Assembly: GCF_029846255.1 (NCBI RefSeq)
Contig: NZ_JARVWQ010000002.1
Coordinates: forward strand, 558,001 to 622,000
Source: Amnibacterium sp. CER49
GTDB taxonomy: Bacteria; Actinomycetota; Actinomycetes; Actinomycetales; Microbacteriaceae
Direction of reading: 5' to 3'
Length of the DNA: 64,000 nucleotides
In this document: positions 1 through 64,000 of the stretch, piece after piece
How positions within the stretch are numbered: position 1 is the first letter of the stretch
How the letters are laid out: each line of letters begins with the position of its first letter
Position numbers and translations under genes: made by a program
Notes under the pieces: generated by a model
The model's database searches: none
Told to the model about the DNA's origin: nothing
The model's input: only the letters and a program-made list of their open reading frames with translations

Positions 1-1
1 G

Positions 2-1750
<1,749 letters not shown>

Positions 1751-1764
1751 GCCCCGTTCGGCAC

Positions 1765-1798
1765 GAAGGCCCCGCACCGTTGCCGGTGCGGGGCCTTC
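1765..1798. terminator. Perfect 15-bp hairpin between convergent clpC and folD
   Basis: A 15-bp stem, GAAGGCCCCGCACCG with its exact complement, surrounds a 4-nt loop. It sits 14 nt after the clpC stop and 17 nt before the folD stop. There is no T-tract on either side, as is common in high-GC actinobacteria. It can serve both strands. Confidence 0.85.
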
Positions 1799-1815
1799 CG
1801 CGTCTCCGCGGCGGG

Positions 1816-2664
1816 TCAGGCGACGCCGAGCCGCCGCTCCGCGGACTCGAGCGTCTGCGCGAGCAGCGTCGCGACGGTCATCGGACCGACGCCGCCGGGG
1901 ACGGGCGTGATGAGCCGGGCGCGCTCCCGGGCGACGTCGAACTCGACGTCGCCGCGGCCGCCCGGGCCGTAGCCGGCGTCGATCACGACGGCGCCCTCCT
2001 TGATCCACTCCCCGCGGATGAGCCCGGGGAGCCCGACCGCAGCGACGACGAGATCCGCGCGCCGCACCTGCGCCTCGAGATCCCGGGTGTGCACGTGGCA
2101 CATGGTCACGGTCGCGTCGGCGGCGAGCAGCAGCACGCTGAGCGGGCGCCCGAGGATCGGCCCCTGCCCGACGACGACGGTGTCGGTGCCCCGCAGCGGG
2201 ACGCCGTAGGCATCGAGCAGCGCGAGGATGCCGCCGGGCGTCGCCGAGCGGAAGCCGGGCTCGCCGAACGCCATCCGCGCGAACGAGGCGTGGGTGACGC
2301 CGTCGACGTCCTTGCCCGCGGCGATCGCCTCGAACGCGGCGCGTTCGTCGATGTGCGCCGGCACGGGGTGCTGCAGCAGGATCCCGTCGACCGCGTCGTC
2401 GGCCGACAGCGCCTCGATCAGCGCCACGAGCCCCGCGGTGTCGGTGCTCGCCGGCAGGTCGTGCCGTCTCGGCTCCATGCCCACGCGGCGCGCGCGGTTC
2501 ACCTTCATCCGCACGTACGAGTGCGAGGCCGGGTCGTCGCCGACCAGCACCGTCGCGATGCAGGGCGCCCGGCGCCCCGCCGCCCGCAGCGCGGCGACGC
2601 GCTCCGTCACGCGCGTGAGCGTCGCGTCCGCGAGCGCCTTCCCGTCGATCAGCTCCGCAGGCAT
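1816..2664 (-). CDS. folD: Bifunctional methylenetetrahydrofolate dehydrogenase/cyclohydrolase FolD
   Basis: Cytosolic one-carbon enzyme of 282 residues that oxidises 5,10-methylene-THF and hydrolyses the methenyl product. Family signatures are in order: VGDDPASHSYVRMK with the catalytic Tyr/Lys, DGILLQHPVP, KDVDGV, the TPGG turn, the dinucleotide-binding segment and PVPGGVGPMTVATLL. The ATG at 2664 is chosen because GAGGAGAGGG precedes it at good spacing; longer in-frame extensions lack homology-like sequence. The cofactor loop reads VVGQGPILGRPLS, so the usual Arg-Ser after VVG is Gln-Gly. This is unusual and may bear on NAD versus NADP choice (inference). Confidence 0.93.
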   Translation of the reverse strand: MPAELIDGKALADATLTRVTERVAALRAAGRRAPCIATVLVGDDPASHSYVRMKVNRARRVGMEPRRHDLPASTDTAGLVALIEALSADDAVDGILLQHPVPAHIDERAAFEAIAAGKDVDGVTHASFARMAFGEPGFRSATPGGILALLDAYGVPLRGTDTVVVGQGPILGRPLSVLLLAADATVTMCHVHTRDLEAQVRRADLVVAAVGLPGLIRGEWIKEGAVVIDAGYGPGGRGDVEFDVARERARLITPVPGGVGPMTVATLLAQTLESAERRLGVA

Positions 2665-2812
2665 CCCTCTCCTCGCCGCTTCCGCGAGGAGCACCCAGGC
2701 GGGCGATGCTCCGACTCCACTCCCCGGTAGTGCCCTACCCGCGCCAGTCGTGAGGGGCCACGCTACCGGGGCGCGGGGCGGGGCGCGCTCCCCTGCGGCA
2801 GGATCGGCCGCG

Positions 2813-3328
2813 ATGGACCCGTCTCCGCCGCGCATCCGCCCCGCCGTGCCGGCCGACGCGCAGGCGCTCGGCCGCATGCATCACGCGGCGTGGCGGGAGG
2901 CCTATGCCTCGATCCTGCTGCCGGGATGGTTCGACGACCATCCGATCGAGGAGCGGATCGAGCGCTGGGCGCACCACCTCGGGTCCCCCACGCCCGGCAC
3001 CACGGTGCTCGTCGCCGAGGACGCGGTCGGCGGGGTGATCCTCGGCCACACCATCGCGGGCCCGGCACGGGCGACGGAGGCGCTGCCCGCGGTGCGCGAC
3101 CGCGAGCTGTACTCGCTGTACGTGCTCGCGGCGGCCTACGGGACCGGCCTCGGCCGGCGTCTCCTCGACGCGGCGCTGCCGGATGCGGCGCCCGCACAGC
3201 TCTGGGTCTTCGAGGCGAACGCTCGGGCCCGCCGCTTCTACGAGCAGGCCGGCTTCCGTCTCGACGGCGCCCGGCAGGACGCCTCCGCCGAGCTCGGCGG
3301 CGCTCCGGAGATCCGGATGGTGCGATGA
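2813..3328 (+). CDS. GNAT family N-acetyltransferase
   Basis: A 171-residue acyl-CoA-dependent acetyltransferase of unknown acceptor. The acetyl-CoA motif is visible as LYVLAAAYGTGLGRRLL (Q/R-x-x-G-x-G/A type) around residues 105-120. It is followed by the FEANARARRFYEQAGF segment typical of the C-terminal GNAT half. The ATG at 2813 begins exactly where the family fold begins. No obvious Shine-Dalgarno sequence precedes it. Its stop overlaps the next start (ATGA), so the two genes are translationally coupled. It is divergent from folD. Substrate is not inferable. Confidence 0.85.
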   Translation: MDPSPPRIRPAVPADAQALGRMHHAAWREAYASILLPGWFDDHPIEERIERWAHHLGSPTPGTTVLVAEDAVGGVILGHTIAGPARATEALPAVRDRELYSLYVLAAAYGTGLGRRLLDAALPDAAPAQLWVFEANARARRFYEQAGFRLDGARQDASAELGGAPEIRMVR

Positions 3329-3816
3329 CCGCAGCCGTGCTCGTCACCGTCAACCTGCCGCTCGTGCGGCTGCTGCCCTCGGCCGAGGTGTCGCGCCGCG
3401 CCTGGCCGAGGCACCTCACGGTGCTGCCGAACCACGCCGTGCCCGAGGCGGAGGTCCTGCCCGCCGTCGTGGCGGCGGTGCGCGCCGTCGCCGCGGGCAC
3501 CCGCCCGATCGAGGCGACCGTCCGCGGGCGCGCGCTGTTCGGCCCGAGCCGGGACGTGCCCGTCGCGCTCGTGGACCGCACGCCGGCGCTCGCCGACCTG
3601 CACGCGCGGCTCGTCGACGCCGTGCTCGCGCTCGGCGCGCAGCCGGAGGCTCCCGCGCACCTCCTCGACGACTGGTGGCCGCACGTCACCGACACGGCCG
3701 CGGGGGCCGTGGAGCAGGGCGCGGTGCTGCGGCTCGACCGGATCGCGGTCGCCGACCTGCGTGGTCCGACCGCGGTCGTGCTCGCTGTCGAGGCGTTGAC
3801 CGACCCTCAGGACTGA
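3325..3816 (+). CDS. 2H phosphoesterase superfamily protein (2'-5' RNA ligase-like)
   Basis: A 163-residue protein carrying the two H-x-T-x signatures of the 2H phosphoesterase fold: HLTV at residues 30-33 and HVTD about 95 residues later. The overall length matches small 2'-5' RNA ligase/cyclic phosphodiesterase-like members. The start codon ATG overlaps the stop of the GNAT gene, giving a two-gene operon. Substrate (RNA 2',3'-cyclic phosphate or a small cyclic nucleotide) cannot be told from the sequence. Sequence outside the motifs is divergent. Confidence 0.72.
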   Translation: MTAAVLVTVNLPLVRLLPSAEVSRRAWPRHLTVLPNHAVPEAEVLPAVVAAVRAVAAGTRPIEATVRGRALFGPSRDVPVALVDRTPALADLHARLVDAVLALGAQPEAPAHLLDDWWPHVTDTAAGAVEQGAVLRLDRIAVADLRGPTAVVLAVEALTDPQD

Positions 3817-3949
3817 CGAGGACCCCGCAACTTTCAAGCCGAGTGTTCGAAAGGTTTCGGAGCATCGAGGCCCGAGTCGGCGCTCCGTTGCCCCCGTTCG
3901 GAGGGTCCGGACGCTCTCCGCCGTGTCCGAATCGCAACCTTGTCGTTCC

Positions 3950-3986
3950 GTGTCACGTTGACACGCCCGAGCGACCCGCCCAGACT
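3950..3986 (+). promoter_or_regulatory. Candidate promoter with overlapping palindrome upstream of the CUT1 operon
   Basis: TTGACA at 3958-3963 is followed after exactly 17 nt by CAGACT at 3981-3986. The -35 hexamer lies inside the perfect inverted repeat GTGTCA-CGT-TGACAC (3950-3964), as expected for a repressor site. A second small palindrome, CGAAA-GG-TTTCG, lies upstream at 3848-3859. The spacing is seen directly; promoter function is inferred. The gap from 3817 to 4099 holds no convincing gene. Confidence 0.5.
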
Positions 3987-4099
3987 GACCTTGCCGGAGG
4001 AGAACACGGTCGCATCGCGACTGAGGCCTTCGAAACTTTTATTCGATGAGGAATGACAGGAGCGGCTCCGTGAGGCGCCGGCTCCCGGAGAGGACCCGA

Positions 4100-5428
4100 A
4101 TGTCACAGCAGAACGGTTCCGCGTTCACCCGGCGAGGCTTCCTCGGCGTCGCCGGCGCCGCAGCCGCCACGACGCTCCTCGCCGCGTGCAGCGGCGGCGG
4201 CTCGGGCAGCGGCGGTGGCGGTGGTGGCGGCGGCCAGATCAGCTTCTGGAACCAGCCCTGGGGCAACACCCAGTTCAACCCGCTCGACCAGAAGATCACC
4301 ACCGCGTACAAGCCGAAGAGCGGCCTGCCCACGGTGAAGTACCAGGTCATCCAGTGGGCGAACTTCGCCCAGCGCTACTCGACGGCGGTCGCGTCGAACA
4401 CGAACCCCGAGATCAGCTCGGGCGGTGGCACGCAGGCCTTCCTGTTCGAGTCGCAGGGCAAGATCCACTACGCCGACGACCTGTACAAGACGTGGCAGAG
4501 CAACGGGCTCTACAGCGACTTCCTGCCGGGCCTGATCGACACGCTGAAGACGAAGAACGGCTACGCGGCGATCCCCTACAACCTCGACATGCGCGTCATG
4601 TGGTACAACAAGCAGCTCCTCGACTCCGTCGGTGCGACGCCGCCCACCACCTGGGACGAGTTCGAGGCGGTCTGCAAGAAGCTGAAGGCCAAGGGCATCT
4701 ACGGCTACGGCACGTACTCCGGCGCGGGCGGCTTCACCGGGTTCCACAACCTGGTCAGCCACATGATCAACAACGGCGGCGGTCTGTTCAACGCCAACCA
4801 GGAGCCCGACTGCGTCACGCAGCCGAACATCGACGCGATGAACTGGGTCATCGGCCTCGTGAAGCAGGGCTTCGTCGACCCGCGCGCCGGCACCTACACG
4901 GCGCAGAACGCGCAGGACCAGTACAAGGCGAACAAGTTCGGCATGGGCTTCGACACCGGCGGTCTCGCGCAGAACGTCGGCGGCACGGTCGGCGCGAACC
5001 TCAAGGTCGCCAGCCCGCTGACGAGCCACTCGGGTGCGAAGGGCGCGCTCTTCTTCCCGAACAACATCATGATGTACAAGCACAACCGGTCCATCAAGGG
5101 CACCGAGGCGTTCGCGACGTACTACTACCAGAACATGAAGCAGCTCTGGACGCAGAAGACCGGCATCGGCCTCCCGGTGCTCAAGTCGATCGCGGACACG
5201 CCCGAGTTCAAGTCCGACCCGAACAACGTGAAGATCCTGTCCGAGTGGCAGCCCGTCTCGAAGACGTGGGGCGCCCCCGGTGGCAACACGGTGTTCCTCA
5301 ACGTGACCGCCGTCGACGGCACCGCGCCCGGCACGACGTTCACGCAGGCGATCCTGTCGGGCAACACGACGGCGAAGGCCGCGCTCACGACGCTGCAGAA
5401 CTCGCTGCAGGCATCGATCAAGAAGTAG
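4100..5428 (+). CDS. Sugar ABC transporter solute-binding lipoprotein (SBP family 1), Tat-type signal
   Basis: A 442-residue extracytoplasmic binding protein for a CUT1 sugar importer. The N-terminus has a twin-arginine motif (TRRGFLG), a hydrophobic stretch and a lipobox LAAC near residue 33, followed by a Gly/Ser linker; this predicts Tat export and lipid anchoring. The rest has the SBP_bac_1 pattern (MRVMWYNKQLLDSVG, PPTTWDEFEAVCKKL). The ATG at 4100 is chosen over the ATG at 4046 because GGAGAGG precedes it and the signal peptide starts there. It is the first gene of a four-gene operon with two permeases and a GMC oxidoreductase. The ligand is probably an oligosaccharide or glycoside (inference). 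No ATPase is encoded in the operon. Confidence 0.92.
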   Translation: MSQQNGSAFTRRGFLGVAGAAAATTLLAACSGGGSGSGGGGGGGGQISFWNQPWGNTQFNPLDQKITTAYKPKSGLPTVKYQVIQWANFAQRYSTAVASNTNPEISSGGGTQAFLFESQGKIHYADDLYKTWQSNGLYSDFLPGLIDTLKTKNGYAAIPYNLDMRVMWYNKQLLDSVGATPPTTWDEFEAVCKKLKAKGIYGYGTYSGAGGFTGFHNLVSHMINNGGGLFNANQEPDCVTQPNIDAMNWVIGLVKQGFVDPRAGTYTAQNAQDQYKANKFGMGFDTGGLAQNVGGTVGANLKVASPLTSHSGAKGALFFPNNIMMYKHNRSIKGTEAFATYYYQNMKQLWTQKTGIGLPVLKSIADTPEFKSDPNNVKILSEWQPVSKTWGAPGGNTVFLNVTAVDGTAPGTTFTQAILSGNTTAKAALTTLQNSLQASIKK

Positions 5429-5477
5429 TCAGCATCCGCTTCTAGCATTCGCACGAATCCCGACGGAGGGAAGCCAC

Positions 5478-6446
5478 ATGGCCATCGACACCGTTCCGGA
5501 GCGACTGCAGCGGGCACGACGTGGAGTGGGGGTGTCCGGCCGTGGGCCGGGCACCCCCACTGCGCGCAAGCGACGGCACACCGGTGCCCTCACCATGGCG
5601 GGCTTCGCCCTGCCGTCGCTCGTGCTGCTGCTGCTGCTCAACCTCTTCCCCGTCATCTACGCGATCCTCCAATCGCTGCAGAACGGGACCCCGTCGACGC
5701 TGCCCTGGGACGCGCCGTTCGTGGGGCTCACGAACTACGGCAACGTGCTCACGAGCGCGCAGTTCTGGGCGAGCACGATCTTCACTGTCATCTTCACGAT
5801 CACCGGCGTCTTCGGGTCCTGGGTGATCGGGCTGGCGCTCGCCCTGCTGCTGCGCACCAAGATCCCGGGCAACACCGTGTTCAAGGTGCTGCTGCTGCTG
5901 CCGTGGATCGTGCCGGTCGTCGTCTCGTCGACCGCATGGAACTGGCTCGTCGCGACGCCGCAGAGCCCGGTCCCCGTGATCCTGTCCGTGTTCGGGGCGG
6001 GGAACCTCAACTTCCTCGGCAGCCCCGTGCTGGCGCAGATCGTGGTCTGCGTCTTCAAGGTCTGGATCAGCTTCCCCTTCATGATGATGATGATGGGCTC
6101 GGCGCTCGCCTCGGTCGACGTCAACGTCTACGAGGCGGCGAAGATGGACGGCGCCACGAGCTGGCAGACGTTCACGGGCATCACCCTGCCGATGATCTCG
6201 AGGTCGACCTACATCAGCTGGGTCCTCATGACGATCTTCTGCGTGAACGACTTCCCGACGATCTTCCTGCTGACGCAGGGCGGTCCGCAGAACGCCACCA
6301 CGTCGCTGATCGTGCTCGCCTACCAGTACGCGTTCCAGAACTTCGCGACCGGCCCCGGCACCGCGGTGGCGTTCATCATGACCGTCGTGCTCGTGATCGT
6401 GTCGGTCGTGCTCTACCAGCAGATCAAGAAGGTGAACATCGAATGA
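5478..6446 (+). CDS. Sugar ABC transporter permease, MalF/UgpA type
   Basis: A 322-residue inner-membrane protein with about six membrane segments after a basic, Gly/Pro-rich cytosolic N-terminus. The EAA loop that contacts the ATPase is present as YEAAKMDGATSWQTFTGITL around residues 217-236. GGAGGGAAGCCAC precedes the ATG at 5478. It lies 49 bp downstream of the binding protein gene and overlaps the next permease by ATGA. It is a CUT1 family member forming a heterodimer with the downstream permease. The ATPase must be shared, as is common for MsiK-dependent actinobacterial CUT1 systems. Confidence 0.92.
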   Translation: MAIDTVPERLQRARRGVGVSGRGPGTPTARKRRHTGALTMAGFALPSLVLLLLLNLFPVIYAILQSLQNGTPSTLPWDAPFVGLTNYGNVLTSAQFWASTIFTVIFTITGVFGSWVIGLALALLLRTKIPGNTVFKVLLLLPWIVPVVVSSTAWNWLVATPQSPVPVILSVFGAGNLNFLGSPVLAQIVVCVFKVWISFPFMMMMMGSALASVDVNVYEAAKMDGATSWQTFTGITLPMISRSTYISWVLMTIFCVNDFPTIFLLTQGGPQNATTSLIVLAYQYAFQNFATGPGTAVAFIMTVVLVIVSVVLYQQIKKVNIE

Positions 6447-7339
6447 GCCAGCCACTCGCCGTCGGCGGCGCCACGCGAGCGACCGTCGGAGCTCAGGAGC
6501 GCACCCAGGCCCGCAAGCGGGCCGATCTGTCCACCGGCAAGCGCGGCCAGTGGTGGCGCTTCCTCCTCGTGCTCGTCGTCACGTTCATCGTGATCATCCC
6601 GATCCTCGCGGTGCTCTACCTCTCGGTGCAGCCGGGCCTCGGCAGCAGCGCGACGGGGTTCACCTTCGAGAACTTCACCGCCGTCCTCAGCCAGACCGAC
6701 GTGCTGCTCTGGCTCGGCAACAGCCTCGGCGTGGCGCTCGTGGTCGTGGTCGTCGCGGTCGCGGTCGCGGCACCCGCCGGCTACGTGCTGTCGCGGCTGC
6801 GCAACCGGCTGGTCTCGACGTACTCGCTGATCCTGTTCGTCATCCAGTCGCTGCCGGTCGTGACCGCGGCGATCCCGCTGTTCATCACGTTCGCGGCGCT
6901 GAACCTCGTGAACACGCTGCAGGGCGTCGCGATCATCTACATCGGCTCGACGATGTCGGTCGCGATCTGGATGATGGCGGCCTACTTCGACTCCATCCCG
7001 ATCTCCCTCGAGGAGGCGGCGTGGATGGACGGCGCGAGCGTCTTCGGCAGCTTCACCCGCATCGTGCTGCGCAACTCGCTCCCGGGCATCCTGTCGACCG
7101 CGATCTTCTCGTTCCTGCTCGCCTGGAACGACTACCTGATCGCCCTGCTGTTCCTGCAGGACTCGTCGAAGTACACCCTGCCGGTCGGCCTCAACACGTT
7201 CTTCCAGCAGAACGCGGCCAACTGGGGCTACGTCATGGCCGTCGCCGTGATCATGATGCTTCCGCCCGTCCTCGTCTTCGCCTGCCTCAACCGCTACTTC
7301 AGCGTCGGCGGCATCGGCGGCTCGCTCGCGGGCCGGTGA
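6443..7339 (+). CDS. Sugar ABC transporter permease, MalG/UgpE type
   Basis: A 298-residue inner-membrane permease, partner of the preceding one. It has six predicted membrane segments and an EAA loop EEAAWMDGASVFGSFTRIVL in the usual place before the last two segments. The ATG at 6443 overlaps the previous stop (ATGA). The last codons overlap the GTG of the GMC oxidoreductase gene, so binding protein, permeases and oxidase are co-transcribed and coupled. The N-terminal ~35 residues are polar, basic and cytosolic. Confidence 0.92.
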   Translation: MSQPLAVGGATRATVGAQERTQARKRADLSTGKRGQWWRFLLVLVVTFIVIIPILAVLYLSVQPGLGSSATGFTFENFTAVLSQTDVLLWLGNSLGVALVVVVVAVAVAAPAGYVLSRLRNRLVSTYSLILFVIQSLPVVTAAIPLFITFAALNLVNTLQGVAIIYIGSTMSVAIWMMAAYFDSIPISLEEAAWMDGASVFGSFTRIVLRNSLPGILSTAIFSFLLAWNDYLIALLFLQDSSKYTLPVGLNTFFQQNAANWGYVMAVAVIMMLPPVLVFACLNRYFSVGGIGGSLAGR

Positions 7340-9372
7340 CCGACAGGACGATCAGTCCCTCCCTCCGCGCGGCGGTCGACCGGGTGATCCCGGCCGGCCG
7401 CCGCGCCGGCGGTTGGGCGGGCGGCGTCGGCCGCTACCTCGAGACCGCCGGCGCGGAACTCGACTGGGCGCGTCCGCTGCTCGTCGCGCTCGCCGACCGG
7501 CTCGACGGGCTCGCGGGCGGCGACTTCGCGGGCCTCGACACCGAGCGCCAGGACGCGCTGCTCGCCGCACTCGAGCACGACCCGGAGGCCGAGCGCGAGT
7601 TCGCCGCGCTGCGCCGCCTCTGCTGGGAGGGCTTCTACGCCGCCTCCCCCGACAACCCGGAACCGGTGGGCCTCGAGCTCGTCGGCTTCCGCGCGGTGCC
7701 CCCGGGCGTCACGCCCGTGGAGCCCGACCTCGTGCCGGACGCCGGCCCCTCCGGCGTCACCCGGGCCTACGACGCGATCGTCGTCGGCAGCGGGCCGGGC
7801 GGCGGGGTGGCCGCGCAGGTGCTCACGGCCGCGGGCCGCACCGTGCTCGTCGTCGAGCGCGCGCCACGCCTCCCGAACGCCGCCCTCCGCGGCGACCATC
7901 TGCACGGCAAGCGTGCCGCCGTCTACGGCGTGACCGTCGGCCCGGGTCCCGGTCATCCGCGGGTCGCGCAGCTGCCCGAGGGCGACCGGCTGCTCGACGG
8001 CACCGACGACTCGTGGCTGTACGGGCTGAACGCGTTCGCGATGGGCGGCGGCACCCGCATCTGGCAGGGCATGGCCTGGCGCTTCCTCCCCGAGGACTTC
8101 CGCATGCGCAGCGAGTACGGCAACCCGGACGGGGCGAGCCTCGCGGACTGGCCGGTCGACTACGACGCGATGGAGCCGTACTACTCGAGGGCGGAGCGGG
8201 AGCTCGGCGTCGCCGGCGAGGAGGGCGGGCTCACCGGCCGCACCCCGCGGTCGGCGCCGTACCCGATGCCGGCGTTCGGCACGGAGCGCGCCCGCGAGGT
8301 GCTCGCCGCTGCCGCCGAGGGCCTCGGCTGGGGCTGGGGGCCGATCCCCCTCGCGCTGAACAGCGTGCCGCACGACGGCCGCCCCGCCTGCGTGCGCTGC
8401 CCGCAGTGCGTCGGACACGCCTGCCCCGTGAACGCGAAGAACGGCTCGCACAACACCTTCCTGCCCCGGGCCGTCGCCACCGGGCGCTGCACCGTGCTCT
8501 ACGACGCCGAGGTGCTCGAGGTCCGCGACGGCGTCGACCGCGCGGGCGTGACGCTCGTCGCCGGTGCGAGCGCAGGAGCGCCGGTCGAGCTCGAGGTCAC
8601 GGCCGACGTCGTGGTCGTCGCCGCTGGGGCGGTCGAGACGGCGCGGCTGCTGCTCGCGAGCGGCCTCGGCAACGACCAGGTCGGCCGGCACCTGCACGAC
8701 CACCGGTTCGTCACGATGCTGTCGCGGATGGACGAGCCCGTGAAGCCGTACGTCGGCCCCGGGCACTCCGTCGCGACCCTCGACCACGTGCACGGCGACA
8801 CGATCCCCTGGGGCGGCGGCGTGCTCGTCGACCTCATGAGCCTGCTGCCGCTCACGCACGCGACCGCTCCCCCGCCCGGAGTCCCCGGCTGGGGCGCCGG
8901 CCATCGCGACTGGATGTCGGGCGACCGGGCGAAGCAGTTCGGCGTGTTCGGCATGGGCCAGGAGATCCCGATGCCGACCTCGCGGGTGACGCTCGCCGAT
9001 GCCCGCGACCGGTGGGGGCGCCCGGGAGCGGCGCTCCGCAAGCTCGTGCACCGCACGAGCGTCGAGGTCGAGGACGGCATGGCCGCGCAGGGCGAGCGCT
9101 GGCTGCTCGCCGCCGGTGCGCACGACGTGCGCCGACAGCGGGCCGGCGCCACCGCCTCGGCGGCGGGCGAGCACTCCTGCGGCACCGCGCGCATGGCCGC
9201 CTCGCCCGCCGCCGGCGCGACGGATCCGTTCGGCCGGCTCTGGGGCTCCCGCCGCGTCGTCGTCTGCGACTCGTCGCTGCATCCGACGAACGGCAGCGTC
9301 AACCCCACGCTCACGATCGTCGCGAACGCGTACCGCGTCGCGGAGGCGCTCGCCGCGGAGTGGGTCCGCTAG
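7336..9372 (+). CDS. GMC-family oxidoreductase with fused N-terminal gluconate 2-dehydrogenase subunit 3-like domain
   Basis: A 678-residue FAD enzyme predicted to oxidise a sugar or glycoside taken up by the adjacent transporter. Residues ~5-130 resemble the small Gluconate_2-dh3 subunit (VDRVIPAGRRAGG, LLAALEHDPEAER, WEGFYAAS). FAD binding follows at ~148 (VVGSGPGGGVAAQVL, VVERAP). A Cys-rich stretch CVRCPQCVGHAC and a C-terminal GMC active-site region with HSCGTARM and SVNPTLTIVANAYRVAEAL complete it. The GTG at 7336 overlaps the permease stop (GTGA), which fixes the start. In many genomes the small subunit is a separate gene; here it is one chain. No signal peptide is seen, so the enzyme looks cytosolic. 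The substrate is inference only. Confidence 0.88.
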   Translation: MTDRTISPSLRAAVDRVIPAGRRAGGWAGGVGRYLETAGAELDWARPLLVALADRLDGLAGGDFAGLDTERQDALLAALEHDPEAEREFAALRRLCWEGFYAASPDNPEPVGLELVGFRAVPPGVTPVEPDLVPDAGPSGVTRAYDAIVVGSGPGGGVAAQVLTAAGRTVLVVERAPRLPNAALRGDHLHGKRAAVYGVTVGPGPGHPRVAQLPEGDRLLDGTDDSWLYGLNAFAMGGGTRIWQGMAWRFLPEDFRMRSEYGNPDGASLADWPVDYDAMEPYYSRAERELGVAGEEGGLTGRTPRSAPYPMPAFGTERAREVLAAAAEGLGWGWGPIPLALNSVPHDGRPACVRCPQCVGHACPVNAKNGSHNTFLPRAVATGRCTVLYDAEVLEVRDGVDRAGVTLVAGASAGAPVELEVTADVVVVAAGAVETARLLLASGLGNDQVGRHLHDHRFVTMLSRMDEPVKPYVGPGHSVATLDHVHGDTIPWGGGVLVDLMSLLPLTHATAPPPGVPGWGAGHRDWMSGDRAKQFGVFGMGQEIPMPTSRVTLADARDRWGRPGAALRKLVHRTSVEVEDGMAAQGERWLLAAGAHDVRRQRAGATASAAGEHSCGTARMAASPAAGATDPFGRLWGSRRVVVCDSSLHPTNGSVNPTLTIVANAYRVAEALAAEWVR

Positions 9373-9396
9373 CGCGCCGGCCCGCTCATCCCCGCT

Positions 9397-9460
9397 GCCC
9401 GGATGCAGGGCATCCGCCGGCGTGCAGGCCCGAACGGCCCGACGTCCCCTGCATCCGGGC
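9397..9460. terminator. Inverted repeat after the GMC gene (14-bp arms)
   Basis: GCCCGGATGCAGGG at 9397-9410 is exactly complementary to 9447-9460, separated by 36 nt. A smaller hairpin, GGATGC-AGG-GCATCC (9401-9415), overlaps the left arm, so two alternative folds exist. It lies between the ends of two convergent genes, which suits a bidirectional terminator. Confidence 0.6.
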
Positions 9461-9495
9461 GCATCCCCTGCAGACGGCGGCCGACCGGCCGCGCC

Positions 9496-9801
9496 CTAAC
9501 CGGGGAGGTGCGGATGGAACGCGGTCGCGCCCGGCGCCGACACCTGGTTGTTCACGAGCTCGATGCCGAGCGCCTCGAACGGGGCCGCGTCGAGCACGAT
9601 CGACACCGCCCGGGCGAGCGCGGCCCGGGCGCCGTCGTCGCCGACGAACACCTCGCCGTCCTCGTTCACGTGCGGCAGCGCCACGCGGACCCGCAGGTCG
9701 AGCGGGTCGCGCACGCGGACGCGGATCGCGGCGGTCACCGTGACCGTGCCGTCGTCATGGTCCTGGGGCTGCAGCACGCGGTCGGACATCGACGGCACCA
9801 T
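9496..9801 (-). CDS. Hypothetical protein, 101 residues
   Basis: I do not recognise this family. The sequence alternates charged and beta-prone stretches (TVTVTAAIRVRVRDPLDLRV) and is soluble, with no signal or membrane segment. Two starts are possible: GTG/ATG at 9801, with AGGGG about ten nt upstream, or the ATG at 9789 (MSDRVLQ). Both give the same core. It is convergent with the GMC gene and lies downstream of, and in the same direction as, the YdeI-like gene. Codon use looks like that of its neighbours, which supports it being real. Confidence 0.55.
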   Translation of the reverse strand: MVPSMSDRVLQPQDHDDGTVTVTAAIRVRVRDPLDLRVRVALPHVNEDGEVFVGDDGARAALARAVSIVLDAAPFEALGIELVNNQVSAPGATAFHPHLPG

Positions 9802-9852
9802 AGCCGCCGCCCCTGAGGCACCCGCCTGTCGGCGTGTCCCGCACGCCCCCGA

Positions 9853-10305
9853 TCAGGCCCCGGGTCCGAGGACCTTCTCGACCGCGGCGGCGACGCGCCG
9901 CGCCCGCGTCTCCTGCGCCTTCGCGCCTTCGACGGCCGTGACGTGCGCCTTCCGATGGCTGGGCGGCAGCCGGTCGAACGCCTCCCGGGCGCCCCGCTCG
10001 GCGAGCGCCGCGGCGAGGTCGTCGGGCACCGCGACCTCGCGAGGGGCGGTGTCGAGGGCGAGCTCGATGTCGAGCTCGTCACCCCCGCCGATGCCGCTCG
10101 CGGCCCGACGCTCCGACGAGAACGGGATGAGCGCCTGACCCCCCATCGCGCCCACCGTGCTCGTGTACTCGTAGCCGTTCACCCGCACGGTGACGGCGGG
10201 CCGCTTGCCGCCACCGAGCGCCTCGAGCACCTCGGGCGGCACCGGGATGCCGGTGTTCCTCCCGCTCAGGGCCATGGTCGTGCGGTACCGGACGGGGTCG
10301 CTCAC
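9853..10305 (-). CDS. DUF1905 / YdeI-OmdA-like protein
   Basis: A 150-residue soluble protein. The N-terminal half has the DUF1905 pattern (RTTMALSGRNTGIPVPPEV, a beta-barrel-like segment ending near residue 85). The C-terminal half has the helical YdeI/OmdA domain (AFDRLPPSHRKAHVTAVEGAK) associated with bacteriocin protection in E. coli YdeI. The GTG at 10305 is preferred because it precedes the first conserved residues; the longer ORF start at 10341 gives a Cys/His-rich extension without homology-like sequence. The ribosome-binding site is weak. Function in actinobacteria is unknown. Confidence 0.75.
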   Translation of the reverse strand: MSDPVRYRTTMALSGRNTGIPVPPEVLEALGGGKRPAVTVRVNGYEYTSTVGAMGGQALIPFSSERRAASGIGGGDELDIELALDTAPREVAVPDDLAAALAERGAREAFDRLPPSHRKAHVTAVEGAKAQETRARRVAAAVEKVLGPGA

Positions 10306-10341
10306 GGCAGCAGCGTGGCAGCACGGCGTGCGACTGCGCAT

Positions 10342-10364
10342 TCGAACATGTCTTCGAGTACCGT
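10342..10364 (+). promoter_or_regulatory. Candidate LexA/SOS box plus -10 for the small gene at 10373
   Basis: TCGAACATGTCTTCGA (10342-10357) matches the actinobacterial/Gram-positive LexA pattern TCGAAC-N4-GTTCGA at all but one defined position. It abuts the -10-like TACCGT (10359-10364), which lies 8 nt before the GTG at 10373, suggesting a leaderless transcript. Only the sequence match is seen; LexA binding is inferred. Confidence 0.45.
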
Positions 10365-10372
10365 TGCGATCC

Positions 10373-10666
10373 GTGGTGGAGTGGCATCCGCGTCGCCTCG
10401 CGCGGCCCGTCGAGTGGCTGCTCGCGGTGCCCGGTCACGCCGAGCCCGTCGCGGTCATCCGCCGGCTGCGCATCGCGGGGCGCACCTGCTTCCGGGCGGT
10501 CACCTGGGCGCCGACCTCCGCCGGCCGCGAGCTGATCGGCTACTACCCCGACGGCGACGCGGCCGCCGTGGCGGCGTGGAAGCGCTACCTCGAGCAGAAC
10601 GAGGGCCGCCACGAGCGGGCGAGTCGCACGCACGGCGGGACGGACCGCGGGAGCCCCGGACGCTGA
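10373..10666 (+). CDS. Small hypothetical protein (~97 residues), possibly SOS-controlled
   Basis: An unrecognised basic soluble protein starting at the GTG at 10373 (a second GTG follows at 10376). The first 75 residues look ordered (EWLLAVPGHAEPVAVIRRL, AVTWAPTSAGRELIGYYP, AAVAAWKRYLE); the last 20 are Arg/Gly-rich and probably disordered. No Shine-Dalgarno sequence is present, but a -10-like hexamer 8 nt upstream suggests leaderless expression. The longer frame opening at 10190 overlaps the YdeI-like gene and is not believed. It is divergent from that gene. Confidence 0.55.
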   Translation: MVEWHPRRLARPVEWLLAVPGHAEPVAVIRRLRIAGRTCFRAVTWAPTSAGRELIGYYPDGDAAAVAAWKRYLEQNEGRHERASRTHGGTDRGSPGR

Positions 10667-10687
10667 GACCGACGCACGGGCGACGTC

Positions 10688-11008
10688 CTAGCGGCGCCGC
10701 GCGCGACGGCGACGCCACGAGAACCAGGCGGGCACCAGCACGAGCAGCAGGGCGATCGCGGCGATGCCGCCCTTCAGCGTGATCACGAGCGTCACGAAGC
10801 CCGCGACGAAGACGACGGCGACGATGCACGCGGTGAGCACCGCGGCCGGATCGGCCCGCTCGTGCGGCCGCACGGGCCTGGGCTTCGCCGTGCCGCTCCC
10901 GGTGAGCGTGGCGCCGGTCCAGCGTGTGCCGTCCCAGTAGTGCAGCCGGCCCGTGCGGTCGCCCGGGCGCGTGAACCAGCCGGGCGGCGGGGCGGTCGGG
11001 GCGGCGAT
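10688..11008 (-). CDS. DUF2510-domain membrane protein with apparent ATC start
   Basis: A 106-residue protein if translation starts at ATC (11006-11008). Residues ~8-35 show a DUF2510 motif (PGWFTRPGD ... LHYWDGTRWTG), then a linker, then two hydrophobic segments (VLTACIVAVVFVAGFVTLVI and IAAIALLLVLVPAWF) and an Arg-rich tail. The only canonical in-frame start is GTG at 10873, which would remove the DUF2510 domain completely. AGGAG lies 7 nt upstream of the ATC, so I prefer the rare start; a sequencing error is the alternative. DUF2510 usually sits at the very N-terminus of such proteins. Function is unknown. Confidence 0.6.
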   Translation of the reverse strand: MAAPTAPPPGWFTRPGDRTGRLHYWDGTRWTGATLTGSGTAKPRPVRPHERADPAAVLTACIVAVVFVAGFVTLVITLKGGIAAIALLLVLVPAWFSWRRRRARRR

Positions 11009-11066
11009 GACGGGACTCCTGGAGCGAGCGGCTGCCGGGACGGGCGCGCCGGGCGGTGCGGGCAGG

Positions 11067-11738
11067 CTATCCCAGCCCCGGCGCGTCGGGCGCCGTGGCC
11101 GCGTCGCGATCGGGACGCGCCGCGACCCGGCGGAGGACGACGCCGCCGAGCCACCACACGAGCACCGTCGTGGCGACCCCCTCGACGCCGCCGACGACGG
11201 TGTCCGTGAGCCAGTGCGCGGCGAGGACGGTGCGCGAGAGCGCCATCACCACGACGGCGCCCGCCGCCCACGGGAGAGCGCGGCGGCCGAGCAGCAGCAC
11301 GCAGGAGGTGGCGAGGACAGCGGCGAACGCGGTGTGGCCCGACGGGAACGACCCGTAGGGCCCGACGAACGCGACGACCGGCCCGGGCCGGTGCACGAGC
11401 GCTTTCGTGAGCATCACGACGCCCGCGTTCGCCGTCGACGCGGTGACGAGGCAGGCCGCCGGGGCGACACCGGCCCGCAGCAGCACCACGGCGGCGACCG
11501 CGGCGTCGAGGACCACCGACACGGGCGAGGCGCCGAGCGCCGCGAGCACGTCCGCGACCGCCACGACGGGCGGCACCCCCGCGGCGGCGGCGAGCGCGGC
11601 CCATCCCGCGTCGATCGCGAGGCCGGGCGACGAGGGCAGCGCCGCGACGCCGGCACCGGCGAGGCAGCACGCCCCGATCGTGCCGAGGGCGCCGAGCGCG
11701 ACAGCGGGCCGCACCCGACGGAGCCGACCCGACCGCAT
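11067..11738 (-). CDS. PAP2-superfamily membrane phosphatase
   Basis: A 223-residue integral membrane phosphatase of the type-2 phosphatidic acid phosphatase fold. All three active-site motifs are visible: KALVHRPGP (K-x6-RP), the PSGHT signature and SRTVLAAHWLTD (S-R-x5-H-x3-D). Several hydrophobic segments flank them. Likely substrates are lipid phosphates such as undecaprenyl or phosphatidyl phosphates (family knowledge; not decidable here). TAGGCT lies 6 nt before the ATG at 11738, suggesting a leaderless mRNA. It lies 58 bp upstream of the DUF2510 gene on the same strand. Confidence 0.88.
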   Translation of the reverse strand: MRSGRLRRVRPAVALGALGTIGACCLAGAGVAALPSSPGLAIDAGWAALAAAAGVPPVVAVADVLAALGASPVSVVLDAAVAAVVLLRAGVAPAACLVTASTANAGVVMLTKALVHRPGPVVAFVGPYGSFPSGHTAFAAVLATSCVLLLGRRALPWAAGAVVVMALSRTVLAAHWLTDTVVGGVEGVATTVLVWWLGGVVLRRVAARPDRDAATAPDAPGLG

Positions 11739-12401
11739 CGACGCAGCCTAACCGGACGCCCGCTGGACGCTTCGGGCACGGACCGGCCGCCGACACGCCG
11801 CTCGATCGCGATCGACGCCTCGAACTGGGGGTACGTGGATATGGGGACAGACAGATCGTTCTGTCCGCACTCCTGCTACCGTCTTCACCAGGCGGTACCC
11901 ATCGCCTCCGAAGTACCCGCTTCGGCGAATACAACCGCACCGCCGGCACTTCCCCCCGGCCGGTGGTGCCGGGTGGCGCGCACCTCCCCCCGAGCGCGCC
12001 GCTCGAACAGCGACGCCGGCCGCAGGACTCCCCCCAGCCGCGGCCGGCGTCGCTCCTCCCCCACGGACTCCCCTCGGTCCGCCCCCCAGAGCTCCCCCGG
12101 CTCACGCGCAAGGGCTCCCCCGGCCCCTCCCCCTCGGGCTCCCCGGACCCGTGCGCTCGCTGCTCCGCGACCGGCTCGTCCGGCCGCGCAGGCAGGCCGG
12201 CGCGGAGCGGGCGCGCCCTTCGTGCCGCGCGCGGGCGGGGGGGGACGACCGTGCCGCCGGGGCGAACCCGCATCGTCCGGTCTCGTCTGCTGCGGCGTCG
12301 TCGGGGCGGCCGGCTGCGTCGTCGTCGCACCCTTCCGATTGGCGAGCGGCACGGTGCTACGGTCCGTTCCGCCCGCTCCGGCGACCCGCGAGGAGGACCG
12401 C
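11739..12401. other. 663-bp gene-free stretch with C-runs and small palindromes
   Basis: No convincing gene on either strand; the open frames are compositionally biased shadows. Part 1 (11826-11950) is relatively AT-rich and carries an operator-like palindrome at 11845-11866 (GGACAGA ... TCTGTCC) and a small hairpin CCGAAG-TACCCG-CTTCGG at 11908-11925. Part 2 (11952-12150) carries runs of four to six C roughly every 10-40 nt, i.e. G-runs on the minus strand, often in GGGGGAG contexts. The last ~60 nt should hold the promoter of the hydrolase at 12402. It may be decayed coding DNA (inference). Confidence 0.5.
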
Positions 12402-13232
12402 GTGCAGCGCTTCACCACCTCCGACGGCGTGCGCCTCGCCTACGACGACGAGGGCTCGGGGCACCCGGTGGTGCTCGTCAACGGCTACTGCGCACCGGCC
12501 AGCGCCTGGGTGCTCACCCGCGACGCGCTGCTCGCGGCCGGCTACCGGGTGATCGCGTTCGACCGGCGCGCGCACGGGGAATCCGAGACGCCCATGTTCG
12601 GGCAGCGGATGGCGCGGCACGGCCGCGACCTCGCCGAGCTGCTGGACGTGCTCGGCGAGCCGTCGGTCACGCTGGTGGGCGCCTCGATGGGCGGCAACGT
12701 GATCTGGGCGTACGTCGACCAGCAGGGCACGGACCGACTGGCCGGCGTCGTGGTCGTCGACCAGACGCCACGGATGCTGAACACGGCCGACTGGCCGTAC
12801 GGGTTCTACGGGTTCGACGAGCGCAACGCCTACGTCTTCGCGACGGGGGTGCCCGCCACCGGCCGGGGGCGGCCGGCCGAGCTGTCGGCGCCGGCGATCG
12901 CGCGGCTCGTCGAGCGGCTCGGCGGCCCACCGCGGTACCGGCAGGGGTCCGCGCCCGAGACGGCCGGGCTGCTCGTCGACCACTCGCTGCAGGACTGGCG
13001 CGACGTCGCGGAGCGCGCGGCGTGCCCGGTGCTCATGGTGGCCGGGCGGGACAGCCAGCTCTGGCCGTGCGAGCACGCCGCGGCCGCCATCGCGGGCAAC
13101 CCGCGTGGCCGCGCCATCGTGATCGACGACTGCGGGCACGCCGTCAACATCGACCGGCCCGACCGGCTGAACGAGGAGCTGCTCCGGTTCCTCGCCGAGG
13201 TCGCGCCGGGCGGGGCCGACCGGGGCGCCTAG
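12402..13232 (+). CDS. Alpha/beta-fold hydrolase
   Basis: A 276-residue soluble hydrolase. The N-terminal strands and oxyanion region (VVLVNGYCAPASAW), the nucleophile elbow GASMGG (Ser near residue 97), an acidic residue after a late strand (MVAGRDSQLWP) and the catalytic His in CGHAVNIDRP fit the triad order. The GTG at 12402 is preceded by GCGAGGAGGACCGC, a strong ribosome-binding site. The much longer in-frame ORF from 10953 crosses other genes and is rejected. Esterase, haloperoxidase-like or epoxide hydrolase activities are all possible. Its stop overlaps that of the convergent PRC-barrel-like gene. Confidence 0.88.
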   Translation: MQRFTTSDGVRLAYDDEGSGHPVVLVNGYCAPASAWVLTRDALLAAGYRVIAFDRRAHGESETPMFGQRMARHGRDLAELLDVLGEPSVTLVGASMGGNVIWAYVDQQGTDRLAGVVVVDQTPRMLNTADWPYGFYGFDERNAYVFATGVPATGRGRPAELSAPAIARLVERLGGPPRYRQGSAPETAGLLVDHSLQDWRDVAERAACPVLMVAGRDSQLWPCEHAAAAIAGNPRGRAIVIDDCGHAVNIDRPDRLNEELLRFLAEVAPGGADRGA

Positions 13233-13552
13233 AGCAGCGGGCCGCCGCCTTCGGCGTCCGCCGGGTCGACCTTCACGACCGGCGCGCCGTCCGGCTCCGG
13301 CAGGTGGTCCGCCGCGTCGTCGCCGAGGTCCGTCTCCACGCGGGCCGTGGTGATCGCACCGACGTGGTCCGCGGCGACGAATCGACGCCCTCGCGCCGTC
13401 TCGACCACGATGCCGGTGAAGATGTCGAGCCCGTCGTCCTGGACGACGGTCGCCACCCGTCCGAGCTCGGCACCGCCCGACGAGAGGACGGGGACTCCCG
13501 CCTCGAGGGCGAGGTAGGAGATCGGTCGTTCGCCGCTCGTGTCAGCGCTCAT
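13229..13552 (-). CDS. PRC-barrel-like small protein
   Basis: A 107-residue soluble acidic protein. Residues ~10-75 follow the PRC-barrel pattern of short beta strands (LEAGVPVLSSGGAELGRV, IFTGIVVETARGRRFVAADHV). The C-terminus is acidic and Gly-rich. GAGGAGCCC precedes the ATG at 13552, which fixes the start; the longer ORF to 13630 is not needed. In actinobacteria such proteins are often stress-associated, but nothing here shows that. Convergent overlap with the hydrolase gene is 3 bp. Confidence 0.7.
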   Translation of the reverse strand: MSADTSGERPISYLALEAGVPVLSSGGAELGRVATVVQDDGLDIFTGIVVETARGRRFVAADHVGAITTARVETDLGDDAADHLPEPDGAPVVKVDPADAEGGGPLL

Positions 13553-13639
13553 GGGCTCCTCGATCCGGATGGGGTCCGGCGAGGCTAGCCCCTTCGGCCC
13601 GGCGCCGCCTCGACGAGCGACAGGCGGCACGTACCGAGG

Positions 13640-13738
13640 TCAGGCCGCGTCGCGATGGCCGTGCGCGTTCGCGCAGCTGTCGCAGTTGTGGCCGCAGGAG
13701 CAGCCGGGGGTCGAGCAGGAGTGGCGGCAGTGACACAT
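13640..13738 (-). CDS. Metallothionein-like 32-residue Cys/His-rich protein
   Basis: A tiny gene too short for routine gene callers. The product has 32 residues with seven Cys (2, 4, 8, 13, 15, 19, 22) and five His (3, 6, 17, 26, 28), arranged as MCHC, a central CSC and a CDSC pair, followed by a His-containing tail. This density of thiols and imidazoles is what metal-binding metallothionein-type peptides show. GAGG lies at good distance before the ATG at 13738. A promoter with TTGTGC-N16-TACGCT sits at 13816-13789, giving a short 5' leader. It matches no named family I can recognise (it is unlike MymT or SmtA), so metal binding (Zn/Cu) is inference. It may instead be a small zinc-ribbon-like peptide. 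Confidence 0.72.
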   Translation of the reverse strand: MCHCRHSCSTPGCSCGHNCDSCANAHGHRDAA

Positions 13739-13788
13739 GGGAGTTCCTCGGAGGGGCCTGATGCTGCGGCGTGATCAGGGAGGTCGCG

Positions 13789-13816
13789 AGCGTAGCGCCG
13801 GCCCTGCACGGCACAA
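13789..13816 (-). promoter_or_regulatory. Candidate promoter of the metallothionein-like gene
   Basis: Read on the minus strand: TTGTGC (13816-13811), 16 nt, TACGCT (13794-13789). The predicted start lies about 45 nt before the ATG at 13738. The -10 hexamer is the same TACGCT as at other promoters in this window. Confidence 0.5.
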
Positions 13817-14024
13817 CGGTCCGACACGGCGCGCCGCCGCGCGGCGATTGTCCACTCGGGCCATTGCGCCCGAGCCCTCCAGCTCGGGCGGCCAGGCGGC
13901 ACGCTACGCGGGGCGCACGGGCGCGATCCGAGGGGCACGCCCCGCCGCCGTCGAGGGGACCGAAGGACCCTGGCGGCGGCGGCGGGAGAAGGGCAGGATC
14001 CGCGCCGGGAGCGGGGCGATCGTG

Positions 14025-14231
14025 ATGGCGATGCACATACACCTGCCGCACGTGCCGCAGCGCACGCGTCCGGAGGTGCTGGCGACGGTCGAGGTCGCGC
14101 TCGTGGGCGCGCTGCTCGTCGGCGCCCTCGTCGGGCTCGCGACAGCCGCGGCGGCGCGGTCCGGCGGCATGCCCGGCGACACAGCCCCCGTGCCGGTGCC
14201 GCAGCCCGCGCCCGTGGCGGTGCTGCGCTGA
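14025..14231 (+). CDS. Small hypothetical membrane protein (68 residues)
   Basis: Not a recognised family. A short polar, His-containing N-terminus (MAMHIHLPH) is followed by one strong hydrophobic helix (VEVALVGALLVGALVGLATA, residues ~21-40) and a Pro-rich tail (VPVPQPAPV). A purine-rich GGGAGCGGGG lies upstream; starts at GTG 14022, ATG 14025 or ATG 14031 are all possible. The bulk of the longer frame from 13737 is compositionally unlike protein. It may be a small envelope protein; existence is moderately supported. Confidence 0.5.
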   Translation: MAMHIHLPHVPQRTRPEVLATVEVALVGALLVGALVGLATAAAARSGGMPGDTAPVPVPQPAPVAVLR

Positions 14232-14251
14232 ACCGGCGTGGTGGGTGAGAT

Positions 14252-14413
14252 CTAGAGCGAGACGATCGGCGGGACGCCGAAGCCGTGCGGCGGCTCGGCA
14301 TCGGCCCGCCGCGCGCTGTCGGCCGTGGCGGTGGGGTCGAACAGCTCGTTCGTCTGGTCGAAGACGTGGATCCGCTCGTCGTCGGACCGGCCTGGGCTCA
14401 CGTTCCAGCGCAT
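14252..14413 (-). CDS. Small hypothetical protein (53 residues)
   Basis: A soluble acidic/polar peptide beginning MRWNVSPGRSDDER and containing IHVFDQTNELFDPTATAD, ending PPIVSL. GAAGGAGCGCGGC directly precedes the ATG at 14413, which separates this start from the longer ORF running into the tandem repeat. Biased neither toward Arg nor Ala as shadow frames are, so I think it is real. Function unknown. Confidence 0.55.
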   Translation of the reverse strand: MRWNVSPGRSDDERIHVFDQTNELFDPTATADSARRADAEPPHGFGVPPIVSL

Positions 14414-14827
14414 GCCGCGCTCCTTCCGGGCGGGGCCGCACCGTCGCGGCCCGCTCGCGCACAGTGTGGCGCGCGGGGGCGCCGGGTGGAAGACCCCTGG
14501 ACGCCCGGACCGTGAGGACCGTGGTGCTCGGCGGCCGCGCCCGGTGCTCGGAGTTGGAGGGCACCGGCACCGCCTGGAGGGCGACCGTGACGACGACGCC
14601 GGGCCGGAGCACCAGGCACCAGGCACCAGGCACCAGGCACCAGGCACCAGACACCAGGCACCCGGCACCCGGCACCCGGCACGAGCGTCCAGGTCGAGCC
14701 GAGCCCCGACACCCGAACTGGGGCGCGCGTCGGGGGTGACACGAGGAGTTCACTGGCGCTAGTTGAACCGGTCACCCAGCCGGTCGGCGCTCCCCGGCGC
14801 CGTCCCCTCCCCAAGGACACGATCCCC
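14414..14827. other. 414-bp gene-free stretch holding a heptanucleotide repeat
   Basis: No convincing gene on either strand. It contains the tandem array at 14610-14679 and, near its right end, the promoter region of the secreted-protein gene. Long minus-strand frames across it are produced by the repeat itself (repeating Cys-Leu-Val-Pro-Gly-Ala-Trp). Confidence 0.6.
14610..14679. repeat. Tandem repeat, ten copies of a 7-bp unit (CACCAGG/CACCCGG)
   Basis: Units in order: five CACCAGG, one CACCAGA, one CACCAGG, three CACCCGG, with no interruption (70 bp). The unit length is not a multiple of three. It lies between the 53-residue gene and the secreted-protein gene, about 150 bp upstream of the latter's start. 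Confidence 0.95.
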
Positions 14828-15394
14828 ATGCCCATGCGCTCCCGCGCTGTCGCCGTGCTCGGCGCTCTCGCCCTCTCCACCGTCGCCGTCGTGGCGACCG
14901 CGGCTCCCGCCTCGGCCGCGACCGTCGACGGCAAGGTCTCGTTCTGCCACGCCACCGGCAGCGCGAAGAACCCGTACCTGACCCTGAAGGTCAGCTCGTC
15001 GGCGACCAATGCCTGGTCGTACACGAACGGCACCCACAAGAACGACCTCGGCACCGTCGGTGCGGCAGCTGCCGGCAACACGCCCACCATCTCGGACACG
15101 TCGGGCCTGCCCACGTACTGCATCCCGAACGGCGATGCCACCACGACGCCCTCCAACGGCACCGGTGGCAGCGCGGGCACCACGGACGCGAACCCGTCGA
15201 CCAGCATCGTCGGCACGACGGACGGGGGCACCACGACCACCCCGACGGGCACGACCGGTGGCACCACTGGCGGTACCACGGCCGTGACGGACGGCACGGC
15301 CGGCCCGAGCGCCGGAATCGGCGGCACGGTCTGCACCGTCGTGTACGTCGACCCCACGACCAGCACGAGCACCTGCGCCAACGTGGCGCAGTAG
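14828..15394 (+). CDS. Secreted Thr/Gly-rich protein
   Basis: A 188-residue exported protein. The Sec signal peptide has basic N-terminal residues, a hydrophobic core and an ASA-A cleavage site near residue 31. The mature part starts with a compact segment VSFCHATGSAKNPYLTLKV that resembles the C-H-x-T-x-S-x-x-N-P-Y motif of actinobacterial surface proteins. A Thr/Gly/Ser-rich, repeat-like, probably disordered region follows, then a C-terminal pair of Cys (VCTVVYVD ... STCANVAQ) that could form a disulfide. No sortase motif or membrane anchor is seen. Role unknown; a cell-surface or extracellular protein is likely. Confidence 0.8.
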   Translation: MPMRSRAVAVLGALALSTVAVVATAAPASAATVDGKVSFCHATGSAKNPYLTLKVSSSATNAWSYTNGTHKNDLGTVGAAAAGNTPTISDTSGLPTYCIPNGDATTTPSNGTGGSAGTTDANPSTSIVGTTDGGTTTTPTGTTGGTTGGTTAVTDGTAGPSAGIGGTVCTVVYVDPTTSTSTCANVAQ

Positions 15395-15411
15395 GCCTCG
15401 CGGCAGCATCC

Positions 15412-15448
15412 GGCGCCCCGGCCCTCGCACCTGCGAGGCCGGGGCGCC
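15412..15448 (+). terminator. Strong hairpin terminator after the secreted-protein gene
   Basis: The arm GGCGCCCCGGCC-C-TCGCA pairs with TGCGAGGCCGGGGCGCC (17 bp with one bulged C, 2-nt loop), starting 18 nt after the stop at 15394. Confidence 0.85.
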
Positions 15449-15522
15449 GTCGTCTCCGCTTCCGCTCGGGCCTCGTCGCCCAGGTTCCGCGTCCCCGCCC
15501 GCGGTTCAATCGAACGGCGCGA

Positions 15523-15554
15523 TGCGAGGGGGACGCGCTCGTCCCCGTCTCGCA
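15523..15554 (+). other. Hairpin in the upstream region of the GH42 gene
   Basis: TGCGAG and GGGGAC pair with GTCCCC and CTCGCA (12 bp, 2-nt bulge, 6-nt loop), ending 58 nt before the GTG at 15612. If transcribed it would be a leader attenuator; it could equally be a second terminator for upstream reading. Confidence 0.4.
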
Positions 15555-15611
15555 GAGGACCGCGGGGCGCCGAACACGCGGCGCTGCGAGCAGCACGACG
15601 AAGGGAACGAC

Positions 15612-17573
15612 GTGGACCGGCTCTGGTACGGCGGCGACTACAACCCCGAGCAGTGGCCCGCGGAGGTGTGGGACGAGGACGTCCGCCTCATGCAGCGGGC
15701 GGGCGTCACCATCGCGACGGTCGGCGTCTTCTCGTGGGCCACGCTGGAGCCGCAGGACGGCCGCTTCGAGTTCGGCTGGCTCGACGACGTGCTCGACCGC
15801 CTCCATGCCGGCGGCATCCGCGTCGACCTCGCCACCGCGACGGCGTCACCGCCGCCGTGGCTCGTGCACGAGCACCCCGACGTCCTCCCCGTCACCGAGG
15901 ACGGCGTGGTGCTCTCGGTCGGGTCGCGGCAGCACTACTCCCCCAGCTCGGCGACCTACCGGCGCTACGCGGACCGGCTCGTGCGCGCCGTGGCGGAGCG
16001 CTACCGGAGCCACCCGGCGCTCGAGGCGTGGCACGTGAACAACGAGCTCGGCTGCCACGTGCACCGCGACTACTCCGACGAGTCCGCTGCCGCCTTCCGC
16101 CGCTGGCTCGAGCACCGCTACGGCGACGTGGCGACCCTGAACGAGGCGTGGGGCACGGCGTTCTGGTCGCAGGCGTACTCGTCGTTCGACGAGATCCGTC
16201 CACCGCGCACCGCGCCGACGTTCCGCAACCCGACGCAGCTGCTCGACTTCGACCGCTTCTCGTCGGACGCGTGGCTCGAGGTGTACCGGGCGGAGACGGC
16301 GATCCTCCGCGAGGTCTCGCCCGGCGTGCCGATCACCACCAACCTCATGGGCTTCTTCAAGCCGCTCGACTACTGGCGGCACGCCGCGCTGCTCGACTTC
16401 GTCTCGGACGACCACTACGTGGACCCCGCCGACCCGGCGGCGCCGGTGATCGCGGCGATGACCCGCGACCTCATGCGGTCCCTCGGCGGCGGCAAGCCCT
16501 GGATCCTGATGGAGCAGTCGACGAGCGCCGTGAACTGGCGCCGCCGCAACGCGCCGAAGCCTCCCGGCATGTACCGCGCGCTCAGCCTGCAGGCCGTCGC
16601 GCGCGGCGCGGACGGCGTCATGCAGTTCCAGTGGCGGCAGTCCCGCGCCGGAGCGGAGAAGTTCCACTCGGCGATGCTGCCGCACGGCGGCGAGGACACC
16701 CGGATCTTCCGCGAGACCGTGGCGCTCGGGCAGGAGCTCGCTGGGCTGTCGGACCTCGTCGGCACCCGGCTGACGGCACCGGTCGCGATCGTGCTCGACT
16801 GGGACAGCTGGTGGGCGCTCGAGCAGGCGGCCACGCCGGCCGAGCTGTCGTACCAGCGGCTGCTGCTGCGCTGGTACCGCGAGCTGTGGCGGCGTGGGGT
16901 GCTCGTCGACTTCGTCCGGCCGGACGGCGACGTCGAGGGCTACCGCGTCGTGATCGCGGCGGGCACGCAGGTGCTGCCGCAGGCGGCGCAGGACCGGCTC
17001 GCAGGCTATGTGCGCGGGGGCGGCACCCTCGTCGTCGGCTACCAGACGGCCATCCTCGACGAGCACCTGCACGTGCTGCTCGGCGGCTACCTCGGCGCGC
17101 TCCGGGACGTGCTCGGGATCCGCATCGAGGAGTTCGCGCCGCCCGCGGAGCCGTCCGTCACGGGCGGCCCGGTGCCGGCGCTCGAGCTCGCCGGGCTCGC
17201 TGCCGGGTCCGCGCAGGAGTGGGGCGAGGTCGTCCGGGTCGCGGGCGCCGAGGTCCTCAGCACGTTCGCCGGCGGCATGCTCGACGGCCTGCCTGCGATC
17301 ACCCGTAACGGCTCCGGCGCCGGCGCGGCCTGGTACGTCGCCACGGCGCCGGACGACCTCGGGGCCGTGGTCGACCGGGTGCTCGCGGAGGCGGGTGTCG
17401 AGCCGGGCGTGCCCGAGACGCCCGACGGGGTGGAAGCGGTACGACGCGGCGACCGGCTGTTCCTGCTGAACCACACGGACCACGAGGTCGAGGCGGCGGG
17501 GACCCGGCTCGAGCCCCACGGATCCGCCGTCCTTCCGACGGGAGCGACGGCCGACGACGGACGAGCGGACTGA
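15612..17573 (+). CDS. Beta-galactosidase, glycoside hydrolase family 42
   Basis: A 653-residue cytosolic glycosidase (no signal peptide) that hydrolyses terminal beta-galactosides or related beta-linked sugars. The N-terminal (beta/alpha)8 domain begins WYGGDYNPEQWP. The acid/base Glu is in WHVNNELG (~144) and the nucleophile in LMEQSTSAVNW (~301). The trimerisation domain (GTLVVGYQTAILDEH region) and a small C-terminal beta domain (FLLNHTDHEVE) follow. GTG at 15612 is preferred over the ORF start at 15522 because GAAGGGAACGAC precedes it and the conserved N-terminus starts there. The next gene starts 11 bp after its stop, forming an operon. The natural substrate may be plant galacto- or arabino-oligosaccharides (inference). 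Confidence 0.93.
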   Translation: MDRLWYGGDYNPEQWPAEVWDEDVRLMQRAGVTIATVGVFSWATLEPQDGRFEFGWLDDVLDRLHAGGIRVDLATATASPPPWLVHEHPDVLPVTEDGVVLSVGSRQHYSPSSATYRRYADRLVRAVAERYRSHPALEAWHVNNELGCHVHRDYSDESAAAFRRWLEHRYGDVATLNEAWGTAFWSQAYSSFDEIRPPRTAPTFRNPTQLLDFDRFSSDAWLEVYRAETAILREVSPGVPITTNLMGFFKPLDYWRHAALLDFVSDDHYVDPADPAAPVIAAMTRDLMRSLGGGKPWILMEQSTSAVNWRRRNAPKPPGMYRALSLQAVARGADGVMQFQWRQSRAGAEKFHSAMLPHGGEDTRIFRETVALGQELAGLSDLVGTRLTAPVAIVLDWDSWWALEQAATPAELSYQRLLLRWYRELWRRGVLVDFVRPDGDVEGYRVVIAAGTQVLPQAAQDRLAGYVRGGGTLVVGYQTAILDEHLHVLLGGYLGALRDVLGIRIEEFAPPAEPSVTGGPVPALELAGLAAGSAQEWGEVVRVAGAEVLSTFAGGMLDGLPAITRNGSGAGAAWYVATAPDDLGAVVDRVLAEAGVEPGVPETPDGVEAVRRGDRLFLLNHTDHEVEAAGTRLEPHGSAVLPTGATADDGRAD

Positions 17574-17584
17574 AGGGAAGCCAC

Positions 17585-18466
17585 ATGCCACGGACGCTCC
17601 GACCCGATCAGCGGGCTCAGGTGTGGATCTTCGACCTCGCATCGGGGACGACCTCGCTCGTGCTCGAGCGCGACGACGTGCTGCTCGAGGCGCCGAACTG
17701 GTCGCTCGACGGCGACGCCCTGTACGTGAACGGCGACGGGCTGCTGTGGCGGCTCGATCTCGCGAGCGGCGCGCTCGAGCGGGTGCCGTTCGAGGGCCTG
17801 CCGCCCATCAACAACGATCACGTGCTCGCCCCCGACGGCCGCACCGTGTTCCTCAGCGCGGACGACTTCCACATCTATCGCGGCTCGATCGCGGGCGGTG
17901 CCGTCGCGCGGGTCACGCCGGAGGACGGCGACGCCCACTTCCTGCACGGCGTCTCCCCCGACGGCGCCACGCTCGCCTACGTCGCGATCGAGGACGGCGA
18001 CTTCGCGAACCCCGGACGGTTGGCTCTGCTCGACACGGGCGGCCGCGGCCCGACCCGCATCCTCGAGACGAGCGACCGCCATCTCGACGGCCCGGAGTTC
18101 AGCCCGGACGGCCGCTGGCTGCTGTTCAACACCGAGGCGTTCACCGAGGCACCGGGGCACGCGCAGCTCGCGCGGGTGCCGGTCGAGGGCGGCGAGGTCG
18201 AGCGGCTCCGCGCGAGCGAGACGGTCGACTGGTTCCCGCACCTCTCCCCCGACGGCCGGCACGGGGTGCATCTCGTGTTCCCGCCCGGCACGCAGGGCCA
18301 CCCGGCCGACCACGACGTGCGGCTGCGCGTCGTCGATGCGGACGACTGGTCCACCGAGCTCGCGGGAATCGACCTCTTCGGCGGCCAGGGCACGATCAAC
18401 GTGCCGAGCTGGTCCCCCGACTCGAGGCGGTTCGCCTACTGCGCCTACCCGCTCGAGCAGCGGTAG
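17585..18466 (+). CDS. Cytosolic beta-propeller (TolB/PD40-like) protein linked to GH42
   Basis: A 293-residue protein built of WD40-like/PD40 repeats. SPDG-type turns recur ([73 protein letters not shown]), about six blades. There is no signal peptide, unlike periplasmic TolB. GAAGGGAAGCCAC precedes the ATG at 17585, only 11 bp after the GH42 stop, so they are co-transcribed. Proteins of this type occur beside carbohydrate genes and include oligogalacturonate-lyase-like propellers; no catalytic residues can be assigned here. It may bind or process the same sugar (inference). Confidence 0.78.
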
Positions 18467-18501
18467 CAGGGGCCCCGCCTGCAGCGGCCGTCGCGTCCCC
18501 G

Positions 18502-18523
18502 CCCGCTGCCGGTCGGCTGCGGG
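18502..18523 (+). terminator. Weak hairpin after the propeller gene
   Basis: CCCGC ... GCGGG with an inner GCC/GGC pairing and one mismatch, 36 nt after the stop at 18466. Modest stability and no T-tract. Confidence 0.35.
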
Positions 18524-18572
18524 CCGCGGAGGTGCGCAGCGTCCGCCTGGGCGCCCGCCGTATGGTGGCGCC

Positions 18573-19400
18573 ATGCCGACTTCGAGAGCAGACATCCTCG
18601 CCGAGCTCGACGCGGTGCCGACGGTCGATCCCGAGACCGAGATCGCTCGCCGGCGCGACTTCCTCGTCGACTACCTGAAGGCGTCGCGGACGAAGGGCTT
18701 CGTGCTCGCGGTCAGCGGCGGCCAGGACTCCACGCTCGCCGGGCGGCTCTGCCAGCTCGCCGCGGAGCGCGCGCGCGAGCAGGGCCTCGAGGCGACGCTG
18801 ATCACCGTGCGTCTGCCGTACGGCGTGCAGGCCGACGAGGACGACGCGCAGACCGCGCTCGAATTCATCGCGCCCGACGAGGTGCGCACCGTGAACATCA
18901 AGGGCTCGGTCGACGCGCTCGCCGACGAGTACGAGTCGGCGATGGGGCGGCCGATGAGCGATTTCGCGAAGGGCAACGCGAAGGCCCGTACCCGGATGGT
19001 CGTGCAGTACGCCATCGCGAGCGAGCACGTGGCGCTCGTCGTCGGCACCGATCACGCCGCTGAAGCGCTGACGGGCTTCTTCACGAAGTACGGCGACGGC
19101 GGGGTCGACGTCACGCCGCTCACCGGCCTGACGAAGAACCAGGGCGCCTCGTTGCTCAAGCACCTCGGCGCGCCCGAGCGGCTGTACACGAAGGCGCCCA
19201 CCGCGGATCTGCTCGACGACCACCCCGGCCAGACCGACGAGGACAACCTCGGCGTTCAGTACGCCGACATCGACGCCTACCTCGAGGGCCGCGACGTGCC
19301 GCAGGAGGCGACGGACCGCATCGAGCGCTGGTGGCGGGTCACGCAGCACAAGCGGCACCTGCCGGTCACGCCGTTCGACGACTGGTGGAAGCAGGGCTGA
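18573..19400 (+). CDS. nadE: NH3-dependent NAD+ synthetase
   Basis: A 275-residue cytosolic enzyme that amidates deamido-NAD to NAD. The ATP-pyrophosphatase loop [12 protein letters not shown] (~48), [22 protein letters not shown] with the conserved His/Glu, [10 protein letters not shown] and the C-terminal TPFDDWWK segment are all present. Length fits the ammonia-dependent class without a glutaminase domain. TATGGT lies 6 nt before the ATG at 18573 and no Shine-Dalgarno sequence is present, so the mRNA is probably leaderless. The ComB-like gene follows directly. Confidence 0.95.
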
Positions 19401-19408
19401 GTGCGCCG

Positions 19409-20131
19409 GTGGACCAGGCCGCGTTCCGGGTCCGGTTCGAGTACGGCCTCGAGGGAGCGCGGGCGATCGCGGCCGGTCCGGGCGTGCTCGCGGTGGTGGT
19501 CGACGTGCTCTCGTTCTCGACCACGGTGTCGGTCGCGGTCGAGCGCGGGATCGCGGTGCTGCCGATCGCCGCACGGGACGCGAGGGCCGTCGCGACCGCG
19601 GAGCGGGAGCAGGCGGTGCTCGCCAGCGCAAGGAGCCTCGATCGGCCGAGCCTCTCCCCCGCCTCGCTGCAGCGCGCATCCGCCGTGGAGCGCCTGGTGC
19701 TGCCGTCACCGAACGGCGCGACGATCGCCGCCGCGCTCTCGGACGCGGGCGCGACCGTGATCGCCGCCTGCCTGCGGAACGCCGGCGCGGTCGCGCGGTT
19801 CGCCGACCGGCATCTCGAGCAGCCGGGCACGTCGCTCGCCGTGATCGCGGCCGGTGAGCGGTGGACCGACGGCTCGCTCCGCTGGGCCGTCGAGGACCTC
19901 TGGGGCGCCGGCTCGGTGCTCGCGGCACTGGCGACGGACGCCGAACGCTCCCCTGAGGCCGTCGCTGGCGCGGCGGCGGGGGCGACCTTCTCGATCGACG
20001 GGCTGCGGTCGTGCGCCAGCGGACGCGAGCTGGTCGTGGCCGGGTTCGGCGAGGACGTGAGGATCGCCGGCGAACGGGAGGCGAGCACGATGATGCCCGT
20101 GCTGCAGGACGGGTGGTTCGTGGCGGCGTGA
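19409..20131 (+). CDS. 2-phosphosulfolactate phosphatase family protein (ComB-like)
   Basis: A 240-residue protein with the ComB fold signatures VVVDVLSFSTTVSVAVERG near the N-terminus, LPSPNGATIAAALSDAG in the middle and VIAAGERWTDGSLRWAVEDL near 155. ComB hydrolyses 2-phosphosulfolactate in coenzyme M synthesis; actinobacteria lack that pathway, so the real substrate here is unknown and possibly another phosphate ester. The GTG at 19409 is chosen; other in-frame starts overlap nadE. It lies 8 bp after nadE and is likely co-transcribed with it. Confidence 0.8.
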   Translation: MDQAAFRVRFEYGLEGARAIAAGPGVLAVVVDVLSFSTTVSVAVERGIAVLPIAARDARAVATAEREQAVLASARSLDRPSLSPASLQRASAVERLVLPSPNGATIAAALSDAGATVIAACLRNAGAVARFADRHLEQPGTSLAVIAAGERWTDGSLRWAVEDLWGAGSVLAALATDAERSPEAVAGAAAGATFSIDGLRSCASGRELVVAGFGEDVRIAGEREASTMMPVLQDGWFVAA

Positions 20132-20170
20132 GTCCGAGCCGCCACCCGCGCGGCCGTGCCGCACCCGTGG

Positions 20171-21574
20171 TCAGGCCGCCATGTGCCAGGGCATGACGCC
20201 GTCATCCTCGTCCGCCTCACTCTCCGCGTCTCGGGTCTGGTCGTCGGCCTGCGGCTTCGGCCGGATGCGGGTCGCGGGCCGCGTGACGAACCGGCCGCCC
20301 CAGCGGGTGCGCCAGACGAGGCCGCCGTCGGCGGTGCGCTCGACGTCGACGTAGCCGTCGTCCTTGGTCTGGTGCCCGGGCCGGCACAGCGCCGACAGGT
20401 TGATCGCCACGGTGCGGCCGCCGTGCTCGACGCGGATCACGTGGTCGATGTCGCAGTGGAGGGCGGGCACGGGGCAGCCGGCGACCTCGTCGCAGGTCTC
20501 GGACCGGGCCTGGATGAGCCGCCGGAGCGCGGTGGGGATGGTGCGCTGCGCGGAGTCGAACGCGAGGATCGCGTCGTCGACCGGATCGACCTCGACGCGG
20601 GTCCAGAAGCGGGCAGCGGCCACGATGCGCCGCACCTCCGCGGCCGCGAGCGAGCCCCAGCCGGCGAGACGCCCGGGTGCGTTCCCGATGCCGGTGGCGG
20701 TGGCCGCGGGCACGGTGACCAGGATCTCCGCGGAGATCGCCTTGCGCTGCGGGACCCGGGGGTCGCCGAGTCGCTGGAAGGGATCGGCGGGCGTGGGCGC
20801 TGCGCCACGGAGGTCGAGCTCGCCCGGAGCGACGGCGAGGCCGTGCAGCACGACGTCGAGCAGCGAGTCGTACATGAGCACGCCGATCGGCCGGTCCTCG
20901 CCCTCCACCCGGTGCGCGGCGACGGCGGCGCGACGGGCCGTCTCGTACACCGCGGCGATGTCGGTCTCGGGGCCGGTGAGGGTGAGCCGGCCCTCGCCGC
21001 AGGGCCCCGGGCGCGCGGACACGCGGCGCGAGCGGAAGGCGCTCGCGGCGCGCTCGGTGGCCTCGTCCGGATCGAGAGCGTCGTGCAGGCGGACGAGGGC
21101 CGCGTCGAGCCGCTGCGGCACGGTGTCGGCGGCGAGCGCGGCGGCGCGTTCGTCGTACTCGGCTCGCGACGGCCCGAGCAGCCCGCCGGCGTTCTGCACG
21201 ACGGACTCGGCGGACCGCCAGCCGAACTCGCCCGACAGGAACGCGGTGAACGAGCAGGGCAGCCCGTCGCGCATCGCGAGCGAGGTGTGCAGCCATCGGA
21301 TCGCGCAGCCGCGCGACACCGAGAGCAGGCCGGCGAGATGGACCGCGAAGGCGCGCTCCGCGCGGCCACCGGGCTGGGTCGACATGCCACGCTCGTGCTC
21401 GTCGGCGACGACCGCGTCCCACAGCGCGAGCACCGCCTGCGCCCGCAGGGCCTCCGCGAGATGCACCGCCCGAGCGGCGCCGCTGACCCCCTCGTTCAGT
21501 CGGTCGAAGAGTTGCGCGCCCTCACCCGGCGGCGACTCCTGGTTCTGCTCCTCACCAGGGGATCCGTGTTCCAT
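20171..21574 (-). CDS. DUF222 / HNH endonuclease (13E12-type)
   Basis: A 467-residue protein. The N-terminal two thirds is the Ala/Arg-rich helical DUF222 region; the HNH nuclease motif lies near residues 370-410 as CDIDHVIRVEHGG ... LCRPGHQTK. The C-terminus is acidic and ends PWHMAA. These proteins are multi-copy and characteristic of actinobacteria; the M. tuberculosis 13E12 relatives are under SOS control. The ATG at 21574 follows a TGGGAT hexamer at 6 nt. A 20-bp near-palindrome lies 34 bp upstream (see 21609). It may be a domesticated mobile element nuclease (inference). Convergent with the ComB-like gene, 39 bp apart. Confidence 0.9.
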   Translation of the reverse strand: MEHGSPGEEQNQESPPGEGAQLFDRLNEGVSGAARAVHLAEALRAQAVLALWDAVVADEHERGMSTQPGGRAERAFAVHLAGLLSVSRGCAIRWLHTSLAMRDGLPCSFTAFLSGEFGWRSAESVVQNAGGLLGPSRAEYDERAAALAADTVPQRLDAALVRLHDALDPDEATERAASAFRSRRVSARPGPCGEGRLTLTGPETDIAAVYETARRAAVAAHRVEGEDRPIGVLMYDSLLDVVLHGLAVAPGELDLRGAAPTPADPFQRLGDPRVPQRKAISAEILVTVPAATATGIGNAPGRLAGWGSLAAAEVRRIVAAARFWTRVEVDPVDDAILAFDSAQRTIPTALRRLIQARSETCDEVAGCPVPALHCDIDHVIRVEHGGRTVAINLSALCRPGHQTKDDGYVDVERTADGGLVWRTRWGGRFVTRPATRIRPKPQADDQTRDAESEADEDDGVMPWHMAA

Positions 21575-21608
21575 GCGCCGATCCCATCAACGGCCACCGA
21601 CATTCCCG

Positions 21609-21628
21609 GTTCGAATACGTATACGAAC
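21609..21628. promoter_or_regulatory. 20-bp near-perfect palindrome upstream of the DUF222/HNH gene
   Basis: GTTCGAATACGTATACGAAC matches its own reverse complement at 18 of 20 positions. The inner TCGAATACGTATACGA resembles a degraded LexA site (three differences from TCGAAC-N4-GTTCGA). It lies 34 bp before the HNH start, where an operator would be expected. Confidence 0.5.
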
Positions 21629-21823
21629 GGACACCCACTCCTCCCCAGGGGACGCGCTGTTCACAGCGCCGCCACGGCGAATCGCAACCGAATCGTTCTC
21701 ACGACACGGCCCTAGGTCCCTTGCTGGAGCGCATCGATCGGCGATGCTGTTCGCGATCAGCCGGGTTCGACTGCCGGCGATCACGATGCGACCTGGACAA
21801 CGGCGTCCGGGGAGCGACGGTAC

Positions 21824-21882
21824 GGGTCCCCGCACCGGCCGCGTCGAGGAGGGGTCCTCGACCCGGAACCGCGCGGGGACCC
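21824..21882. repeat. Nested inverted repeat
   Basis: The outer arms GGGTCCCCGC (21824-21833) and its complement (21873-21882) are perfect. The inner hairpin GTCGAGGA-GGGG-TCCTCGAC (21843-21862) is also perfect. It lies between divergent starts, so it is not placed as an ordinary terminator. Confidence 0.75.
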
Positions 21883-21932
21883 CGACCGCCGGCCTCAGGT
21901 TGGCGGCGCCCCGCGGTCGTAGCGTGACAGCC

Positions 21933-22763
21933 ATGTCCACCTGGCTCATCACCGGCTGCTCCACCGGCCTCGGCCGTGCCTTCGCACAGGCCGCGCTCGA
22001 TCACGGCCACGACGTCGTCGTGACCGCTCGCGACGTGGCGGCGGTGCAGGACCTCGCCGACACGCACCCCGACTCGGCCCTCGCGGTCGCCCTCGACGTG
22101 ACCGACGACGCGCAGGTGGCCGCGGCGGTCCACGCCGCCGAGGAGCGCTTCGGCGGCGTCGACGTGCTCGTGAACAACGCCGGCTACGGGTACCGCTCCG
22201 CGGTCGAGGAGGGCGACGACGCGGACGTCCGGCGCCTCTTCGAGACGCACGTCTTCGGCACCGTCCGCACGATCAAGGCGGTTCTGCCCGGCATGCGCGC
22301 CCGTCGCTCGGGCACCATCGTCAACCTCTCGTCCATCGGCGCGCGCATCTCCCCCGAGGGGTCCGGTTACTACGCGGCGGTGAAGGCGGCGATCGAGGCG
22401 CTCACCCTGTCGCTGCGCAAGGAGGTCGCGCCGCTCGGCATCACGGCCATGGTCGTCGAGCCCGGCGGGTTCCGCACGGATTTCGCCGGCCGCTCGCTCA
22501 CGCAGTCGTCGACCCCGATCGCGGACTACGCCGACACGGCCGGCAGGCGCCGCAAGGAGCACGACACCGCGCACGGCACGCAGCCCGGCGACCCCGCGAA
22601 GGCGGCGGAAGCGCTCATCACCGCGGTCGAGGCCGAGCTCCCGCCGTACATGCTGCTGCTCGGCAACGACGCGTCCGACGGCTTCCGCGCCGCGCTCGAC
22701 GCCCTGCGCGACGAGGTCGACGAGTGGGCGTCGCTCAGCCGCAGCACCGACTTCGACGACTGA
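21933..22763 (+). CDS. Short-chain dehydrogenase/reductase
   Basis: A 276-residue classical SDR. The cofactor motif TGCSTGLGRAF (residues ~7-17), NNAGYG, the active-site Ser in LSSIG and the Tyr-x3-Lys pair in YYAAVKAAI are in order. Absence of a basic residue after the glycine motif and Asp in ALDVTD do not settle NAD versus NADP. The leaderless-type -10 TAGCGT is 7 nt upstream. Convergent with the P-loop kinase gene. Substrate unknown. Confidence 0.92.
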   Translation: MSTWLITGCSTGLGRAFAQAALDHGHDVVVTARDVAAVQDLADTHPDSALAVALDVTDDAQVAAAVHAAEERFGGVDVLVNNAGYGYRSAVEEGDDADVRRLFETHVFGTVRTIKAVLPGMRARRSGTIVNLSSIGARISPEGSGYYAAVKAAIEALTLSLRKEVAPLGITAMVVEPGGFRTDFAGRSLTQSSTPIADYADTAGRRRKEHDTAHGTQPGDPAKAAEALITAVEAELPPYMLLLGNDASDGFRAALDALRDEVDEWASLSRSTDFDD

Positions 22764-22784
22764 CGAGGCGCTCCCCGGAGGCGC

Positions 22785-23333
22785 TCAGGCGCTCGCGCGT
22801 GCCGAGGCGACGAGCGCGTCGAGCAGATCGACGCCGTCGCTCCCCGGCGCCGTCACCCGGATGACGCCGGGTCGCGTCGCGAGGAACCGCTCGAACCCGC
22901 GCACCACCGCGTCGATGGGTCCCTCCAGCTCGCCGTGGGGGTTCCCGGTCGCGTCGCTCATCCCGCGCGCCCGGGCGCGGAACCGCTCCCCCGCGGTCCG
23001 CGCGTCGACGACGAGCGCGACCTCGACGAACGTCGCGCCGACGCCCTCTGCGACGTCGCGCAGCTCGACGACGAACTCCTCGCGCCGCAGGTACTGCGGG
23101 ACGATCACATCGCGGCCGGCGCGCAGATGCACCCCGATCGCGGCGAGCGCCATCGCACGGGCGGCGAGGCCGGCCTCGGGCAGCGCATCGCGCCAACCGC
23201 CGAGCATCGAGCGGAGGACGTCGAGGTCGAGCGCGAGCGGCAGCCGGTCCGCGTGGCGGGCGCACCAGGCCCGCGCGAGCGTCGACTTGCCGCTCGCGGG
23301 CACCCCGTTCAGCAGGACGAGCGCGGGGCGCAT
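22785..23333 (-). CDS. P-loop kinase-like AAA protein
   Basis: A 182-residue protein beginning LVLLNGVPASGKSTLAR, a Walker A of the small kinase type. An acidic second strand LALDLDVLRSMLGGW and a strand-plus-lid region VVDARTAGERFRARARGM follow. It resembles the AAA_33/zeta-toxin/chloramphenicol-phosphotransferase-like group. It starts 6 bp after the upstream reductase stop, so both form an operon. Whether it phosphorylates a sugar, antibiotic or nucleotide cannot be told. Confidence 0.8.
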   Translation of the reverse strand: MRPALVLLNGVPASGKSTLARAWCARHADRLPLALDLDVLRSMLGGWRDALPEAGLAARAMALAAIGVHLRAGRDVIVPQYLRREEFVVELRDVAEGVGATFVEVALVVDARTAGERFRARARGMSDATGNPHGELEGPIDAVVRGFERFLATRPGVIRVTAPGSDGVDLLDALVASARASA

Positions 23334-23339
23334 CGCCGG

Positions 23340-23954
23340 CTAGTGCTCGCGCCGATAGGTGCTGATCACGACCCCGGACCCGAGCGCGCGGGTCTCGGCG
23401 AGCGCGAGCGAGGTCCGCGGGAACCCGTCCGGGAAGAGCCGCTTGCCCGTGCCGAGCACCACCGGGTACTGCATCAGCCGGTACTCGTCGACGAGGTCGT
23501 GCTCGGCGAGCGTGCGCACGAGCACCGAGCTGCCCCACACCCGGACCTCGCCGTCGATCTCGTGCTTCAGCCGCGCGACCGCGCCGGGGACGTCGTCGCC
23601 GAGCAGCTGCGAGCCCCGCCAGCCGACCTCGGTCAGCGTCCGCGAGGCGACGTACTTGGGGATGCGGTTGTACAGCCGCGTGAACTCGCCCATCTGCCCC
23701 TCGGCGTCCTCGGGCCACACGCCCCATGCACCGGCCCAGATCTCGTAGGTGCGGCGGCCGAGGAGCAGCGCCGCGATGCCGCGCTCCCAGCCGATCACGA
23801 CCGGGCCGCCCTCGTCCGCCCGGTCGTGCGCGGCGTCGAAGTCCATCGCCCAGCCGCCGAGGTCGAAGCCGCCGTCGCGGTCCTCGTCCGGACCGCCTCC
23901 GCCCTGGATGACGCCGTCGAGGCTGATGAACTCCTGCACCACGATGCTGCCCAC
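23340..23954 (-). CDS. RibD C-terminal / dihydrofolate reductase-like protein
   Basis: A 204-residue member of the RibD_C/YyaP-YwjB reductase family. The N-terminus VVQEFISLDGVIQG, LLLGRRTYEIWAG, KYVASRTL, VWGSSVLVRTL and the late GTGKRLFPDG are the family's NADPH-binding and core motifs. GAGGG lies upstream of the GTG at 23954. Physiological substrate unknown; these are not usually the essential DHFR. Co-transcribed with the P-loop kinase gene downstream. Confidence 0.9.
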   Translation of the reverse strand: MGSIVVQEFISLDGVIQGGGGPDEDRDGGFDLGGWAMDFDAAHDRADEGGPVVIGWERGIAALLLGRRTYEIWAGAWGVWPEDAEGQMGEFTRLYNRIPKYVASRTLTEVGWRGSQLLGDDVPGAVARLKHEIDGEVRVWGSSVLVRTLAEHDLVDEYRLMQYPVVLGTGKRLFPDGFPRTSLALAETRALGSGVVISTYRREH

Positions 23955-24012
23955 CCCGCCACCCTCGTGGTCGGGACGACGGCCGTCAACGTCGGCGACG
24001 TCGGTGCGCCCG

Positions 24013-24627
24013 TCAGCCGGCCGGCGCCTCCCCGAGCAGCCGGTCGAGCAGCGCGAGGGCGCCGACCTGGTCGACCGACGGCTCGAGCAGCCACTGCGTC
24101 TGCAGTCCGTCGGACGCGGCGATCACGAGCGCCGCGACCTGGTCGGCGTCGAGATCCGGCCGGAGCCGGCCGTCCGCCTGCCGCGCCCGGATCTGCTCGG
24201 CGAGGCGGCGCCGGACGTCCGCGAACCGCTCGGTGGCGAAGGCGCGCGCAGCCGGGTGCCCCTCCTCGAGCGCCGACGCGACGAGCGTCGTGTACAGCTG
24301 CACCATGCCGGGCACGTCGCGGTTCCGCTCCGCCGACAGCCGCATCAGCTCGACCGGCGAGACGTCGTCGGACGCCGGCTGCTCGCCCTCGAGCCGCTGC
24401 GCGGACTCGCGGTACACCTCGACGAGCAGGGCCTCGAGGGTGCCGAAGTGGTGGATCAGGGCGGCGTGCGTCACGCCGACCTCCTGCGCGATGGCGCGGA
24501 GGCTCGTCCGATCGGCGCCTCGCTGGGCGAACACCTCGATCGCGGAGTCGAGGATCTCCCGGCGTCGGGCGACGCCCTTCGCATAGGTGCCGCGCGCCCG
24601 CGGCGCCTCGCGTGGTTCCTCGCCCAT
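24013..24627 (-). CDS. TetR-family transcriptional regulator
   Basis: A 204-residue repressor-type protein. The N-terminal helix-turn-helix is clear (REILDSAIEVFAQRGADRTS, AIAQEVGVTHAALIHHFG) after a basic, Arg-rich tail. The C-terminal ligand domain is helical and variable. TAGGAT lies exactly 6 nt before the ATG at 24627 (leaderless). It is divergent from the sugar isomerase/oxidoreductase pair at 24738 and only 58 bp upstream of the RibD-like gene, so either could be its target. Confidence 0.9.
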   Translation of the reverse strand: MGEEPREAPRARGTYAKGVARRREILDSAIEVFAQRGADRTSLRAIAQEVGVTHAALIHHFGTLEALLVEVYRESAQRLEGEQPASDDVSPVELMRLSAERNRDVPGMVQLYTTLVASALEEGHPAARAFATERFADVRRRLAEQIRARQADGRLRPDLDADQVAALVIAASDGLQTQWLLEPSVDQVGALALLDRLLGEAPAG

Positions 24628-24737
24628 CCCTGCATCCTACCGCCGAATACCTCCGGTTGGATGTTTTCGTGTAGCCTCGGGTTCCACCGCACCGTGCGTC
24701 CGACCGGGTGCACCCGACCTCGAAGAAGAAGGACGAC

Positions 24738-25562
24738 GTGGCCCGACCTGAAGCCTCCGTGCAGCTGTACTCCCTCGCCGAGCAGTTCTCGGCCGACATG
24801 AACGGGTCGCTCGAACGACTCGCCGCCATCGGCCTCAGGAACGTCGAGGCCTTCGACTTCGTCGGCCGCCCGAAGGAGATCCGCACCGCCCTCGACGCCG
24901 CCGGCCTCGCCTCGCCCACGGGGCACGCGCCGCTGCTCTCGGACGAGCTCTGGACGCCGGACGGCTCGATCCCGACGCCGAAGCCCGAGGTCGTGTTCGA
25001 GGCCGCCGCCACCATCGGCATCCGCACCGTCATCGATCCGTTCGTGCCGGCCCAGCGCTGGATCACGGAGGACGGCGTCACGGACATCGCCGACCGGCTG
25101 AACGGGCTCACCGAGGTCGCGGCATCGTTCGGCCTCACGGTCGGCTACCACAACCACGCGCAGGAGTTCCTCGCCGAGTTCGACGGCCGGCCCGCCTACG
25201 AGCGCTTCCTCGCGCTGACCGACGAGCGCGTCGCGATCGAGCTCGACCTCTTCTGGGCCCTGACCGGCGGTCAGGACGTGCCGGCGCTCGTCGCCCGCAT
25301 CGGCGAGCGACTCGTCGCGGAGCACATCAAGGACGGCGTCGTGCCGCCGAGCAACCCGTTCGCGCCCGACGCACCCGCCTTCGCCTCGTCGAGCCTCGAC
25401 CAGCGGCGCGCCGGGGAGGGCGACGTGCCGCTCGTCGAGTCGCTGCACGCCGCCACCGCGCTGCAGTACGCCGTGATCGAGTACGACCACGCCCCCGGCG
25501 ACGTGTTCGAGGACATCGCCGCGTCCTACGCGTTCCTCAAGGACGGCGGCTACATCCGATGA
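24738..25562 (+). CDS. Sugar phosphate isomerase/epimerase (TIM barrel, xylose-isomerase-like)
   Basis: A 274-residue protein of the AP_endonuc_2/xylose isomerase-like fold. Metal-ligand motifs are visible on successive strands: GYHNHAQEF, ELDLFWAL, AEHIKDG and VIEYDHA. GAAGGACGAC precedes the GTG at 24738; the ORF start at 24708 has no site. Its last codon overlaps the start of the Gfo/Idh gene (ATGA). Members include epimerases and the beta-eliminating lyases that act on 3-keto-glycosides together with Gfo/Idh partners. Which applies here is not known. Confidence 0.88.
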   Translation: MARPEASVQLYSLAEQFSADMNGSLERLAAIGLRNVEAFDFVGRPKEIRTALDAAGLASPTGHAPLLSDELWTPDGSIPTPKPEVVFEAAATIGIRTVIDPFVPAQRWITEDGVTDIADRLNGLTEVAASFGLTVGYHNHAQEFLAEFDGRPAYERFLALTDERVAIELDLFWALTGGQDVPALVARIGERLVAEHIKDGVVPPSNPFAPDAPAFASSSLDQRRAGEGDVPLVESLHAATALQYAVIEYDHAPGDVFEDIAASYAFLKDGGYIR

Positions 25563-26683
25563 GCGCCGTCGGCGTCGGCGTCATCGGGACCGGGGTCATC
25601 AGCGACACCTATCTCGAGAACCTGGACTCGTTCCCCGACGTCGAGGTGCTCGTCGTCGGCGACCTCGACACGGACCGGGCGCGGGCCCAGGCCGAGAAGC
25701 ACGGGGTGCCGTCGTCCGGCACGGCGCAGGACGTGCTCGCCCACCCGGACGTGCAGCTCGTCGTGAACCTCACGATCCCTGCGGCGCACATCGAGGTCTC
25801 CTCGGCCGCGATCGCGGCGGGGAAGCACGTCTGGAGCGAGAAGCCGCTCGGGCTGGAGCGCGCGGCCGCCGTCGCGCTCGTCGACCAGGCGCACGCCGCG
25901 GGCCTCCGCATCGGCTCGGCGCCGGACACGCTCCTCGGTCCCGGCTTCCAGAGCGCGCGGCGCGCGATCGAGGCGGGCGCCATCGGCGAGCCGCTCTTCG
26001 CGCAGACCGCCTTCCAGACGCAGGGGCCGGACCTCTGGCACCCGAACCCCGGGTTCCTCTTCGCGCACGGCGCGGGCCCGCTGCTCGACATGGGCCCGTA
26101 CTACTTCTCAGCGCTCGTCAGCGTGCTCGGCCCGGTCGCCCGGGTCGGCGCGCTCGGCATGAAGGCCCGGGATGAGCGCGAGATCCACACGGGGCCGAAT
26201 GCGGGCAGCACGTTCCCCGTCGAGGTGCCGTCGACCATCCAGGTGCTCACCGCGTTCGAGGCCGGAGCCCAGGCGCAGAGCCTGCTCAGCTTCGACTCGG
26301 CGCTCGAGCGGCACGGCGTGCTCGAGATCCACGGCACCGAGGGCTCGATCGTGCTGCCGGACCCGAACCGGTTCTCCGGGCGCACCGCCTACGTGAAGCC
26401 GCTCGGCGTGCTCCGCGACGGGCAGTCGACCGACCAGCCGTGGATCGAGGTCGAGGAGCAGGGCGCCGAGGTCGGCCGCGGCCTCGGCGTGCTCGACATG
26501 GTGCGGGCGATCGCCGCCGGCCGGCCGCATGTCGCCTCCGGCGAGCTCGGGCTGCACGTGCTCGACGTGCTGCTCTCCGCGCAGGAGTCGGCTCTCTCCG
26601 GGCGCTTCGTCGACGTCGCGAGCACGGTCGCGCCGGTGCCGCTGCTGCCGGAGGGCTTCGACCCGTTCGCGGCGACGCTGTAG
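25559..26683 (+). CDS. Gfo/Idh/MocA-family oxidoreductase
   Basis: A 374-residue NAD(P)-dependent sugar or inositol oxidoreductase. The Rossmann start VGVIGTGVISDTYLENL, the catalytic EKPLG segment (~96-100) and the C-terminal beta-sheet domain (VLEIHGTEGSIVLPDPNRF) are typical. Translation is coupled to the upstream isomerase by ATGA. The pair is a common arrangement in sugar-acid and keto-sugar pathways. Confidence 0.93.
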   Translation: MSAVGVGVIGTGVISDTYLENLDSFPDVEVLVVGDLDTDRARAQAEKHGVPSSGTAQDVLAHPDVQLVVNLTIPAAHIEVSSAAIAAGKHVWSEKPLGLERAAAVALVDQAHAAGLRIGSAPDTLLGPGFQSARRAIEAGAIGEPLFAQTAFQTQGPDLWHPNPGFLFAHGAGPLLDMGPYYFSALVSVLGPVARVGALGMKARDEREIHTGPNAGSTFPVEVPSTIQVLTAFEAGAQAQSLLSFDSALERHGVLEIHGTEGSIVLPDPNRFSGRTAYVKPLGVLRDGQSTDQPWIEVEEQGAEVGRGLGVLDMVRAIAAGRPHVASGELGLHVLDVLLSAQESALSGRFVDVASTVAPVPLLPEGFDPFAATL

Positions 26684-26700
26684 GCACCACGACGGAGGCG

Positions 26701-26734
26701 GGCGCCCGGGATCCCGACGCGGGTCCCGGGCGCC
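26701..26734. terminator. Hairpin between convergent Gfo/Idh and patatin genes
   Basis: GGCGCCCGGGA pairs perfectly with TCCCGGGCGCC, and the 12-nt interior can add CCCG/CGGG pairs. It starts 17 nt after the stop at 26683. Confidence 0.85.
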
Positions 26735-26759
26735 TGTCGTTCAGCGCCGCTCGAAGGAC

Positions 26760-27680
26760 TCAGCGCCAGAACGGGCCGAGCCGCTCCGCGAGCGATCGGC
26801 CCTGGCTCCGGCCGGAGCGCGCCGCTGCGGGCCGGAGGGCGACGTTCCCGGCGTCCGGCCCGAACAGGTGGGCCGCATCGTCCGCCGGGAACACGGTTTC
26901 GACGCGGCTGCCGCCCTTCCGCAGTCCCTCGACCTGCGCCGTGAGCTGCATGCCCCACTCCTCCGGATGCCGCGTGCGGCCGCCGAACGGTGAGAGCACG
27001 AGCACCCGGGCGACACCGGCGGCGAGGTCGGCGTTCTCGTTGCGGCGGTAGCCGCCGTCGAGGAAGCGGCGCTCGCCGACGCGGTACGCGGCACCGCTCG
27101 AGGTGCTCGCCGCCACGGCGTCGACGAGCTGCACGCCGCTTCCGCAGTGGAGCACGACCGGGTCGCCGGTCCGTGCATCGACCGCCGGGATCAGCACCGC
27201 CCGCTGGGGCCAGTCGAGGCCCGTCAGCCGCGCGGCGACGATCGAGCGCCAGCGCGCGGACGCCGAGCCGTCCGGGTCGAGCCCGATCGCGGCTGCGCCC
27301 ATCCGCCTGCGCATGTCGGCCGGGTCCGAGGCCGTGGCGATGATCGCGCCGGTGCGGGCCAGGTGATCGACCGCCGGTCCTGCAGGGGCGGCCGGAGGCG
27401 GGGTGGGCCGCGGGGTGGCGGTGTCGAGGATGTCGGCGAGCAGGTCGCGCGGCGACCGCCCGCTCGTGAGCTGGATCGCAGCGGTCGCGCCGCCGGAGGT
27501 GCCGACGACGAGATCGGCGTCCGTGACGTCGAGACCGCCCTCGAGCAGACCGGCGACCAGGCCGATCTCCCAGGCGTTGCCGACGGCGCCGGCGCCGCCG
27601 AGCACGAGCGCCCGCCCGCGATCGAAGGGCGGCAGGGAGCGGGGTTCGGGGAGGGGGAAGAAGTCAGGTGCTGCGCTCAT
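26760..27680 (-). CDS. Patatin-like phospholipase
   Basis: A 306-residue esterase/lipase of the patatin fold. The oxyanion motif GGAGAVGNAWEIGLVAGL, the nucleophile elbow VVGTSGG (Ser) and the catalytic Asp in FLDGGYRRNENADLA are in the right order. The family start usually reads GGGxxG; here it is GGAGAVG. The ATG at 27680 fits the family start; an in-frame GTG at 27764 would add 28 Arg-rich residues and is not preferred. No signal peptide, so cytosolic. Substrate unknown. Confidence 0.88.
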   Translation of the reverse strand: MSAAPDFFPLPEPRSLPPFDRGRALVLGGAGAVGNAWEIGLVAGLLEGGLDVTDADLVVGTSGGATAAIQLTSGRSPRDLLADILDTATPRPTPPPAAPAGPAVDHLARTGAIIATASDPADMRRRMGAAAIGLDPDGSASARWRSIVAARLTGLDWPQRAVLIPAVDARTGDPVVLHCGSGVQLVDAVAASTSSGAAYRVGERRFLDGGYRRNENADLAAGVARVLVLSPFGGRTRHPEEWGMQLTAQVEGLRKGGSRVETVFPADDAAHLFGPDAGNVALRPAAARSGRSQGRSLAERLGPFWR

Positions 27681-27732
27681 CGGAGTCGCCTCTCGCGGAT
27701 CGCGTGGTGCGGCCCCCCGGAAGCGGCGTCCG

Positions 27733-27792
27733 TCAGCCGCTCGATCGTGCACGGCGGGGAGCACCCACGACGGGTACGGGCGGTGCGGTCAC
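27733..27792 (-). CDS. Possible 19-residue leader ORF upstream of patatin
   Basis: AGGAGGTGA (27806-27798), the full complement of the 16S 3' end, stands 5 nt before a GTG at 27792. The frame closes after 19 codons, 52 bp before the patatin start. The strength of this ribosome-binding site is unusual in the window. Whether the peptide is a real product or a translational leader is unknown. Confidence 0.3.
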   Translation of the reverse strand: MTAPPVPVVGAPRRARSSG

Positions 27793-27968
27793 GGGTCTCA
27801 CCTCCTGCCGGTGCATGACGATCAGGGGCACCGTCGCACAGCGGGAGACCTGCTCGCAAGGGACGGGCCTGATGTCGTGCCGCGTGCCGTCGGATGCCGC
27901 GGCACCTGAAGTGGGCCTGCCGCGCCCGCGTTCGTGGCTTCTAACATCGCTCCCACCCTCCCCTGGGA

Positions 27969-28009
27969 GGCCCGGAGCCCGCCGCCCCCACCGCAGCGGG
28001 TTCCGGGCC
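27969..28009 (-). terminator. 14-bp hairpin (one G-U pair) downstream of the small ORF at 28018
   Basis: GGCCCGGAGCCCGC and GCGGGTTCCGGGCC pair over 14 positions with a 13-nt loop. It begins 9 nt after the stop of the minus-strand ORF at 28018-28200. Confidence 0.6.
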
Positions 28010-28017
28010 CTGCGGGA

Positions 28018-28200
28018 TCACCCCCGCTCGACGTGGTCCTCGTCGTCGCGGTGCTGGTAGCGGTGCTCGGCCTCGGCGACGGCGAGCGGATCCGCGTTCC
28101 TGACATCGGCGAAGCGCACGATCGAAGCGCCCCCGTCGGAGCCGTGCCGCCTCGCCAGGCGGAGGAGCACCGCACCGAGACCCTCCCGCGGCGGCGTCAT
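28018..28200 (-). CDS. Small hypothetical protein (60 residues)
   Basis: Unrecognised soluble protein, basic in its first half (GLGAVLLRLARRHG) and acidic/His-rich in its second (HRYQHRDDEDHVE). Start ATG at 28200 with CAGGG close upstream. The hairpin terminator directly after its stop is the best support that it is a real gene. The rest of the 27681-28363 interval shows nothing else apart from the short leader ORF and the MFS promoter. Confidence 0.4.
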   Translation of the reverse strand: MTPPREGLGAVLLRLARRHGSDGGASIVRFADVRNADPLAVAEAEHRYQHRDDEDHVERG

Positions 28201-28363
28201 GCCCTGCATCCTGCCCCGCCGCCCGGGGTCCTGCATGCCCCGACGGCCATTTCGTGCGCATGTTCGCGACCGGCGCCGATCCACGCGGGCATCCATCGGG
28301 CACCTCGGGAACGGACAGCGGGCGCACAGGTTACGACTTCCCGACAGTCCTACTGTGCGAAGC

Positions 28364-29836
28364 ATGGCGGCGCGAAGCAGCGACATCGATGAAGGCGGCG
28401 TACTCGCTCAGCTGGACCGGCAGGACATCGGCAGCCTCTACATCTACCTCGCGGTCCTCGCCACGATCGGCGGGTTCCTCTTCGGGTTCGACTCCGCGAA
28501 CATCGGGTCCGCCCTCGCGTTCCTGCCGTTCAAGCTCGGTCCGATCGGCACCGGCATCGTCGTGGCCGGCGCCTCGCTCGGGTCGTTCGCGGGGGCGCTC
28601 GCGGCCGGCCCGCTCGTCGACCGCTTCGGCCGCAAGTCCCTGCTGCTCGCCGACTCGATCCTCTTCGCGATCGGCTCGCTCATCTCGGCGTTCGCGCCCG
28701 AGGCGATCACGCTGATCATCGGCCGCATCATCATCGGCATCGCGATCGGCGCCGACTCCGCGATCGCGACCGCCTACATCTCCGAGTTCGCGCCGAAGAA
28801 CCGCCGCGGTTCCCTGTCGATCATCCAGCAGTGGATGATCACGATCGGCATCCTCGCCGCCTACGTCGTCGCGATCGTCGTGCTGAAGCTCGCTCCCGGC
28901 GCCGCGAAGACCGTCGACTGGCGCATCCTGCTCGGCGTCGGCTTCATCCCCGCGATCATCTCGCTGGTGCTGCGGGCGCGGATGCCCGAGTCCCCGCGGT
29001 GGCTGCTCGAGAAGGGGCGCGAGGACGACGTCGTCACGGCGCTCAAGAAGCTCGACATCGAGGTCACGAAGGAGCAGGTCCACCGCGACGCGGCCAAGGT
29101 GCAGAAGGCCCGCGAGCAGCTGCGGTCGGGCTCGGCGTGGACCCCTGCCGTGAAGCGCGCGCTGATGGTCGTCTGCATCTTCTTCGTGTTCCAGCAGATC
29201 ACCGGCATCAACGTCGCCTTCTACTACGGGCCCACCCTCCTCACCCCGTACATCGGCGGCAAGGGCGACCCGGTGCAGATGGCCGTCTCCGGCGTCATCG
29301 CGGCCGGCATCCTCGCGGTGGTCAACGTGATCGCGACCTACTTCGCGTTCCGGTTCATCGACAAGGTCGGCCGGCGCAAGCTCGCCATCGGGGCCTACAC
29401 CTCGATGATCGTCTTCCTGCTGGTCGGTGCCGCGGGCACCGCCTTCACCAGCGGCACGGCGCGGCTCATCATCGTGATGGTCGCGTTCGCGCTCTTCATC
29501 TCGGCGTTCGCGATCGGCATCGGCGGCACCGGCTGGCTCATCCAGGGCGAGGTCTTCCCCACCGCCGTCCGTGGGCGGGCTGCGGCGATCGGCGCCGCGA
29601 TCGACTGGCTCGCGAACTACGCGCTCGTGCTCGCGTTCCCGATCCTGCAGGCGGGCATCGGGCTGCCGCTCGTGATGGTGATCTTCGCCGTGCTCTGCGC
29701 GATCGGGGCGTTCTTCGTCTACCGGTTCCTGCCCGAGACGAAGGGCCACGGGGCGGATGAGACGATCGAGCTGTTCGAGGGTCCCGTGAACCTCAAGGAC
29801 CCCGGCGAGCCGTCGACCGTGGGCGCGGGGCGCTGA
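28364..29836 (+). CDS. Sugar porter family MFS transporter
   Basis: A 490-residue inner-membrane sugar transporter (proton symport or facilitated). Twelve hydrophobic segments with the sugar-porter signatures: FGFDSANIGSAL in TM1, GPLVDRFGRKSLL after TM2, RRGSLSIIQQWMITIGIL, ESPRWLLEKGRE before the central loop, QQITGINVAFYYGP in TM7, DKVGRRKLAIG and PETKG at the end. TACTGT is 7 nt before the ATG at 28364 (leaderless), inside an ACAGT-CCT-ACTGT inverted repeat that could be an operator. Stands alone. Confidence 0.93.
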   Translation: MAARSSDIDEGGVLAQLDRQDIGSLYIYLAVLATIGGFLFGFDSANIGSALAFLPFKLGPIGTGIVVAGASLGSFAGALAAGPLVDRFGRKSLLLADSILFAIGSLISAFAPEAITLIIGRIIIGIAIGADSAIATAYISEFAPKNRRGSLSIIQQWMITIGILAAYVVAIVVLKLAPGAAKTVDWRILLGVGFIPAIISLVLRARMPESPRWLLEKGREDDVVTALKKLDIEVTKEQVHRDAAKVQKAREQLRSGSAWTPAVKRALMVVCIFFVFQQITGINVAFYYGPTLLTPYIGGKGDPVQMAVSGVIAAGILAVVNVIATYFAFRFIDKVGRRKLAIGAYTSMIVFLLVGAAGTAFTSGTARLIIVMVAFALFISAFAIGIGGTGWLIQGEVFPTAVRGRAAAIGAAIDWLANYALVLAFPILQAGIGLPLVMVIFAVLCAIGAFFVYRFLPETKGHGADETIELFEGPVNLKDPGEPSTVGAGR

Positions 29837-29879
29837 GCCGCAGCGAGCCGGCCTGAACCTGCGAGGCGACCGCGAGCAG

Positions 29880-29903
29880 GCTGCGCTCCCGTCGGGGCGC
29901 AGC
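29880..29903 (+). terminator. Hairpin terminator after the MFS gene
   Basis: GCTGCGCTCC pairs with GGGGCGCAGC (10 bp, one G-U) around a CGTC tetraloop, 43 nt after the stop. Confidence 0.75.
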
Positions 29904-30029
29904 ATCACGACCAGGCCTCACGTCCACGTAGTCCCTAGCCATCGAGGCGTCGAGCGGCTAGGAAGGGCGCAGTTCCGCCCGCGGGGAGGCGTGCACGCCA
30001 CGTCGCGGGTCCTCGACCGGAGGTGTGCG

Positions 30030-31868
30030 TTGACGGAGAAGCCGGATCCCGTGCTCGACGGCCGGTACCGGCTCGATGCGGTCCTCGGAGAGGGTCCAAG
30101 GGCGGTCGTGCATCGCGCCACGGATCTCCGGCTCGGCCGGTCCGTCGCGGTCAAGGTGTTCCACCACGACGTCGCGACGGAGATCGACCTGCCACGGCTG
30201 CGCCGCGAGATCCGGCTGCTCGCCGCCGCGGAATGCCCGCAGCTCGTCGCGGTGCTCGACGCCGGCGAGGCGCCGGAGAACGGGTCGCGCTACCTCGTCA
30301 TGGAGCACGTCGACGGCGCCGACCTCCGCACCCTGCTCGCCGCCCAGCGGCTCGCGCCCGAGGCGGTGCGCCGCATCGGGGCCGACATCGCGAGGGCCCT
30401 GCAGGTGCTGCACTCGCGAGGCGTCGTGCACCGCGACGTCACGCCGACGAACGTGCTCGTGCCCGGTGGCGCGGTGCGCGGACCCCGCGAGATCGCCGCG
30501 AAGCTGGGCGACCTGGCGATCGGACGAGTCGCCCCGGCCGACGACGAGGGCCCGGCGTCCGCGTACCTCAGCCCCGAGCAGGTGGCCGGCAGGAAGGTCG
30601 GGCCGCCGAGCGATGTGTACGCGCTCGGGCTCGTGCTGATCGAGAGCCTCACCGGCGCCCCGGCGTTCCCGGTCCCGCCCGACGGAGGCATGACGGCGCG
30701 CCTGGTCGGCGCCCCGCCCCTGCCCCGCCACGCCGCTCCCGTGCTCGCCGAGCTGCTCGCGCGCATGACGGCGGTCGATCCCTGGAAGCGGCCTCCCGCG
30801 ACCGAGGTCGCCGCCACCCTGCGCGGTCCCCTCGCCGGCGCGATGATCGATCCCCGCCCCGCCGCGCCCGCTGCCGTGCCGCTGACGGCGCCCGGCCCCC
30901 GGGCCGACGAGAACGCGATCCTGGTCGCGCGTGCAGCGCTCGCCGACCAGAACCACGGGCGGACCCCGGAGACGGTCGCCGCCGCTGCCGCCGCCACGGC
31001 TGCCGCCGCTGTGGCCGCCGCCCCCGCCCTCGCCCTGAACCGCCCGTCGGGCGGCGCTCTCGTCGGGCTCGGCGCGACGAGAGCGGTCGCCGGCGACTCG
31101 TTCCGCAGCCGTGCTCGCCGGCGGCGCGTCCGTCGTGCGCTGCCGCTCGGCGCCGCCCTCGTCGCTCCGCTGACCGTCGCCGCGGTCTGGGCGCTCGCCG
31201 CCGCCTCGGCTCCGGCGACCCCGCAGCAGCGAGCGGTGGCCGCCCCGATCCGGGGCATGGCGGCGCCCGTGACGACGGTGCCCGGAGTGCCGTGGACGCC
31301 GCCGGCGCCCACCGAGAAGCCGGGCACGGCCGGCCAGGCCGCGGCGGTCCCCCTGCTGCTGACCCACCCGTTCTCGACAACCGGGCCCGCGTCGGGCGGC
31401 GGGGGCGTGACGCTCGCCGGGGCGACCTCGAGGTCCGGCTCGAGCACCGGCGGGTCCACCTCCGGCAGCGGGAGCCCGACCGGGTCCCCGACGGGCTCCC
31501 CCACGAGCAGCTCGACCGGCAGCCCGACCAGCACGCCGACGGGCAGCCCCACGAGCACGCCGACGGACACGTCCAGCTCGACGAGCACACCCACGCCGAC
31601 CGATACATCGACCCCGACGGACACGCCGACCCCCACGGACACGCCCACGCCGACGGACACGCCGACCCCCACGGACACGCCGACGCCGACGGACACGCCG
31701 ACCCCCACGGACACGCCCACGCCCACTGACACGTCCACCCCCACGGACACACCGACCCCGACGGACACACCGACCCCCACGGACACGCCGACCCCGACGG
31801 ACACCACCACCAGCACCCCGACGGCCACCCCCACCCCCACGGACACGACCACCGGCACCCCCGCATGA
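30030..31868 (+). CDS. Membrane Ser/Thr protein kinase-like protein with Pro/Thr-rich extracellular stalk
   Basis: A 612-residue PknB-type protein. Kinase domain at ~10-270: Gly loop GEGPRAVV, VAVKVF Lys, HRDVTPTNVLV catalytic loop and a SPEQ version of the APE motif. The metal-binding DFG is replaced by DLA (LGDLAIGR), so activity may be altered. One membrane helix (~370-395, LGAALVAPLTVAAVWALAAA) precedes a Ser/Thr/Pro tail ending in about 15 PTDT repeats. TTG at 30030 is preferred because GGAGG stands 7 nt upstream; an ORF start at 29991 lacks a site. There are no PASTA domains. The stalk likely spans the wall and may be O-mannosylated (inference). Confidence 0.85.
   Translation: MTEKPDPVLDGRYRLDAVLGEGPRAVVHRATDLRLGRSVAVKVFHHDVATEIDLPRLRREIRLLAAAECPQLVAVLDAGEAPENGSRYLVMEHVDGADLRTLLAAQRLAPEAVRRIGADIARALQVLHSRGVVHRDVTPTNVLVPGGAVRGPREIAAKLGDLAIGRVAPADDEGPASAYLSPEQVAGRKVGPPSDVYALGLVLIESLTGAPAFPVPPDGGMTARLVGAPPLPRHAAPVLAELLARMTAVDPWKRPPATEVAATLRGPLAGAMIDPRPAAPAAVPLTAPGPRADENAILVARAALADQNHGRTPETVAAAAAATAAAAVAAAPALALNRPSGGALVGLGATRAVAGDSFRSRARRRRVRRALPLGAALVAPLTVAAVWALAAASAPATPQQRAVAAPIRGMAAPVTTVPGVPWTPPAPTEKPGTAGQAAAVPLLLTHPFSTTGPASGGGGVTLAGATSRSGSSTGGSTSGSGSPTGSPTGSPTSSSTGSPTSTPTGSPTSTPTDTSSSTSTPTPTDTSTPTDTPTPTDTPTPTDTPTPTDTPTPTDTPTPTDTPTPTDTSTPTDTPTPTDTPTPTDTPTPTDTTTSTPTATPTPTDTTTGTPA
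31560..31860 (+). repeat. Imperfect 18-bp coding repeat (Pro-Thr-Pro-Thr-Asp-Thr)
   Basis: The 3' end of the kinase-like gene consists of about 15 imperfect copies encoding TPTDTP-type hexapeptides, in frame. The DNA alternates CCGACCCCCACGGACACG-like and CCGACGCCGACGGACACG-like units. Prone to copy-number change without frame loss. Confidence 0.85.
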
Positions 31869-31901
31869 CGCGGGACTAGCCGCCGGGTCGAGGAGGCCGA
31901 G

Positions 31902-32498
31902 ATGGCGCAGATCGTGCTCTTCCACCACGTGCAGGGGCTCACCGACGGCGTGCGGGCGTTCGCGCGCCGGCTCGAGGAGGGCGGCCACGAGGTGATCGCA
32001 CCCGACCTGTTCGACGGCGCCCGAGCCGGCTCGATCGAGGAGGGGCTCGCGCTCGCGGGACGCATCGGCGACGAGGTGCTCGACGCGCGGGCCGACGCCG
32101 CGATCGAGTCCGCGGCGCCCGGAGTCGTCGTCGCAGGGATGTCGTTCGGCGTGATGGCGGCGCAGCGCATCGCGCAGACCCGCGCGGGCGTGCGTGGCGC
32201 GCTCCTCTACGAGTCCTGCCTGCCCGTGACCGGCGAGTGGGCGATCGGCCCCTGGCCGGACGGGCTGCCGGTGCAGATCCACGGCAAGGCCGACGACCCG
32301 GTGTTCGCCGGCGACGGCGATCTCGACGCGGCCCGCGAGCTCGTGGCGCTCGCGCGTCCCGGCACCGCCGCGGTGTTCACCTACCCCGGCGACCAGCACC
32401 TCTTCCTCGACGAGAGCCTGCCGGGCTACGACGCGGACGCGACCCGGCTGGTGATCGAGCGGTCGCTCGAGCTGCTTCGCGCGGTCGCTCCTCGCTGA
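31902..32498 (+). CDS. Dienelactone hydrolase-like protein
   Basis: A 198-residue alpha/beta hydrolase of the DLH group. The nucleophile elbow is GMSFG, with Ser where classical dienelactone hydrolases have Cys. HGKADDPVF supplies an Asp and GDQHLFLD the His. GAGGAGGCCGAG precedes the ATG at 31902. It lies 33 bp after the kinase-like gene and is possibly co-transcribed. Substrate unknown. Confidence 0.87.
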   Translation: MAQIVLFHHVQGLTDGVRAFARRLEEGGHEVIAPDLFDGARAGSIEEGLALAGRIGDEVLDARADAAIESAAPGVVVAGMSFGVMAAQRIAQTRAGVRGALLYESCLPVTGEWAIGPWPDGLPVQIHGKADDPVFAGDGDLDAARELVALARPGTAAVFTYPGDQHLFLDESLPGYDADATRLVIERSLELLRAVAPR

Positions 32499-32746
32499 GC
32501 CCGTCCGTTCCTGCCGGAGGTCGACGCCGGGGCGCAGAAGGCGGGGTACGAGGTGCCGGCGGGGTCGAGGTCCTGCTGATCGAGCGGGACGAGCCGCGGA
32601 TCCATGTCGGCGACGAGCGGGTGCAGCGCGGTGAGGCCGGTGTCGACGAGCACCCGCCCGTCCGGATGGCCGATCACGTGCCCGCAGACCGGCGGGCGCT
32701 CCTCCCCCGCGGGCAGGTCGGCCACCAGGACCGGCGTGATCGTCAC
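32426..32746 (-). pseudogene. Truncated metallo-beta-lactamase-fold (lactonase-like) remnant
   Basis: The first ~68 codons from the GTG at 32746 read as the N-terminus of an MBL-fold/lactonase protein (VCGHVIGHPDGRVLVDTG, LVPLDQQDLDPAG). The HxHxDH metal-binding motif and everything after it are missing. The frame then runs into unrelated sequence and the opposite-strand DLH gene. This looks like a 5' fragment left by a deletion. No other gene is seen between 32499 and 32833. Confidence 0.6.
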
Positions 32747-32833
32747 GCTCGGCTGGACGATCGACCCTCGCTCCCCCGGCCTCGTCGCCGCGCCGTCGTG
32801 GTCACCGCAGGGGTGAGGGCGGACACGAGGAGG

Positions 32834-33601
32834 TCACGCCGTCGGCGCCCGCGGCGGGACGCGGAGGGAGGTCATCCCGCCGTCGACCCGCAGCACGGCT
32901 CCCGTCGTCGACGCCGCCAGCGGCGAGGCGAGCGAGGCGATCGCGTGCGCGACCTCCTCGGGGGCGACGAGCCGGCCGAGCGGCTGCCGTCCCCGCAGGG
33001 CGACCGCGGCGGCCTCGGGGTCGTCCGCGGCGGCGAGCAGCCGCCCGACCCAGGGGGTGTCGGCGGTGCCGGGCGCGACGGCGTTCACACGGATCCCCTC
33101 GCCGACATGATCGGCGGCCATGGCGAGCGTGAGCGCGGCGACGGCGCCCTTGCTCGCGCTGTAGAGCGCCCGGTCGGGCACGCCGACGAAAGCGACCGAG
33201 GAGCACGTGTTCACCACGGCGGCGTGCGACGAGCGGCGGAGGTGCGGCAGCGCGGCGCGCGTCACCCGGGCGATCGCCACCACGTTCACGTCGAGCACCC
33301 GCGCCCACTCGGCGTCGTCGTTCCCGGCGACGTCGCCGGCGGCGCCGATGCCCGCGTTGTTCACGAGGATGTCGATGCCACCGAAGCGCTCGGCCGCGAC
33401 GGCGACGGCGCGGTCGACGGCGGCGGTGTCGCGCACGTCCGCCTGCAGCGGGAGGGCCCCCTCGGGAGCCCCGGACGGATCGAGGTCGAGCGCGGCGACG
33501 TGCGCGCCGCGCTCGAGCAGCAGCCGGACCGTCGCGGCGCCGATGCCGCTCGCCCCGCCCGTCACGATCGCGGCGAGGCCCTCGAACTCGGCTGTCGTCA
33601 T
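32834..33601 (-). CDS. SDR-family sugar dehydrogenase-like oxidoreductase
   Basis: A 255-residue classical SDR: TGGASGIGAATVRLL, Asp at the end of the second strand (VAALDLDP, favouring NAD), NNAGIG, Ser in TCSS, YSASKGA and the C-terminal VDGGMTS. Its start overlaps the stop of the Zn-alcohol dehydrogenase (ATGA), so they are coupled. With the divergent IlvD/Edd dehydratase this suggests oxidation of an aldose or sugar-acid intermediate. The exact sugar is not determined. Confidence 0.92.
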   Translation of the reverse strand: MTTAEFEGLAAIVTGGASGIGAATVRLLLERGAHVAALDLDPSGAPEGALPLQADVRDTAAVDRAVAVAAERFGGIDILVNNAGIGAAGDVAGNDDAEWARVLDVNVVAIARVTRAALPHLRRSSHAAVVNTCSSVAFVGVPDRALYSASKGAVAALTLAMAADHVGEGIRVNAVAPGTADTPWVGRLLAAADDPEAAAVALRGRQPLGRLVAPEEVAHAIASLASPLAASTTGAVLRVDGGMTSLRVPPRAPTA

Positions 33602-34623
33602 GCGGTGCGCTCCTTCGTGATGTCGACGTGGATCTTGGGGCCCGGGCCCGCGCCGTCGGGGCGCGTCCCGGCGAGCACGGCCGGAAGGCCGTCGAGGCCG
33701 ACGACCGAGGCGACCAGCGGTCGGGGGTCTACGACGCCCGAGGCGTACGCCTCGATCGCGCCCTCGAGGCCACCCGAGCCGCTCAGCACGCCGACGGCGG
33801 TGACGTCCTTGAGCACGAGGGCACGGCTGTCGACGAGGCTGGGGCTGCCCGCGAGACCGATGCAGACGACACGTCCGCCGGGCTCGACGAGCTCGAGCGC
33901 CGTCGCGGGCAGGGCCGGGGCGTTCGAGGCGTCGATCACGGCGTCCCAGCGCAGGTCGGGCAGCGTGTGCTCGGTCCACACCCCGTCGAAGCCCAGGGTG
34001 CGCGGGAAGGCGAGGGAGGGCTCGTCGCGGCCCAGGAGGTGCACCTCGGCGCCGGCGGCACGGGCGAACATCGCGACGAGCAGGCCGATCGTGCCGGGAC
34101 CGAGCACGAGCGCCCGGTCGCCGCGACGCAGCGCCGCGCCACGGACCGCACGCAGCGCGTTCGCCCCGGGTTCGACGAGGGCGCCGAGCGCGTCGTCGAT
34201 CCCGCCGGGCAGCGCGTGCAGCAGCCGCGCCGGGAAGGCGAGCCGCTCCGCGAGGGCGCCGGGGCGGCCGCCGCGGATGCCGAGCTCGGTGCGGGTCTCG
34301 CAGAGGTGCTGACGGCCGTCCCGGCAGCGGGCGCACACGCCGCAGCCGAGCATGGTGTCACCGGTCACCCGGCGCCCCCTCCAGGAGAGGTCGACCCCCT
34401 CCCCGACCTCGGTGACGATCCCCGTCCACTCGTGACCGATGCGCATCGGGAACGCCGCGTGCCCGTCGTGGAGGTAGGCCATCTCGCCCGTGAAGAACTC
34501 GACGTCGGTGCCGCAGATGCCGGCCCGGCGGACGTCGATGACGACCTCGCCGGGCACCGCGACCGGTTCCGGGACCTCGCGGACCTCCGCGACGCCGGGC
34601 CCGGGCAGCACGAGCGCCCTCAT
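33598..34623 (-). CDS. Zinc-dependent medium-chain alcohol dehydrogenase (sorbitol/threonine dehydrogenase-like)
   Basis: A 341-residue MDR enzyme. Catalytic Zn ligands: Cys in AGICGTDVEFF (~37), the His-Glu pair in IGHEWTG and EPGANA. The structural Zn cluster CGVCARCRDGRQHLC has the four Cys. The cofactor motif LVLGPGTIGLLVA follows at ~170. It is the first gene after the divergent promoter region and overlaps the downstream SDR. It probably oxidises a sugar alcohol or aldose in the same pathway as the IlvD-type dehydratase (inference). Confidence 0.92.
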   Translation of the reverse strand: MRALVLPGPGVAEVREVPEPVAVPGEVVIDVRRAGICGTDVEFFTGEMAYLHDGHAAFPMRIGHEWTGIVTEVGEGVDLSWRGRRVTGDTMLGCGVCARCRDGRQHLCETRTELGIRGGRPGALAERLAFPARLLHALPGGIDDALGALVEPGANALRAVRGAALRRGDRALVLGPGTIGLLVAMFARAAGAEVHLLGRDEPSLAFPRTLGFDGVWTEHTLPDLRWDAVIDASNAPALPATALELVEPGGRVVCIGLAGSPSLVDSRALVLKDVTAVGVLSGSGGLEGAIEAYASGVVDPRPLVASVVGLDGLPAVLAGTRPDGAGPGPKIHVDITKERTA

Positions 34624-34800
34624 CGGGCCGGAGCCCGTCGCCGCGGTGCGCTGGAGGCGACGGACGGCGGTGTCATGCGGATCCCCTCGGTGCGGGACGG
34701 CGGTGCGACGGACGCGGCACGGAGAGCGGCGGCGTGCGCGCCCCTCGCTAGTCTGGCCGAGGTTCCGGACGGCGGCCCGCGCCCCGGAGGCGGGAGCACG
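34624..34800. promoter_or_regulatory. Divergent promoter region of the sugar-acid module
   Basis: 177 bp between the Zn-ADH and dehydratase starts. TAGTCT at 34749-34754 is the best -10-like hexamer for the plus strand. No strong -35 or palindrome was found. Confidence 0.35.
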
Positions 34801-36519
34801 ATGGAGTCCTCGCTGCGGAGCGCGCAGTGGTACGCGGGCGACGACCGCAACGCCTACATCCACCGGGCGTGGATGCGCCGCGGCGTGCCGGACAGCGCCT
34901 TCGAGGGCCGCCCGCAGATCGCGATCGCGAACACCGCGTCCGACCTCACGCCCTGCAACGCGCACCTCGACGAGGTGTCCCGGTCGGTGCAGAACGGCGT
35001 CTACGAGGCCGGCGGCATCCCGCTGGACCTGCCCGTGGTGTCGCTCGGTGAGACGAACGTGCGGCCGACCGCGATGCTCTGGCGGAACATGGCGGCGATG
35101 GCGACCGAGGAGATGCTCCGCGCCAACCCGATCGACGGCGTCGTGCTGCTCGGCGGCTGCGACAAGACCATCCCCTCGCTGCTCATGGCCGCCGCCTCGG
35201 TCGACCTGCCTGCGGTGGTGGTGCCGGGCGGTCCGATGGCCACCGGCACCTTCCGCGGCGAGCCCCTCGGCTGCGGCACCGACGTGTGGCGCCTCAGCGA
35301 GGAGGTGCGCGCCGGCACGCTCAGCCAGAAGGCGTTCCTCGAGTCGGAGCAGGCGACGATCCGGTCCCGCGGCCACTGCAACACGATGGGCACCGCCTCC
35401 ACCATGGCGCTCGTCGCCGAGGCGCTCGGCACGACGATCCCCGGCCTCGCGGGCACGCCGGCGATCGACAGCCGGCTGCTGAAGGCCGCGCACGAGAGCG
35501 GCCGACTGGTGGTGCGCCTCGTGGCGGAGGGTCGCACCCCGTCGAGCCTGCTCACGAAGGGCAGCTTCCACAACGCGATCGTCGCGCTCTCGGCGATCGG
35601 CGGCTCGACCAACGCGGTCGTGCACCTGCTCGCCATCGCGGGCCGGGCCGGCATCGAGCTGACGCTCGACGACTTCGACCGCATCGGCGCCGAGGTGCCG
35701 CTGCTCGTCAACCTCCGTCCGGCCGGGCAGTACCTGATGGACGACCTGCAGCGCGCCGGCGGCTTCCTCGCCGTGCTCCGCGAGGTGCGCGACCTGCTCG
35801 ACCCGGAGGCGCTCACCGTCACCGGGCGCCCCCTCGTCGACCACCTCGACGAGGCGCGCATCTGGGACCCGCAGGTGATCACGCCGCGCAGCGACCCGCT
35901 GCAGCCGAACGCCGGCATCACGGTGCTCCGCGGCAGCCTCGCGCCGGCCGGCGCGATCATCAAGCCGGCCGCGGCGTCGCCGCGCCTCCTGCAGCACCGC
36001 GGGCGCGCGGTGGTCTTCGACTCGATCGAGGACTTCTCCGCCCGCATCGACGACCCCGACCTCGACATCGACGCCGACAGCGTGATGGTGCTGCGGGGCT
36101 GCGGGCCGAAGGGCTACCCCGGCATGCCGGAGGTCTCGAACATGCCGCTGCCGAAGAAGCTGCTCGAGCAGGGCGTCCGCGACATGGTCCGCGTGTGCGA
36201 CGGCCGGATGAGCGGCACCGCGTACGGCACCGTCGTGCTCCACGTCGCGCCGGAAGCCGCGGCGGGCGGCCCCCTCGCCCTCGTGCGCACCGGCGACTGG
36301 ATCGTGCTCGACGTCCGCGCCCGCCGCATCGACCTCGACGTGCCCGCCGACGAGCTCGCCCGCCGACTGCCGACCGAGGCGACGGTGCGCGGGTTCGCGG
36401 CTCCGCGCCGCGGCTGGGAGCGGCTCTACGTCGACCACGTGCAGGGCGCCGAGACCGGCGCCGACCTCGACTTCCTCGTCGGATCGAGCGGCCCGCGGGT
36501 CAGCCGCGAATCGCACTGA
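34801..36519 (+). CDS. IlvD/Edd-family dehydratase (sugar-acid dehydratase-like)
   Basis: A 572-residue Fe-S dehydratase. The three cluster Cys are in TPCNAHLDEV, LGGCDKTIPS and RGHCNTMGTAST; the C-terminal RMSGTAYGTVVLHVAPEAA is the family signature. Length and the QWYAGDDRNAYIHRAWMRRG start resemble L-arabinonate/D-xylonate-type dehydratases more than dihydroxy-acid dehydratase. GGAGGCGGGAGC precedes the ATG at 34801. Divergent from the two dehydrogenases, so a non-phosphorylative pentose or deoxyhexose route is likely (inference). Convergent with dinB, 9 bp apart. Confidence 0.9.
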   Translation: MESSLRSAQWYAGDDRNAYIHRAWMRRGVPDSAFEGRPQIAIANTASDLTPCNAHLDEVSRSVQNGVYEAGGIPLDLPVVSLGETNVRPTAMLWRNMAAMATEEMLRANPIDGVVLLGGCDKTIPSLLMAAASVDLPAVVVPGGPMATGTFRGEPLGCGTDVWRLSEEVRAGTLSQKAFLESEQATIRSRGHCNTMGTASTMALVAEALGTTIPGLAGTPAIDSRLLKAAHESGRLVVRLVAEGRTPSSLLTKGSFHNAIVALSAIGGSTNAVVHLLAIAGRAGIELTLDDFDRIGAEVPLLVNLRPAGQYLMDDLQRAGGFLAVLREVRDLLDPEALTVTGRPLVDHLDEARIWDPQVITPRSDPLQPNAGITVLRGSLAPAGAIIKPAAASPRLLQHRGRAVVFDSIEDFSARIDDPDLDIDADSVMVLRGCGPKGYPGMPEVSNMPLPKKLLEQGVRDMVRVCDGRMSGTAYGTVVLHVAPEAAAGGPLALVRTGDWIVLDVRARRIDLDVPADELARRLPTEATVRGFAAPRRGWERLYVDHVQGAETGADLDFLVGSSGPRVSRESH

Positions 36520-36528
36520 GCCGCGCCG

Positions 36529-37605
36529 TCACCACCCGCTGCGGGTCGGGGTGTGGCCCTTGCGCGCGTCGTCGGGCATCGCCATCTCGGCACGGATCCC
36601 GAGGAGGCGGACGGGACGGCCCGGCTCGATCCGCGCGACGAGGCGCAGCGCCTCCTCCGTCACCGCGACGCGGTCCGAGGTCGCAGCGATCCGCCGCGTG
36701 AAGGTCTTGTCGCTGAACGGCGCGTAGCGCACCTTCACCCCGAGGCCGACGACCGGCCGGCCTTCGGCGGCCACGTCGTCGAGCACCTGGTCGAGCATGC
36801 CGCGCGCCGCCCGCTCGAGGTCCGCCGTCTCGACGAGGTCGCGCTGGAAGGTGGTCTCCCTGCTGTGGTTCCGCGCGACGAAGGGGGTGTCGTCGACGCT
36901 CGACGCTCCTTCGCCGCGGGCGAGCTCCGCGTACCAGGGCCCCATGCGCGGGCCGAACTCCGTCGCGAGCGCGTCGAGGTCCGCCGACGCGAGCTCGGCC
37001 ACGGTCCCGATGCCGAGCTTCGCGAGCCTCGCGGACACCTTCGACCCGATGCCCCAGAGCTCGAGCACCGGCCGCGCCCCCATGACGGTGCCCCAGTCGT
37101 CGCGCGTGAGGCGGAACACGCCGCGCGGCTTGCCGAAGCCGGTGGCGACCTTCGCCCGCACGAGCGTGTCGCCGATGCCGACGCTGCAGTGCAGCCGCGT
37201 CCGCGCGAGCACCGCGGCCTGGATCGCGCGGGCGACGGCCTCGGGATCGTCCGTCGTCACGCCGACGAACGCCTCGTCCCAGCCGAGCACCTGCACGGTC
37301 GCTCCCGGCTGCGCCCGCAGCACCGCCATCACCTCCGCGGAGACCGCCTCGTACGCCTCGCGATCGACCGGCAGGAACACCGCGTCCGGGATCCTGCGAG
37401 CCGCGACCTTCAGCGGCATGCCGGACCCGACGCCCTTCTGCCGCGCCTCGTAGGACGCGGTCGACACCACGGCCCGCTCGGTCGGGTCGCCCCGGCCGCC
37501 GACGATCACCGGCAGCCCTGCCAGCTCGGGGTGGCGCAGCACCTCGACCGCGGCGACGAACTGGTCGAGGTCGACGTGCAGCACCCAGTCGCGGACCTCG
37601 TCCAT
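36529..37605 (-). CDS. dinB: DNA polymerase IV (Y-family, translesion)
   Basis: A 358-residue Y-family polymerase. Catalytic acidic residues lie in HVDLDQF at the start and GWDEAFVG (the SxDE-like motif, ~105). The SYEARQKGVGSGMPL nucleotide loop, the thumb helix-hairpin-helix ELWGIGSKVSARLAKLGI and the little-finger domain follow. The ATG at 37605 starts the conserved domain; longer ORF sequence is not conserved in character. CACACT stands 6 nt upstream, so it may be leaderless. No clear LexA site is seen. It lacks a C-terminal beta-clamp tail that I can recognise. Confidence 0.92.
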   Translation of the reverse strand: MDEVRDWVLHVDLDQFVAAVEVLRHPELAGLPVIVGGRGDPTERAVVSTASYEARQKGVGSGMPLKVAARRIPDAVFLPVDREAYEAVSAEVMAVLRAQPGATVQVLGWDEAFVGVTTDDPEAVARAIQAAVLARTRLHCSVGIGDTLVRAKVATGFGKPRGVFRLTRDDWGTVMGARPVLELWGIGSKVSARLAKLGIGTVAELASADLDALATEFGPRMGPWYAELARGEGASSVDDTPFVARNHSRETTFQRDLVETADLERAARGMLDQVLDDVAAEGRPVVGLGVKVRYAPFSDKTFTRRIAATSDRVAVTEEALRLVARIEPGRPVRLLGIRAEMAMPDDARKGHTPTRSGW

Positions 37606-37723
37606 GGCACGAGTGTGCTCGTTCTCCGGTCGCCGCGCCTCCGTTCGGCCCGTCGGCTCCCCCGCCGTAGGCTCGAGAGGCACGCGCTCCCCGGTGCGGA
37701 GCCGAGCGCCGAGGAGGACGCGG

Positions 37724-38692
37724 ATGCAGCTGCCGAGCACCGAGCGCGCCGAGCGCGACCACGCGGTCCTCCGCTTCCTCGCCCCTCGCGACGAGGCGGG
37801 CATCGACGGCACGACCGTCGCCGCCGGGCACGTGCTCGAGTGGATCGACCGGGCCGGCTTCGCCTGCGCCGCCGGGTGGAGCGGCTCCATCTGCGCCACC
37901 GCCTACGTGGGCAACGTGCACTTCCGCCGTCCGATCCCGGTGGGCAGCGTCGTCGAGACCGGCGCCCGGATCATCGCGACGGGGCGGACCAGCATGCAGG
38001 TGCTCGTCACGGTCGACGTCGCCGACCCGCGCGGCGGGGAGCCGGTGCGGGCGACCTCCTGCCTGCTCGTCTACGTCGCGATCGACGACGACGGCGACCC
38101 CCGCCCGGTGCCGGCCTGGTCGCCGTCGAGCCTCGCCGAGCTCGACCTCACCGACCGCGCGGAGCAGCGGGTGCGCGGCCGCGCTCGCATCCGCAGCGCC
38201 ATGGCGGCGGAGCGGTACACCGGCGAGGGCACGGCGCCGCGGCTGCTGCTGCGCTTCCTCACCGCGCCGGGCGACGGGAACGGCGAGGGCATGGTGCAGG
38301 GCGGCACGGTGATGCGCTGGATCGACGAGGCCGCGCAGGCGTGCGCGGCCTCATGGACGAAGCGGCGCACGGTCGGCGTCTACGCGGGCGGCATCCAGTT
38401 CGACCGTCCGATCCCCGTCGGCTCGCTCGTCGAGGTCGAGTCACGGGTGATCCACACGAGCGAGCACAGCGTGCACGTCGCGTCCCACGTCCGGGCGGCC
38501 GACCCGATGATCGGCGAGTACGCGCGGATCGGCGGGTGCATCAGCGTCTTCGTCGTGCCGGGCGACGACGGCCGCGCCGAGCCGGTGGAGCCGCTCCCCC
38601 TCGTCACGGACGAGGACGTGCGGCTCGACCGGCACGCCCGCGACCTGATCGCGATGCGCGCCGAGCTCGACGCGATCGGCGAGTCGGACTGA
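37724..38692 (+). CDS. Double-hotdog acyl-CoA thioesterase
   Basis: A 322-residue protein with two tandem hotdog domains (YciA/ACOT type). Each repeat has the diagnostic G-x-x-L/M-x-W-I-D pattern: AAGHVLEWIDRAGFACA (~35) and QGGTVMRWIDEAAQACA (~185), followed by VHFRRPIPVGSVV and IQFDRPIPVGSLV. GAGGAGGACGCGG precedes the ATG at 37724. Cytosolic; probably hydrolyses fatty acyl-CoAs. Divergent from dinB. Confidence 0.9.
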   Translation: MQLPSTERAERDHAVLRFLAPRDEAGIDGTTVAAGHVLEWIDRAGFACAAGWSGSICATAYVGNVHFRRPIPVGSVVETGARIIATGRTSMQVLVTVDVADPRGGEPVRATSCLLVYVAIDDDGDPRPVPAWSPSSLAELDLTDRAEQRVRGRARIRSAMAAERYTGEGTAPRLLLRFLTAPGDGNGEGMVQGGTVMRWIDEAAQACAASWTKRRTVGVYAGGIQFDRPIPVGSLVEVESRVIHTSEHSVHVASHVRAADPMIGEYARIGGCISVFVVPGDDGRAEPVEPLPLVTDEDVRLDRHARDLIAMRAELDAIGESD

Positions 38693-38696
38693 ATCG

Positions 38697-38726
38697 GCGC
38701 GTCCCCGGACTCGGATCCGGGCGCGC
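38697..38726 (+). terminator. Hairpin terminator after the thioesterase gene
   Basis: GCGCG and CCCGGA pair with TCCGGG and CGCGC (11 bp, 2-nt bulge, 6-nt loop), starting 5 nt after the stop. Confidence 0.75.
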
Positions 38727-38839
38727 TCGTGCACGGTGCGGATCGGTGGGGGCCGGATGCCGGGCGCCGGCGGGAGCGTGTGAGGACCGAAGATCCCCCG
38801 AGGCCCGCTCGGCACCTCCGCGCCCCGCTGCTGATCCAG

Positions 38840-38858
38840 GAGGCGGGGACCCCGCCTC
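38840..38858 (-). terminator. Short hairpin at the end of the class V aminotransferase gene
   Basis: GAGGCGGGG-A-CCCCGCCTC is a perfect short palindrome overlapping the stop codon at 38857. It could act as terminator or mRNA 3' stabiliser. Confidence 0.45.
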
Positions 38859-40101
38859 AGCGCGCCGCGCCGGCCGGGCCGCCGTCGCCGTCGAGGTGGT
38901 CGCCGATGGCCGCGAGCAGGCGGTCCGCGTCGGCAGCCGAGCTGTACGGCGCGAGACCGATCCGGAGCGCACCCGCGTCGCCGAGGCCGAGGTGGCGCGA
39001 CGCGTCCCGGGCGTAGAAGTGCCCGCTCGGGGCGTTGATGTCGCGCTGCGCGAGGAACTCGGACAGCGCGTGCTCCCGCCGGTCGTCCAGCGAGACGAAC
39101 AGCGTCGGCGAGCGACGGGCGGCGCGGGAGTGCAGCGTGAGGCGCGGGAAGTTCTGCAGGCCCTCCTCGATGCGCTGCCGGAGGGCGGTCTCGTGGCGGT
39201 CGAAGGCCTCGACCGACGTGGCGAGCCGATCCCGGCGGGTGCCGTCCCCGGGGACCGCTGCGGCGAGGAAGTCGACGGCGGCGGTCGCACCGGCCATGAG
39301 CTCGTAGGGCAGCGTGCCGAGCTCGAACCGCTCGGGGACGACGTCGGCCGACGTGGCGAGCCTGTCCGGCACGAGGTCCTCGAGCAGGTCGCGCCGTGCG
39401 GTCAGGACGCCGCAGTGGGGTCCCATGAACTTGTAGGGCGAGCAGGTGAACAGGTCGGCACCGAGTGCGGGGACGTCGACGAGCGCGTGCGCGGCGTAGT
39501 GCACACCGTCGACGAACACCAGGGCTCCCACCCGGTGCGCGGCGTCGGCGATGTCGCGGACGTCGGGCATGGTGCCGATCAGGTTCGAGGCCGCGGTGAC
39601 GGCGACGAGGCGGGTGCGGTCGCTCAGCTGCTCGACGACCGCGCCCACCGGCAGCTCGCCGGTCGCGGGGTCGAAGTCGGCCGTCCGCACGGTCGCGCCG
39701 GCGCGCTCCGCCGCGATCACCCACGGCTCGACGTTCGCGTTGTGGTCGAGGCGGGTGACGACGACCTCGTCACCGGGGCGCCAGGTGCGCGCCAGCGCCC
39801 GCGAGAAGTCGAAGGTCAGGGCGGTGCTGCTGCGGCCGAAGACGACCGTGTCGGCCTGGACGTGGAGGAAGTCGCCGAACGCGGCCCGGCACGCCTCGAC
39901 GATGTCGTCCGCGTTCCGGGCTGCCGCCGTGAGGGCGCCCCGGTTGGCGAGCGGGGCGATCAGGGCGTCGCGGATGGCGTCGGCCACGGGGATCGGCGTC
40001 TGGGTCCCACCGGGGCTGTCGAAGTAGGCGGTGCCGCCCTGCAGCGAGGGGAAGGCCGCGCGGAGCCGGTCGAGATCCAGATCCTGAGGAATCGTGAGCA
40101 T
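38857..40101 (-). CDS. Class V aminotransferase / cysteine desulfurase-like protein
   Basis: A 414-residue PLP enzyme of the cysteine-desulfurase-like group. The PLP Lys is in CSPYKFMGPHCGVL (~220), the cofactor Asp/His in VFVDGVHYAAH, and the N-terminal TAYFDSPGGTQTP is the family start. GGGAGAAGCG precedes the ATG at 40101. It stands apart from Fe-S assembly genes, so desulfurase function for clusters is unlikely; the amino acid substrate is unknown. Divergent from the ATP-grasp operon. Confidence 0.88.
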   Translation of the reverse strand: MLTIPQDLDLDRLRAAFPSLQGGTAYFDSPGGTQTPIPVADAIRDALIAPLANRGALTAAARNADDIVEACRAAFGDFLHVQADTVVFGRSSTALTFDFSRALARTWRPGDEVVVTRLDHNANVEPWVIAAERAGATVRTADFDPATGELPVGAVVEQLSDRTRLVAVTAASNLIGTMPDVRDIADAAHRVGALVFVDGVHYAAHALVDVPALGADLFTCSPYKFMGPHCGVLTARRDLLEDLVPDRLATSADVVPERFELGTLPYELMAGATAAVDFLAAAVPGDGTRRDRLATSVEAFDRHETALRQRIEEGLQNFPRLTLHSRAARRSPTLFVSLDDRREHALSEFLAQRDINAPSGHFYARDASRHLGLGDAGALRIGLAPYSSAADADRLLAAIGDHLDGDGGPAGAAR

Positions 40102-40205
40102 CGCTTCTCCCTGCGCGGTGTCGGTGCTCGTCAAGCATGGCCGATGCCGGTCGAGGCATCGATGGCCGTCGGCACGCGGTAACACCGGCGCAACACGCGC
40201 CTCGC

Positions 40206-40211
40206 TACGCT
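40206..40211 (+). promoter_or_regulatory. Leaderless-type -10 (TACGCT) for the ATP-grasp operon
   Basis: TACGCT ends 6 nt before the ATG at 40218, and no Shine-Dalgarno sequence is present. No clear -35 hexamer is seen. Confidence 0.45.
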
Positions 40212-40217
40212 CCCGAC

Positions 40218-41849
40218 ATGGGAGACCTGTTCGACGGCTACGCCCCGTCGGAGGCTCCTGCGCTCGCCTTCGACGAGATGTTCGCCGCGCCTCCCGGGGC
40301 TCGAGGCGCCGCCCCGGTGGCACGGAAGGCCTACCGGGAGGTCGCCGCTGCGCTCCAGGGGATGACGCAGGCCGACCTGCGCCGGCGCACCGAGGCGCTG
40401 GCCGACTCCTACCTCGCGCAGGGCGTCACGTTCGACTTCGCGGGCGAGGAGCGGCCGTTCCCGCTCGATGCCGTGCCGCGGGTGATCGACGCCGAGGAGT
40501 GGACCCGCGTCGAGGCCGGCGTGCGGCAGCGGGTGCTCGCCCTCGAGGCGTTCCTCGCGGACGCCTACGGGGCGCAGGCGGCGGTGCGCGACGGCGTGAT
40601 CCCCTCCACCCTGATCACCTCGTCCGCCCACTTCCACCGGCAGGCCGCCGGCGTGCTCCCCGCGAACGGCGCGCGCATCCAGGTGTCGGGGGTCGACCTG
40701 ATCCGCGACGAGCAGGGCGCCTGGCGCGTGCTCGAGGACAACATCCGCGTGCCGAGCGGCGTCAGCTACGTCATCTCCAACCGGCGGGTCATCTCGCAGA
40801 CGCTGCCCGAGCTGTTCGCCGCGATGCGGATCCGGCCGGTCGAGGACTACCCGAACCGGCTGCTGAAGGCCCTGCGCGCGGCGGCCCCGCCGGGGGCGGT
40901 CGACCCGACCGTCGTGCTGCTCACGCCCGGCGTCTACAACTCGGCCTACTTCGAGCACACGCTGCTGGCCCGCCTGATGGGCGTCGAGCTCGTCGAGGGA
41001 CGCGACCTCTTCTGCTCCGGCGGCCGCGTGTGGATGCGGACGACGGACGGACCCACCCGCGTCGACGTGATCTACCGGCGGGTGGACGACGAGTTCCTCG
41101 ACCCGCTGCAGTTCCGCGCCGACTCGACGCTCGGCAGCCCCGGGATCATGCTCGCCGCGCGCCTCGGCAACGTCACGATCGCGAACGCGGTCGGCAACGG
41201 GATCGCCGACGACAAGCTCGTCTACACCTACCTGCCGGACCTCATCCGCTACTACCTCGCGGAGGAGCCGGTGCTCCCGAACGTCGACACCTGGCGGCTC
41301 GAGGAGCCGGGGGCGCTCGCCGAGGTGCTCGACCGCCTGCCCGAGCTGGTGGTGAAGCCGGTCGACGCCTCCGGCGGGAAGGGCCTCGTGATCGGGCCGG
41401 CCGCGTCGCGGCAGGAGCTCGACCGGCTGCGCACGCGGCTCGTCGACGACCCGCGCGGGTGGATCGCGCAGCCCGTCGTGCAGCTGTCCACGATCCCGAC
41501 CCTCGTCGACGAGGGGGTCCGTGCGCGGCACGCCGACCTCCGGCCGTTCGCCGTCCACGACGGTCGTGACGTGTGGGTGCTCCCGGGCGGCCTGACGCGG
41601 GTGGCGCTGCCGGAGGGGCAGCTCGTCGTGAACTCGAGCCAGGGCGGCGGGTCGAAGGACACGTGGGTGCTCGACGGCACCGACCCGGACGACGCCCAGC
41701 CGCGCCGCGACGACGTCCCGGCCGCTCGCCGCGCGGCTCCCGCTTCGCGGGAGGCCCGGGAGCCGGAGCACGCGCCGCTCGACGGCCGGACCGTCGACGG
41801 CGAGCAGCACCGGCAGGTCCAGCAGCAGCAGCAGGGCCCGCGATGCTGA
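40218..41849 (+). CDS. Circularly permuted ATP-grasp type 2 protein
   Basis: A 543-residue protein of the CP_ATPgrasp_2 group. Hallmark segments: VSGVDLIRDEQGAWRVLEDN, VPSGVSYVISNR, LLTPGVYNSAYFEH, DVIYRRVDDEFLDPL, NAVGNGIADDKLVYTYLPD and ELVVKPVDASGGKG. The last ~45 residues are low-complexity and Gln-rich. It heads the conserved three-gene set ATP-grasp / alpha-E / transglutaminase, overlapping the alpha-E gene by 7 bp. In other bacteria this set is linked to peptide ligation or cleavage chemistry, but its product is not established. Confidence 0.9.
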   Translation: MGDLFDGYAPSEAPALAFDEMFAAPPGARGAAPVARKAYREVAAALQGMTQADLRRRTEALADSYLAQGVTFDFAGEERPFPLDAVPRVIDAEEWTRVEAGVRQRVLALEAFLADAYGAQAAVRDGVIPSTLITSSAHFHRQAAGVLPANGARIQVSGVDLIRDEQGAWRVLEDNIRVPSGVSYVISNRRVISQTLPELFAAMRIRPVEDYPNRLLKALRAAAPPGAVDPTVVLLTPGVYNSAYFEHTLLARLMGVELVEGRDLFCSGGRVWMRTTDGPTRVDVIYRRVDDEFLDPLQFRADSTLGSPGIMLAARLGNVTIANAVGNGIADDKLVYTYLPDLIRYYLAEEPVLPNVDTWRLEEPGALAEVLDRLPELVVKPVDASGGKGLVIGPAASRQELDRLRTRLVDDPRGWIAQPVVQLSTIPTLVDEGVRARHADLRPFAVHDGRDVWVLPGGLTRVALPEGQLVVNSSQGGGSKDTWVLDGTDPDDAQPRRDDVPAARRAAPASREAREPEHAPLDGRTVDGEQHRQVQQQQQGPRC

Positions 41850-42769
41850 GCCGGATCGCGGAGAGCCTGTTCTGGATCGGGCGCTACATCGAGCGCGGCG
41901 ACGGGACGGCTCGCATCCTCGACGTGCACCTGCAGCTGCTGCTCGAGGACCCGTGGGTCGAGGAGGACGAGGCCTGCCGGGCGCTCCTCGGTGTGATGGG
42001 CTCGGCGACGCCGGACCCGGCGCCCCTGACCCGCGGCGACGTCCTCCGCCTGCTGGCGACGGACACGACCCAGCCGGCGTCCATCGCCTACGCGCTCTCC
42101 GCCGCGCGCGAGAACGCGAGGCGCGCCCGCGAGATCGTCAGCACCGAGCTCTACGAGTGCCTGAACACCACCACCGCGCAGATGGCCCGCATCTCGGCGA
42201 CCCGGCGCCCCGCGGCGTACTTCGCCTGGGTCCGGGAGCGCACGGCGCTCGCGGTCGGGATCATCGAGAGCGCCGCCAGCCGTGACGAGGTGTGGCGCTT
42301 CTTCACCCTCGGCCGCAGCATCGAGCGCGCCGACATGACCGCGCGGCTGCTCGCCACCCACGCCCTCACCGGCCACAACGGCCCGAGCTGGACCACGATC
42401 CTCCGCTCGTGCGGCGGCTACGAGGCCTACCTGCGCACCTACCGCGGCATGCCCTCCCCGGAGACCGCCGCCGAGTTCCTCACCGTCGATCGCCTGTTCC
42501 CGCGGTCGATCCTGTTCGCGGTCCTCCGCGCCGAGTCGTGCCTGCGGCAGCTGGAGCCCCGCACCGAGCGCGCCGGCATCTCCGACCAGGCCCTCCGGGT
42601 GCTCGGCCAGATCCGCTCCGAGCTGGAGTTCCGGTCCCCCGCCGAGATCCTCGAGCAGCTCGGCGCGCACATGGACTCGGTGCAGGCGGCCACCTCCGCG
42701 GCGTCGGAGGCGATCCGGCGGCGCTACTTCCCCACCAACGACCTGCCGGTCTGGGTCGGCGAGTACTGA
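41843..42769 (+). CDS. Alpha-E domain protein
   Basis: A 308-residue all-helical protein. It starts LSRIAESLFWIGRYIERGDG and carries a second copy-like segment WRFFTLGRSIERADMTARLL, the two internal helical repeats with the conserved Arg/Glu pairs of the alpha-E family. The start overlaps the ATP-grasp stop. It always travels with the circularly permuted ATP-grasp protein and is presumed to be its partner. Ends 14 bp before the transglutaminase gene. Confidence 0.9.
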   Translation: MLSRIAESLFWIGRYIERGDGTARILDVHLQLLLEDPWVEEDEACRALLGVMGSATPDPAPLTRGDVLRLLATDTTQPASIAYALSAARENARRAREIVSTELYECLNTTTAQMARISATRRPAAYFAWVRERTALAVGIIESAASRDEVWRFFTLGRSIERADMTARLLATHALTGHNGPSWTTILRSCGGYEAYLRTYRGMPSPETAAEFLTVDRLFPRSILFAVLRAESCLRQLEPRTERAGISDQALRVLGQIRSELEFRSPAEILEQLGAHMDSVQAATSAASEAIRRRYFPTNDLPVWVGEY

Positions 42770-42783
42770 CGCGAGGGCCGTTC

Positions 42784-43629
42784 ATGACGCGACTGCACAT
42801 CCGGCACCTCACCGGGTACCGCTACGGCGGCGAGGTGACGGCCTCGTACAACGAGGCGCGGATGCTGCCGGCCACCGACGCGGAGCAGCTCGTCCTCGCC
42901 GCGCACCTCCAGATCGAGCCCGTCTCGTCGTCGCACGCCTACGTCGACTACTGGGGCACGCGGGTGAACTCCTTCGAGATCCTCACGCCGCACCGCGAGC
43001 TGTCCCTGACCGCGACGAGCACCGTCGAGATCAGGCGGCCGCGGCAGGAGGGGCACGACTGCGACTGGGAGCAGGTCCGCCGCGCCGCCGACGTCTCCGT
43101 CCCGGTCGTCGAGCAGCTGCAGCAGACGACGCTGACCGAGCCGCCCGTCGACGTGGCGGTGCTCGCGCACGAGGCGGCGGGCGATTCGGTCCCGTGCGTC
43201 GCGGCGCGCCTCGTGTGCGAGACGATCGGCGACCGCATGACCTACCTGCCCGGGGTCACCGGCGTCACCTCGACGGCCGCGGACGCCTGGCGGGAGGGCA
43301 GAGGGGTCTGCCAGGACATCACGCATCTCGCGCTCGGCGCGCTGCGCTCGGTCGGCCTGCCGAGCCGGTACGTCTCCGGGTACCTGCACCCAGACCCCGC
43401 CGCGCCCCTCGGCGTCCCCACCCGCGGGGAGTCGCACGCCTGGGTCGAGTGGTACTGCCACGGCGGCTGGCACGGGTACGACCCGACCAACGGCATCCCG
43501 GTCGGCGACCGGCACGTGCTGGTCGGTCGGGGGCGGGACTACGCGGACGTCGCACCGCTCCGCGGCGTCTACGCGGGACCGTTCGGCAGCGAGCTGTTCG
43601 TGGAGGTCGAGATCACCCGGGAGGGGTGA
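42784..43629 (+). CDS. Transglutaminase-like cysteine protease family protein
   Basis: A 281-residue protein with the bacterial N-terminal transglutaminase extension (TRLHIRHLTGYRYGGEV) and the catalytic triad Cys in GRGVCQDITHLAL, His in GESHAWVEWY and Asp in GYDPTNG. No signal peptide, so cytosolic. Third member of the conserved set; likely a peptide-bond or isopeptide hydrolase/transferase acting on the product of the ATP-grasp enzyme (inference from context). Convergent with metE, 46 bp apart. Confidence 0.92.
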   Translation: MTRLHIRHLTGYRYGGEVTASYNEARMLPATDAEQLVLAAHLQIEPVSSSHAYVDYWGTRVNSFEILTPHRELSLTATSTVEIRRPRQEGHDCDWEQVRRAADVSVPVVEQLQQTTLTEPPVDVAVLAHEAAGDSVPCVAARLVCETIGDRMTYLPGVTGVTSTAADAWREGRGVCQDITHLALGALRSVGLPSRYVSGYLHPDPAAPLGVPTRGESHAWVEWYCHGGWHGYDPTNGIPVGDRHVLVGRGRDYADVAPLRGVYAGPFGSELFVEVEITREG

Positions 43630-43675
43630 GCCCACCCGGGAGCCGCGCTCGCCGTCGTCTGCGCCCGCGACCCCG

Positions 43676-45997
43676 TCAGGCCGGCTCGCCCTCGGCGACC
43701 GTGAGGCGGGCGCGAGCGGCGCGGGCGGCGGACACGAGGTTCGTGAGCGACGCAACGGTCTCCTCGTACCCGCGGGTCTTCAGCCCGCAGTCCGGGTTCA
43801 CCCAGAGCCGGTCGGCGGGGACGGCGGCGAGCGACACCGCGAGGTGCGACGCCACCTCCTGCTCGCCCGGGACCCGTGGCGAGTGGATGTCCCAGACGCC
43901 CGGGCCGATGCCGCGGGCGAAGCCGGACTCGCGCACGGCGTCGACGACCTCCATGCGGCTGCGGCTCGCCTCGATGCTCGTCACGTCGGCGTCGAGGCCG
44001 TCGATCGCGTCGATCACCTCGGCGAACTCCGAGTAGCAGAGGTGCGTGTGCACCTGCGTCGAGGGGGCGGCGCCGCCGGTCGCGAGCCGGAACGCGCCGA
44101 CCGACCAGCGGAGGTACTCGGGCTGGCGGGCGCGGCTGAGCGGGAGGAGCTCGCGCAGCGCGGGCTCGTCGACCTGCACGATGCGGATGCCCGCCGCTTC
44201 GAGGTCGGCGATCTCGTCGCGGAGGGCGAGGGCGACCTGGTCGGCGGTGGCGCCGAGCGGCTGGTCGTCGCGCACGAACGACCAGGCGAGGATCGTGACC
44301 GGCCCGGTCAGCATGCCCTTCACCGGACGCGGGGTGCGGCTCTGCGCGAACCTCGACCAGCGCACCGTGATCGGTGCCGGCCGGGTCACGTCGCCCCAGA
44401 GGATCGACGGCCGCGTGCAGCGGGAGCCGTACGACTGCACCCAGCCGTGGACCGTCGTGGCGAAGCCGTCGAGCGCCTCCGCGAAGTACTGGACCATGTC
44501 GTTCCGCTCGGGCTCGCCGTGCACGAGGACGTCGAGCCCGAGGTCCTCCTGCAGCTCGATCACCCGGGCGATCTCGTCGCGGATCGCCGTCTCGTAGGCC
44601 TCGGCGGTCAGCTCGCCCTTGGCGAGCCGGACGCGGAGCCGGCGCACCTCGTCCGTCTGCGGGAAGGAGCCGATCGTCGTGGTCGGCAGGGGCGGCAGCC
44701 CGAGGCCGTGCTGGGCGGCGACCCGCTGCGGGTACGGCGCCCGGGAGCGCTCCCCCGGCCCGACCGCCTCGACGCGGCGCCGGACCGCGGGGATCCGCAC
44801 CCCCGGCACCGCCGCCCACTCGGCGATCGCGCGGTCGCTGTCGGCGAGATCCTCCGCGATGCTCGCCCGTCCCCGCTCGACGGCGCGGGCGAGCAGTGCG
44901 ACCTCCCGGACCTTCTGGTCGGCGAACGCGAGCCGGCGGCGCAGCGGGGCCGGCAGGTCGGGCTCGTCGTCGACGTCGTGCGGCACGTGCAGGAGCGAGG
45001 CCGCGGTGCTGACGACGAGCCGGCGGGCGAGCGGGGCGACCGCGTCGAGCCGGTCGAGCGCGACCGCGAGGTCGGCGCGCCACACGTTGCGCCCGTCGAC
45101 GACGCCGGCGACGAGCGTCTTCGCGGCGAGGCCGGCCCGGACCTCGTCATCGAGCGCGACGGGCAGGTCGCCGCGGACGAGGTCGAGCGCGACGGCCTCC
45201 ACCGGGCTCGTCGCGAGCGCCCGGAGGGCCGGCGCCGGCAGCGTGCCCCAGGTCGCCGCGACGAGCAGCGAGGGGCGGCCGTCGGCCGCGCCGAGCACCC
45301 CGTAGGTGCGGGCCGCGGCGTCGGCGAGCTCGGCGGGGCGGGCGGCCAGGCTCTCGGACACGAGCGCGGGCTCGTCGAGCTGCACCCACTCGGCGCCCGC
45401 GTCGGCCAGCGCGCGCAGCACGGCCGCGTACACCGGGAGGAGGTCGTCGAGCCGCTCGAGCGGAGCGGTGCGCGCGGAGGGGTCCTTGCTGAGGGCGAGG
45501 AGCGTCACCGGGCCGACGAGCACCGGCCGGGGAACCAGGCCTTCCGCCACGGCCTCGCCGACGAGCGCGGCGAGACGGTCCGCATTCGGAGTGAAGGTCG
45601 TGCTCTCGTCGATCTCCGGCACCAGGTAGTGGTAGTTCGAGTCGAACCACTTCGTCATCTCGAGCGGCGGCTGCTCGTCGGTGCCGCGCGCGAGCGCGAA
45701 GAGCGTGTCGAGCGCGCCTGGAGCCGCTGCACCGAAGCGGCCGGGCACCGCGCCGACGGCGAGCGCCGTGTCGAGCACCTGGTCGTAGAGGCTGAAGCTC
45801 TCCGGCACGCCGGAGGCCGCGTCGAGGCCCAGCTCGACGAGCCGGCGGCGGACCGCTGCGCGCGACGCCGCCGCGCGACGCTCGAGCTCGGCCGCGTCGA
45901 TGCGGCCGGCCCAGTACGCCTCGAGGGCGTGCTTCAGCTCGCGGCGGCGCCCGATGCGGGGGTAGCCCAGGACGGTGGCGATCGGGAGATCGGTCAT
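43676..45997 (-). CDS. metE: Cobalamin-independent methionine synthase
   Basis: A 773-residue cytosolic enzyme that transfers the methyl group of 5-methyl-THF-polyglutamate to homocysteine. Both barrels are complete. Zn ligands are visible in the C-terminal barrel: VHTHLCYSEF (His and Cys) and WVNPDCGLKTRGYEE (Cys). The N-terminal GYPRIGRRRELKHALEAYW and SFPQTDEVRRLR linker are standard. Its ATG overlaps the metF stop (ATGA), so metF supplies the methyl donor for metE in a coupled operon. Confidence 0.96.
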   Translation of the reverse strand: MTDLPIATVLGYPRIGRRRELKHALEAYWAGRIDAAELERRAAASRAAVRRRLVELGLDAASGVPESFSLYDQVLDTALAVGAVPGRFGAAAPGALDTLFALARGTDEQPPLEMTKWFDSNYHYLVPEIDESTTFTPNADRLAALVGEAVAEGLVPRPVLVGPVTLLALSKDPSARTAPLERLDDLLPVYAAVLRALADAGAEWVQLDEPALVSESLAARPAELADAAARTYGVLGAADGRPSLLVAATWGTLPAPALRALATSPVEAVALDLVRGDLPVALDDEVRAGLAAKTLVAGVVDGRNVWRADLAVALDRLDAVAPLARRLVVSTAASLLHVPHDVDDEPDLPAPLRRRLAFADQKVREVALLARAVERGRASIAEDLADSDRAIAEWAAVPGVRIPAVRRRVEAVGPGERSRAPYPQRVAAQHGLGLPPLPTTTIGSFPQTDEVRRLRVRLAKGELTAEAYETAIRDEIARVIELQEDLGLDVLVHGEPERNDMVQYFAEALDGFATTVHGWVQSYGSRCTRPSILWGDVTRPAPITVRWSRFAQSRTPRPVKGMLTGPVTILAWSFVRDDQPLGATADQVALALRDEIADLEAAGIRIVQVDEPALRELLPLSRARQPEYLRWSVGAFRLATGGAAPSTQVHTHLCYSEFAEVIDAIDGLDADVTSIEASRSRMEVVDAVRESGFARGIGPGVWDIHSPRVPGEQEVASHLAVSLAAVPADRLWVNPDCGLKTRGYEETVASLTNLVSAARAARARLTVAEGEPA

Positions 45998-46926
45998 TTC
46001 GGCTCCTTGCTTGCAGCGGCGGCTCGCGCGGCCCCGAGGCCGAGGCGGTCGAGCACGTCGAGGACGGCGTCCGTGCGGTTCAGGGTGTAGAGGTGCAGGG
46101 CGGGAGCGCCCGCAGCGAGCAGGGCCTCCGCGAAGCGCACGGCGGCGGCGACCCCGATCTCGTGGCGGCCCTCCTCGGTCGGCTCCACCTCGAGCGCGAT
46201 CGCGAGATCGGTCGGCTCGTCCTCGCCGGACAGCTCGAGCATCCGGCGCAGCCGCGCGAGGCTCGTGACGGGCAGCAGCCCGGGCACGATCGGGATCGTG
46301 ATGCCCCAGGCCCGGGCACGGGCGACGAACGCGGCGTAGTCGTCCGCGTGGAAGAACAGCTGCGTGATCGCGAGCTCGGCGCCCGCGACCTGCTTGGCGA
46401 GCAGCGCGTCGAGGGAACCGGCGCGCGATCGGGCCCCCGGATGCCCGTTCACGAACGCTGCGACGGCGACGCGCGCCCGATCCTCCTGCTGCTCGGGTGC
46501 CAGCGCGTCGGGCACCGTCGCTTCGGACCACTCGCGCCGCTCCGCCTGCACCCGGTGGAGCAGCTGGACGAGCTCCGCGGCCGTGCGCAGCCCGGTCGGC
46601 GCTCCGGTCGCGGCCGCGTCGCCCCGCACCGCGAGGAACCGACGGGCGCCGAGATCGAGGAGCCGACGGGCGGTGGCCGTGATCTCGGCGGGCGTGCGTC
46701 CCGCGCAGGTGAGGTGCGCCATCACGTCCACCGGCGTGCGCTCGACCACGGTGCGGACGAGGTCGAGCGAGGCGGCGACGGTGGATCCGGACGCCCCGTA
46801 GGTCACCGACAGGAACTCGGGCTGCGTCGCCGCGAGCGTGTCGATCACCCCCGGGAGCGCCGCGCCCGAGGCGGCGCTGCGCGGTGGGTAGAGCTCGAAC
46901 GAGTGCGTGACCCTCGGATCCGCCAT
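45994..46926 (-). CDS. metF: 5,10-methylenetetrahydrofolate reductase
   Basis: A 310-residue FAD enzyme that reduces 5,10-methylene-THF to 5-methyl-THF. Family segments: THSFELYPPR, FLSVTYGASGST, DVMAHLTCAGRT, RFLAVRGDA, AITQLFFHADDYAAFV, PIVPGLLPVTS and LHLYTLNRTDAV. GGAAGGGGCG precedes the ATG at 46926. First gene of the metF-metE operon; links to folD chemistry at the window's left side. Confidence 0.95.
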   Translation of the reverse strand: MADPRVTHSFELYPPRSAASGAALPGVIDTLAATQPEFLSVTYGASGSTVAASLDLVRTVVERTPVDVMAHLTCAGRTPAEITATARRLLDLGARRFLAVRGDAAATGAPTGLRTAAELVQLLHRVQAERREWSEATVPDALAPEQQEDRARVAVAAFVNGHPGARSRAGSLDALLAKQVAGAELAITQLFFHADDYAAFVARARAWGITIPIVPGLLPVTSLARLRRMLELSGEDEPTDLAIALEVEPTEEGRHEIGVAAAVRFAEALLAAGAPALHLYTLNRTDAVLDVLDRLGLGAARAAAASKEPK

Positions 46927-47026
46927 CGCTTCGCCCCTTCCCACACGCTGGAGCCGCCCCGCGGTCCTGCAGGGCGGTTCGCGGGCGCCGGGCTCGGCTG
47001 TCGCTGCACCCGACGAGCGGGTGGTG
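46927..47026 (-). other. Structured ~100-nt 5' leader of metF-metE
   Basis: From the predicted start near 47026 the leader can form a GCACC/GGGTGC-type hairpin and a stable ACCGCC/GGCGG hairpin that ends just before the ribosome-binding site. It does not match a riboswitch consensus that I can recall with confidence. Some segments recall SAM-class riboswitches, but the resemblance is weak. Confidence 0.35.
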
Positions 47027-47032
47027 CGGGCC

Positions 47033-47070
47033 AGCGTAGGAAGGCGGAGGCGTCCTGTCACCCCTGTGAC
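47033..47070 (-). promoter_or_regulatory. Promoter of metF-metE with overlapping palindrome
   Basis: On the minus strand: GTGACA (47061-47056), 17 nt, TACGCT (47038-47033). The -35 hexamer is part of the inverted repeat GTCAC-AGGG-GTGAC (47057-47070), a likely operator. Spacing is optimal. Confidence 0.65.
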
Positions 47071-47106
47071 GGAGCGTGACGGCGGTGGGTCTGCGCCGCT
47101 GCGCGG

Positions 47107-47148
47107 AAGGGCCCGGCCGGAGCGCGGGTTGCGCCCCGGCCGGGCCTT
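47107..47148 (-). terminator. Hairpin terminator after the monooxygenase-fold gene
   Basis: GCCCGGCCGG (47111-47120) pairs with 47136-47145, extended by AAGG/CCTT with one bulge. It lies 18 nt after the stop at 47166 and upstream of the metF promoter. Confidence 0.8.
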
Positions 47149-47165
47149 CGGGAGAGCGCCGCCGG

Positions 47166-47465
47166 TCAGGAGGCCCGGCGGAGCCGCTTCACCTGCATCG
47201 GCCCGGCGAGCAGGTCGCCGGAGGCCGCCAGGAAGGAACCCACGTGCGGCAACGTGTTGTGCTCGACGAGGGCGGCCTCGTCGAGCCACTCCTCGCAGAG
47301 CACGAACCGGTCGGCGACGTCCGTCTCCTCGAGCACGTCGTACCGGATGCAGCCCGCGTCCGCCCGGCTCCGGGCGGCGAGCAGCGCGAGCTCGTCCCGC
47401 AGCCGCTTCCCGGCCTCGGCGCGCGCCTGCAGCGTCACGAGGAGCGTCACCGGCTCCGGGCTCAC
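47166..47465 (-). CDS. Antibiotic biosynthesis monooxygenase-fold (YgiN-like) protein
   Basis: A 99-residue dimeric alpha/beta ferredoxin-like protein (ABM family): VTLLVTLQARAEAGKRL, CIRYDVLEETDVADRFVLCEEW and LPHVGSFL are typical. The GTG at 47465 overlaps the upstream Gfo/Idh stop (GTGA). ABM proteins next to Gfo/Idh and TIM-barrel isomerases are usual in sugar/inositol-type loci, where the role is unclear. Confidence 0.88.
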   Translation of the reverse strand: MSPEPVTLLVTLQARAEAGKRLRDELALLAARSRADAGCIRYDVLEETDVADRFVLCEEWLDEAALVEHNTLPHVGSFLAASGDLLAGPMQVKRLRRAS

Positions 47466-48661
47466 GACGACACCGCTCCGGTCGGGGCCGGCACGTCGAC
47501 CGTCGGCACAGGCACCCAGGCGCCGCTCTCCCCCGACTCGACGATGGCGTCGTCGATCAGCGCGGTCTGGTAGCCGTCGCGGAAGCTCGGGCTCACCTCC
47601 GTGCCCTCGGCGATGGCGGTGAAGAAGTCGTGCGCCTCGATGATCTTCGTCTCGCCGTACCCGATGCCGAGCGCCGGGATCGGCCAGAGCGCGCTGCCGT
47701 TCGGGTGCGCGGGACCGGTGTAGATCGTCCGGAACCCGCGGCGGTCGCCCGGGTCGTCGGCGAACGCGACCTGGAGCTCGTCCCGTCGCTCGTAGTTGAA
47801 GAAGATCGACCCCTTCGTGCCGTGCACCTCGAAGGTGATGTAGTTGTTGCGCCCGTGCCCGTTGCGGGTCGCCTCGATCGAGCCCACCGCACCGCTCGCG
47901 AACCGGATCATCGTCATGACCTCGTCGTCGACGTCCACGGGGCCGCGCGGCCCGTCGCCGCCCCGCGTCGTCCCGAGCGAGTCCGCGCCGCCGGACTGCA
48001 GCGGCCGGTCGGTGATGAACGTCGAGAGCAGCGCGCTCACCTGCGCGAAGTCGCCGACCAGGTAGCGGGCGATGTCGATCACGTGGGTCGCGATGTCGCC
48101 GAGCGCGCCGGAGCCGGCGATCGCCTTCTGGAAGCGCCACGACAGCGGCGAGTCCGGGTCGGCGCTCCAGTCCTGCAGGTAGGTGCCGCGGAAGTTCGTG
48201 ACGGTGCCGATCGCGCCCTCGTCGATGAACCGCTTCGCCAGCGCGACGGCGGGGGTGCGGCGGTAGTTGAACGCGACCATGTTGACGACGCCGGCCTCGA
48301 CCACGGCCTCGTACATCGCCCGCGCCTCCTCGCTCGTGCGCGCCAGCGGCTTCTCGCTGATGATGTGCTTGCCCGCCCGTGCCGCGGCGATCGCGATCTC
48401 GGCGTGCAGGTGGTTCGGCGTGGCGATGTCGACCACGTCGATCTCCGGGTCGTCGATGACGGTGCGCCAGTCGCCGGTGGACCGCTCGAAGCCGAACCGG
48501 CGCGAGGCCTCCTCGGCCAGCTGCTCGTTCGCCTCGGCGATGGTCCTCCGGACGGGCATCGCCGGTGCGGGCCAGAAGAACATCGGCATCGCGGCGTAGG
48601 CCAGCGAGTGCGCCTTGCCCATGAAGCCGGCCCCGATGAGCCCGACGTTGAGTTCCTTCAC
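47462..48661 (-). CDS. Gfo/Idh/MocA-family oxidoreductase
   Basis: A 399-residue NAD(P)-dependent oxidoreductase: VGLIGAGFMGKAHSLAY at the start, the catalytic EKPLARTSEEA segment, and a YQ/DxxxH-type site in GDIATHVIDIARYL. The C-terminal domain (VHGTKGSIFFNYER) is typical. GTG at 48661 with AAAGGAA upstream. Follows the isomerase gene by 61 bp and overlaps the ABM gene; these three form an operon beside the CUT2 importer. Confidence 0.94.
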   Translation of the reverse strand: MKELNVGLIGAGFMGKAHSLAYAAMPMFFWPAPAMPVRRTIAEANEQLAEEASRRFGFERSTGDWRTVIDDPEIDVVDIATPNHLHAEIAIAAARAGKHIISEKPLARTSEEARAMYEAVVEAGVVNMVAFNYRRTPAVALAKRFIDEGAIGTVTNFRGTYLQDWSADPDSPLSWRFQKAIAGSGALGDIATHVIDIARYLVGDFAQVSALLSTFITDRPLQSGGADSLGTTRGGDGPRGPVDVDDEVMTMIRFASGAVGSIEATRNGHGRNNYITFEVHGTKGSIFFNYERRDELQVAFADDPGDRRGFRTIYTGPAHPNGSALWPIPALGIGYGETKIIEAHDFFTAIAEGTEVSPSFRDGYQTALIDDAIVESGESGAWVPVPTVDVPAPTGAVSS

Positions 48662-48722
48662 GTTCGATTCCTTTCGATACGGGCCGCGGTCGTGGCCGTG
48701 GGTGCGGGTGCGGTGCGGGTGC

Positions 48723-49550
48723 TCAGTGCTGCGCTGCCAGCAGGCGGTCGAGGTAGGCCTTGCTGATGCGGGCCGCCTCGGCGGGGTCCCCTTCGTACGC
48801 GTCGAGCTCGACCATGAGCCAGCTGTCGTAGCCGGTCTCGCGGATCGCGGCGATCACGTCGGGGAGGTCGATCACGCCCTGGCCGAGCGGCAGGAACGCG
48901 AACGGGTCAGGACGGAGGTCCTTCAGGTGCACGTGCCGCAGCCGGTCGGGGTACCGCCGGATCAGCGCGGCCGGGTCGCCGCCGCCGGCGGCCAGGTGCG
49001 CGGTGTCCGGGCAGAACCCGATGCGGGTGAGCTGGAGCACGTGCTCGAGCTCGTCCGGGTTCTCGACGATGGTGCTGAGGTGGGGGTGGTAGCTCGCCGT
49101 CAGGCCGAACTCCTCCGCGATGTCCGTGACGCGGTCGAGGCTCTGGCCGAGCCGGCGGTAGTCGTCGTCCTGGGTGCCCGCCGCCCGGCGCGCACCGCCG
49201 CCGACCACGAGGCGCTCGGCTCCGAACGTGGCCGCGAGCTCGGCCGCCCGGCGGATCCGGTGCAGCTCGTCGGGGAGGATGTCGGCGTAGATGAAGTTGG
49301 CGCCCGTGTAGACGCTGACGAGGCGAAGCCCCGCGTCGTCGAGCGCGCCGCGCAGCGCGTCGGGGCGCTCGGCGTAGTCGGCGACGTTGCCGTCGAACAT
49401 CTCCACCCCGGCGTACCCCGCCGCGCCGATCTCCCGGATCGCGTCGGTCGTCGAGCCGTTCGCCCGGTAGAAGAGGTCCTTGACGCTCGTCACCCCGGTG
49501 GGCTCGCCGACGACGCCACCCCAGGTGATCGTGCAGTAGCCGATGTTCAT
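48723..49550 (-). CDS. Sugar phosphate isomerase/epimerase (TIM barrel)
   Basis: A 275-residue AP_endonuc_2-fold protein of the inosose dehydratase/tagatose epimerase group. Metal-ligand motifs: GVEMFDGN, TASYHPHLST, GFCPDTAHLAAGG, RHVHLKDLR and WLMVELDAYEGD. AGGAGGAAC precedes the ATG at 49550. With the Gfo/Idh and ABM genes it likely converts the sugar or cyclitol imported by the neighbouring transporter. Exact reaction (epimerisation, dehydration or keto-glycoside cleavage) is not known. Confidence 0.9.
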   Translation of the reverse strand: MNIGYCTITWGGVVGEPTGVTSVKDLFYRANGSTTDAIREIGAAGYAGVEMFDGNVADYAERPDALRGALDDAGLRLVSVYTGANFIYADILPDELHRIRRAAELAATFGAERLVVGGGARRAAGTQDDDYRRLGQSLDRVTDIAEEFGLTASYHPHLSTIVENPDELEHVLQLTRIGFCPDTAHLAAGGGDPAALIRRYPDRLRHVHLKDLRPDPFAFLPLGQGVIDLPDVIAAIRETGYDSWLMVELDAYEGDPAEAARISKAYLDRLLAAQH

Positions 49551-49647
49551 CGTTCCTCCTTCGTGCTGGTGCGGTGCTCGGCTCCGCGCGACGGCGCGCG
49601 GACCGGACCGGCGCAGGCGCGACGCCTCGCCGGGGACGACGGACGGG

Positions 49648-50634
49648 TCACTTCTTCTTCGCCAGCGCGACGGCGAGGATGATGATCGCGCCGCGGATGA
49701 TCTGCTGCTGGCTGCTGTCGAGCCCGGCGAGGACCAGGCCGTTGTTGATGAGCCCGATCAGCAGGGCGCCGAAGGCGGTGCCGACCACCGTCCCCGCGCC
49801 GCCGAAGAGGCTGGTGCCGCCGAGGATCACCGCGGCGATGGCGGAGAGCTCGTCCCCCTCACCCCACTGGAACCGGCCCGACTGCAGCCGGCCGGCGTAG
49901 AGCATGCCCGCGAGGCTGGCGACGACCGCCGAGACGAGCAGCACGGTGAACGTGATGCGCCGGGTGCGGATACCGGTGTACTGCGCCGCGCTGCGGTTCC
50001 CGCCCGTGGCGAGCACCTGGCGGCCGTACCGCGTCCGGCCGAGCACGACCGCGCCCACCGCGACGGCGACGACCGCCCAGATGACGAGCACCGGGACGGG
50101 ACCGATGCTGCCCGAGCCGAAGAGGTTGTTGAACGTGTCGTCGAGGATCGGTTCCGGCGCCGAGTTGGTGATGTACTGCGCCGTCCCGGCGGCGACGCCG
50201 AGCATCCCGAGGGTGACGAGGAACGACGGGATGCCGAGGAGGCTGACGAGGGCCCCGTTGATCGATCCGACGACGACCCCGACGAGCAGGCCGGCGAGGA
50301 TGCCCGGGACCAGGCCGAACGCCGACACGGTCATCGCGGCCGTCACGCTCGACAGGCCCGCGACCGACCCGACGCTCAGGTCGATCTCGGCGGCCGAGAT
50401 GACGAAGGTCATCCCGACGGCGATCACGGCGATCGTCGCCGTCTGGCTGAGGATGTTCAGCAGGTTGTTTGGCGACAGGAACCCCTGGTTGCCGAGCAGG
50501 ACCGCGAAGAAGATGAAGACGACGACGAAGCCGATGTAGATGACGTAGCGGCGCCAGTCGAGGTCGCGGAAGAAGCCGCCGCGCGCGCTGCGTGGCGTCG
50601 GTTCGAGCACAACGCTCGGCTCGGTCTTGGTCAT
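49648..50634 (-). CDS. CUT2 sugar ABC transporter permease, RbsC type
   Basis: A 328-residue inner-membrane permease with about ten hydrophobic segments. Family signatures: AVGMTFVISAAEIDLSVGSVAG, SFLVTLGM and ILGGTSLFGGAGTVVGTAFGA. The start overlaps the stop of the ATPase gene (ATGA). Third gene of the CUT2 importer operon. Ligand class (ribose, rhamnose, inositol, other) is not fixed by the permease. Confidence 0.94.
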   Translation of the reverse strand: MTKTEPSVVLEPTPRSARGGFFRDLDWRRYVIYIGFVVVFIFFAVLLGNQGFLSPNNLLNILSQTATIAVIAVGMTFVISAAEIDLSVGSVAGLSSVTAAMTVSAFGLVPGILAGLLVGVVVGSINGALVSLLGIPSFLVTLGMLGVAAGTAQYITNSAPEPILDDTFNNLFGSGSIGPVPVLVIWAVVAVAVGAVVLGRTRYGRQVLATGGNRSAAQYTGIRTRRITFTVLLVSAVVASLAGMLYAGRLQSGRFQWGEGDELSAIAAVILGGTSLFGGAGTVVGTAFGALLIGLINNGLVLAGLDSSQQQIIRGAIIILAVALAKKK

Positions 50635-52139
50635 GACTGCACTCCCTGCACTGCGAGTTGAAGCGATTCCTCGTCCGCGATGTCCCGCCGCGGAAGGTCT
50701 TCGACGATGGAGCCGTCCCGCACCACGAGGACGCGGTCGCTGACCGCGAGCAGCTCGGGGTACTCGGACGAGATGATGAGCACCGCGCGGCCCTCGTCGG
50801 CCAGCCCCCGGATCCGGTCGAGGATCTCGCTCTTGGTGCCGATGTCGACGCCCGCGGTCGGTTCGTCGAGGATGAGGATGCTGGGGTCGGTCCCGAGCCA
50901 CTTGGCGAGCACGACCTTCTGCTGGTTGCCGCCGGAGAGCAGCCTCACCGGGCGTCCCGGATGCGCCACCTTCACGCCGAAGCGCTCGATCAGGGACTGC
51001 GCGAGCACCCGGCCGGCCGGGAGGTCGAGCAGCGGCCCCCGCCGGATGCGGCCGAGCAGCGGCAGCAGCAGGTTCTCCCGCACCGAGTGGTCGAGCACGA
51101 GCCCCTGGTCGCGCCGGTCCTCCGGGATCAGCGCCAGCCCGGCGGCGATCGCTCGATCCGGCGACGAGACGTTCGCCTTCTCGCCCCGGATCAGGACCTC
51201 GCCGCTCCGGATGGGGTCGATGCCGAACAGCGCCCTGGCGAGCTCGGTGCGGCCGCTGCCCATGAGGCCGGCGAGTCCCACGATCTCCCCGGCCCGCACC
51301 GCGAACGACACGTCGCGGACCCGCGGTCCCGCGTTCAGGTCGCGCACCTCGAGCAGCACCTCGGACGCGGCCGCGGCCTCGCGGGACCGGTAGGTCAGCT
51401 CGCCCTCGATCTTCTTACCCACGATGCCTTCGACGATCTCAGCCGGCGTGGTGTCGGCGAGCGTCGAGGTGAAGAGCGTGCGGCCGTCCCGGAGCACGGT
51501 GATCCGATCGGCGACCCGGTAGATCTCGTCCATGCGGTGCGAGATGTAGATGATCGAGATGCCGCGGGCCTTCAGCCGCTCGATGAGGGCGAAGAGCGCC
51601 TCGGTCTCGTGCTTCGCGAGGCTCGCGGTGGGCTCGTCCATGATGAGCACGCGGGCGTTCTGCGCGAGCGCCTTCGCGATCTCGGTGAGCTGCCAGTAGG
51701 CCGTCCCGAGCCGGCCGACCTCGGCCTTGGGGTCGATGTCGACGGCCATCTCCTGGAGCACGGTGCGGGCGCGCCGCACCCCCTCCCGGTCGTCGACGAG
51801 CCCGCCGCGCATCGGTTCGACGCCGAGGAAGATGTTCTGCGCGACGGTGAGGCTCGGCACGAGGCTGAACTCCTGGAACACCATCCCGATGCCGGCCGCC
51901 TTCGCGTCCTGGATCGAGGTGATGCTCACCGGCTCGCCCTCGATGAGGATCTCGCCGGAGGTGGGCTGGTACACGCCCTGGATGATCTTCATCAGGGTCG
52001 ACTTGCCCGCGCCGTTGCCGCCGGCGAGGGCGTGGGCCTCGCCTTGACGGACGGCGAAGTCGACGTCCGTCAGCACCGTGACGGGGCCGAAGCTCTTGGA
52101 GATCCTGCGCGTCTCCACCGCGTTGACCGCCTGCGTCAT
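50631..52139 (-). CDS. CUT2 sugar ABC transporter ATP-binding protein, RbsA type
   Basis: A 502-residue protein with two ATPase domains. N-terminal domain: Walker A GGNGAGKST (~40), Walker B VLIMDEPTAS; its signature motif is degenerate (LGTAYWQLTEIAKAL). C-terminal domain: the P-loop is replaced by GLMGSGRTE as is normal for CUT2, with a good signature LLSGGNQQKVVLAKWL and Walker B ILILDEPTAGVD. So one composite site is likely active. Separated from the binding-protein gene by a perfect hairpin. Confidence 0.95.
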   Translation of the reverse strand: MTQAVNAVETRRISKSFGPVTVLTDVDFAVRQGEAHALAGGNGAGKSTLMKIIQGVYQPTSGEILIEGEPVSITSIQDAKAAGIGMVFQEFSLVPSLTVAQNIFLGVEPMRGGLVDDREGVRRARTVLQEMAVDIDPKAEVGRLGTAYWQLTEIAKALAQNARVLIMDEPTASLAKHETEALFALIERLKARGISIIYISHRMDEIYRVADRITVLRDGRTLFTSTLADTTPAEIVEGIVGKKIEGELTYRSREAAAASEVLLEVRDLNAGPRVRDVSFAVRAGEIVGLAGLMGSGRTELARALFGIDPIRSGEVLIRGEKANVSSPDRAIAAGLALIPEDRRDQGLVLDHSVRENLLLPLLGRIRRGPLLDLPAGRVLAQSLIERFGVKVAHPGRPVRLLSGGNQQKVVLAKWLGTDPSILILDEPTAGVDIGTKSEILDRIRGLADEGRAVLIISSEYPELLAVSDRVLVVRDGSIVEDLPRRDIADEESLQLAVQGVQS

Positions 52140-52159
52140 GTCGGCTGCTCCTCTGTTCG

Positions 52160-52193
52160 CGGATGCGGCGCCGCTGGTGCGGCGCCGCATCCG
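52160..52193 (-). terminator. Perfect 14-bp hairpin between binding-protein and ATPase genes
   Basis: CGGATGCGGCGCCG and its exact complement flank a 6-nt loop, 6 nt after the binding-protein stop and 21 nt before the ATPase start. It probably reduces readthrough or stabilises the upstream mRNA, so that more binding protein than ATPase is made. Confidence 0.75.
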
Positions 52194-52198
52194 GCGGA

Positions 52199-53359
52199 CT
52201 ACTTGGTGAAGGAGCCCGCCACCGACGACGGCGGGGCGGCGTGGTAGACCTGCTGCCAGGCCTTCAGCACGTTCGAGTGGTCCACGGGCAGCGCGGGCAC
52301 CGCCACGTAGGCCGGCGTCTTCTTGCCGAGCAGGGCCAGCGCGCCGAGCCGCGCCTCGGTCACGCCCTGGTCGAAGGGGCGCTGGGCGCCGAGCCCCACG
52401 ACCAGCTTGTTCTTGGCGAGAGCGATCGCCACGTTCGTGCCGAGGTCCTCCGTCGCGATCTTGAGGTCCTGGTTGCCGGCGGCGCGCGCGGCCGCCATCA
52501 CCCCTTCGGCCGGGACGTCCCACACGGCCCAGAGCCCCTTGAGATCCGGGTGCTTCGTGAGCATCGCGCTGGCCGCGACCTGCGCCTGACCGGCGAAGTC
52601 CGGGCCGGCGATGCCGGTGGAGGCGACCACCTGGATCTTCGGGAACTCCTTCTTGATCGTGTCGGTGAAGCCCTGGTAGCGCTGCTTCGTCACGAAGAAG
52701 TCGGCCTGGTGGAAGATCGCGCCGATCTTGCCCTCGCCTCCGATCGCCTTCGCCATCTCGTACGCGGAGACCACGCCGTTGCCGTAGTTGTCCGCGGAGA
52801 CGTCCGAGACGTAGTCCTTCCCGGCGGTCATGCCGTTCGGGACGTTGCCCATGAAGACGAGCTTCGCGCCCGCCGCGGCGGCGGCCTTGTACGCGGAGGC
52901 GGTCGCCACCGGGTCGGTGGGGATCGAGACGACGATGTCGGGCTTCTTCGTCATGACCGTCTGCAGCTGCGAGACCTGCAGGTCGGGCTTGAAGTTCGCG
53001 TCGGTGGTGGCCACGAGCCGGATCCCGAGCCGCGCGAACTCGCTCTTCAGGCCGGCGATCTGCGCGGTGGCCCAGTCGTTGCCGCCGTAGTGCATGACGA
53101 TCGCCGCGCTCGCGTGCTTCGCCTTGATCGCGGCGATGTCGCCCGCGGTGAGGTTCGCGGAGCTCGCCTGCGCCGCCGTCTCGCCGTGCGGGCCCTTGCT
53201 CTGCACCCCGCCCGAGCTGAGTGACGCGAGCGCCGCCTCCGCCTTCTTGACCGCGGGGTTGCTCGCGCTCGTCGCGCCCGCTCCCCCGGCCGAGGTGCAT
53301 CCCACCAAGCCGGTGAGCACGGCCGCTGTGGCCGCGATCGTCGTGATTGCACGTCTCAT
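52199..53359 (-). CDS. CUT2 sugar-binding lipoprotein (RbsB-like)
   Basis: A 386-residue extracytoplasmic sugar-binding protein. Signal peptide with lipobox LVGC near residue 20, a flexible Ser/Ala/Gly linker, then the type I periplasmic fold (AIVMHYGGNDWATAQIAGLK, VVSIPTDPVATASAYKAA, GLWAVWDVPAEGVMAAARA). ATG at 53359 gives AGGAG at 7 nt; the upstream ATG at 53365 leaves it too close. First gene of the operon and directly behind the twin LacI operators. Confidence 0.94.
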   Translation of the reverse strand: MRRAITTIAATAAVLTGLVGCTSAGGAGATSASNPAVKKAEAALASLSSGGVQSKGPHGETAAQASSANLTAGDIAAIKAKHASAAIVMHYGGNDWATAQIAGLKSEFARLGIRLVATTDANFKPDLQVSQLQTVMTKKPDIVVSIPTDPVATASAYKAAAAAGAKLVFMGNVPNGMTAGKDYVSDVSADNYGNGVVSAYEMAKAIGGEGKIGAIFHQADFFVTKQRYQGFTDTIKKEFPKIQVVASTGIAGPDFAGQAQVAASAMLTKHPDLKGLWAVWDVPAEGVMAAARAAGNQDLKIATEDLGTNVAIALAKNKLVVGLGAQRPFDQGVTEARLGALALLGKKTPAYVAVPALPVDHSNVLKAWQQVYHAAPPSSVAGSFTK

Positions 53360-53403
53360 CGACATTCTCCTGTCCCTCAGCGCCGAGGTGGCCGCTTCGC
53401 CTT

Positions 53404-53454
53404 CGTGAACGTTCACGTGTCGAGTAGCGTGAACGTTCACGGTCTCCTTGTCAA
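53404..53454 (-). promoter_or_regulatory. CUT2 operon promoter with two perfect LacI-type operators
   Basis: CGTGAACGTTCACG occurs twice, at 53404-53417 and 53428-53441, each a perfect 14-bp palindrome with LacI-family centre (CG step), centres 24 bp apart. On the minus strand TTGACA (53454-53449), 17 nt, CACGCT (53431-53426) forms the promoter, with one operator between the boxes and the other just after the start. The LacI gene begins 162 bp away on the plus strand. Confidence 0.85.
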
Positions 53455-53602
53455 GGGGTGTCGCGCGACGGCGTGGCGTGGGTCGATGAGCGGCTGACCG
53501 GTGCCCGGCGAGCGGCACCTGCGAGGATGAGGAGGCCGCCGAGCGCCGGCCCGACGACGGGCCGTGCCGGAGCCTGCGGACGGTGCGGCGGAGAGGAGCG
53601 CA

Positions 53603-54652
53603 GTGATCGGCGGACCGGCACAACAACCCCGCGGCGCCACGCAGCGGAAGCCGAGCATCACGGACGTCGCCCGCCTCGCCGGCGTCTCGTACCAGACCGT
53701 CTCCCGCGTCATCAACAACGCGAGCGACGTCAGCCCCGAGACCAGGCAGCGCATCCTCGACGTGATCGAGGAGGTCGGATACCGCCGCAACCGCATGGCG
53801 ACCGCCCTCGTCACGAACCGCTCGACCGGCATCGGCATCGTCACGAGCGACTCACCCCGCCTCGGGCCGATCGGGACCCTCGTCGCGCTCGAGAAGGAGG
53901 CGCGGCTGAAGGGCTACGGCACGGCCGTGGTCACGGTCGAGGAGCCGTACGAGGGCTCCGTCGAGCACGCGCTCGAGACGCTCGAGGACGCCGGGGTGGC
54001 CGGTGTCGTCGTCATCGCGCCGCTCGTGTCGATGGCCGCCGCCGTGTGGAACGCCCGGGTGCGGGTGCCCGTCGAGATGATCGCCGCGGGCGTGTCCTCG
54101 ACGCCGGAGGTCGTCACCTACTCCGAGAACCAGGAGCTGGGCGCCCGCCTGGCCACGCAGCACCTCATCGATCTCGGCCACACCGACATCGCCCATCTCG
54201 GCGGCGCGCTCGAGTGGTTCGACGCCCAGTCGCGCCGGCGCGGCTGGGAGGGGGCGCTGCAGGACGCCGGGCTGTCGCCGGGGCTGTACCTCGAGGGCGA
54301 CTGGAGCCCGAGGTGGGCGTACGAGACGACGCTCCGCCTCATCGACGAGGGCAGGCTCCCCGAGGCGGTCTTCGCGGTGAGCGACCACACCGCCCTCGGC
54401 CTGATCCGGGCGGTCGCGGAGCGCGGCCTCCGGGTCCCCGAGGACATCAGCGTCGTGGGCTTCGACGACGTGGAGGGCTCGGACTACTTCCGGCCGCCGC
54501 TCACCACGGTGCGGCAGGACTTCCCCGCGCTCGCCCGGTCGAGCCTCGAGGTGCTCCTCGCGGCGATCGAGGGACGGGCGGTCAGCCGCTCCCCGAGCTC
54601 GCCCACCCTGATCGTCCGGGAGAGCGCGGCGCCGCGGGCCCAGCGCGGATGA
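53603..54652 (+). CDS. LacI-family transcriptional regulator
   Basis: A 349-residue repressor. N-terminal helix-turn-helix SITDVARLAGVSYQTVSRVI with hinge helix (YRRNRMATALVTNRST), then the sugar-binding domain (GIGIVTSDSP, GLRVPEDISVVGFDDVEGS). GAGAGGAGCGC precedes the GTG at 53603. Divergent from the CUT2 operon and surely the binder of the two CGTGAACGTTCACG sites. The inducer is the imported sugar (inference). Coupled by ATGA to the next gene. Confidence 0.94.
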   Translation: MIGGPAQQPRGATQRKPSITDVARLAGVSYQTVSRVINNASDVSPETRQRILDVIEEVGYRRNRMATALVTNRSTGIGIVTSDSPRLGPIGTLVALEKEARLKGYGTAVVTVEEPYEGSVEHALETLEDAGVAGVVVIAPLVSMAAAVWNARVRVPVEMIAAGVSSTPEVVTYSENQELGARLATQHLIDLGHTDIAHLGGALEWFDAQSRRRGWEGALQDAGLSPGLYLEGDWSPRWAYETTLRLIDEGRLPEAVFAVSDHTALGLIRAVAERGLRVPEDISVVGFDDVEGSDYFRPPLTTVRQDFPALARSSLEVLLAAIEGRAVSRSPSSPTLIVRESAAPRAQRG

Positions 54653-55239
54653 TCCCGGACGACCTGCCGGCGACGGCGGCGTGGATCCATTCCGGCGGCC
54701 GGTCGGGGTTCGAGAGCGTCGCGCTCCGCCGCGAGCCCGGCGGGTGGCTCGTCGTCGGGTCGACCACGGCCGTCGAGGACGGCGCCGCCTGGTGGCAGTC
54801 CTACGAGATCCGCCTCGACGGCCGGGGCCTCACCGAACGCGTCCACGTGCGCACCCGGGTGGCCTCGGAACCGGAGCGCACCCTCGCGCTCGTCCACGAC
54901 GGTGCGGGGAGCTGGACCGTCGACGGCGTGCGGACGGACGAGCTCGACGGCTGCCTCGACGTGGACCTCGAGGCGTCCGCCCTCACCAACGCCTTGCCCG
55001 TGCGGCGTCTGCTCGTCGCCGGCCGTGCGGCGGCGAACGCACCGGCCGCCTTCGTGCCCGTCCACGCCCCGGACGTGCGGCGTCTCGAGCAGCGCTACGT
55101 GCGCGCGGGCGGGACCGGCGACGGGCCGCCGGCCTTCGACTACACCGCACCGGCGTTCGACTTCGCCGCGCGGATCACGTACGACGGCGCCGGCCTCGTG
55201 CTCGACTACCCGGGCATCGCGCGCCGCTCCCGCCCTTGA
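54649..55239 (+). CDS. Putative glycolipid-binding family protein (PF06475-like)
   Basis: A 196-residue, mostly beta-stranded cytosolic protein. GGRSGFESVALRREPGGW, WWQSYEIRLDGRGLTERVHV and GCLDVDLEASALTNALPVRRL match the pattern of the glycolipid-binding fold (P. aeruginosa PA1994-type). Start overlaps the LacI stop. It may bind a sugar-lipid intermediate, but this is family inference. No other function is visible. Confidence 0.78.
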   Translation: MIPDDLPATAAWIHSGGRSGFESVALRREPGGWLVVGSTTAVEDGAAWWQSYEIRLDGRGLTERVHVRTRVASEPERTLALVHDGAGSWTVDGVRTDELDGCLDVDLEASALTNALPVRRLLVAGRAAANAPAAFVPVHAPDVRRLEQRYVRAGGTGDGPPAFDYTAPAFDFAARITYDGAGLVLDYPGIARRSRP

Positions 55240-55258
55240 TCCCTCCGGGAGATGCGAT

Positions 55259-55384
55259 TACCGTGCCGGAAGCCCCAACGACCGAGAGGAACCCGGCGAT
55301 GCCTGCAGCCGTCCGCGCCCACCAGCGCTGACGCCTGCCCGCCCCTTCCTCCGCGAGTTCCTGACGTCGGCGCATCCGCCGACG
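55259..55384 (+). promoter_or_regulatory. Leader region with hairpin before the ribosomal protection gene
   Basis: TACCGT (55259-55264) is the -10-like hexamer. After the leader peptide, CGTCGGCG-CATC-CGCCGACG (55365-55384) forms a perfect 8-bp hairpin that ends just before the AAGGAG of the main gene. This is the arrangement of translation-attenuated resistance genes. Confidence 0.6.
55299..55331 (+). CDS. 10-residue leader peptide of the tetracycline-type resistance gene
   Basis: GAGAGGAACCCGGCG stands before ATG; the peptide MPAAVRAHQR ends in TGA at 55331. It lies 66 nt upstream of the main start. Short leader peptides of this sort control ribosome-targeting resistance genes by attenuation (family knowledge); here the role is inferred from position. 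Confidence 0.6.
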   Translation: MPAAVRAHQR

Positions 55385-55397
55385 ATCAAGGAGTTCC

Positions 55398-57413
55398 GTG
55401 CTGCATCAGCACACCCGCCGCCTCGGCGCGCGTCGCCGTCCTGACGGTGCCGGGGCGGCGCCCCGGCTGCTCAACCTCGGCGTCGTCGCGCACATCGACG
55501 CGGGCAAGACGAGCCTCACCGAGCGCCTGCTCTTCGACACGGGCGCCACGGCCTCGCTCGGCCGCGTCGACGCCGGGACGACCCGCACGGACTCGATGTC
55601 GATCGAGCGGCGTCGGGGCATCACCATCCGCGCGGCGGTGACCGCGGTGCGGATCGGGGAGGTCGACGTCAGCGTGATCGACACCCCGGGGCACTCGGAC
55701 TTCGTCGCCGAGGTCGAACGGTCCCTCGGCGTCCTCGACGCCGTGATCCTCGTGCTGTCCGCCGTGGAGGGCGTGCAGCCGCAGACCGTCACGCTGTGGC
55801 GGAGCCTGCGCCGGATCGGCATCCCGACACTGCTCTTCCTCAACAAGATCGACCGTGGCTCGGCGGATCCGGAACGGGTGCTGACGGACGTGCGGCAGCG
55901 GCTGACGCAGGATGTCGTCCCGCTCACCGGTGTCCGGCTGCCGGGATGCGCGGCGGCCGAGATCGGACGGCGGGCCTGGCACGACCCTCGGGTCCTCGAG
56001 CCGGTCGTCGGCACCGACGACCGGCTCCTGCAACGCTGGGTGGACGGCCGTCCCGTCGAGGACCTCGAGCTCGAGGACGCCCTGCGGCGCGCGACCGACC
56101 GCGGGAGGCTCTTCCCGGTGCTCTCCGGCTCGGCGGTCACCGGCGCGGGCATCGACCACCTCCGCTGGGCGGTGGAGCACCTCCTCGCGAGCCCGCCCGG
56201 CGTCGCCGGCGCACCGGCGGCGACCGTGTTCGCCGTCGACCGCACCGCCGCGACGCGTCGCACCTGGCTGCGGCTCTGGGCTGGCGAGATCACGGTGCGC
56301 GACAGACTCGGCACCGGCGAGCGCACCGACCGCATCACGAGCATCACGGTGGAGACGCCCGGCGGCACGGAGCACCGCGAGGCCGCCTGCAGCGGCGAGC
56401 TCGCCGCGGTCACGGGGCTCACCGGCCTCCGCATCGGCGACGTCCTCGGCGCGCCTCCCCCGGCGCGCGGCGCAGCCCGGCTCACCGGGGCGACGTTCGA
56501 GGCGGACGTCCAGCCGGTCGACCCCGGCGACCGCATCCGGGTGATGCAGGCGCTGCGGGTGCTCGCGGACGAGGACCCCCTGCTCGACCTGCACGTCGAC
56601 GGGGAGTCGGTGCGCGTCCGCACCCACGGCGAGGTGCAGCGCGAGGTGATCGCAGCCCTGCTCGAGGAGCGGTTCGGTGTCGCGGCCCGCTTCTCGCACT
56701 CGACGGTCGCCTGCATCGAACGCCTCTCGGGCGACGGGCACGCGGTGGAGACGCTCGGTGTGAACGGCAACCCCTACCTCGCGACGGTCGGGCTCACGCT
56801 CACGCGCCTGCCCGACTCGGGCGACGTCGTGTTCTCGCCCGGGGTGCAGCGGGGCCTCCTGCCGCAGTCCTTCGTCGCCGCCACGGAGGAGGGCGTCCGC
56901 GACGCGCTCCGGCAGGGGCCGCACGGATGGCCGGTGCTCGGCGTCGCCGTCACGATGACGGCGTCGCGGTACTTCCCGCGGCAGAGCCACGCCCATCAGA
57001 GGTTCGACAAGGCGATGTCGAGCGTGACGGCGGACTTCCGGCACCTCGCCCCCGTGGTCCTGGCGGAGTGCCTCCGGCAGGCCGGCACCCACGTCTGCGA
57101 GCCCCTCGAACGGTTCGACCTCGACGTGCCGGCGGTCCACCTCGGGGCGGCCCTGCAGCTGCTCACCCGCTGCGACGGCGTCGTCGACCTGACCGACGGG
57201 ACCGGGCGCTACCGGCACCTCGGCGGCACCCTCCCGACCGCGCGGCTCGGCACGGTCCTGCAGGCCCTGCCCGATCTGACGGGCGGCGAGGGCGCGCTCA
57301 CGAGCCGGTTCGACTCCCACCGCGCCGTCCGGGTCGATCGCGATTGGGCGAGGACCCGCACCGGGCCGGACCCGTCCGACCGGGAGGGCTGGTTCCGTGC
57401 GCGGCCTCGGTGA
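55398..57413 (+). CDS. Tet(M)/OtrA-family ribosomal protection GTPase
   Basis: A 671-residue translational GTPase related to EF-G that releases tetracycline-class drugs from the ribosome. G motifs: AHIDAGKTSLTERL (G1), a Thr-containing switch I (RRGITIRAA), DTPGHSDF (G3) and NKID (G4). The domain II-V region and the C-terminal part (SFDSHRAVRV-like ending) follow Tet(M)/OtrA length. GTG at 55398 has AAGGAG nearby. Intrinsic copies in actinobacteria may respond to other ribosome stress, so the drug spectrum is unproven. Stands behind a regulated leader. Confidence 0.88.
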   Translation: MLHQHTRRLGARRRPDGAGAAPRLLNLGVVAHIDAGKTSLTERLLFDTGATASLGRVDAGTTRTDSMSIERRRGITIRAAVTAVRIGEVDVSVIDTPGHSDFVAEVERSLGVLDAVILVLSAVEGVQPQTVTLWRSLRRIGIPTLLFLNKIDRGSADPERVLTDVRQRLTQDVVPLTGVRLPGCAAAEIGRRAWHDPRVLEPVVGTDDRLLQRWVDGRPVEDLELEDALRRATDRGRLFPVLSGSAVTGAGIDHLRWAVEHLLASPPGVAGAPAATVFAVDRTAATRRTWLRLWAGEITVRDRLGTGERTDRITSITVETPGGTEHREAACSGELAAVTGLTGLRIGDVLGAPPPARGAARLTGATFEADVQPVDPGDRIRVMQALRVLADEDPLLDLHVDGESVRVRTHGEVQREVIAALLEERFGVAARFSHSTVACIERLSGDGHAVETLGVNGNPYLATVGLTLTRLPDSGDVVFSPGVQRGLLPQSFVAATEEGVRDALRQGPHGWPVLGVAVTMTASRYFPRQSHAHQRFDKAMSSVTADFRHLAPVVLAECLRQAGTHVCEPLERFDLDVPAVHLGAALQLLTRCDGVVDLTDGTGRYRHLGGTLPTARLGTVLQALPDLTGGEGALTSRFDSHRAVRVDRDWARTRTGPDPSDREGWFRARPR

Positions 57414-57426
57414 GCGGCCGCGACGT

Positions 57427-57464
57427 CCTCCGCCGGCCCCCGCAGCGTCCCGGAGCGGCGGAGG
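57427..57464 (+). terminator. Hairpin after the ribosomal protection gene
   Basis: CCTCCGCCG (57427-57435) pairs perfectly with CGGCGGAGG (57456-57464), 14 nt after the stop. Confidence 0.75.
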
Positions 57465-57495
57465 GCGTGATGGGCGCGCTCGATACCCTGCGCCC

Positions 57496-58215
57496 ATGAG
57501 CAGCAGGCACATCGTGGCCGGGAGCGCGGGGTACGTGAGCGACGACGGCCACCGCCCCCGGTTCGGTCCGACGATCGAGTACGCCCTGACGCTGCGCGAG
57601 CGATCGAACCCGAGGATCGCCTACCTCGGGACCGCGACGGGCGACGCGGCCACGGGGATCGCGGCCTTCTACGACGCGGCCAGCCAGGCGCGGGTCGAGG
57701 CGTCGCACCTGCAGCTGTTCCCGCTGCCGAACCACCTCGGCATCGAGGAGCACCTGCTCGCGCAGGACGTGATCTGGGTGGGCGGGGGCTCCGTCGCGAA
57801 CCTCGTCGCGGTGTGGCGGGTGCACGGCCTCGATCACGTGCTGCGGAAGGCGTGGGATGCGGGCATCGTGCTCGCCGGGGTGAGCGCGGGCGCGATCTGC
57901 TGGAGCGTCGGCGGCCCGACGGACTCGTTCGGCGTCGACCTGAAGCCGTTCCGCGACGGCCTCGGCCTCCTCCCCTACTCCTGCGGCGTCCACTACGACA
58001 GCGAGGAGCGACGGCGGCCGCTGTTCCAGCGGCTCATCGCGAGCGGCGAGCTGCCCGACGGGTACGCGACCGACGACGGCGTGATGATCCACTTCGCCGG
58101 CGATCGCTTCGTCGCCGCGGTGAGCGACCGCCCGGACGCGTTCGCGTACCGGGTGCACCTCGAGGGCGGCGCCGTGCAGGAGGACCGCATCGAACCGCGG
58201 CTCCTCGCCGGGTGA
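57496..58215 (+). CDS. Peptidase E / S51 family serine peptidase-like
   Basis: A 239-residue cytosolic protein of the dipeptidase E/cyanophycinase-like fold. VIWVGGGSVANLVAVWRVHG, the nucleophile Ser in GVSAGAICWSVGG, then PYSCGVHYDSEERR with the His and GYATDDGVMIHF with acidic residues. TACCCT ends 6 nt before the ATG at 57496 and there is no Shine-Dalgarno sequence, so it is probably leaderless. Likely cleaves Asp-X dipeptides or similar (family knowledge). Confidence 0.88.
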   Translation: MSSRHIVAGSAGYVSDDGHRPRFGPTIEYALTLRERSNPRIAYLGTATGDAATGIAAFYDAASQARVEASHLQLFPLPNHLGIEEHLLAQDVIWVGGGSVANLVAVWRVHGLDHVLRKAWDAGIVLAGVSAGAICWSVGGPTDSFGVDLKPFRDGLGLLPYSCGVHYDSEERRRPLFQRLIASGELPDGYATDDGVMIHFAGDRFVAAVSDRPDAFAYRVHLEGGAVQEDRIEPRLLAG

Positions 58216-58302
58216 TCAGCGGAGCCTCCGGCCCCGGTGTGGGACGATCTGCCCGCGACCGGGCGGGACGCCCCGTACGCCTCCTGGACGAGAGGACGCG
58301 CC

Positions 58303-58785
58303 GTGGACGGATACCCGTCGTTCGAGGAGATCGTCGCCGAGGAGGCCGAGCTGCAGCTCGCCTCCTTCACCCATGAGGACGCGCTCGCACTCGGCATGCG
58401 GCTCCTCGACCTCGCGCGCGCGGACGGCCTGCCGGTCGCGGTCGATGTGCGGAAGGGTGCGCAGCAGGTGTTCCACGCCGCGCTGCCCGGCTCGTCCGCC
58501 GACAACGACTCCTGGATCCGCCGCAAGGTGCGCGTCGTGGAGCGGTGCGGCACCAGCTCGCTCGCGGTCGGCCAGCTGTGGCGCGAGCGCGGCACGACCT
58601 TCGCGCAGGCCTCGAGCCTCGATCCGACGCGCTTCGCCGCCGCGGGTGGCTGCGTGCCGGTGCTCGTCCGCGGCGTCGGCCCGGTCGGCACGGCGACCGT
58701 CTCGGGGCTGCCCGAGGTCGAGGACCACCGCCTCGTGGTGCGCGCGCTCCGGGCCCACCTCGCCGCGGCCGGCAATCGGGCCTAG
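58303..58785 (+). CDS. UPF0303 / heme-degrading domain-like protein
   Basis: A 160-residue protein of the UPF0303 (YBR137W/HbpS-like) group: PSFEEIVAEEAELQLASF, ARADGLPVAVDVRKGAQQVFH, NDSWIRRKVRVVERCGTSSL and GTATVSGLPEVEDHRLVVRAL. GAGAGGACGCGCC before the GTG at 58303 fixes the start; an upstream GTG at 58237 lacks it. Function of the group is not established. Confidence 0.85.
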   Translation: MDGYPSFEEIVAEEAELQLASFTHEDALALGMRLLDLARADGLPVAVDVRKGAQQVFHAALPGSSADNDSWIRRKVRVVERCGTSSLAVGQLWRERGTTFAQASSLDPTRFAAAGGCVPVLVRGVGPVGTATVSGLPEVEDHRLVVRALRAHLAAAGNRA

Positions 58786-58801
58786 GGAGCTTCCCGGACG
58801 A

Positions 58802-58832
58802 CGGCGAGCGATGCGGCCGGGTCCGCTCGCCG
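58802..58832. terminator. Hairpin between convergent UPF0303 and rhamnosidase genes
   Basis: CGGCGAGC (58802-58809) pairs perfectly with GCTCGCCG (58825-58832) across a 15-nt loop, between the two stops. Confidence 0.55.
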
Positions 58833-58863
58833 CTCGAACACCTCGAGGCGGGTCGGCGTGCCG

Positions 58864-61680
58864 TCAGGACGGGACGGACGCGGGGGCCGGGTCGGCCGCG
58901 CTCGCCGCGCGGAGGTCGGCGTCGATCGCCGCCTGCACGGCCTTGGGGAGGATGAAGAACTCGACGGAGAGCGGCAGGCCGTCCTCCCAGCGGCTGCGGG
59001 TGCGCAGCGTGCGCGCCGCCTGGGGCGCGTGCCGGTCGAAGACGTCGAGCACGGTGGCGTGGGCCGCCGGGTCGTCGATGATGTCGCCGAGGGCCGTCTC
59101 GAGTGAGAGCGCGGGCAGCCGCGGGGACGCGGGCAGCGGTGCGTCCACGGTCCAGGTGTGCTCGCCGCTGCCGACCTCGAACGCGTCCGAGCCGTCCGGC
59201 AGCCGCACGGTCGCGCGGGTGTTCGCCGGCACGACCGCGTGGACGTGCACCGTGTCGCCCTCGCGCCGCCAGCCGGCGGTCGCGGTGCCGTAGGGCGTGC
59301 GGTGGGTCGCCTCCGCGTGGTCGAAGGCGGGGAGCGGCACCGGCGCGATGCGCAGCGACCGGTAGCCCGGCTCGGCCGGCGCGAGACCGGCGAGGCCGCG
59401 GTGCAGCCAGTCGACGACGGCGCCGAACGCGTAGTGGTTGAACGAGGTGCTCGCCGGGTTCGGGGTGCCGTCGGGCAGCAGGGCGTCCCAGGCCTCCCAC
59501 GTCGTGGTCGCCCCCATCGTGATGGGGTACAGCCACGACGGGCACTCCGTCGCGGTCAGCAGCCTCGTGGCGGCGGCCTGCTGGCCCGTCGTTGCGAGCG
59601 CCTCGAGCACGAACGGCGTGCCGACGAAGCCGGTGCCGATCCGGTAGCCGTTCACGCGCACGAGCTTCGCGAGGCGGCGCCCCATGGCGAGGCGCCGCTC
59701 CTCGTCGGGCACCAGCCCGAACACGATGGCGAGCGCGTACGCGGTCTGCGCGTCCGAGACGATACGGCCCGACGGCGCCACGTACTCCCGGAGGAACGCG
59801 GCACGCACGGCGTCGGCCAGGCGCCGGTAGCGGGCGGCGTCCTGCGCACGACCGAGCACCTCGGCCGTGCGCGCGACGATGTCGGCCGACCGGAACAGGA
59901 AGGCGGTGGCGACGAGCTCCTTGTCGGCCTTGGCGTCCGTCGGGGAGTCGGCCGGCGCGGTCGGGTCGAGCCAGTCCGCGAACTGGAAGCCGCCCTCCCA
60001 CAGGTGGTTCTCCCCGGCCGCCTGGGCGACGAGGTCGACCCAGCTCGTCATGCTCGGGTACTGGGCCTCGAGCACGGCCGTGTCGCCGTAGCGCTCGTAG
60101 AGGGTCCAGGGCACGATCGTCGCCGCGTCGCCCCAGGCCGCGGTGGGCGAGATGAACACCCCGGACACGTTCGGCACGACGAAGGGCACGGTGCCGCCGA
60201 GGGCCTCCTGCTCGACGGCGACGTCCGCGAGCCAGCCCGCGAGGAAGCCGTCGACGTCGAGGAGCGAGGCCGCGGTGGGCGCGAACATGCTGATGTCGCC
60301 GGTCCAGCCGAGCCGCTCGTCGCGCTGCGGGCAGTCGGTCGGCAGGGAGACGAAGTTGCTGCGGGTGCTCCAGACGACGTTGCGGTGCAGGGCGTCGACG
60401 AGCGGATGCGACGAGGCGAACGCACCGGTCGGCTCGAGATCGCTCGACAGCGCGACGGCGGTGAACGCATCGACGGGCACGTCGCCCGGCCACCCCTCGA
60501 CGCTCGCGTACCGGAATCCGTGGAAGGTGAAGCGCGGCTCCCAGGTGAAGGGACCGCCGGGCGCGACGTAGACGTCGGTGGCCGCCGCGCCGCGCTGCGA
60601 GCGCCGGTCGAGCTCGCCCTGGTGGAGCACCTCCGCGTGCCGGAGGGTGATCGTCGTGCCGGCGGGCAGGTCGGCGGCGATGCGGACGCGGCCGGCGAGG
60701 TTCTGGCCGAAGTCGAGGATCGTGGCGCCCGAGGGGGCGAGGGACGTCGCGACGACGGGCAGCTCGGCCACGGCGCGGACCGGCGGGGCGGACCGCGGCA
60801 CGGGGACGACCGTCGCACCGACCTCGGCCGGCGCCCAGTCGCGGTCGTCGAAGCCGGGTTCCGACCAACCGGGCAGCGCGTGCGTCGCGTCCTCGTGCTG
60901 GCCGCCGTAGATCCCGGCCGCGAGCACCGGACCGCCGGCGAGGCCCCGCCAACGCGGTCCCGTGGCGACGACCTGCGACCGGCCGTCGGCGTAGCGGAGC
61001 TCGAGCCGGAGGGCGGCGCTCGGCTGGTCCCCGTAGAACGGCTTCGCGTCGGCGCCGAACCCGTACCGCTCGGCGAACCAGCCCGCGGTCAGCTGGACGC
61101 CGATCGCGTTCCGGCCCGGCCGGAGCAGTGCGGTGACGTCCGTGGTGTCCTGGATCACGCGCCACTGGTACGCGGTCCAGCCCGGCTTCAGCGTGTCCTC
61201 GTCGACCGCGGTGCCGTTGATCTCGACCTGGTAGACGCCGTGGGCGGTCGCGGAGAGGATCGCCCGCTCGACCGGCGCGTCGACGTCGAACTCGGCACGG
61301 AGCAGCCCGGGCTGTCCCTGTCGCTCCGGCGTCGGCAGCGCGATCAGCGGCGCGGTCCAGGCACCCTCGGCGAGGAACGCGGCAGCGACCGTGCGCGGCT
61401 CGCTCCACTCGGAGACCGTCCCGTCGACGCCCCCGACGCGCACCCGCACCGTCCGCTCCTCCCCCGGCTCGAGCGGCGCGAACGGCCAGGCCACGAGCAC
61501 CGACGCGTCCGCGTCGAGGCGGACGACCTGCCCGCCCGCCTCGATCTCGGCCCAGGCCTGGCGCCAGTCCCGCACGTCGGTGCTCGTCACCCAGCTGAGC
61601 CGGGGTACGGCGGTCGGCACGAAGGGCGAGTCGGCCCGGTGCTCCAGCTTCGTGACGTCGACGCGGGGCGACGAGGGCAT
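58864..61680 (-). CDS. Alpha-L-rhamnosidase, glycoside hydrolase family 78
   Basis: A 938-residue glycosidase releasing terminal L-rhamnose from glycosides or polysaccharides. Beta-sandwich N-domains (EFDVDAPVERAILSATAHGVY, INGTAVDEDTLKPGWTAYQW, ILDFGQNLAGRVRI) precede the (alpha/alpha)6 barrel with the family signature PTDCPQRDERLGWTGD near residue 450. A C-terminal beta domain carries TTTWEAWDALLPDGTPNP and SFNHYAFGAVVDWLHRGLAG. GAAGGAGAGCC precedes the ATG at 61680. No signal peptide, so it acts inside the cell on imported rhamnosides. Divergent from its likely TetR regulator. Confidence 0.95.
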   Translation of the reverse strand: MPSSPRVDVTKLEHRADSPFVPTAVPRLSWVTSTDVRDWRQAWAEIEAGGQVVRLDADASVLVAWPFAPLEPGEERTVRVRVGGVDGTVSEWSEPRTVAAAFLAEGAWTAPLIALPTPERQGQPGLLRAEFDVDAPVERAILSATAHGVYQVEINGTAVDEDTLKPGWTAYQWRVIQDTTDVTALLRPGRNAIGVQLTAGWFAERYGFGADAKPFYGDQPSAALRLELRYADGRSQVVATGPRWRGLAGGPVLAAGIYGGQHEDATHALPGWSEPGFDDRDWAPAEVGATVVPVPRSAPPVRAVAELPVVATSLAPSGATILDFGQNLAGRVRIAADLPAGTTITLRHAEVLHQGELDRRSQRGAAATDVYVAPGGPFTWEPRFTFHGFRYASVEGWPGDVPVDAFTAVALSSDLEPTGAFASSHPLVDALHRNVVWSTRSNFVSLPTDCPQRDERLGWTGDISMFAPTAASLLDVDGFLAGWLADVAVEQEALGGTVPFVVPNVSGVFISPTAAWGDAATIVPWTLYERYGDTAVLEAQYPSMTSWVDLVAQAAGENHLWEGGFQFADWLDPTAPADSPTDAKADKELVATAFLFRSADIVARTAEVLGRAQDAARYRRLADAVRAAFLREYVAPSGRIVSDAQTAYALAIVFGLVPDEERRLAMGRRLAKLVRVNGYRIGTGFVGTPFVLEALATTGQQAAATRLLTATECPSWLYPITMGATTTWEAWDALLPDGTPNPASTSFNHYAFGAVVDWLHRGLAGLAPAEPGYRSLRIAPVPLPAFDHAEATHRTPYGTATAGWRREGDTVHVHAVVPANTRATVRLPDGSDAFEVGSGEHTWTVDAPLPASPRLPALSLETALGDIIDDPAAHATVLDVFDRHAPQAARTLRTRSRWEDGLPLSVEFFILPKAVQAAIDADLRAASAADPAPASVPS

Positions 61681-61701
61681 CGGCTCTCCTTCGAGGGACT
61701 G

Positions 61702-61728
61702 ACCAACCGGTTGGTTGGCGGCTAAGCT
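61702..61728. promoter_or_regulatory. Perfect TetR-type operator between rhamnosidase and TetR genes
   Basis: ACCAACCGGTTGGT (61702-61715) is a perfect 14-bp palindrome. It lies 22 bp from the rhamnosidase start. TAAGCT (61723-61728), with TGACCA 17 nt upstream, gives a plus-strand promoter that the operator would block; the overlapping TAGCTT serves as a -10 candidate for the minus strand. Confidence 0.75.
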
Positions 61729-61768
61729 AACGGCACCGGAGGGGCACGTCAACGCGAAGGAGGCCCGG

Positions 61769-62413
61769 ATGCCGGACGACGTCGCGGGCGCGCCGGCCGA
61801 GACGGACCGCGCGGCCCGCAGCCGGTCGCGCATCCTCGGCGCGGCGCGGGCCGAGTTCGCTGCCGCGGGCTTCGGCGGTGGCCGGGTCGAGCGCATCGCC
61901 ACGCGCGCCGGCATCAACAAGGAGCGGATCTACGCCTACTTCGGCGACAAGCGCTCGCTCTTCGCAGCGGCGGTCGCCTCGGCCGTGGAGGAGCTCGGCG
62001 CGGTCCGGATCACGGGCTCGGACGGTCCCGCCGGCTGGGCGGAGCGGCTCTTCGACTTCATGGCCGACCACCCCGACACGGTGCGGCTGCTGCGCTGGTC
62101 GCACCTCGAGTCGGACGCGCCCTCCGAGGAGGCGGACGCGCGACTGGTCGATCTTCCCCGCCCGGAGGACGCGGTCGTCCGGTGGCAGCGCGACGGGCTC
62201 GTCCCCCCGGACCTGGATGCGCACGACCTCGTCGTGCTCGTCCTCGGCATGTGCGAGGTCTTCCACGCCCCGCCCTACCGCCCTGAGGGCCGGAACGCCT
62301 TCGCCGTCGAACGACGGCGAAGGGCGCTCGTTCGGCGCACGGTCGCGCTGCTCGCCGACGCCGGGGCGGAGCCCGGAGGCGCCGCCCGACGCGATCAGCC
62401 CTCGCCGTTGTAG
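61769..62413 (+). CDS. TetR-family transcriptional regulator
   Basis: A 214-residue repressor-type protein. Helix-turn-helix RILGAARAEFAAAGFGGGRV ... IATRAGINKERIYAYFGDK, then a helical ligand domain. GAAGGAGGCCCGG precedes the ATG at 61769; the ORF start at 61715 would read through the operator and is rejected. Likely autoregulated and controls the rhamnosidase through the palindrome at 61702. Its 3' end overlaps the convergent ThuA gene by 19 bp. Confidence 0.92.
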   Translation: MPDDVAGAPAETDRAARSRSRILGAARAEFAAAGFGGGRVERIATRAGINKERIYAYFGDKRSLFAAAVASAVEELGAVRITGSDGPAGWAERLFDFMADHPDTVRLLRWSHLESDAPSEEADARLVDLPRPEDAVVRWQRDGLVPPDLDAHDLVVLVLGMCEVFHAPPYRPEGRNAFAVERRRRALVRRTVALLADAGAEPGGAARRDQPSPL

Positions 62414-63264
62414 TACGGCCAGGGCAGGAAGCGCCGCTCACCGCGGCGGTCGGGCCCCTGCAGCGTCACCTCGCCGGTCGCCGCCCACTCGACGCCGCGC
62501 GGGAACAGGCGGATGAACTCGATCCGGCGGAACGTGTCGATGTCGTGGCCGATCGTGATCGTGAACGAGCGGCCGGCGCCGTACTCGTTGATCCACGCGA
62601 GCGGCTGGTCCGTGTCCACGCCGTACATCCGGGCCTTGTCGCCCTCGGGGATGTTGACCGGGTAGTGCGACATCGGCCAGACCGGCGCCTTCTCGTACGA
62701 CTCGAGGTCGTCGAAGGTCGTGAGCAGCACGCGGGTGCCCTCGTACACCTCGACGCCGGTGAGGATGTCGTCACCGGTCACCGTCCAGCGCGCGCTGATC
62801 CCCTCGGTGATCGGGTGGCGTGGCTCGGCGGTGTCGAGCTGCGCCTCGCCCCAGGGCCGCGGCCGAAGGCTCGTCTTCTGGCTCAGCTTCGCGCCGCGCA
62901 TCACGTTGTACTCCTCGGGGTAGCCCCAGTCGTCCTCCTGGGCGGCGGACCCGTGGAACCAGACCATGCCCTTGCCGTGCTCGTGCACGAAGCGCAGCAG
63001 CGCGGCGTCGGTCTCCTCCCCGAACCCGACGGCCTTGTCGAAGTAGCCGTCCCGCCCCTCGAAGATCACGATCACGACGTCGTAGCGGTCGATCACCTCG
63101 GTACCGAGACCGCGCGGGTCCTCGATCACCCGCACTCGGAAGCGGCCGGTGTCCTCGAGCAGCTGCGTCAGCCACACGTTGTGCTGCCGGAAGCTGCGGT
63201 GCTCGTTGTCGTGCTCCCGGGTCATGTGCCCCGACAGGATCAGGACCTGCAGCCGCTCGCTCAT
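62395..63264 (-). CDS. ThuA-domain protein
   Basis: A 289-residue protein of the ThuA/trehalose-utilisation fold (class I glutamine-amidotransferase-like). Family segments: VLILSGHMTREHDNEHRSF, GMVWFHGSAAQEDDW, HPITEGISARWTVTGDDI and NEYGAGRSFTITIGHDIDTF. Its ATG overlaps the stop of the upstream GMC oxidase (ATGA), so both act together. ThuA proteins in rhizobia serve keto-sugar (3-keto-disaccharide) metabolism, which fits a sugar oxidase partner. Reaction not established. Confidence 0.92.
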   Translation of the reverse strand: MSERLQVLILSGHMTREHDNEHRSFRQHNVWLTQLLEDTGRFRVRVIEDPRGLGTEVIDRYDVVIVIFEGRDGYFDKAVGFGEETDAALLRFVHEHGKGMVWFHGSAAQEDDWGYPEEYNVMRGAKLSQKTSLRPRPWGEAQLDTAEPRHPITEGISARWTVTGDDILTGVEVYEGTRVLLTTFDDLESYEKAPVWPMSHYPVNIPEGDKARMYGVDTDQPLAWINEYGAGRSFTITIGHDIDTFRRIEFIRLFPRGVEWAATGEVTLQGPDRRGERRFLPWPYYNGEG

Positions 63265-64000
63265 CGGACCGCCTCCGCGCGCTCGGCGAGCCGGGCGGCC
63301 GCGGCACGCGCCCCGCGCACGGCGATCGCGACGCTCATCAGCGTCGGGTTCATCGTCGTGGCGGTGGGGATCAGGGCGTTGCCGCCGACGACGAGGTTGT
63401 CGAAGCCCCAGACGCGGGAGTCGGGGTCGGCGACCGAGGTGCCGTCGTCGTGCTCCCCCATCCGCATCGTGCCCTGGTAGTGCAGGCTCGATCCGTTCGG
63501 CAGCAGCCGCGGCTCCGCGATGAACGTGCCGAGCGCCCGGCCGGCGCGCCGGAGGTGCTCGGTGCCGGCCGCGATCTCGGCCTGCTCGGACTCGGTGAGC
63601 TCGTACCGGATGGTCATGTTCGGGAAGCCGCGGTAGTCGGGCTCGTCGTCGTCGAAGGTGACGCCGTCCTCGAAGCGCGGCTGCTTGCGCATGCCGTAGC
63701 CCATGTTCACGTAGCCCCAGCGGTTCCCGGCCGCGGGGTGCTCGGGGTCGAGCGGGAAGGGCGGGTTCTCGGCGTACATGACCTGGAGCGAGAAGGGATG
63801 GCCCGGCTCGGAGAACGGGATGCGGTTCACGGCGGCGACGGGATCCGTGGGGTTCGTGGCGCGGCGGGCGAGCTCCTCGGCGAGCTGCTCCTCCGTCGCG
63901 TGGCGCCGCATGCGCTCCTCGTCGAGCACGACCGTGGAGATCACCATCGGGTGCTCGGTGAGGTAGCGGCCGAGCGCGGGAGGGCGGATGCCCGAGGCCC
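63261..64000 (-). CDS. GMC oxidoreductase, pyranose oxidase-like, 3' part (5' end outside the window)
   Basis: The reading frame stays open to the right edge; about 245 C-terminal residues are seen. LGRYLTEHPM at the edge, GYVNMGYGMRKQPRF, then the active-site His in SSLHYQGTMRMGEHDDG and Asn in TTMNPTLMSVAIAVR, with DPDSRVWGFDNLVVGGNALI between, follow pyranose 2-oxidase and the bacterial C-glycoside 3-oxidases. The ORF start at 63947 is an internal Met. Coupled to ThuA by ATGA. Predicted to oxidise a free or glycosidic sugar to a keto-sugar (family knowledge); substrate not known. Confidence 0.88.
   Translation of the reverse strand, partial: ASGIRPPALGRYLTEHPMVISTVVLDEERMRRHATEEQLAEELARRATNPTDPVAAVNRIPFSEPGHPFSLQVMYAENPPFPLDPEHPAAGNRWGYVNMGYGMRKQPRFEDGVTFDDDEPDYRGFPNMTIRYELTESEQAEIAAGTEHLRRAGRALGTFIAEPRLLPNGSSLHYQGTMRMGEHDDGTSVADPDSRVWGFDNLVVGGNALIPTATTMNPTLMSVAIAVRGARAAAARLAERAEAVR

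Follow-up and report, generated by a model that had tools for sequence, protein, structure and literature searches.

A very small Cys/His-rich gene of Amnibacterium sp. CER49 and a candidate family of zinc miniproteins found mostly in (pro)phages

Results and discussion

The window analysed here, a stretch of 64,000 nt from Amnibacterium sp. CER49, contains a minus-strand ORF (13738-13640) encoding the peptide MCHCRHSCSTPGCSCGHNCDSCANAHGHRDAA, in which we confirmed the 7 Cys and 5 His within 32 aa given by the preliminary description. On sequence grounds this ORF is very likely to be a real gene that is too short for the usual gene finders. The interpretation we favour, with a probability of roughly 55%, is that it belongs to a family of miniproteins predicted to bind zinc or another thiophilic metal, residing mostly in (pro)phages, with the chromosomal copies having been captured or left behind by decay. 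The window product itself is best read as a putative zinc miniprotein that derives from phage and holds one or two metal ions. The features of the locus are collected in Table 1.

Table 1. Features at the locus of the 32 aa ORF, in window coordinates
Feature	Position	Strand	Basis or remark
Cys/His-rich ORF, ATG to TGA, 32 aa	13640..13738	minus	Family member; relatives found elsewhere
Core CRHSCSTPGCSCGHNCDSC, common to relatives	13673..13729	minus	Alignments; coordinates from codon count
Shine-Dalgarno-like GAGGA, 6 nt ahead of ATG	13745..13749	minus	Sequence
Possible -10 element TACGCT	13789..13794	minus	Relaxed pattern; missed by strict scan
Possible -35 element TTGTGC, 16 nt spacer	13811..13816	minus	Relaxed pattern; missed by strict scan
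Same-strand neighbour downstream, 107 aa, PRC-barrel-like by eye	13229..13552	minus	No Pfam match

Coding evidence and genomic surroundings of the ORF

Within the 741 nested start-to-stop ORFs of 20–60 aa in the window, this is the only one of ≤40 aa with at least 7 Cys, and comparable Cys-rich ORFs were absent from all 40 windows simulated with a first-order Markov model (mean 0.0), which makes a chance origin unlikely and upholds the earlier proposal of a gene below the normal length cut-offs. Six of the 7 Cys codons are TGC, and the GC fraction at the three codon positions is 0.52, 0.70 and 0.91. In the core codons of eight family members the third positions vary most (0.382, vs 0.291 and 0.305), which may be taken as a weak sign of coding. 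No signal sequence was apparent by eye in the window peptide, and its AlphaFold model, of low confidence (pLDDT 64, pTM 0.20), shows a helix that spans residues 20–27 and starts with the C-x-x-C motif.

A good ribosome-binding site and a promoter with correct spacing had also been proposed. The GAGGA sequence is indeed present, but a Shine-Dalgarno match of at least 4 bases precedes 16% of 881 ATGs taken as background, and as sole evidence for a gene it is weak. A strict σ70 promoter scan gave no match, but the relaxed pattern TTGNNN-16..18-TANNNT, which was picked with the site already known, has three matches in 64 kb (both strands), of which one is TTGTGC-16-TACGCT, ending 50 nt 5′ of the ATG.

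The downstream 107 aa gene begins at 13552, 87 nt 3′ of the ORF, and since its homologues in two genomes of the same genus have no core-bearing ORF adjoining, it was not taken as a functional partner. Four of 10 neighbouring ORFs tested had Pfam matches (OmdA/DUF1905, a PAP2 phosphatase, an alpha/beta hydrolase and a GH42 beta-galactosidase), with the remaining six matching nothing in Pfam, and of eight neighbours compared with PHROGs only the hydrolase matched (esterase/lipase, and once weakly FabG-like). There was no clear phage gene among the tested neighbours, which look chromosomal, and the window copy does not lie in a lysis module. No tRNA gene was detected in the window by ARAGORN, and Rfam gave no match on positions 12000-16000. 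A tandem array of the 7-base unit GCACCAG (10.6 copies, 95% matches) is located at 14609-14682.

Relatives in cellular genomes

A direct search of 149 genomes gave two accepted places besides the window, L002 and L004 (3 kept, own included, of 91 genomes matching at E up to 1). Using profiles built without the copy concerned, the copy of Naasia genome G446 was recovered at E 1.3e-5 among 398 genomes (4 kept of 53 genomes matching at 0.1), and that of Cryobacterium genome G501 at E 5.4e-7 among 57 genomes (2 kept of 9 matches), while a search of nine Naasia genomes kept both of its two matches. A pattern scan of genome contigs confirmed 2 of 10 stretches, which are the copies of Naasia D00948 and Cryobacterium PH31-O1. 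Presence of the family is patchy: 1/7 genomes in the own genus, 2/9 in Naasia and 2/57 in Cryobacterium by profile, plus G462 via a neighbour gene. The G462 copy, which is the same in sequence as the virus locus L082, was missed by profile A2, and member counts are therefore lower bounds.

No match was accepted in the six other genomes of the own genus, some of which are incomplete; the matches dropped there without inspection had a best E of 0.05 and lay in open frames of 87–542 aa. Samples of the order (396 genomes), class (394) and phylum (396), which overlap the earlier ones, yielded no further accepted member (2/5, 2/2 and 1/3 matches kept, respectively). The weak genome matches that were dropped were inspected in part, and those inspected had no start, sat in long frames or were without the core. 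In another family of the same order, RHDFTSPLCSCDLICDSC is found in a 31 aa open frame without a usual start codon (L077, G810:C7:55375-55431), and may be either a chance occurrence or a decayed relative.

The copies in the window and the two Naasia genomes stand alone in the chromosome. At L061:4935-4949, just 5′ of the Naasia copy and beside a divergent lacI-type gene, lies the sequence TTGCAAGCGCTTCCA, which resembles the LacI operator.

Phage members and their gene context

Next to the window ORF we identified 14 other distinct members, two of them chromosomal in Naasia and 12 in prophages or virus contigs. The Cys/His pattern, the conservation of which had been named as a check on the gene, is conserved in 14 members from other genera and phages, with no accepted match in the six other genomes of the same genus, some of which are incomplete. 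Three of the 12 phage forms are from Cryobacterium genomes and nine from IMG/VR contigs only, with the G501 copy also being present as an IMG/VR contig. Both profile-found Cryobacterium copies are surrounded by tail and membrane genes and adjoin the gene for a protein of 102 or 103 aa, in which a single hydrophobic stretch was seen by eye at the C-terminus. When IMG/VR was searched with the 103 aa neighbour, seven loci were found, and in five of these (one being the G501 contig) a Cys/His ORF is located directly upstream, with its stop overlapping the start of the neighbour gene; no Cys/His ORF was present at L086 and L087. Loci L082-L085 were thereby located independently of ORF similarity, and L082 was recovered at E 2.0e-7 within its own 39-kb record by a profile built without it. 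Later profile scans added L106, L107 and L108, then L109, L112 and L113, with tblastn confirming only 4/27, 1/54 and 6/70 of the pattern stretches, known loci included. When individual peptides were compared with phage and plasmid records by tblastn, matches were weak or absent, and a place in Phyllobacterium (E 3) was dropped for its in-frame stop.

The gene directly upstream of the ORF encodes an M23 endolysin in L085, L108, L109 and L113, and L106 has an Amidase_2 endolysin directly upstream and an r1t-type holin downstream. Both M23 and Amidase_2 enzymes use zinc, and a recognised zinc-type endolysin adjoins the ORF in 5/12 phage loci, these being the only ones for which an upstream endolysin is established. 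Five more phage loci (L062, L074 and L082-L084) have the 103 aa neighbour in common with L085, and the gene 5′ of the G501 copy had no match in Pfam or PHROGs. An overlap between the stop of the ORF and the start of the following gene is seen in 9/12 phage loci (L062, L074, L082-L085, L108, L109 and L113), a count which depends on where those starts were placed in this analysis, and the ORFs of L108 and L113 begin within the endolysin stop. The L112 member (3001-3138) is located between the genes for the small and large terminase subunits, outside the lysis module. This member has an extended tail and is situated beyond an HNH gene.

The 103 aa phage protein (L074:9432-9743, L062:5077-5385 and L082:2501-2812) has GPEPTPWELMRGL near its start and gave weak matches only (phrog_17237, E 0.032; MpPF26, E 0.093); it was found in 1/100 family genomes and 3/57 Cryobacterium genomes. 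In the closely related locus L095, which shares this neighbour, the position of the Cys/His ORF is taken by an ORF encoding MNATHPHSNCEVETISDSLMPVQVDG (1428-1508), with an AGGAGG-like RBS and a single Cys; here the ORF seems to be retained and the metal ligands lost. Proteins with an N-terminal hydrophobic stretch and collagen-like Gly-rich repeats (by eye) are encoded in the same lysis modules at L080:6320-6964 and L113:3327-3983.

A shared core links the window and phage forms

The 15 distinct members have the core C-x-H-x(5-6)-C-x-x-[G/D]-x-x-[C/S]-D in common, mostly ending in C-D-[S/W/F/A]-C, in an alignment where the L113 row is without its last residue. The window peptide has this core, with the 6-residue spacing also seen in both Naasia copies and G501. 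Near-constant ligands across the members number about five (C-x-H, C, C/S-D and mostly C-x-x-C), and the core is not strictly kept, as one core Cys is replaced by Ser in L083 and the last Cys is missing from L082. The chromosomal copies and G501 have two extra Cys, one located two residues ahead of C-R-H and the other two residues past the His, and their spacing is longer by one residue; they have 6–7 Cys with C-x-C and C-x-x-C motifs, in contrast to only 4–5 Cys in 9/12 phage members. With its window-like sequence at a phage position, G501 appears to link the two types.

Pairwise comparison with the two Naasia and two Cryobacterium peptides gave window scores that were reached by 0/5000 composition shuffles, a result which overstates the relationship since these peptides were picked by similarity; for L085, L084 and L082 the corresponding fractions were 0.0004, 0.053 and 0.149. 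Against a profile of the 12 phage members, uncorrected, the window score was reached by 2/4000 composition shuffles and 5/4000 Cys-fixed shuffles, and against the same profile without G501 by 3/4000 and 47/4000, respectively. With the composition correction of HMMER, the window peptide was not significant against the phage-only profile, where it came third among 874 six-frame segments (E 0.11), and without G501 it fell to rank 32 (E 7.1), while the six-member phage profile A10 detected the bridging G501 copy at E 0.033 only. Small Cys-rich peptides can converge, and common descent of the window and phage peptides is considered likely, rather than proven.

Comparison of the window peptide with Pfam at E up to 10 gave only Megourin (E 0.097, 13.4 bits with a cut-off of 27), and the Pfam cut-off was reached by none of the 15 members (best sub-threshold matches Megourin 0.097, DSL 0.11 and Granulin 0.26). 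There were no matches in PHROGs and NCBIfam for the eight members scanned, nor in PDB sequences searched with profile A4, and the family was not described among the literature matches listed for actinobacterial and Microbacteriaceae metallothioneins, phage Cys-rich proteins, lysis cassettes and Naasia small ORFs. The window peptide resembles an undescribed miniprotein family without a named counterpart in Pfam, NCBIfam or PHROGs, in agreement with the preliminary description, which recognised no named family.

Alternative explanations

The ORF had been described as metallothionein-like, and a product that stores or detoxifies Zn, Cd or Cu(I), with at least two ions in a thiolate cluster, is the most credible of the alternatives, albeit a doubtful one. 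The small size and Cys density fit such a role, as do the C-x-C and C-x-x-C motifs of the chromosomal copies and G501, and the copy in Naasia G446 has an LMWPc gene (arsenate-reductase-like by eye) at a distance of about 1 kb. However, Pfam contained no metallothionein model matching at E up to 10, only 4–5 Cys are present in 9/12 phage relatives, none of the 10 tested window neighbours (six of which had no match at all) matched a metal regulator or exporter, and a patchy, phage-linked distribution is unlike that of core metal homeostasis. With approximately five near-constant ligands, a structural zinc site would be a better fit than a cluster for storage; given its additional Cys, the window form might nevertheless hold two metals in a cluster. 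Bacterial metallothioneins of the SmtA/BmtA type (PF02069) and mycobacterial MymT are likewise very small and Cys/His-rich, and like these the family is expected to bind Zn or Cu via thiolates; it differs in being shorter, in its constant core C-x-H...C...C-D-x-C and in having its relatives mostly in phages, and the window peptide, in which 7 of 32 residues are Cys, has no match to the PF02069 profile.

That the product acts through disulfides or redox chemistry, or is a RiPP precursor, is improbable. The C-x-C and C-x-x-C motifs would be compatible with this, but no signal sequence is apparent and the conserved His next to Cys suggests metal ligands. Furthermore, enzymes of the MbnB/TglH/ChrH type (PF05114) were found in 0/5 host genomes, one of which is 68% complete, in a search where the control matched in 2/14, which disfavours a RiPP of the MNIO type, and no modifying enzyme was seen among the 10 window neighbours tested. 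Marginally less probable still is a Cys-rich leader peptide, the translation of which controls the next gene as an attenuator or uORF. Cys-rich uORF attenuators occur in mycobacteria, and the frequent stop/start overlap in phage loci and the same-strand gene downstream in the window are in line with such a role; it is disfavoured because both Naasia copies face convergent genes, with nothing 3′ on their own strand. Moreover, the non-Cys residues R, H, D and S are conserved, the Cys are spaced rather than in a run, and the ORF is absent beside the two same-genus homologues of the downstream window gene. Least probable of all is that the ORF arose by chance in intergenic DNA rich in GC, despite the lack of accepted matches in the own genus, the empty strict promoter scan and the non-significant corrected phage-profile search, as the simulated windows lack such an ORF and the residue-level likeness to ORFs of other genera and phages exceeds Cys placement.

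Proposed function of the miniprotein family

In the favoured reading of a zinc miniprotein family, members of 24–45 residues would bind zinc or another thiophilic metal via the core C-x-H-x(5-6)-C-x(5)-C-D-x-C, a prediction made because of the spacing of the Cys and His residues, with the C-terminal C-x-x-C probably starting a short helix. The constant core would fit a single-zinc finger, and the extra Cys of the window peptide could hold a second ion. Short zinc fingers of the zinc-knuckle and treble-clef types are comparable, as the C-x-H and C-x-x-C pairs of the family could hold one Zn in the same manner, and the low-confidence model has a helix that starts at the C-x-x-C; unlike such fingers, the family consists of free-standing proteins, all 15 of which are without a Pfam cut-off match.

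The phage gene usually lies in the lysis module and overlaps the next start, such that its product would be made late, together with endolysin and holin. This resembles accessory genes of actinophage lysis cassettes, with five loci placing the ORF directly after the endolysin and before small hydrophobic proteins (by eye), but differs in the absence of a PHROGs match for the eight members scanned and of a Cys/His accessory among the literature matches listed. Our guess is that a single structural Zn shapes a protein-contact surface, which in phage may act with the zinc-dependent endolysin. A more specific and rather unlikely version is that, in phages of Microbacteriaceae and neighbouring groups, the miniprotein loads or withholds the metal of the M23 or Amidase_2 endolysin until holin triggering, in which case captured copies could hinder lysis by incoming phage. 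The stand-alone chromosomal copies with extra Cys may have been captured from phage, or retained after prophage decay; we infer this direction of transfer, as we do translation, common descent and zinc binding, whereas the ORF, the common pattern, the setting in phages and the lack of a named family are observed. The preliminary description had suggested a new small metal-binding peptide of actinobacteria as a possibility; from the window alone it could not be recognised that most relatives found are phage genes.

Proteins of <50 residues are easily missed by gene finders, and here a recurrent Cys/His miniprotein of lysis modules was absent from the libraries searched. Should it bind zinc and contact the endolysin, phage lysis would gain a step that involves metal, and a phage origin of the chromosomal copies by capture would make them a neat example of how a minimal metal protein is reused.
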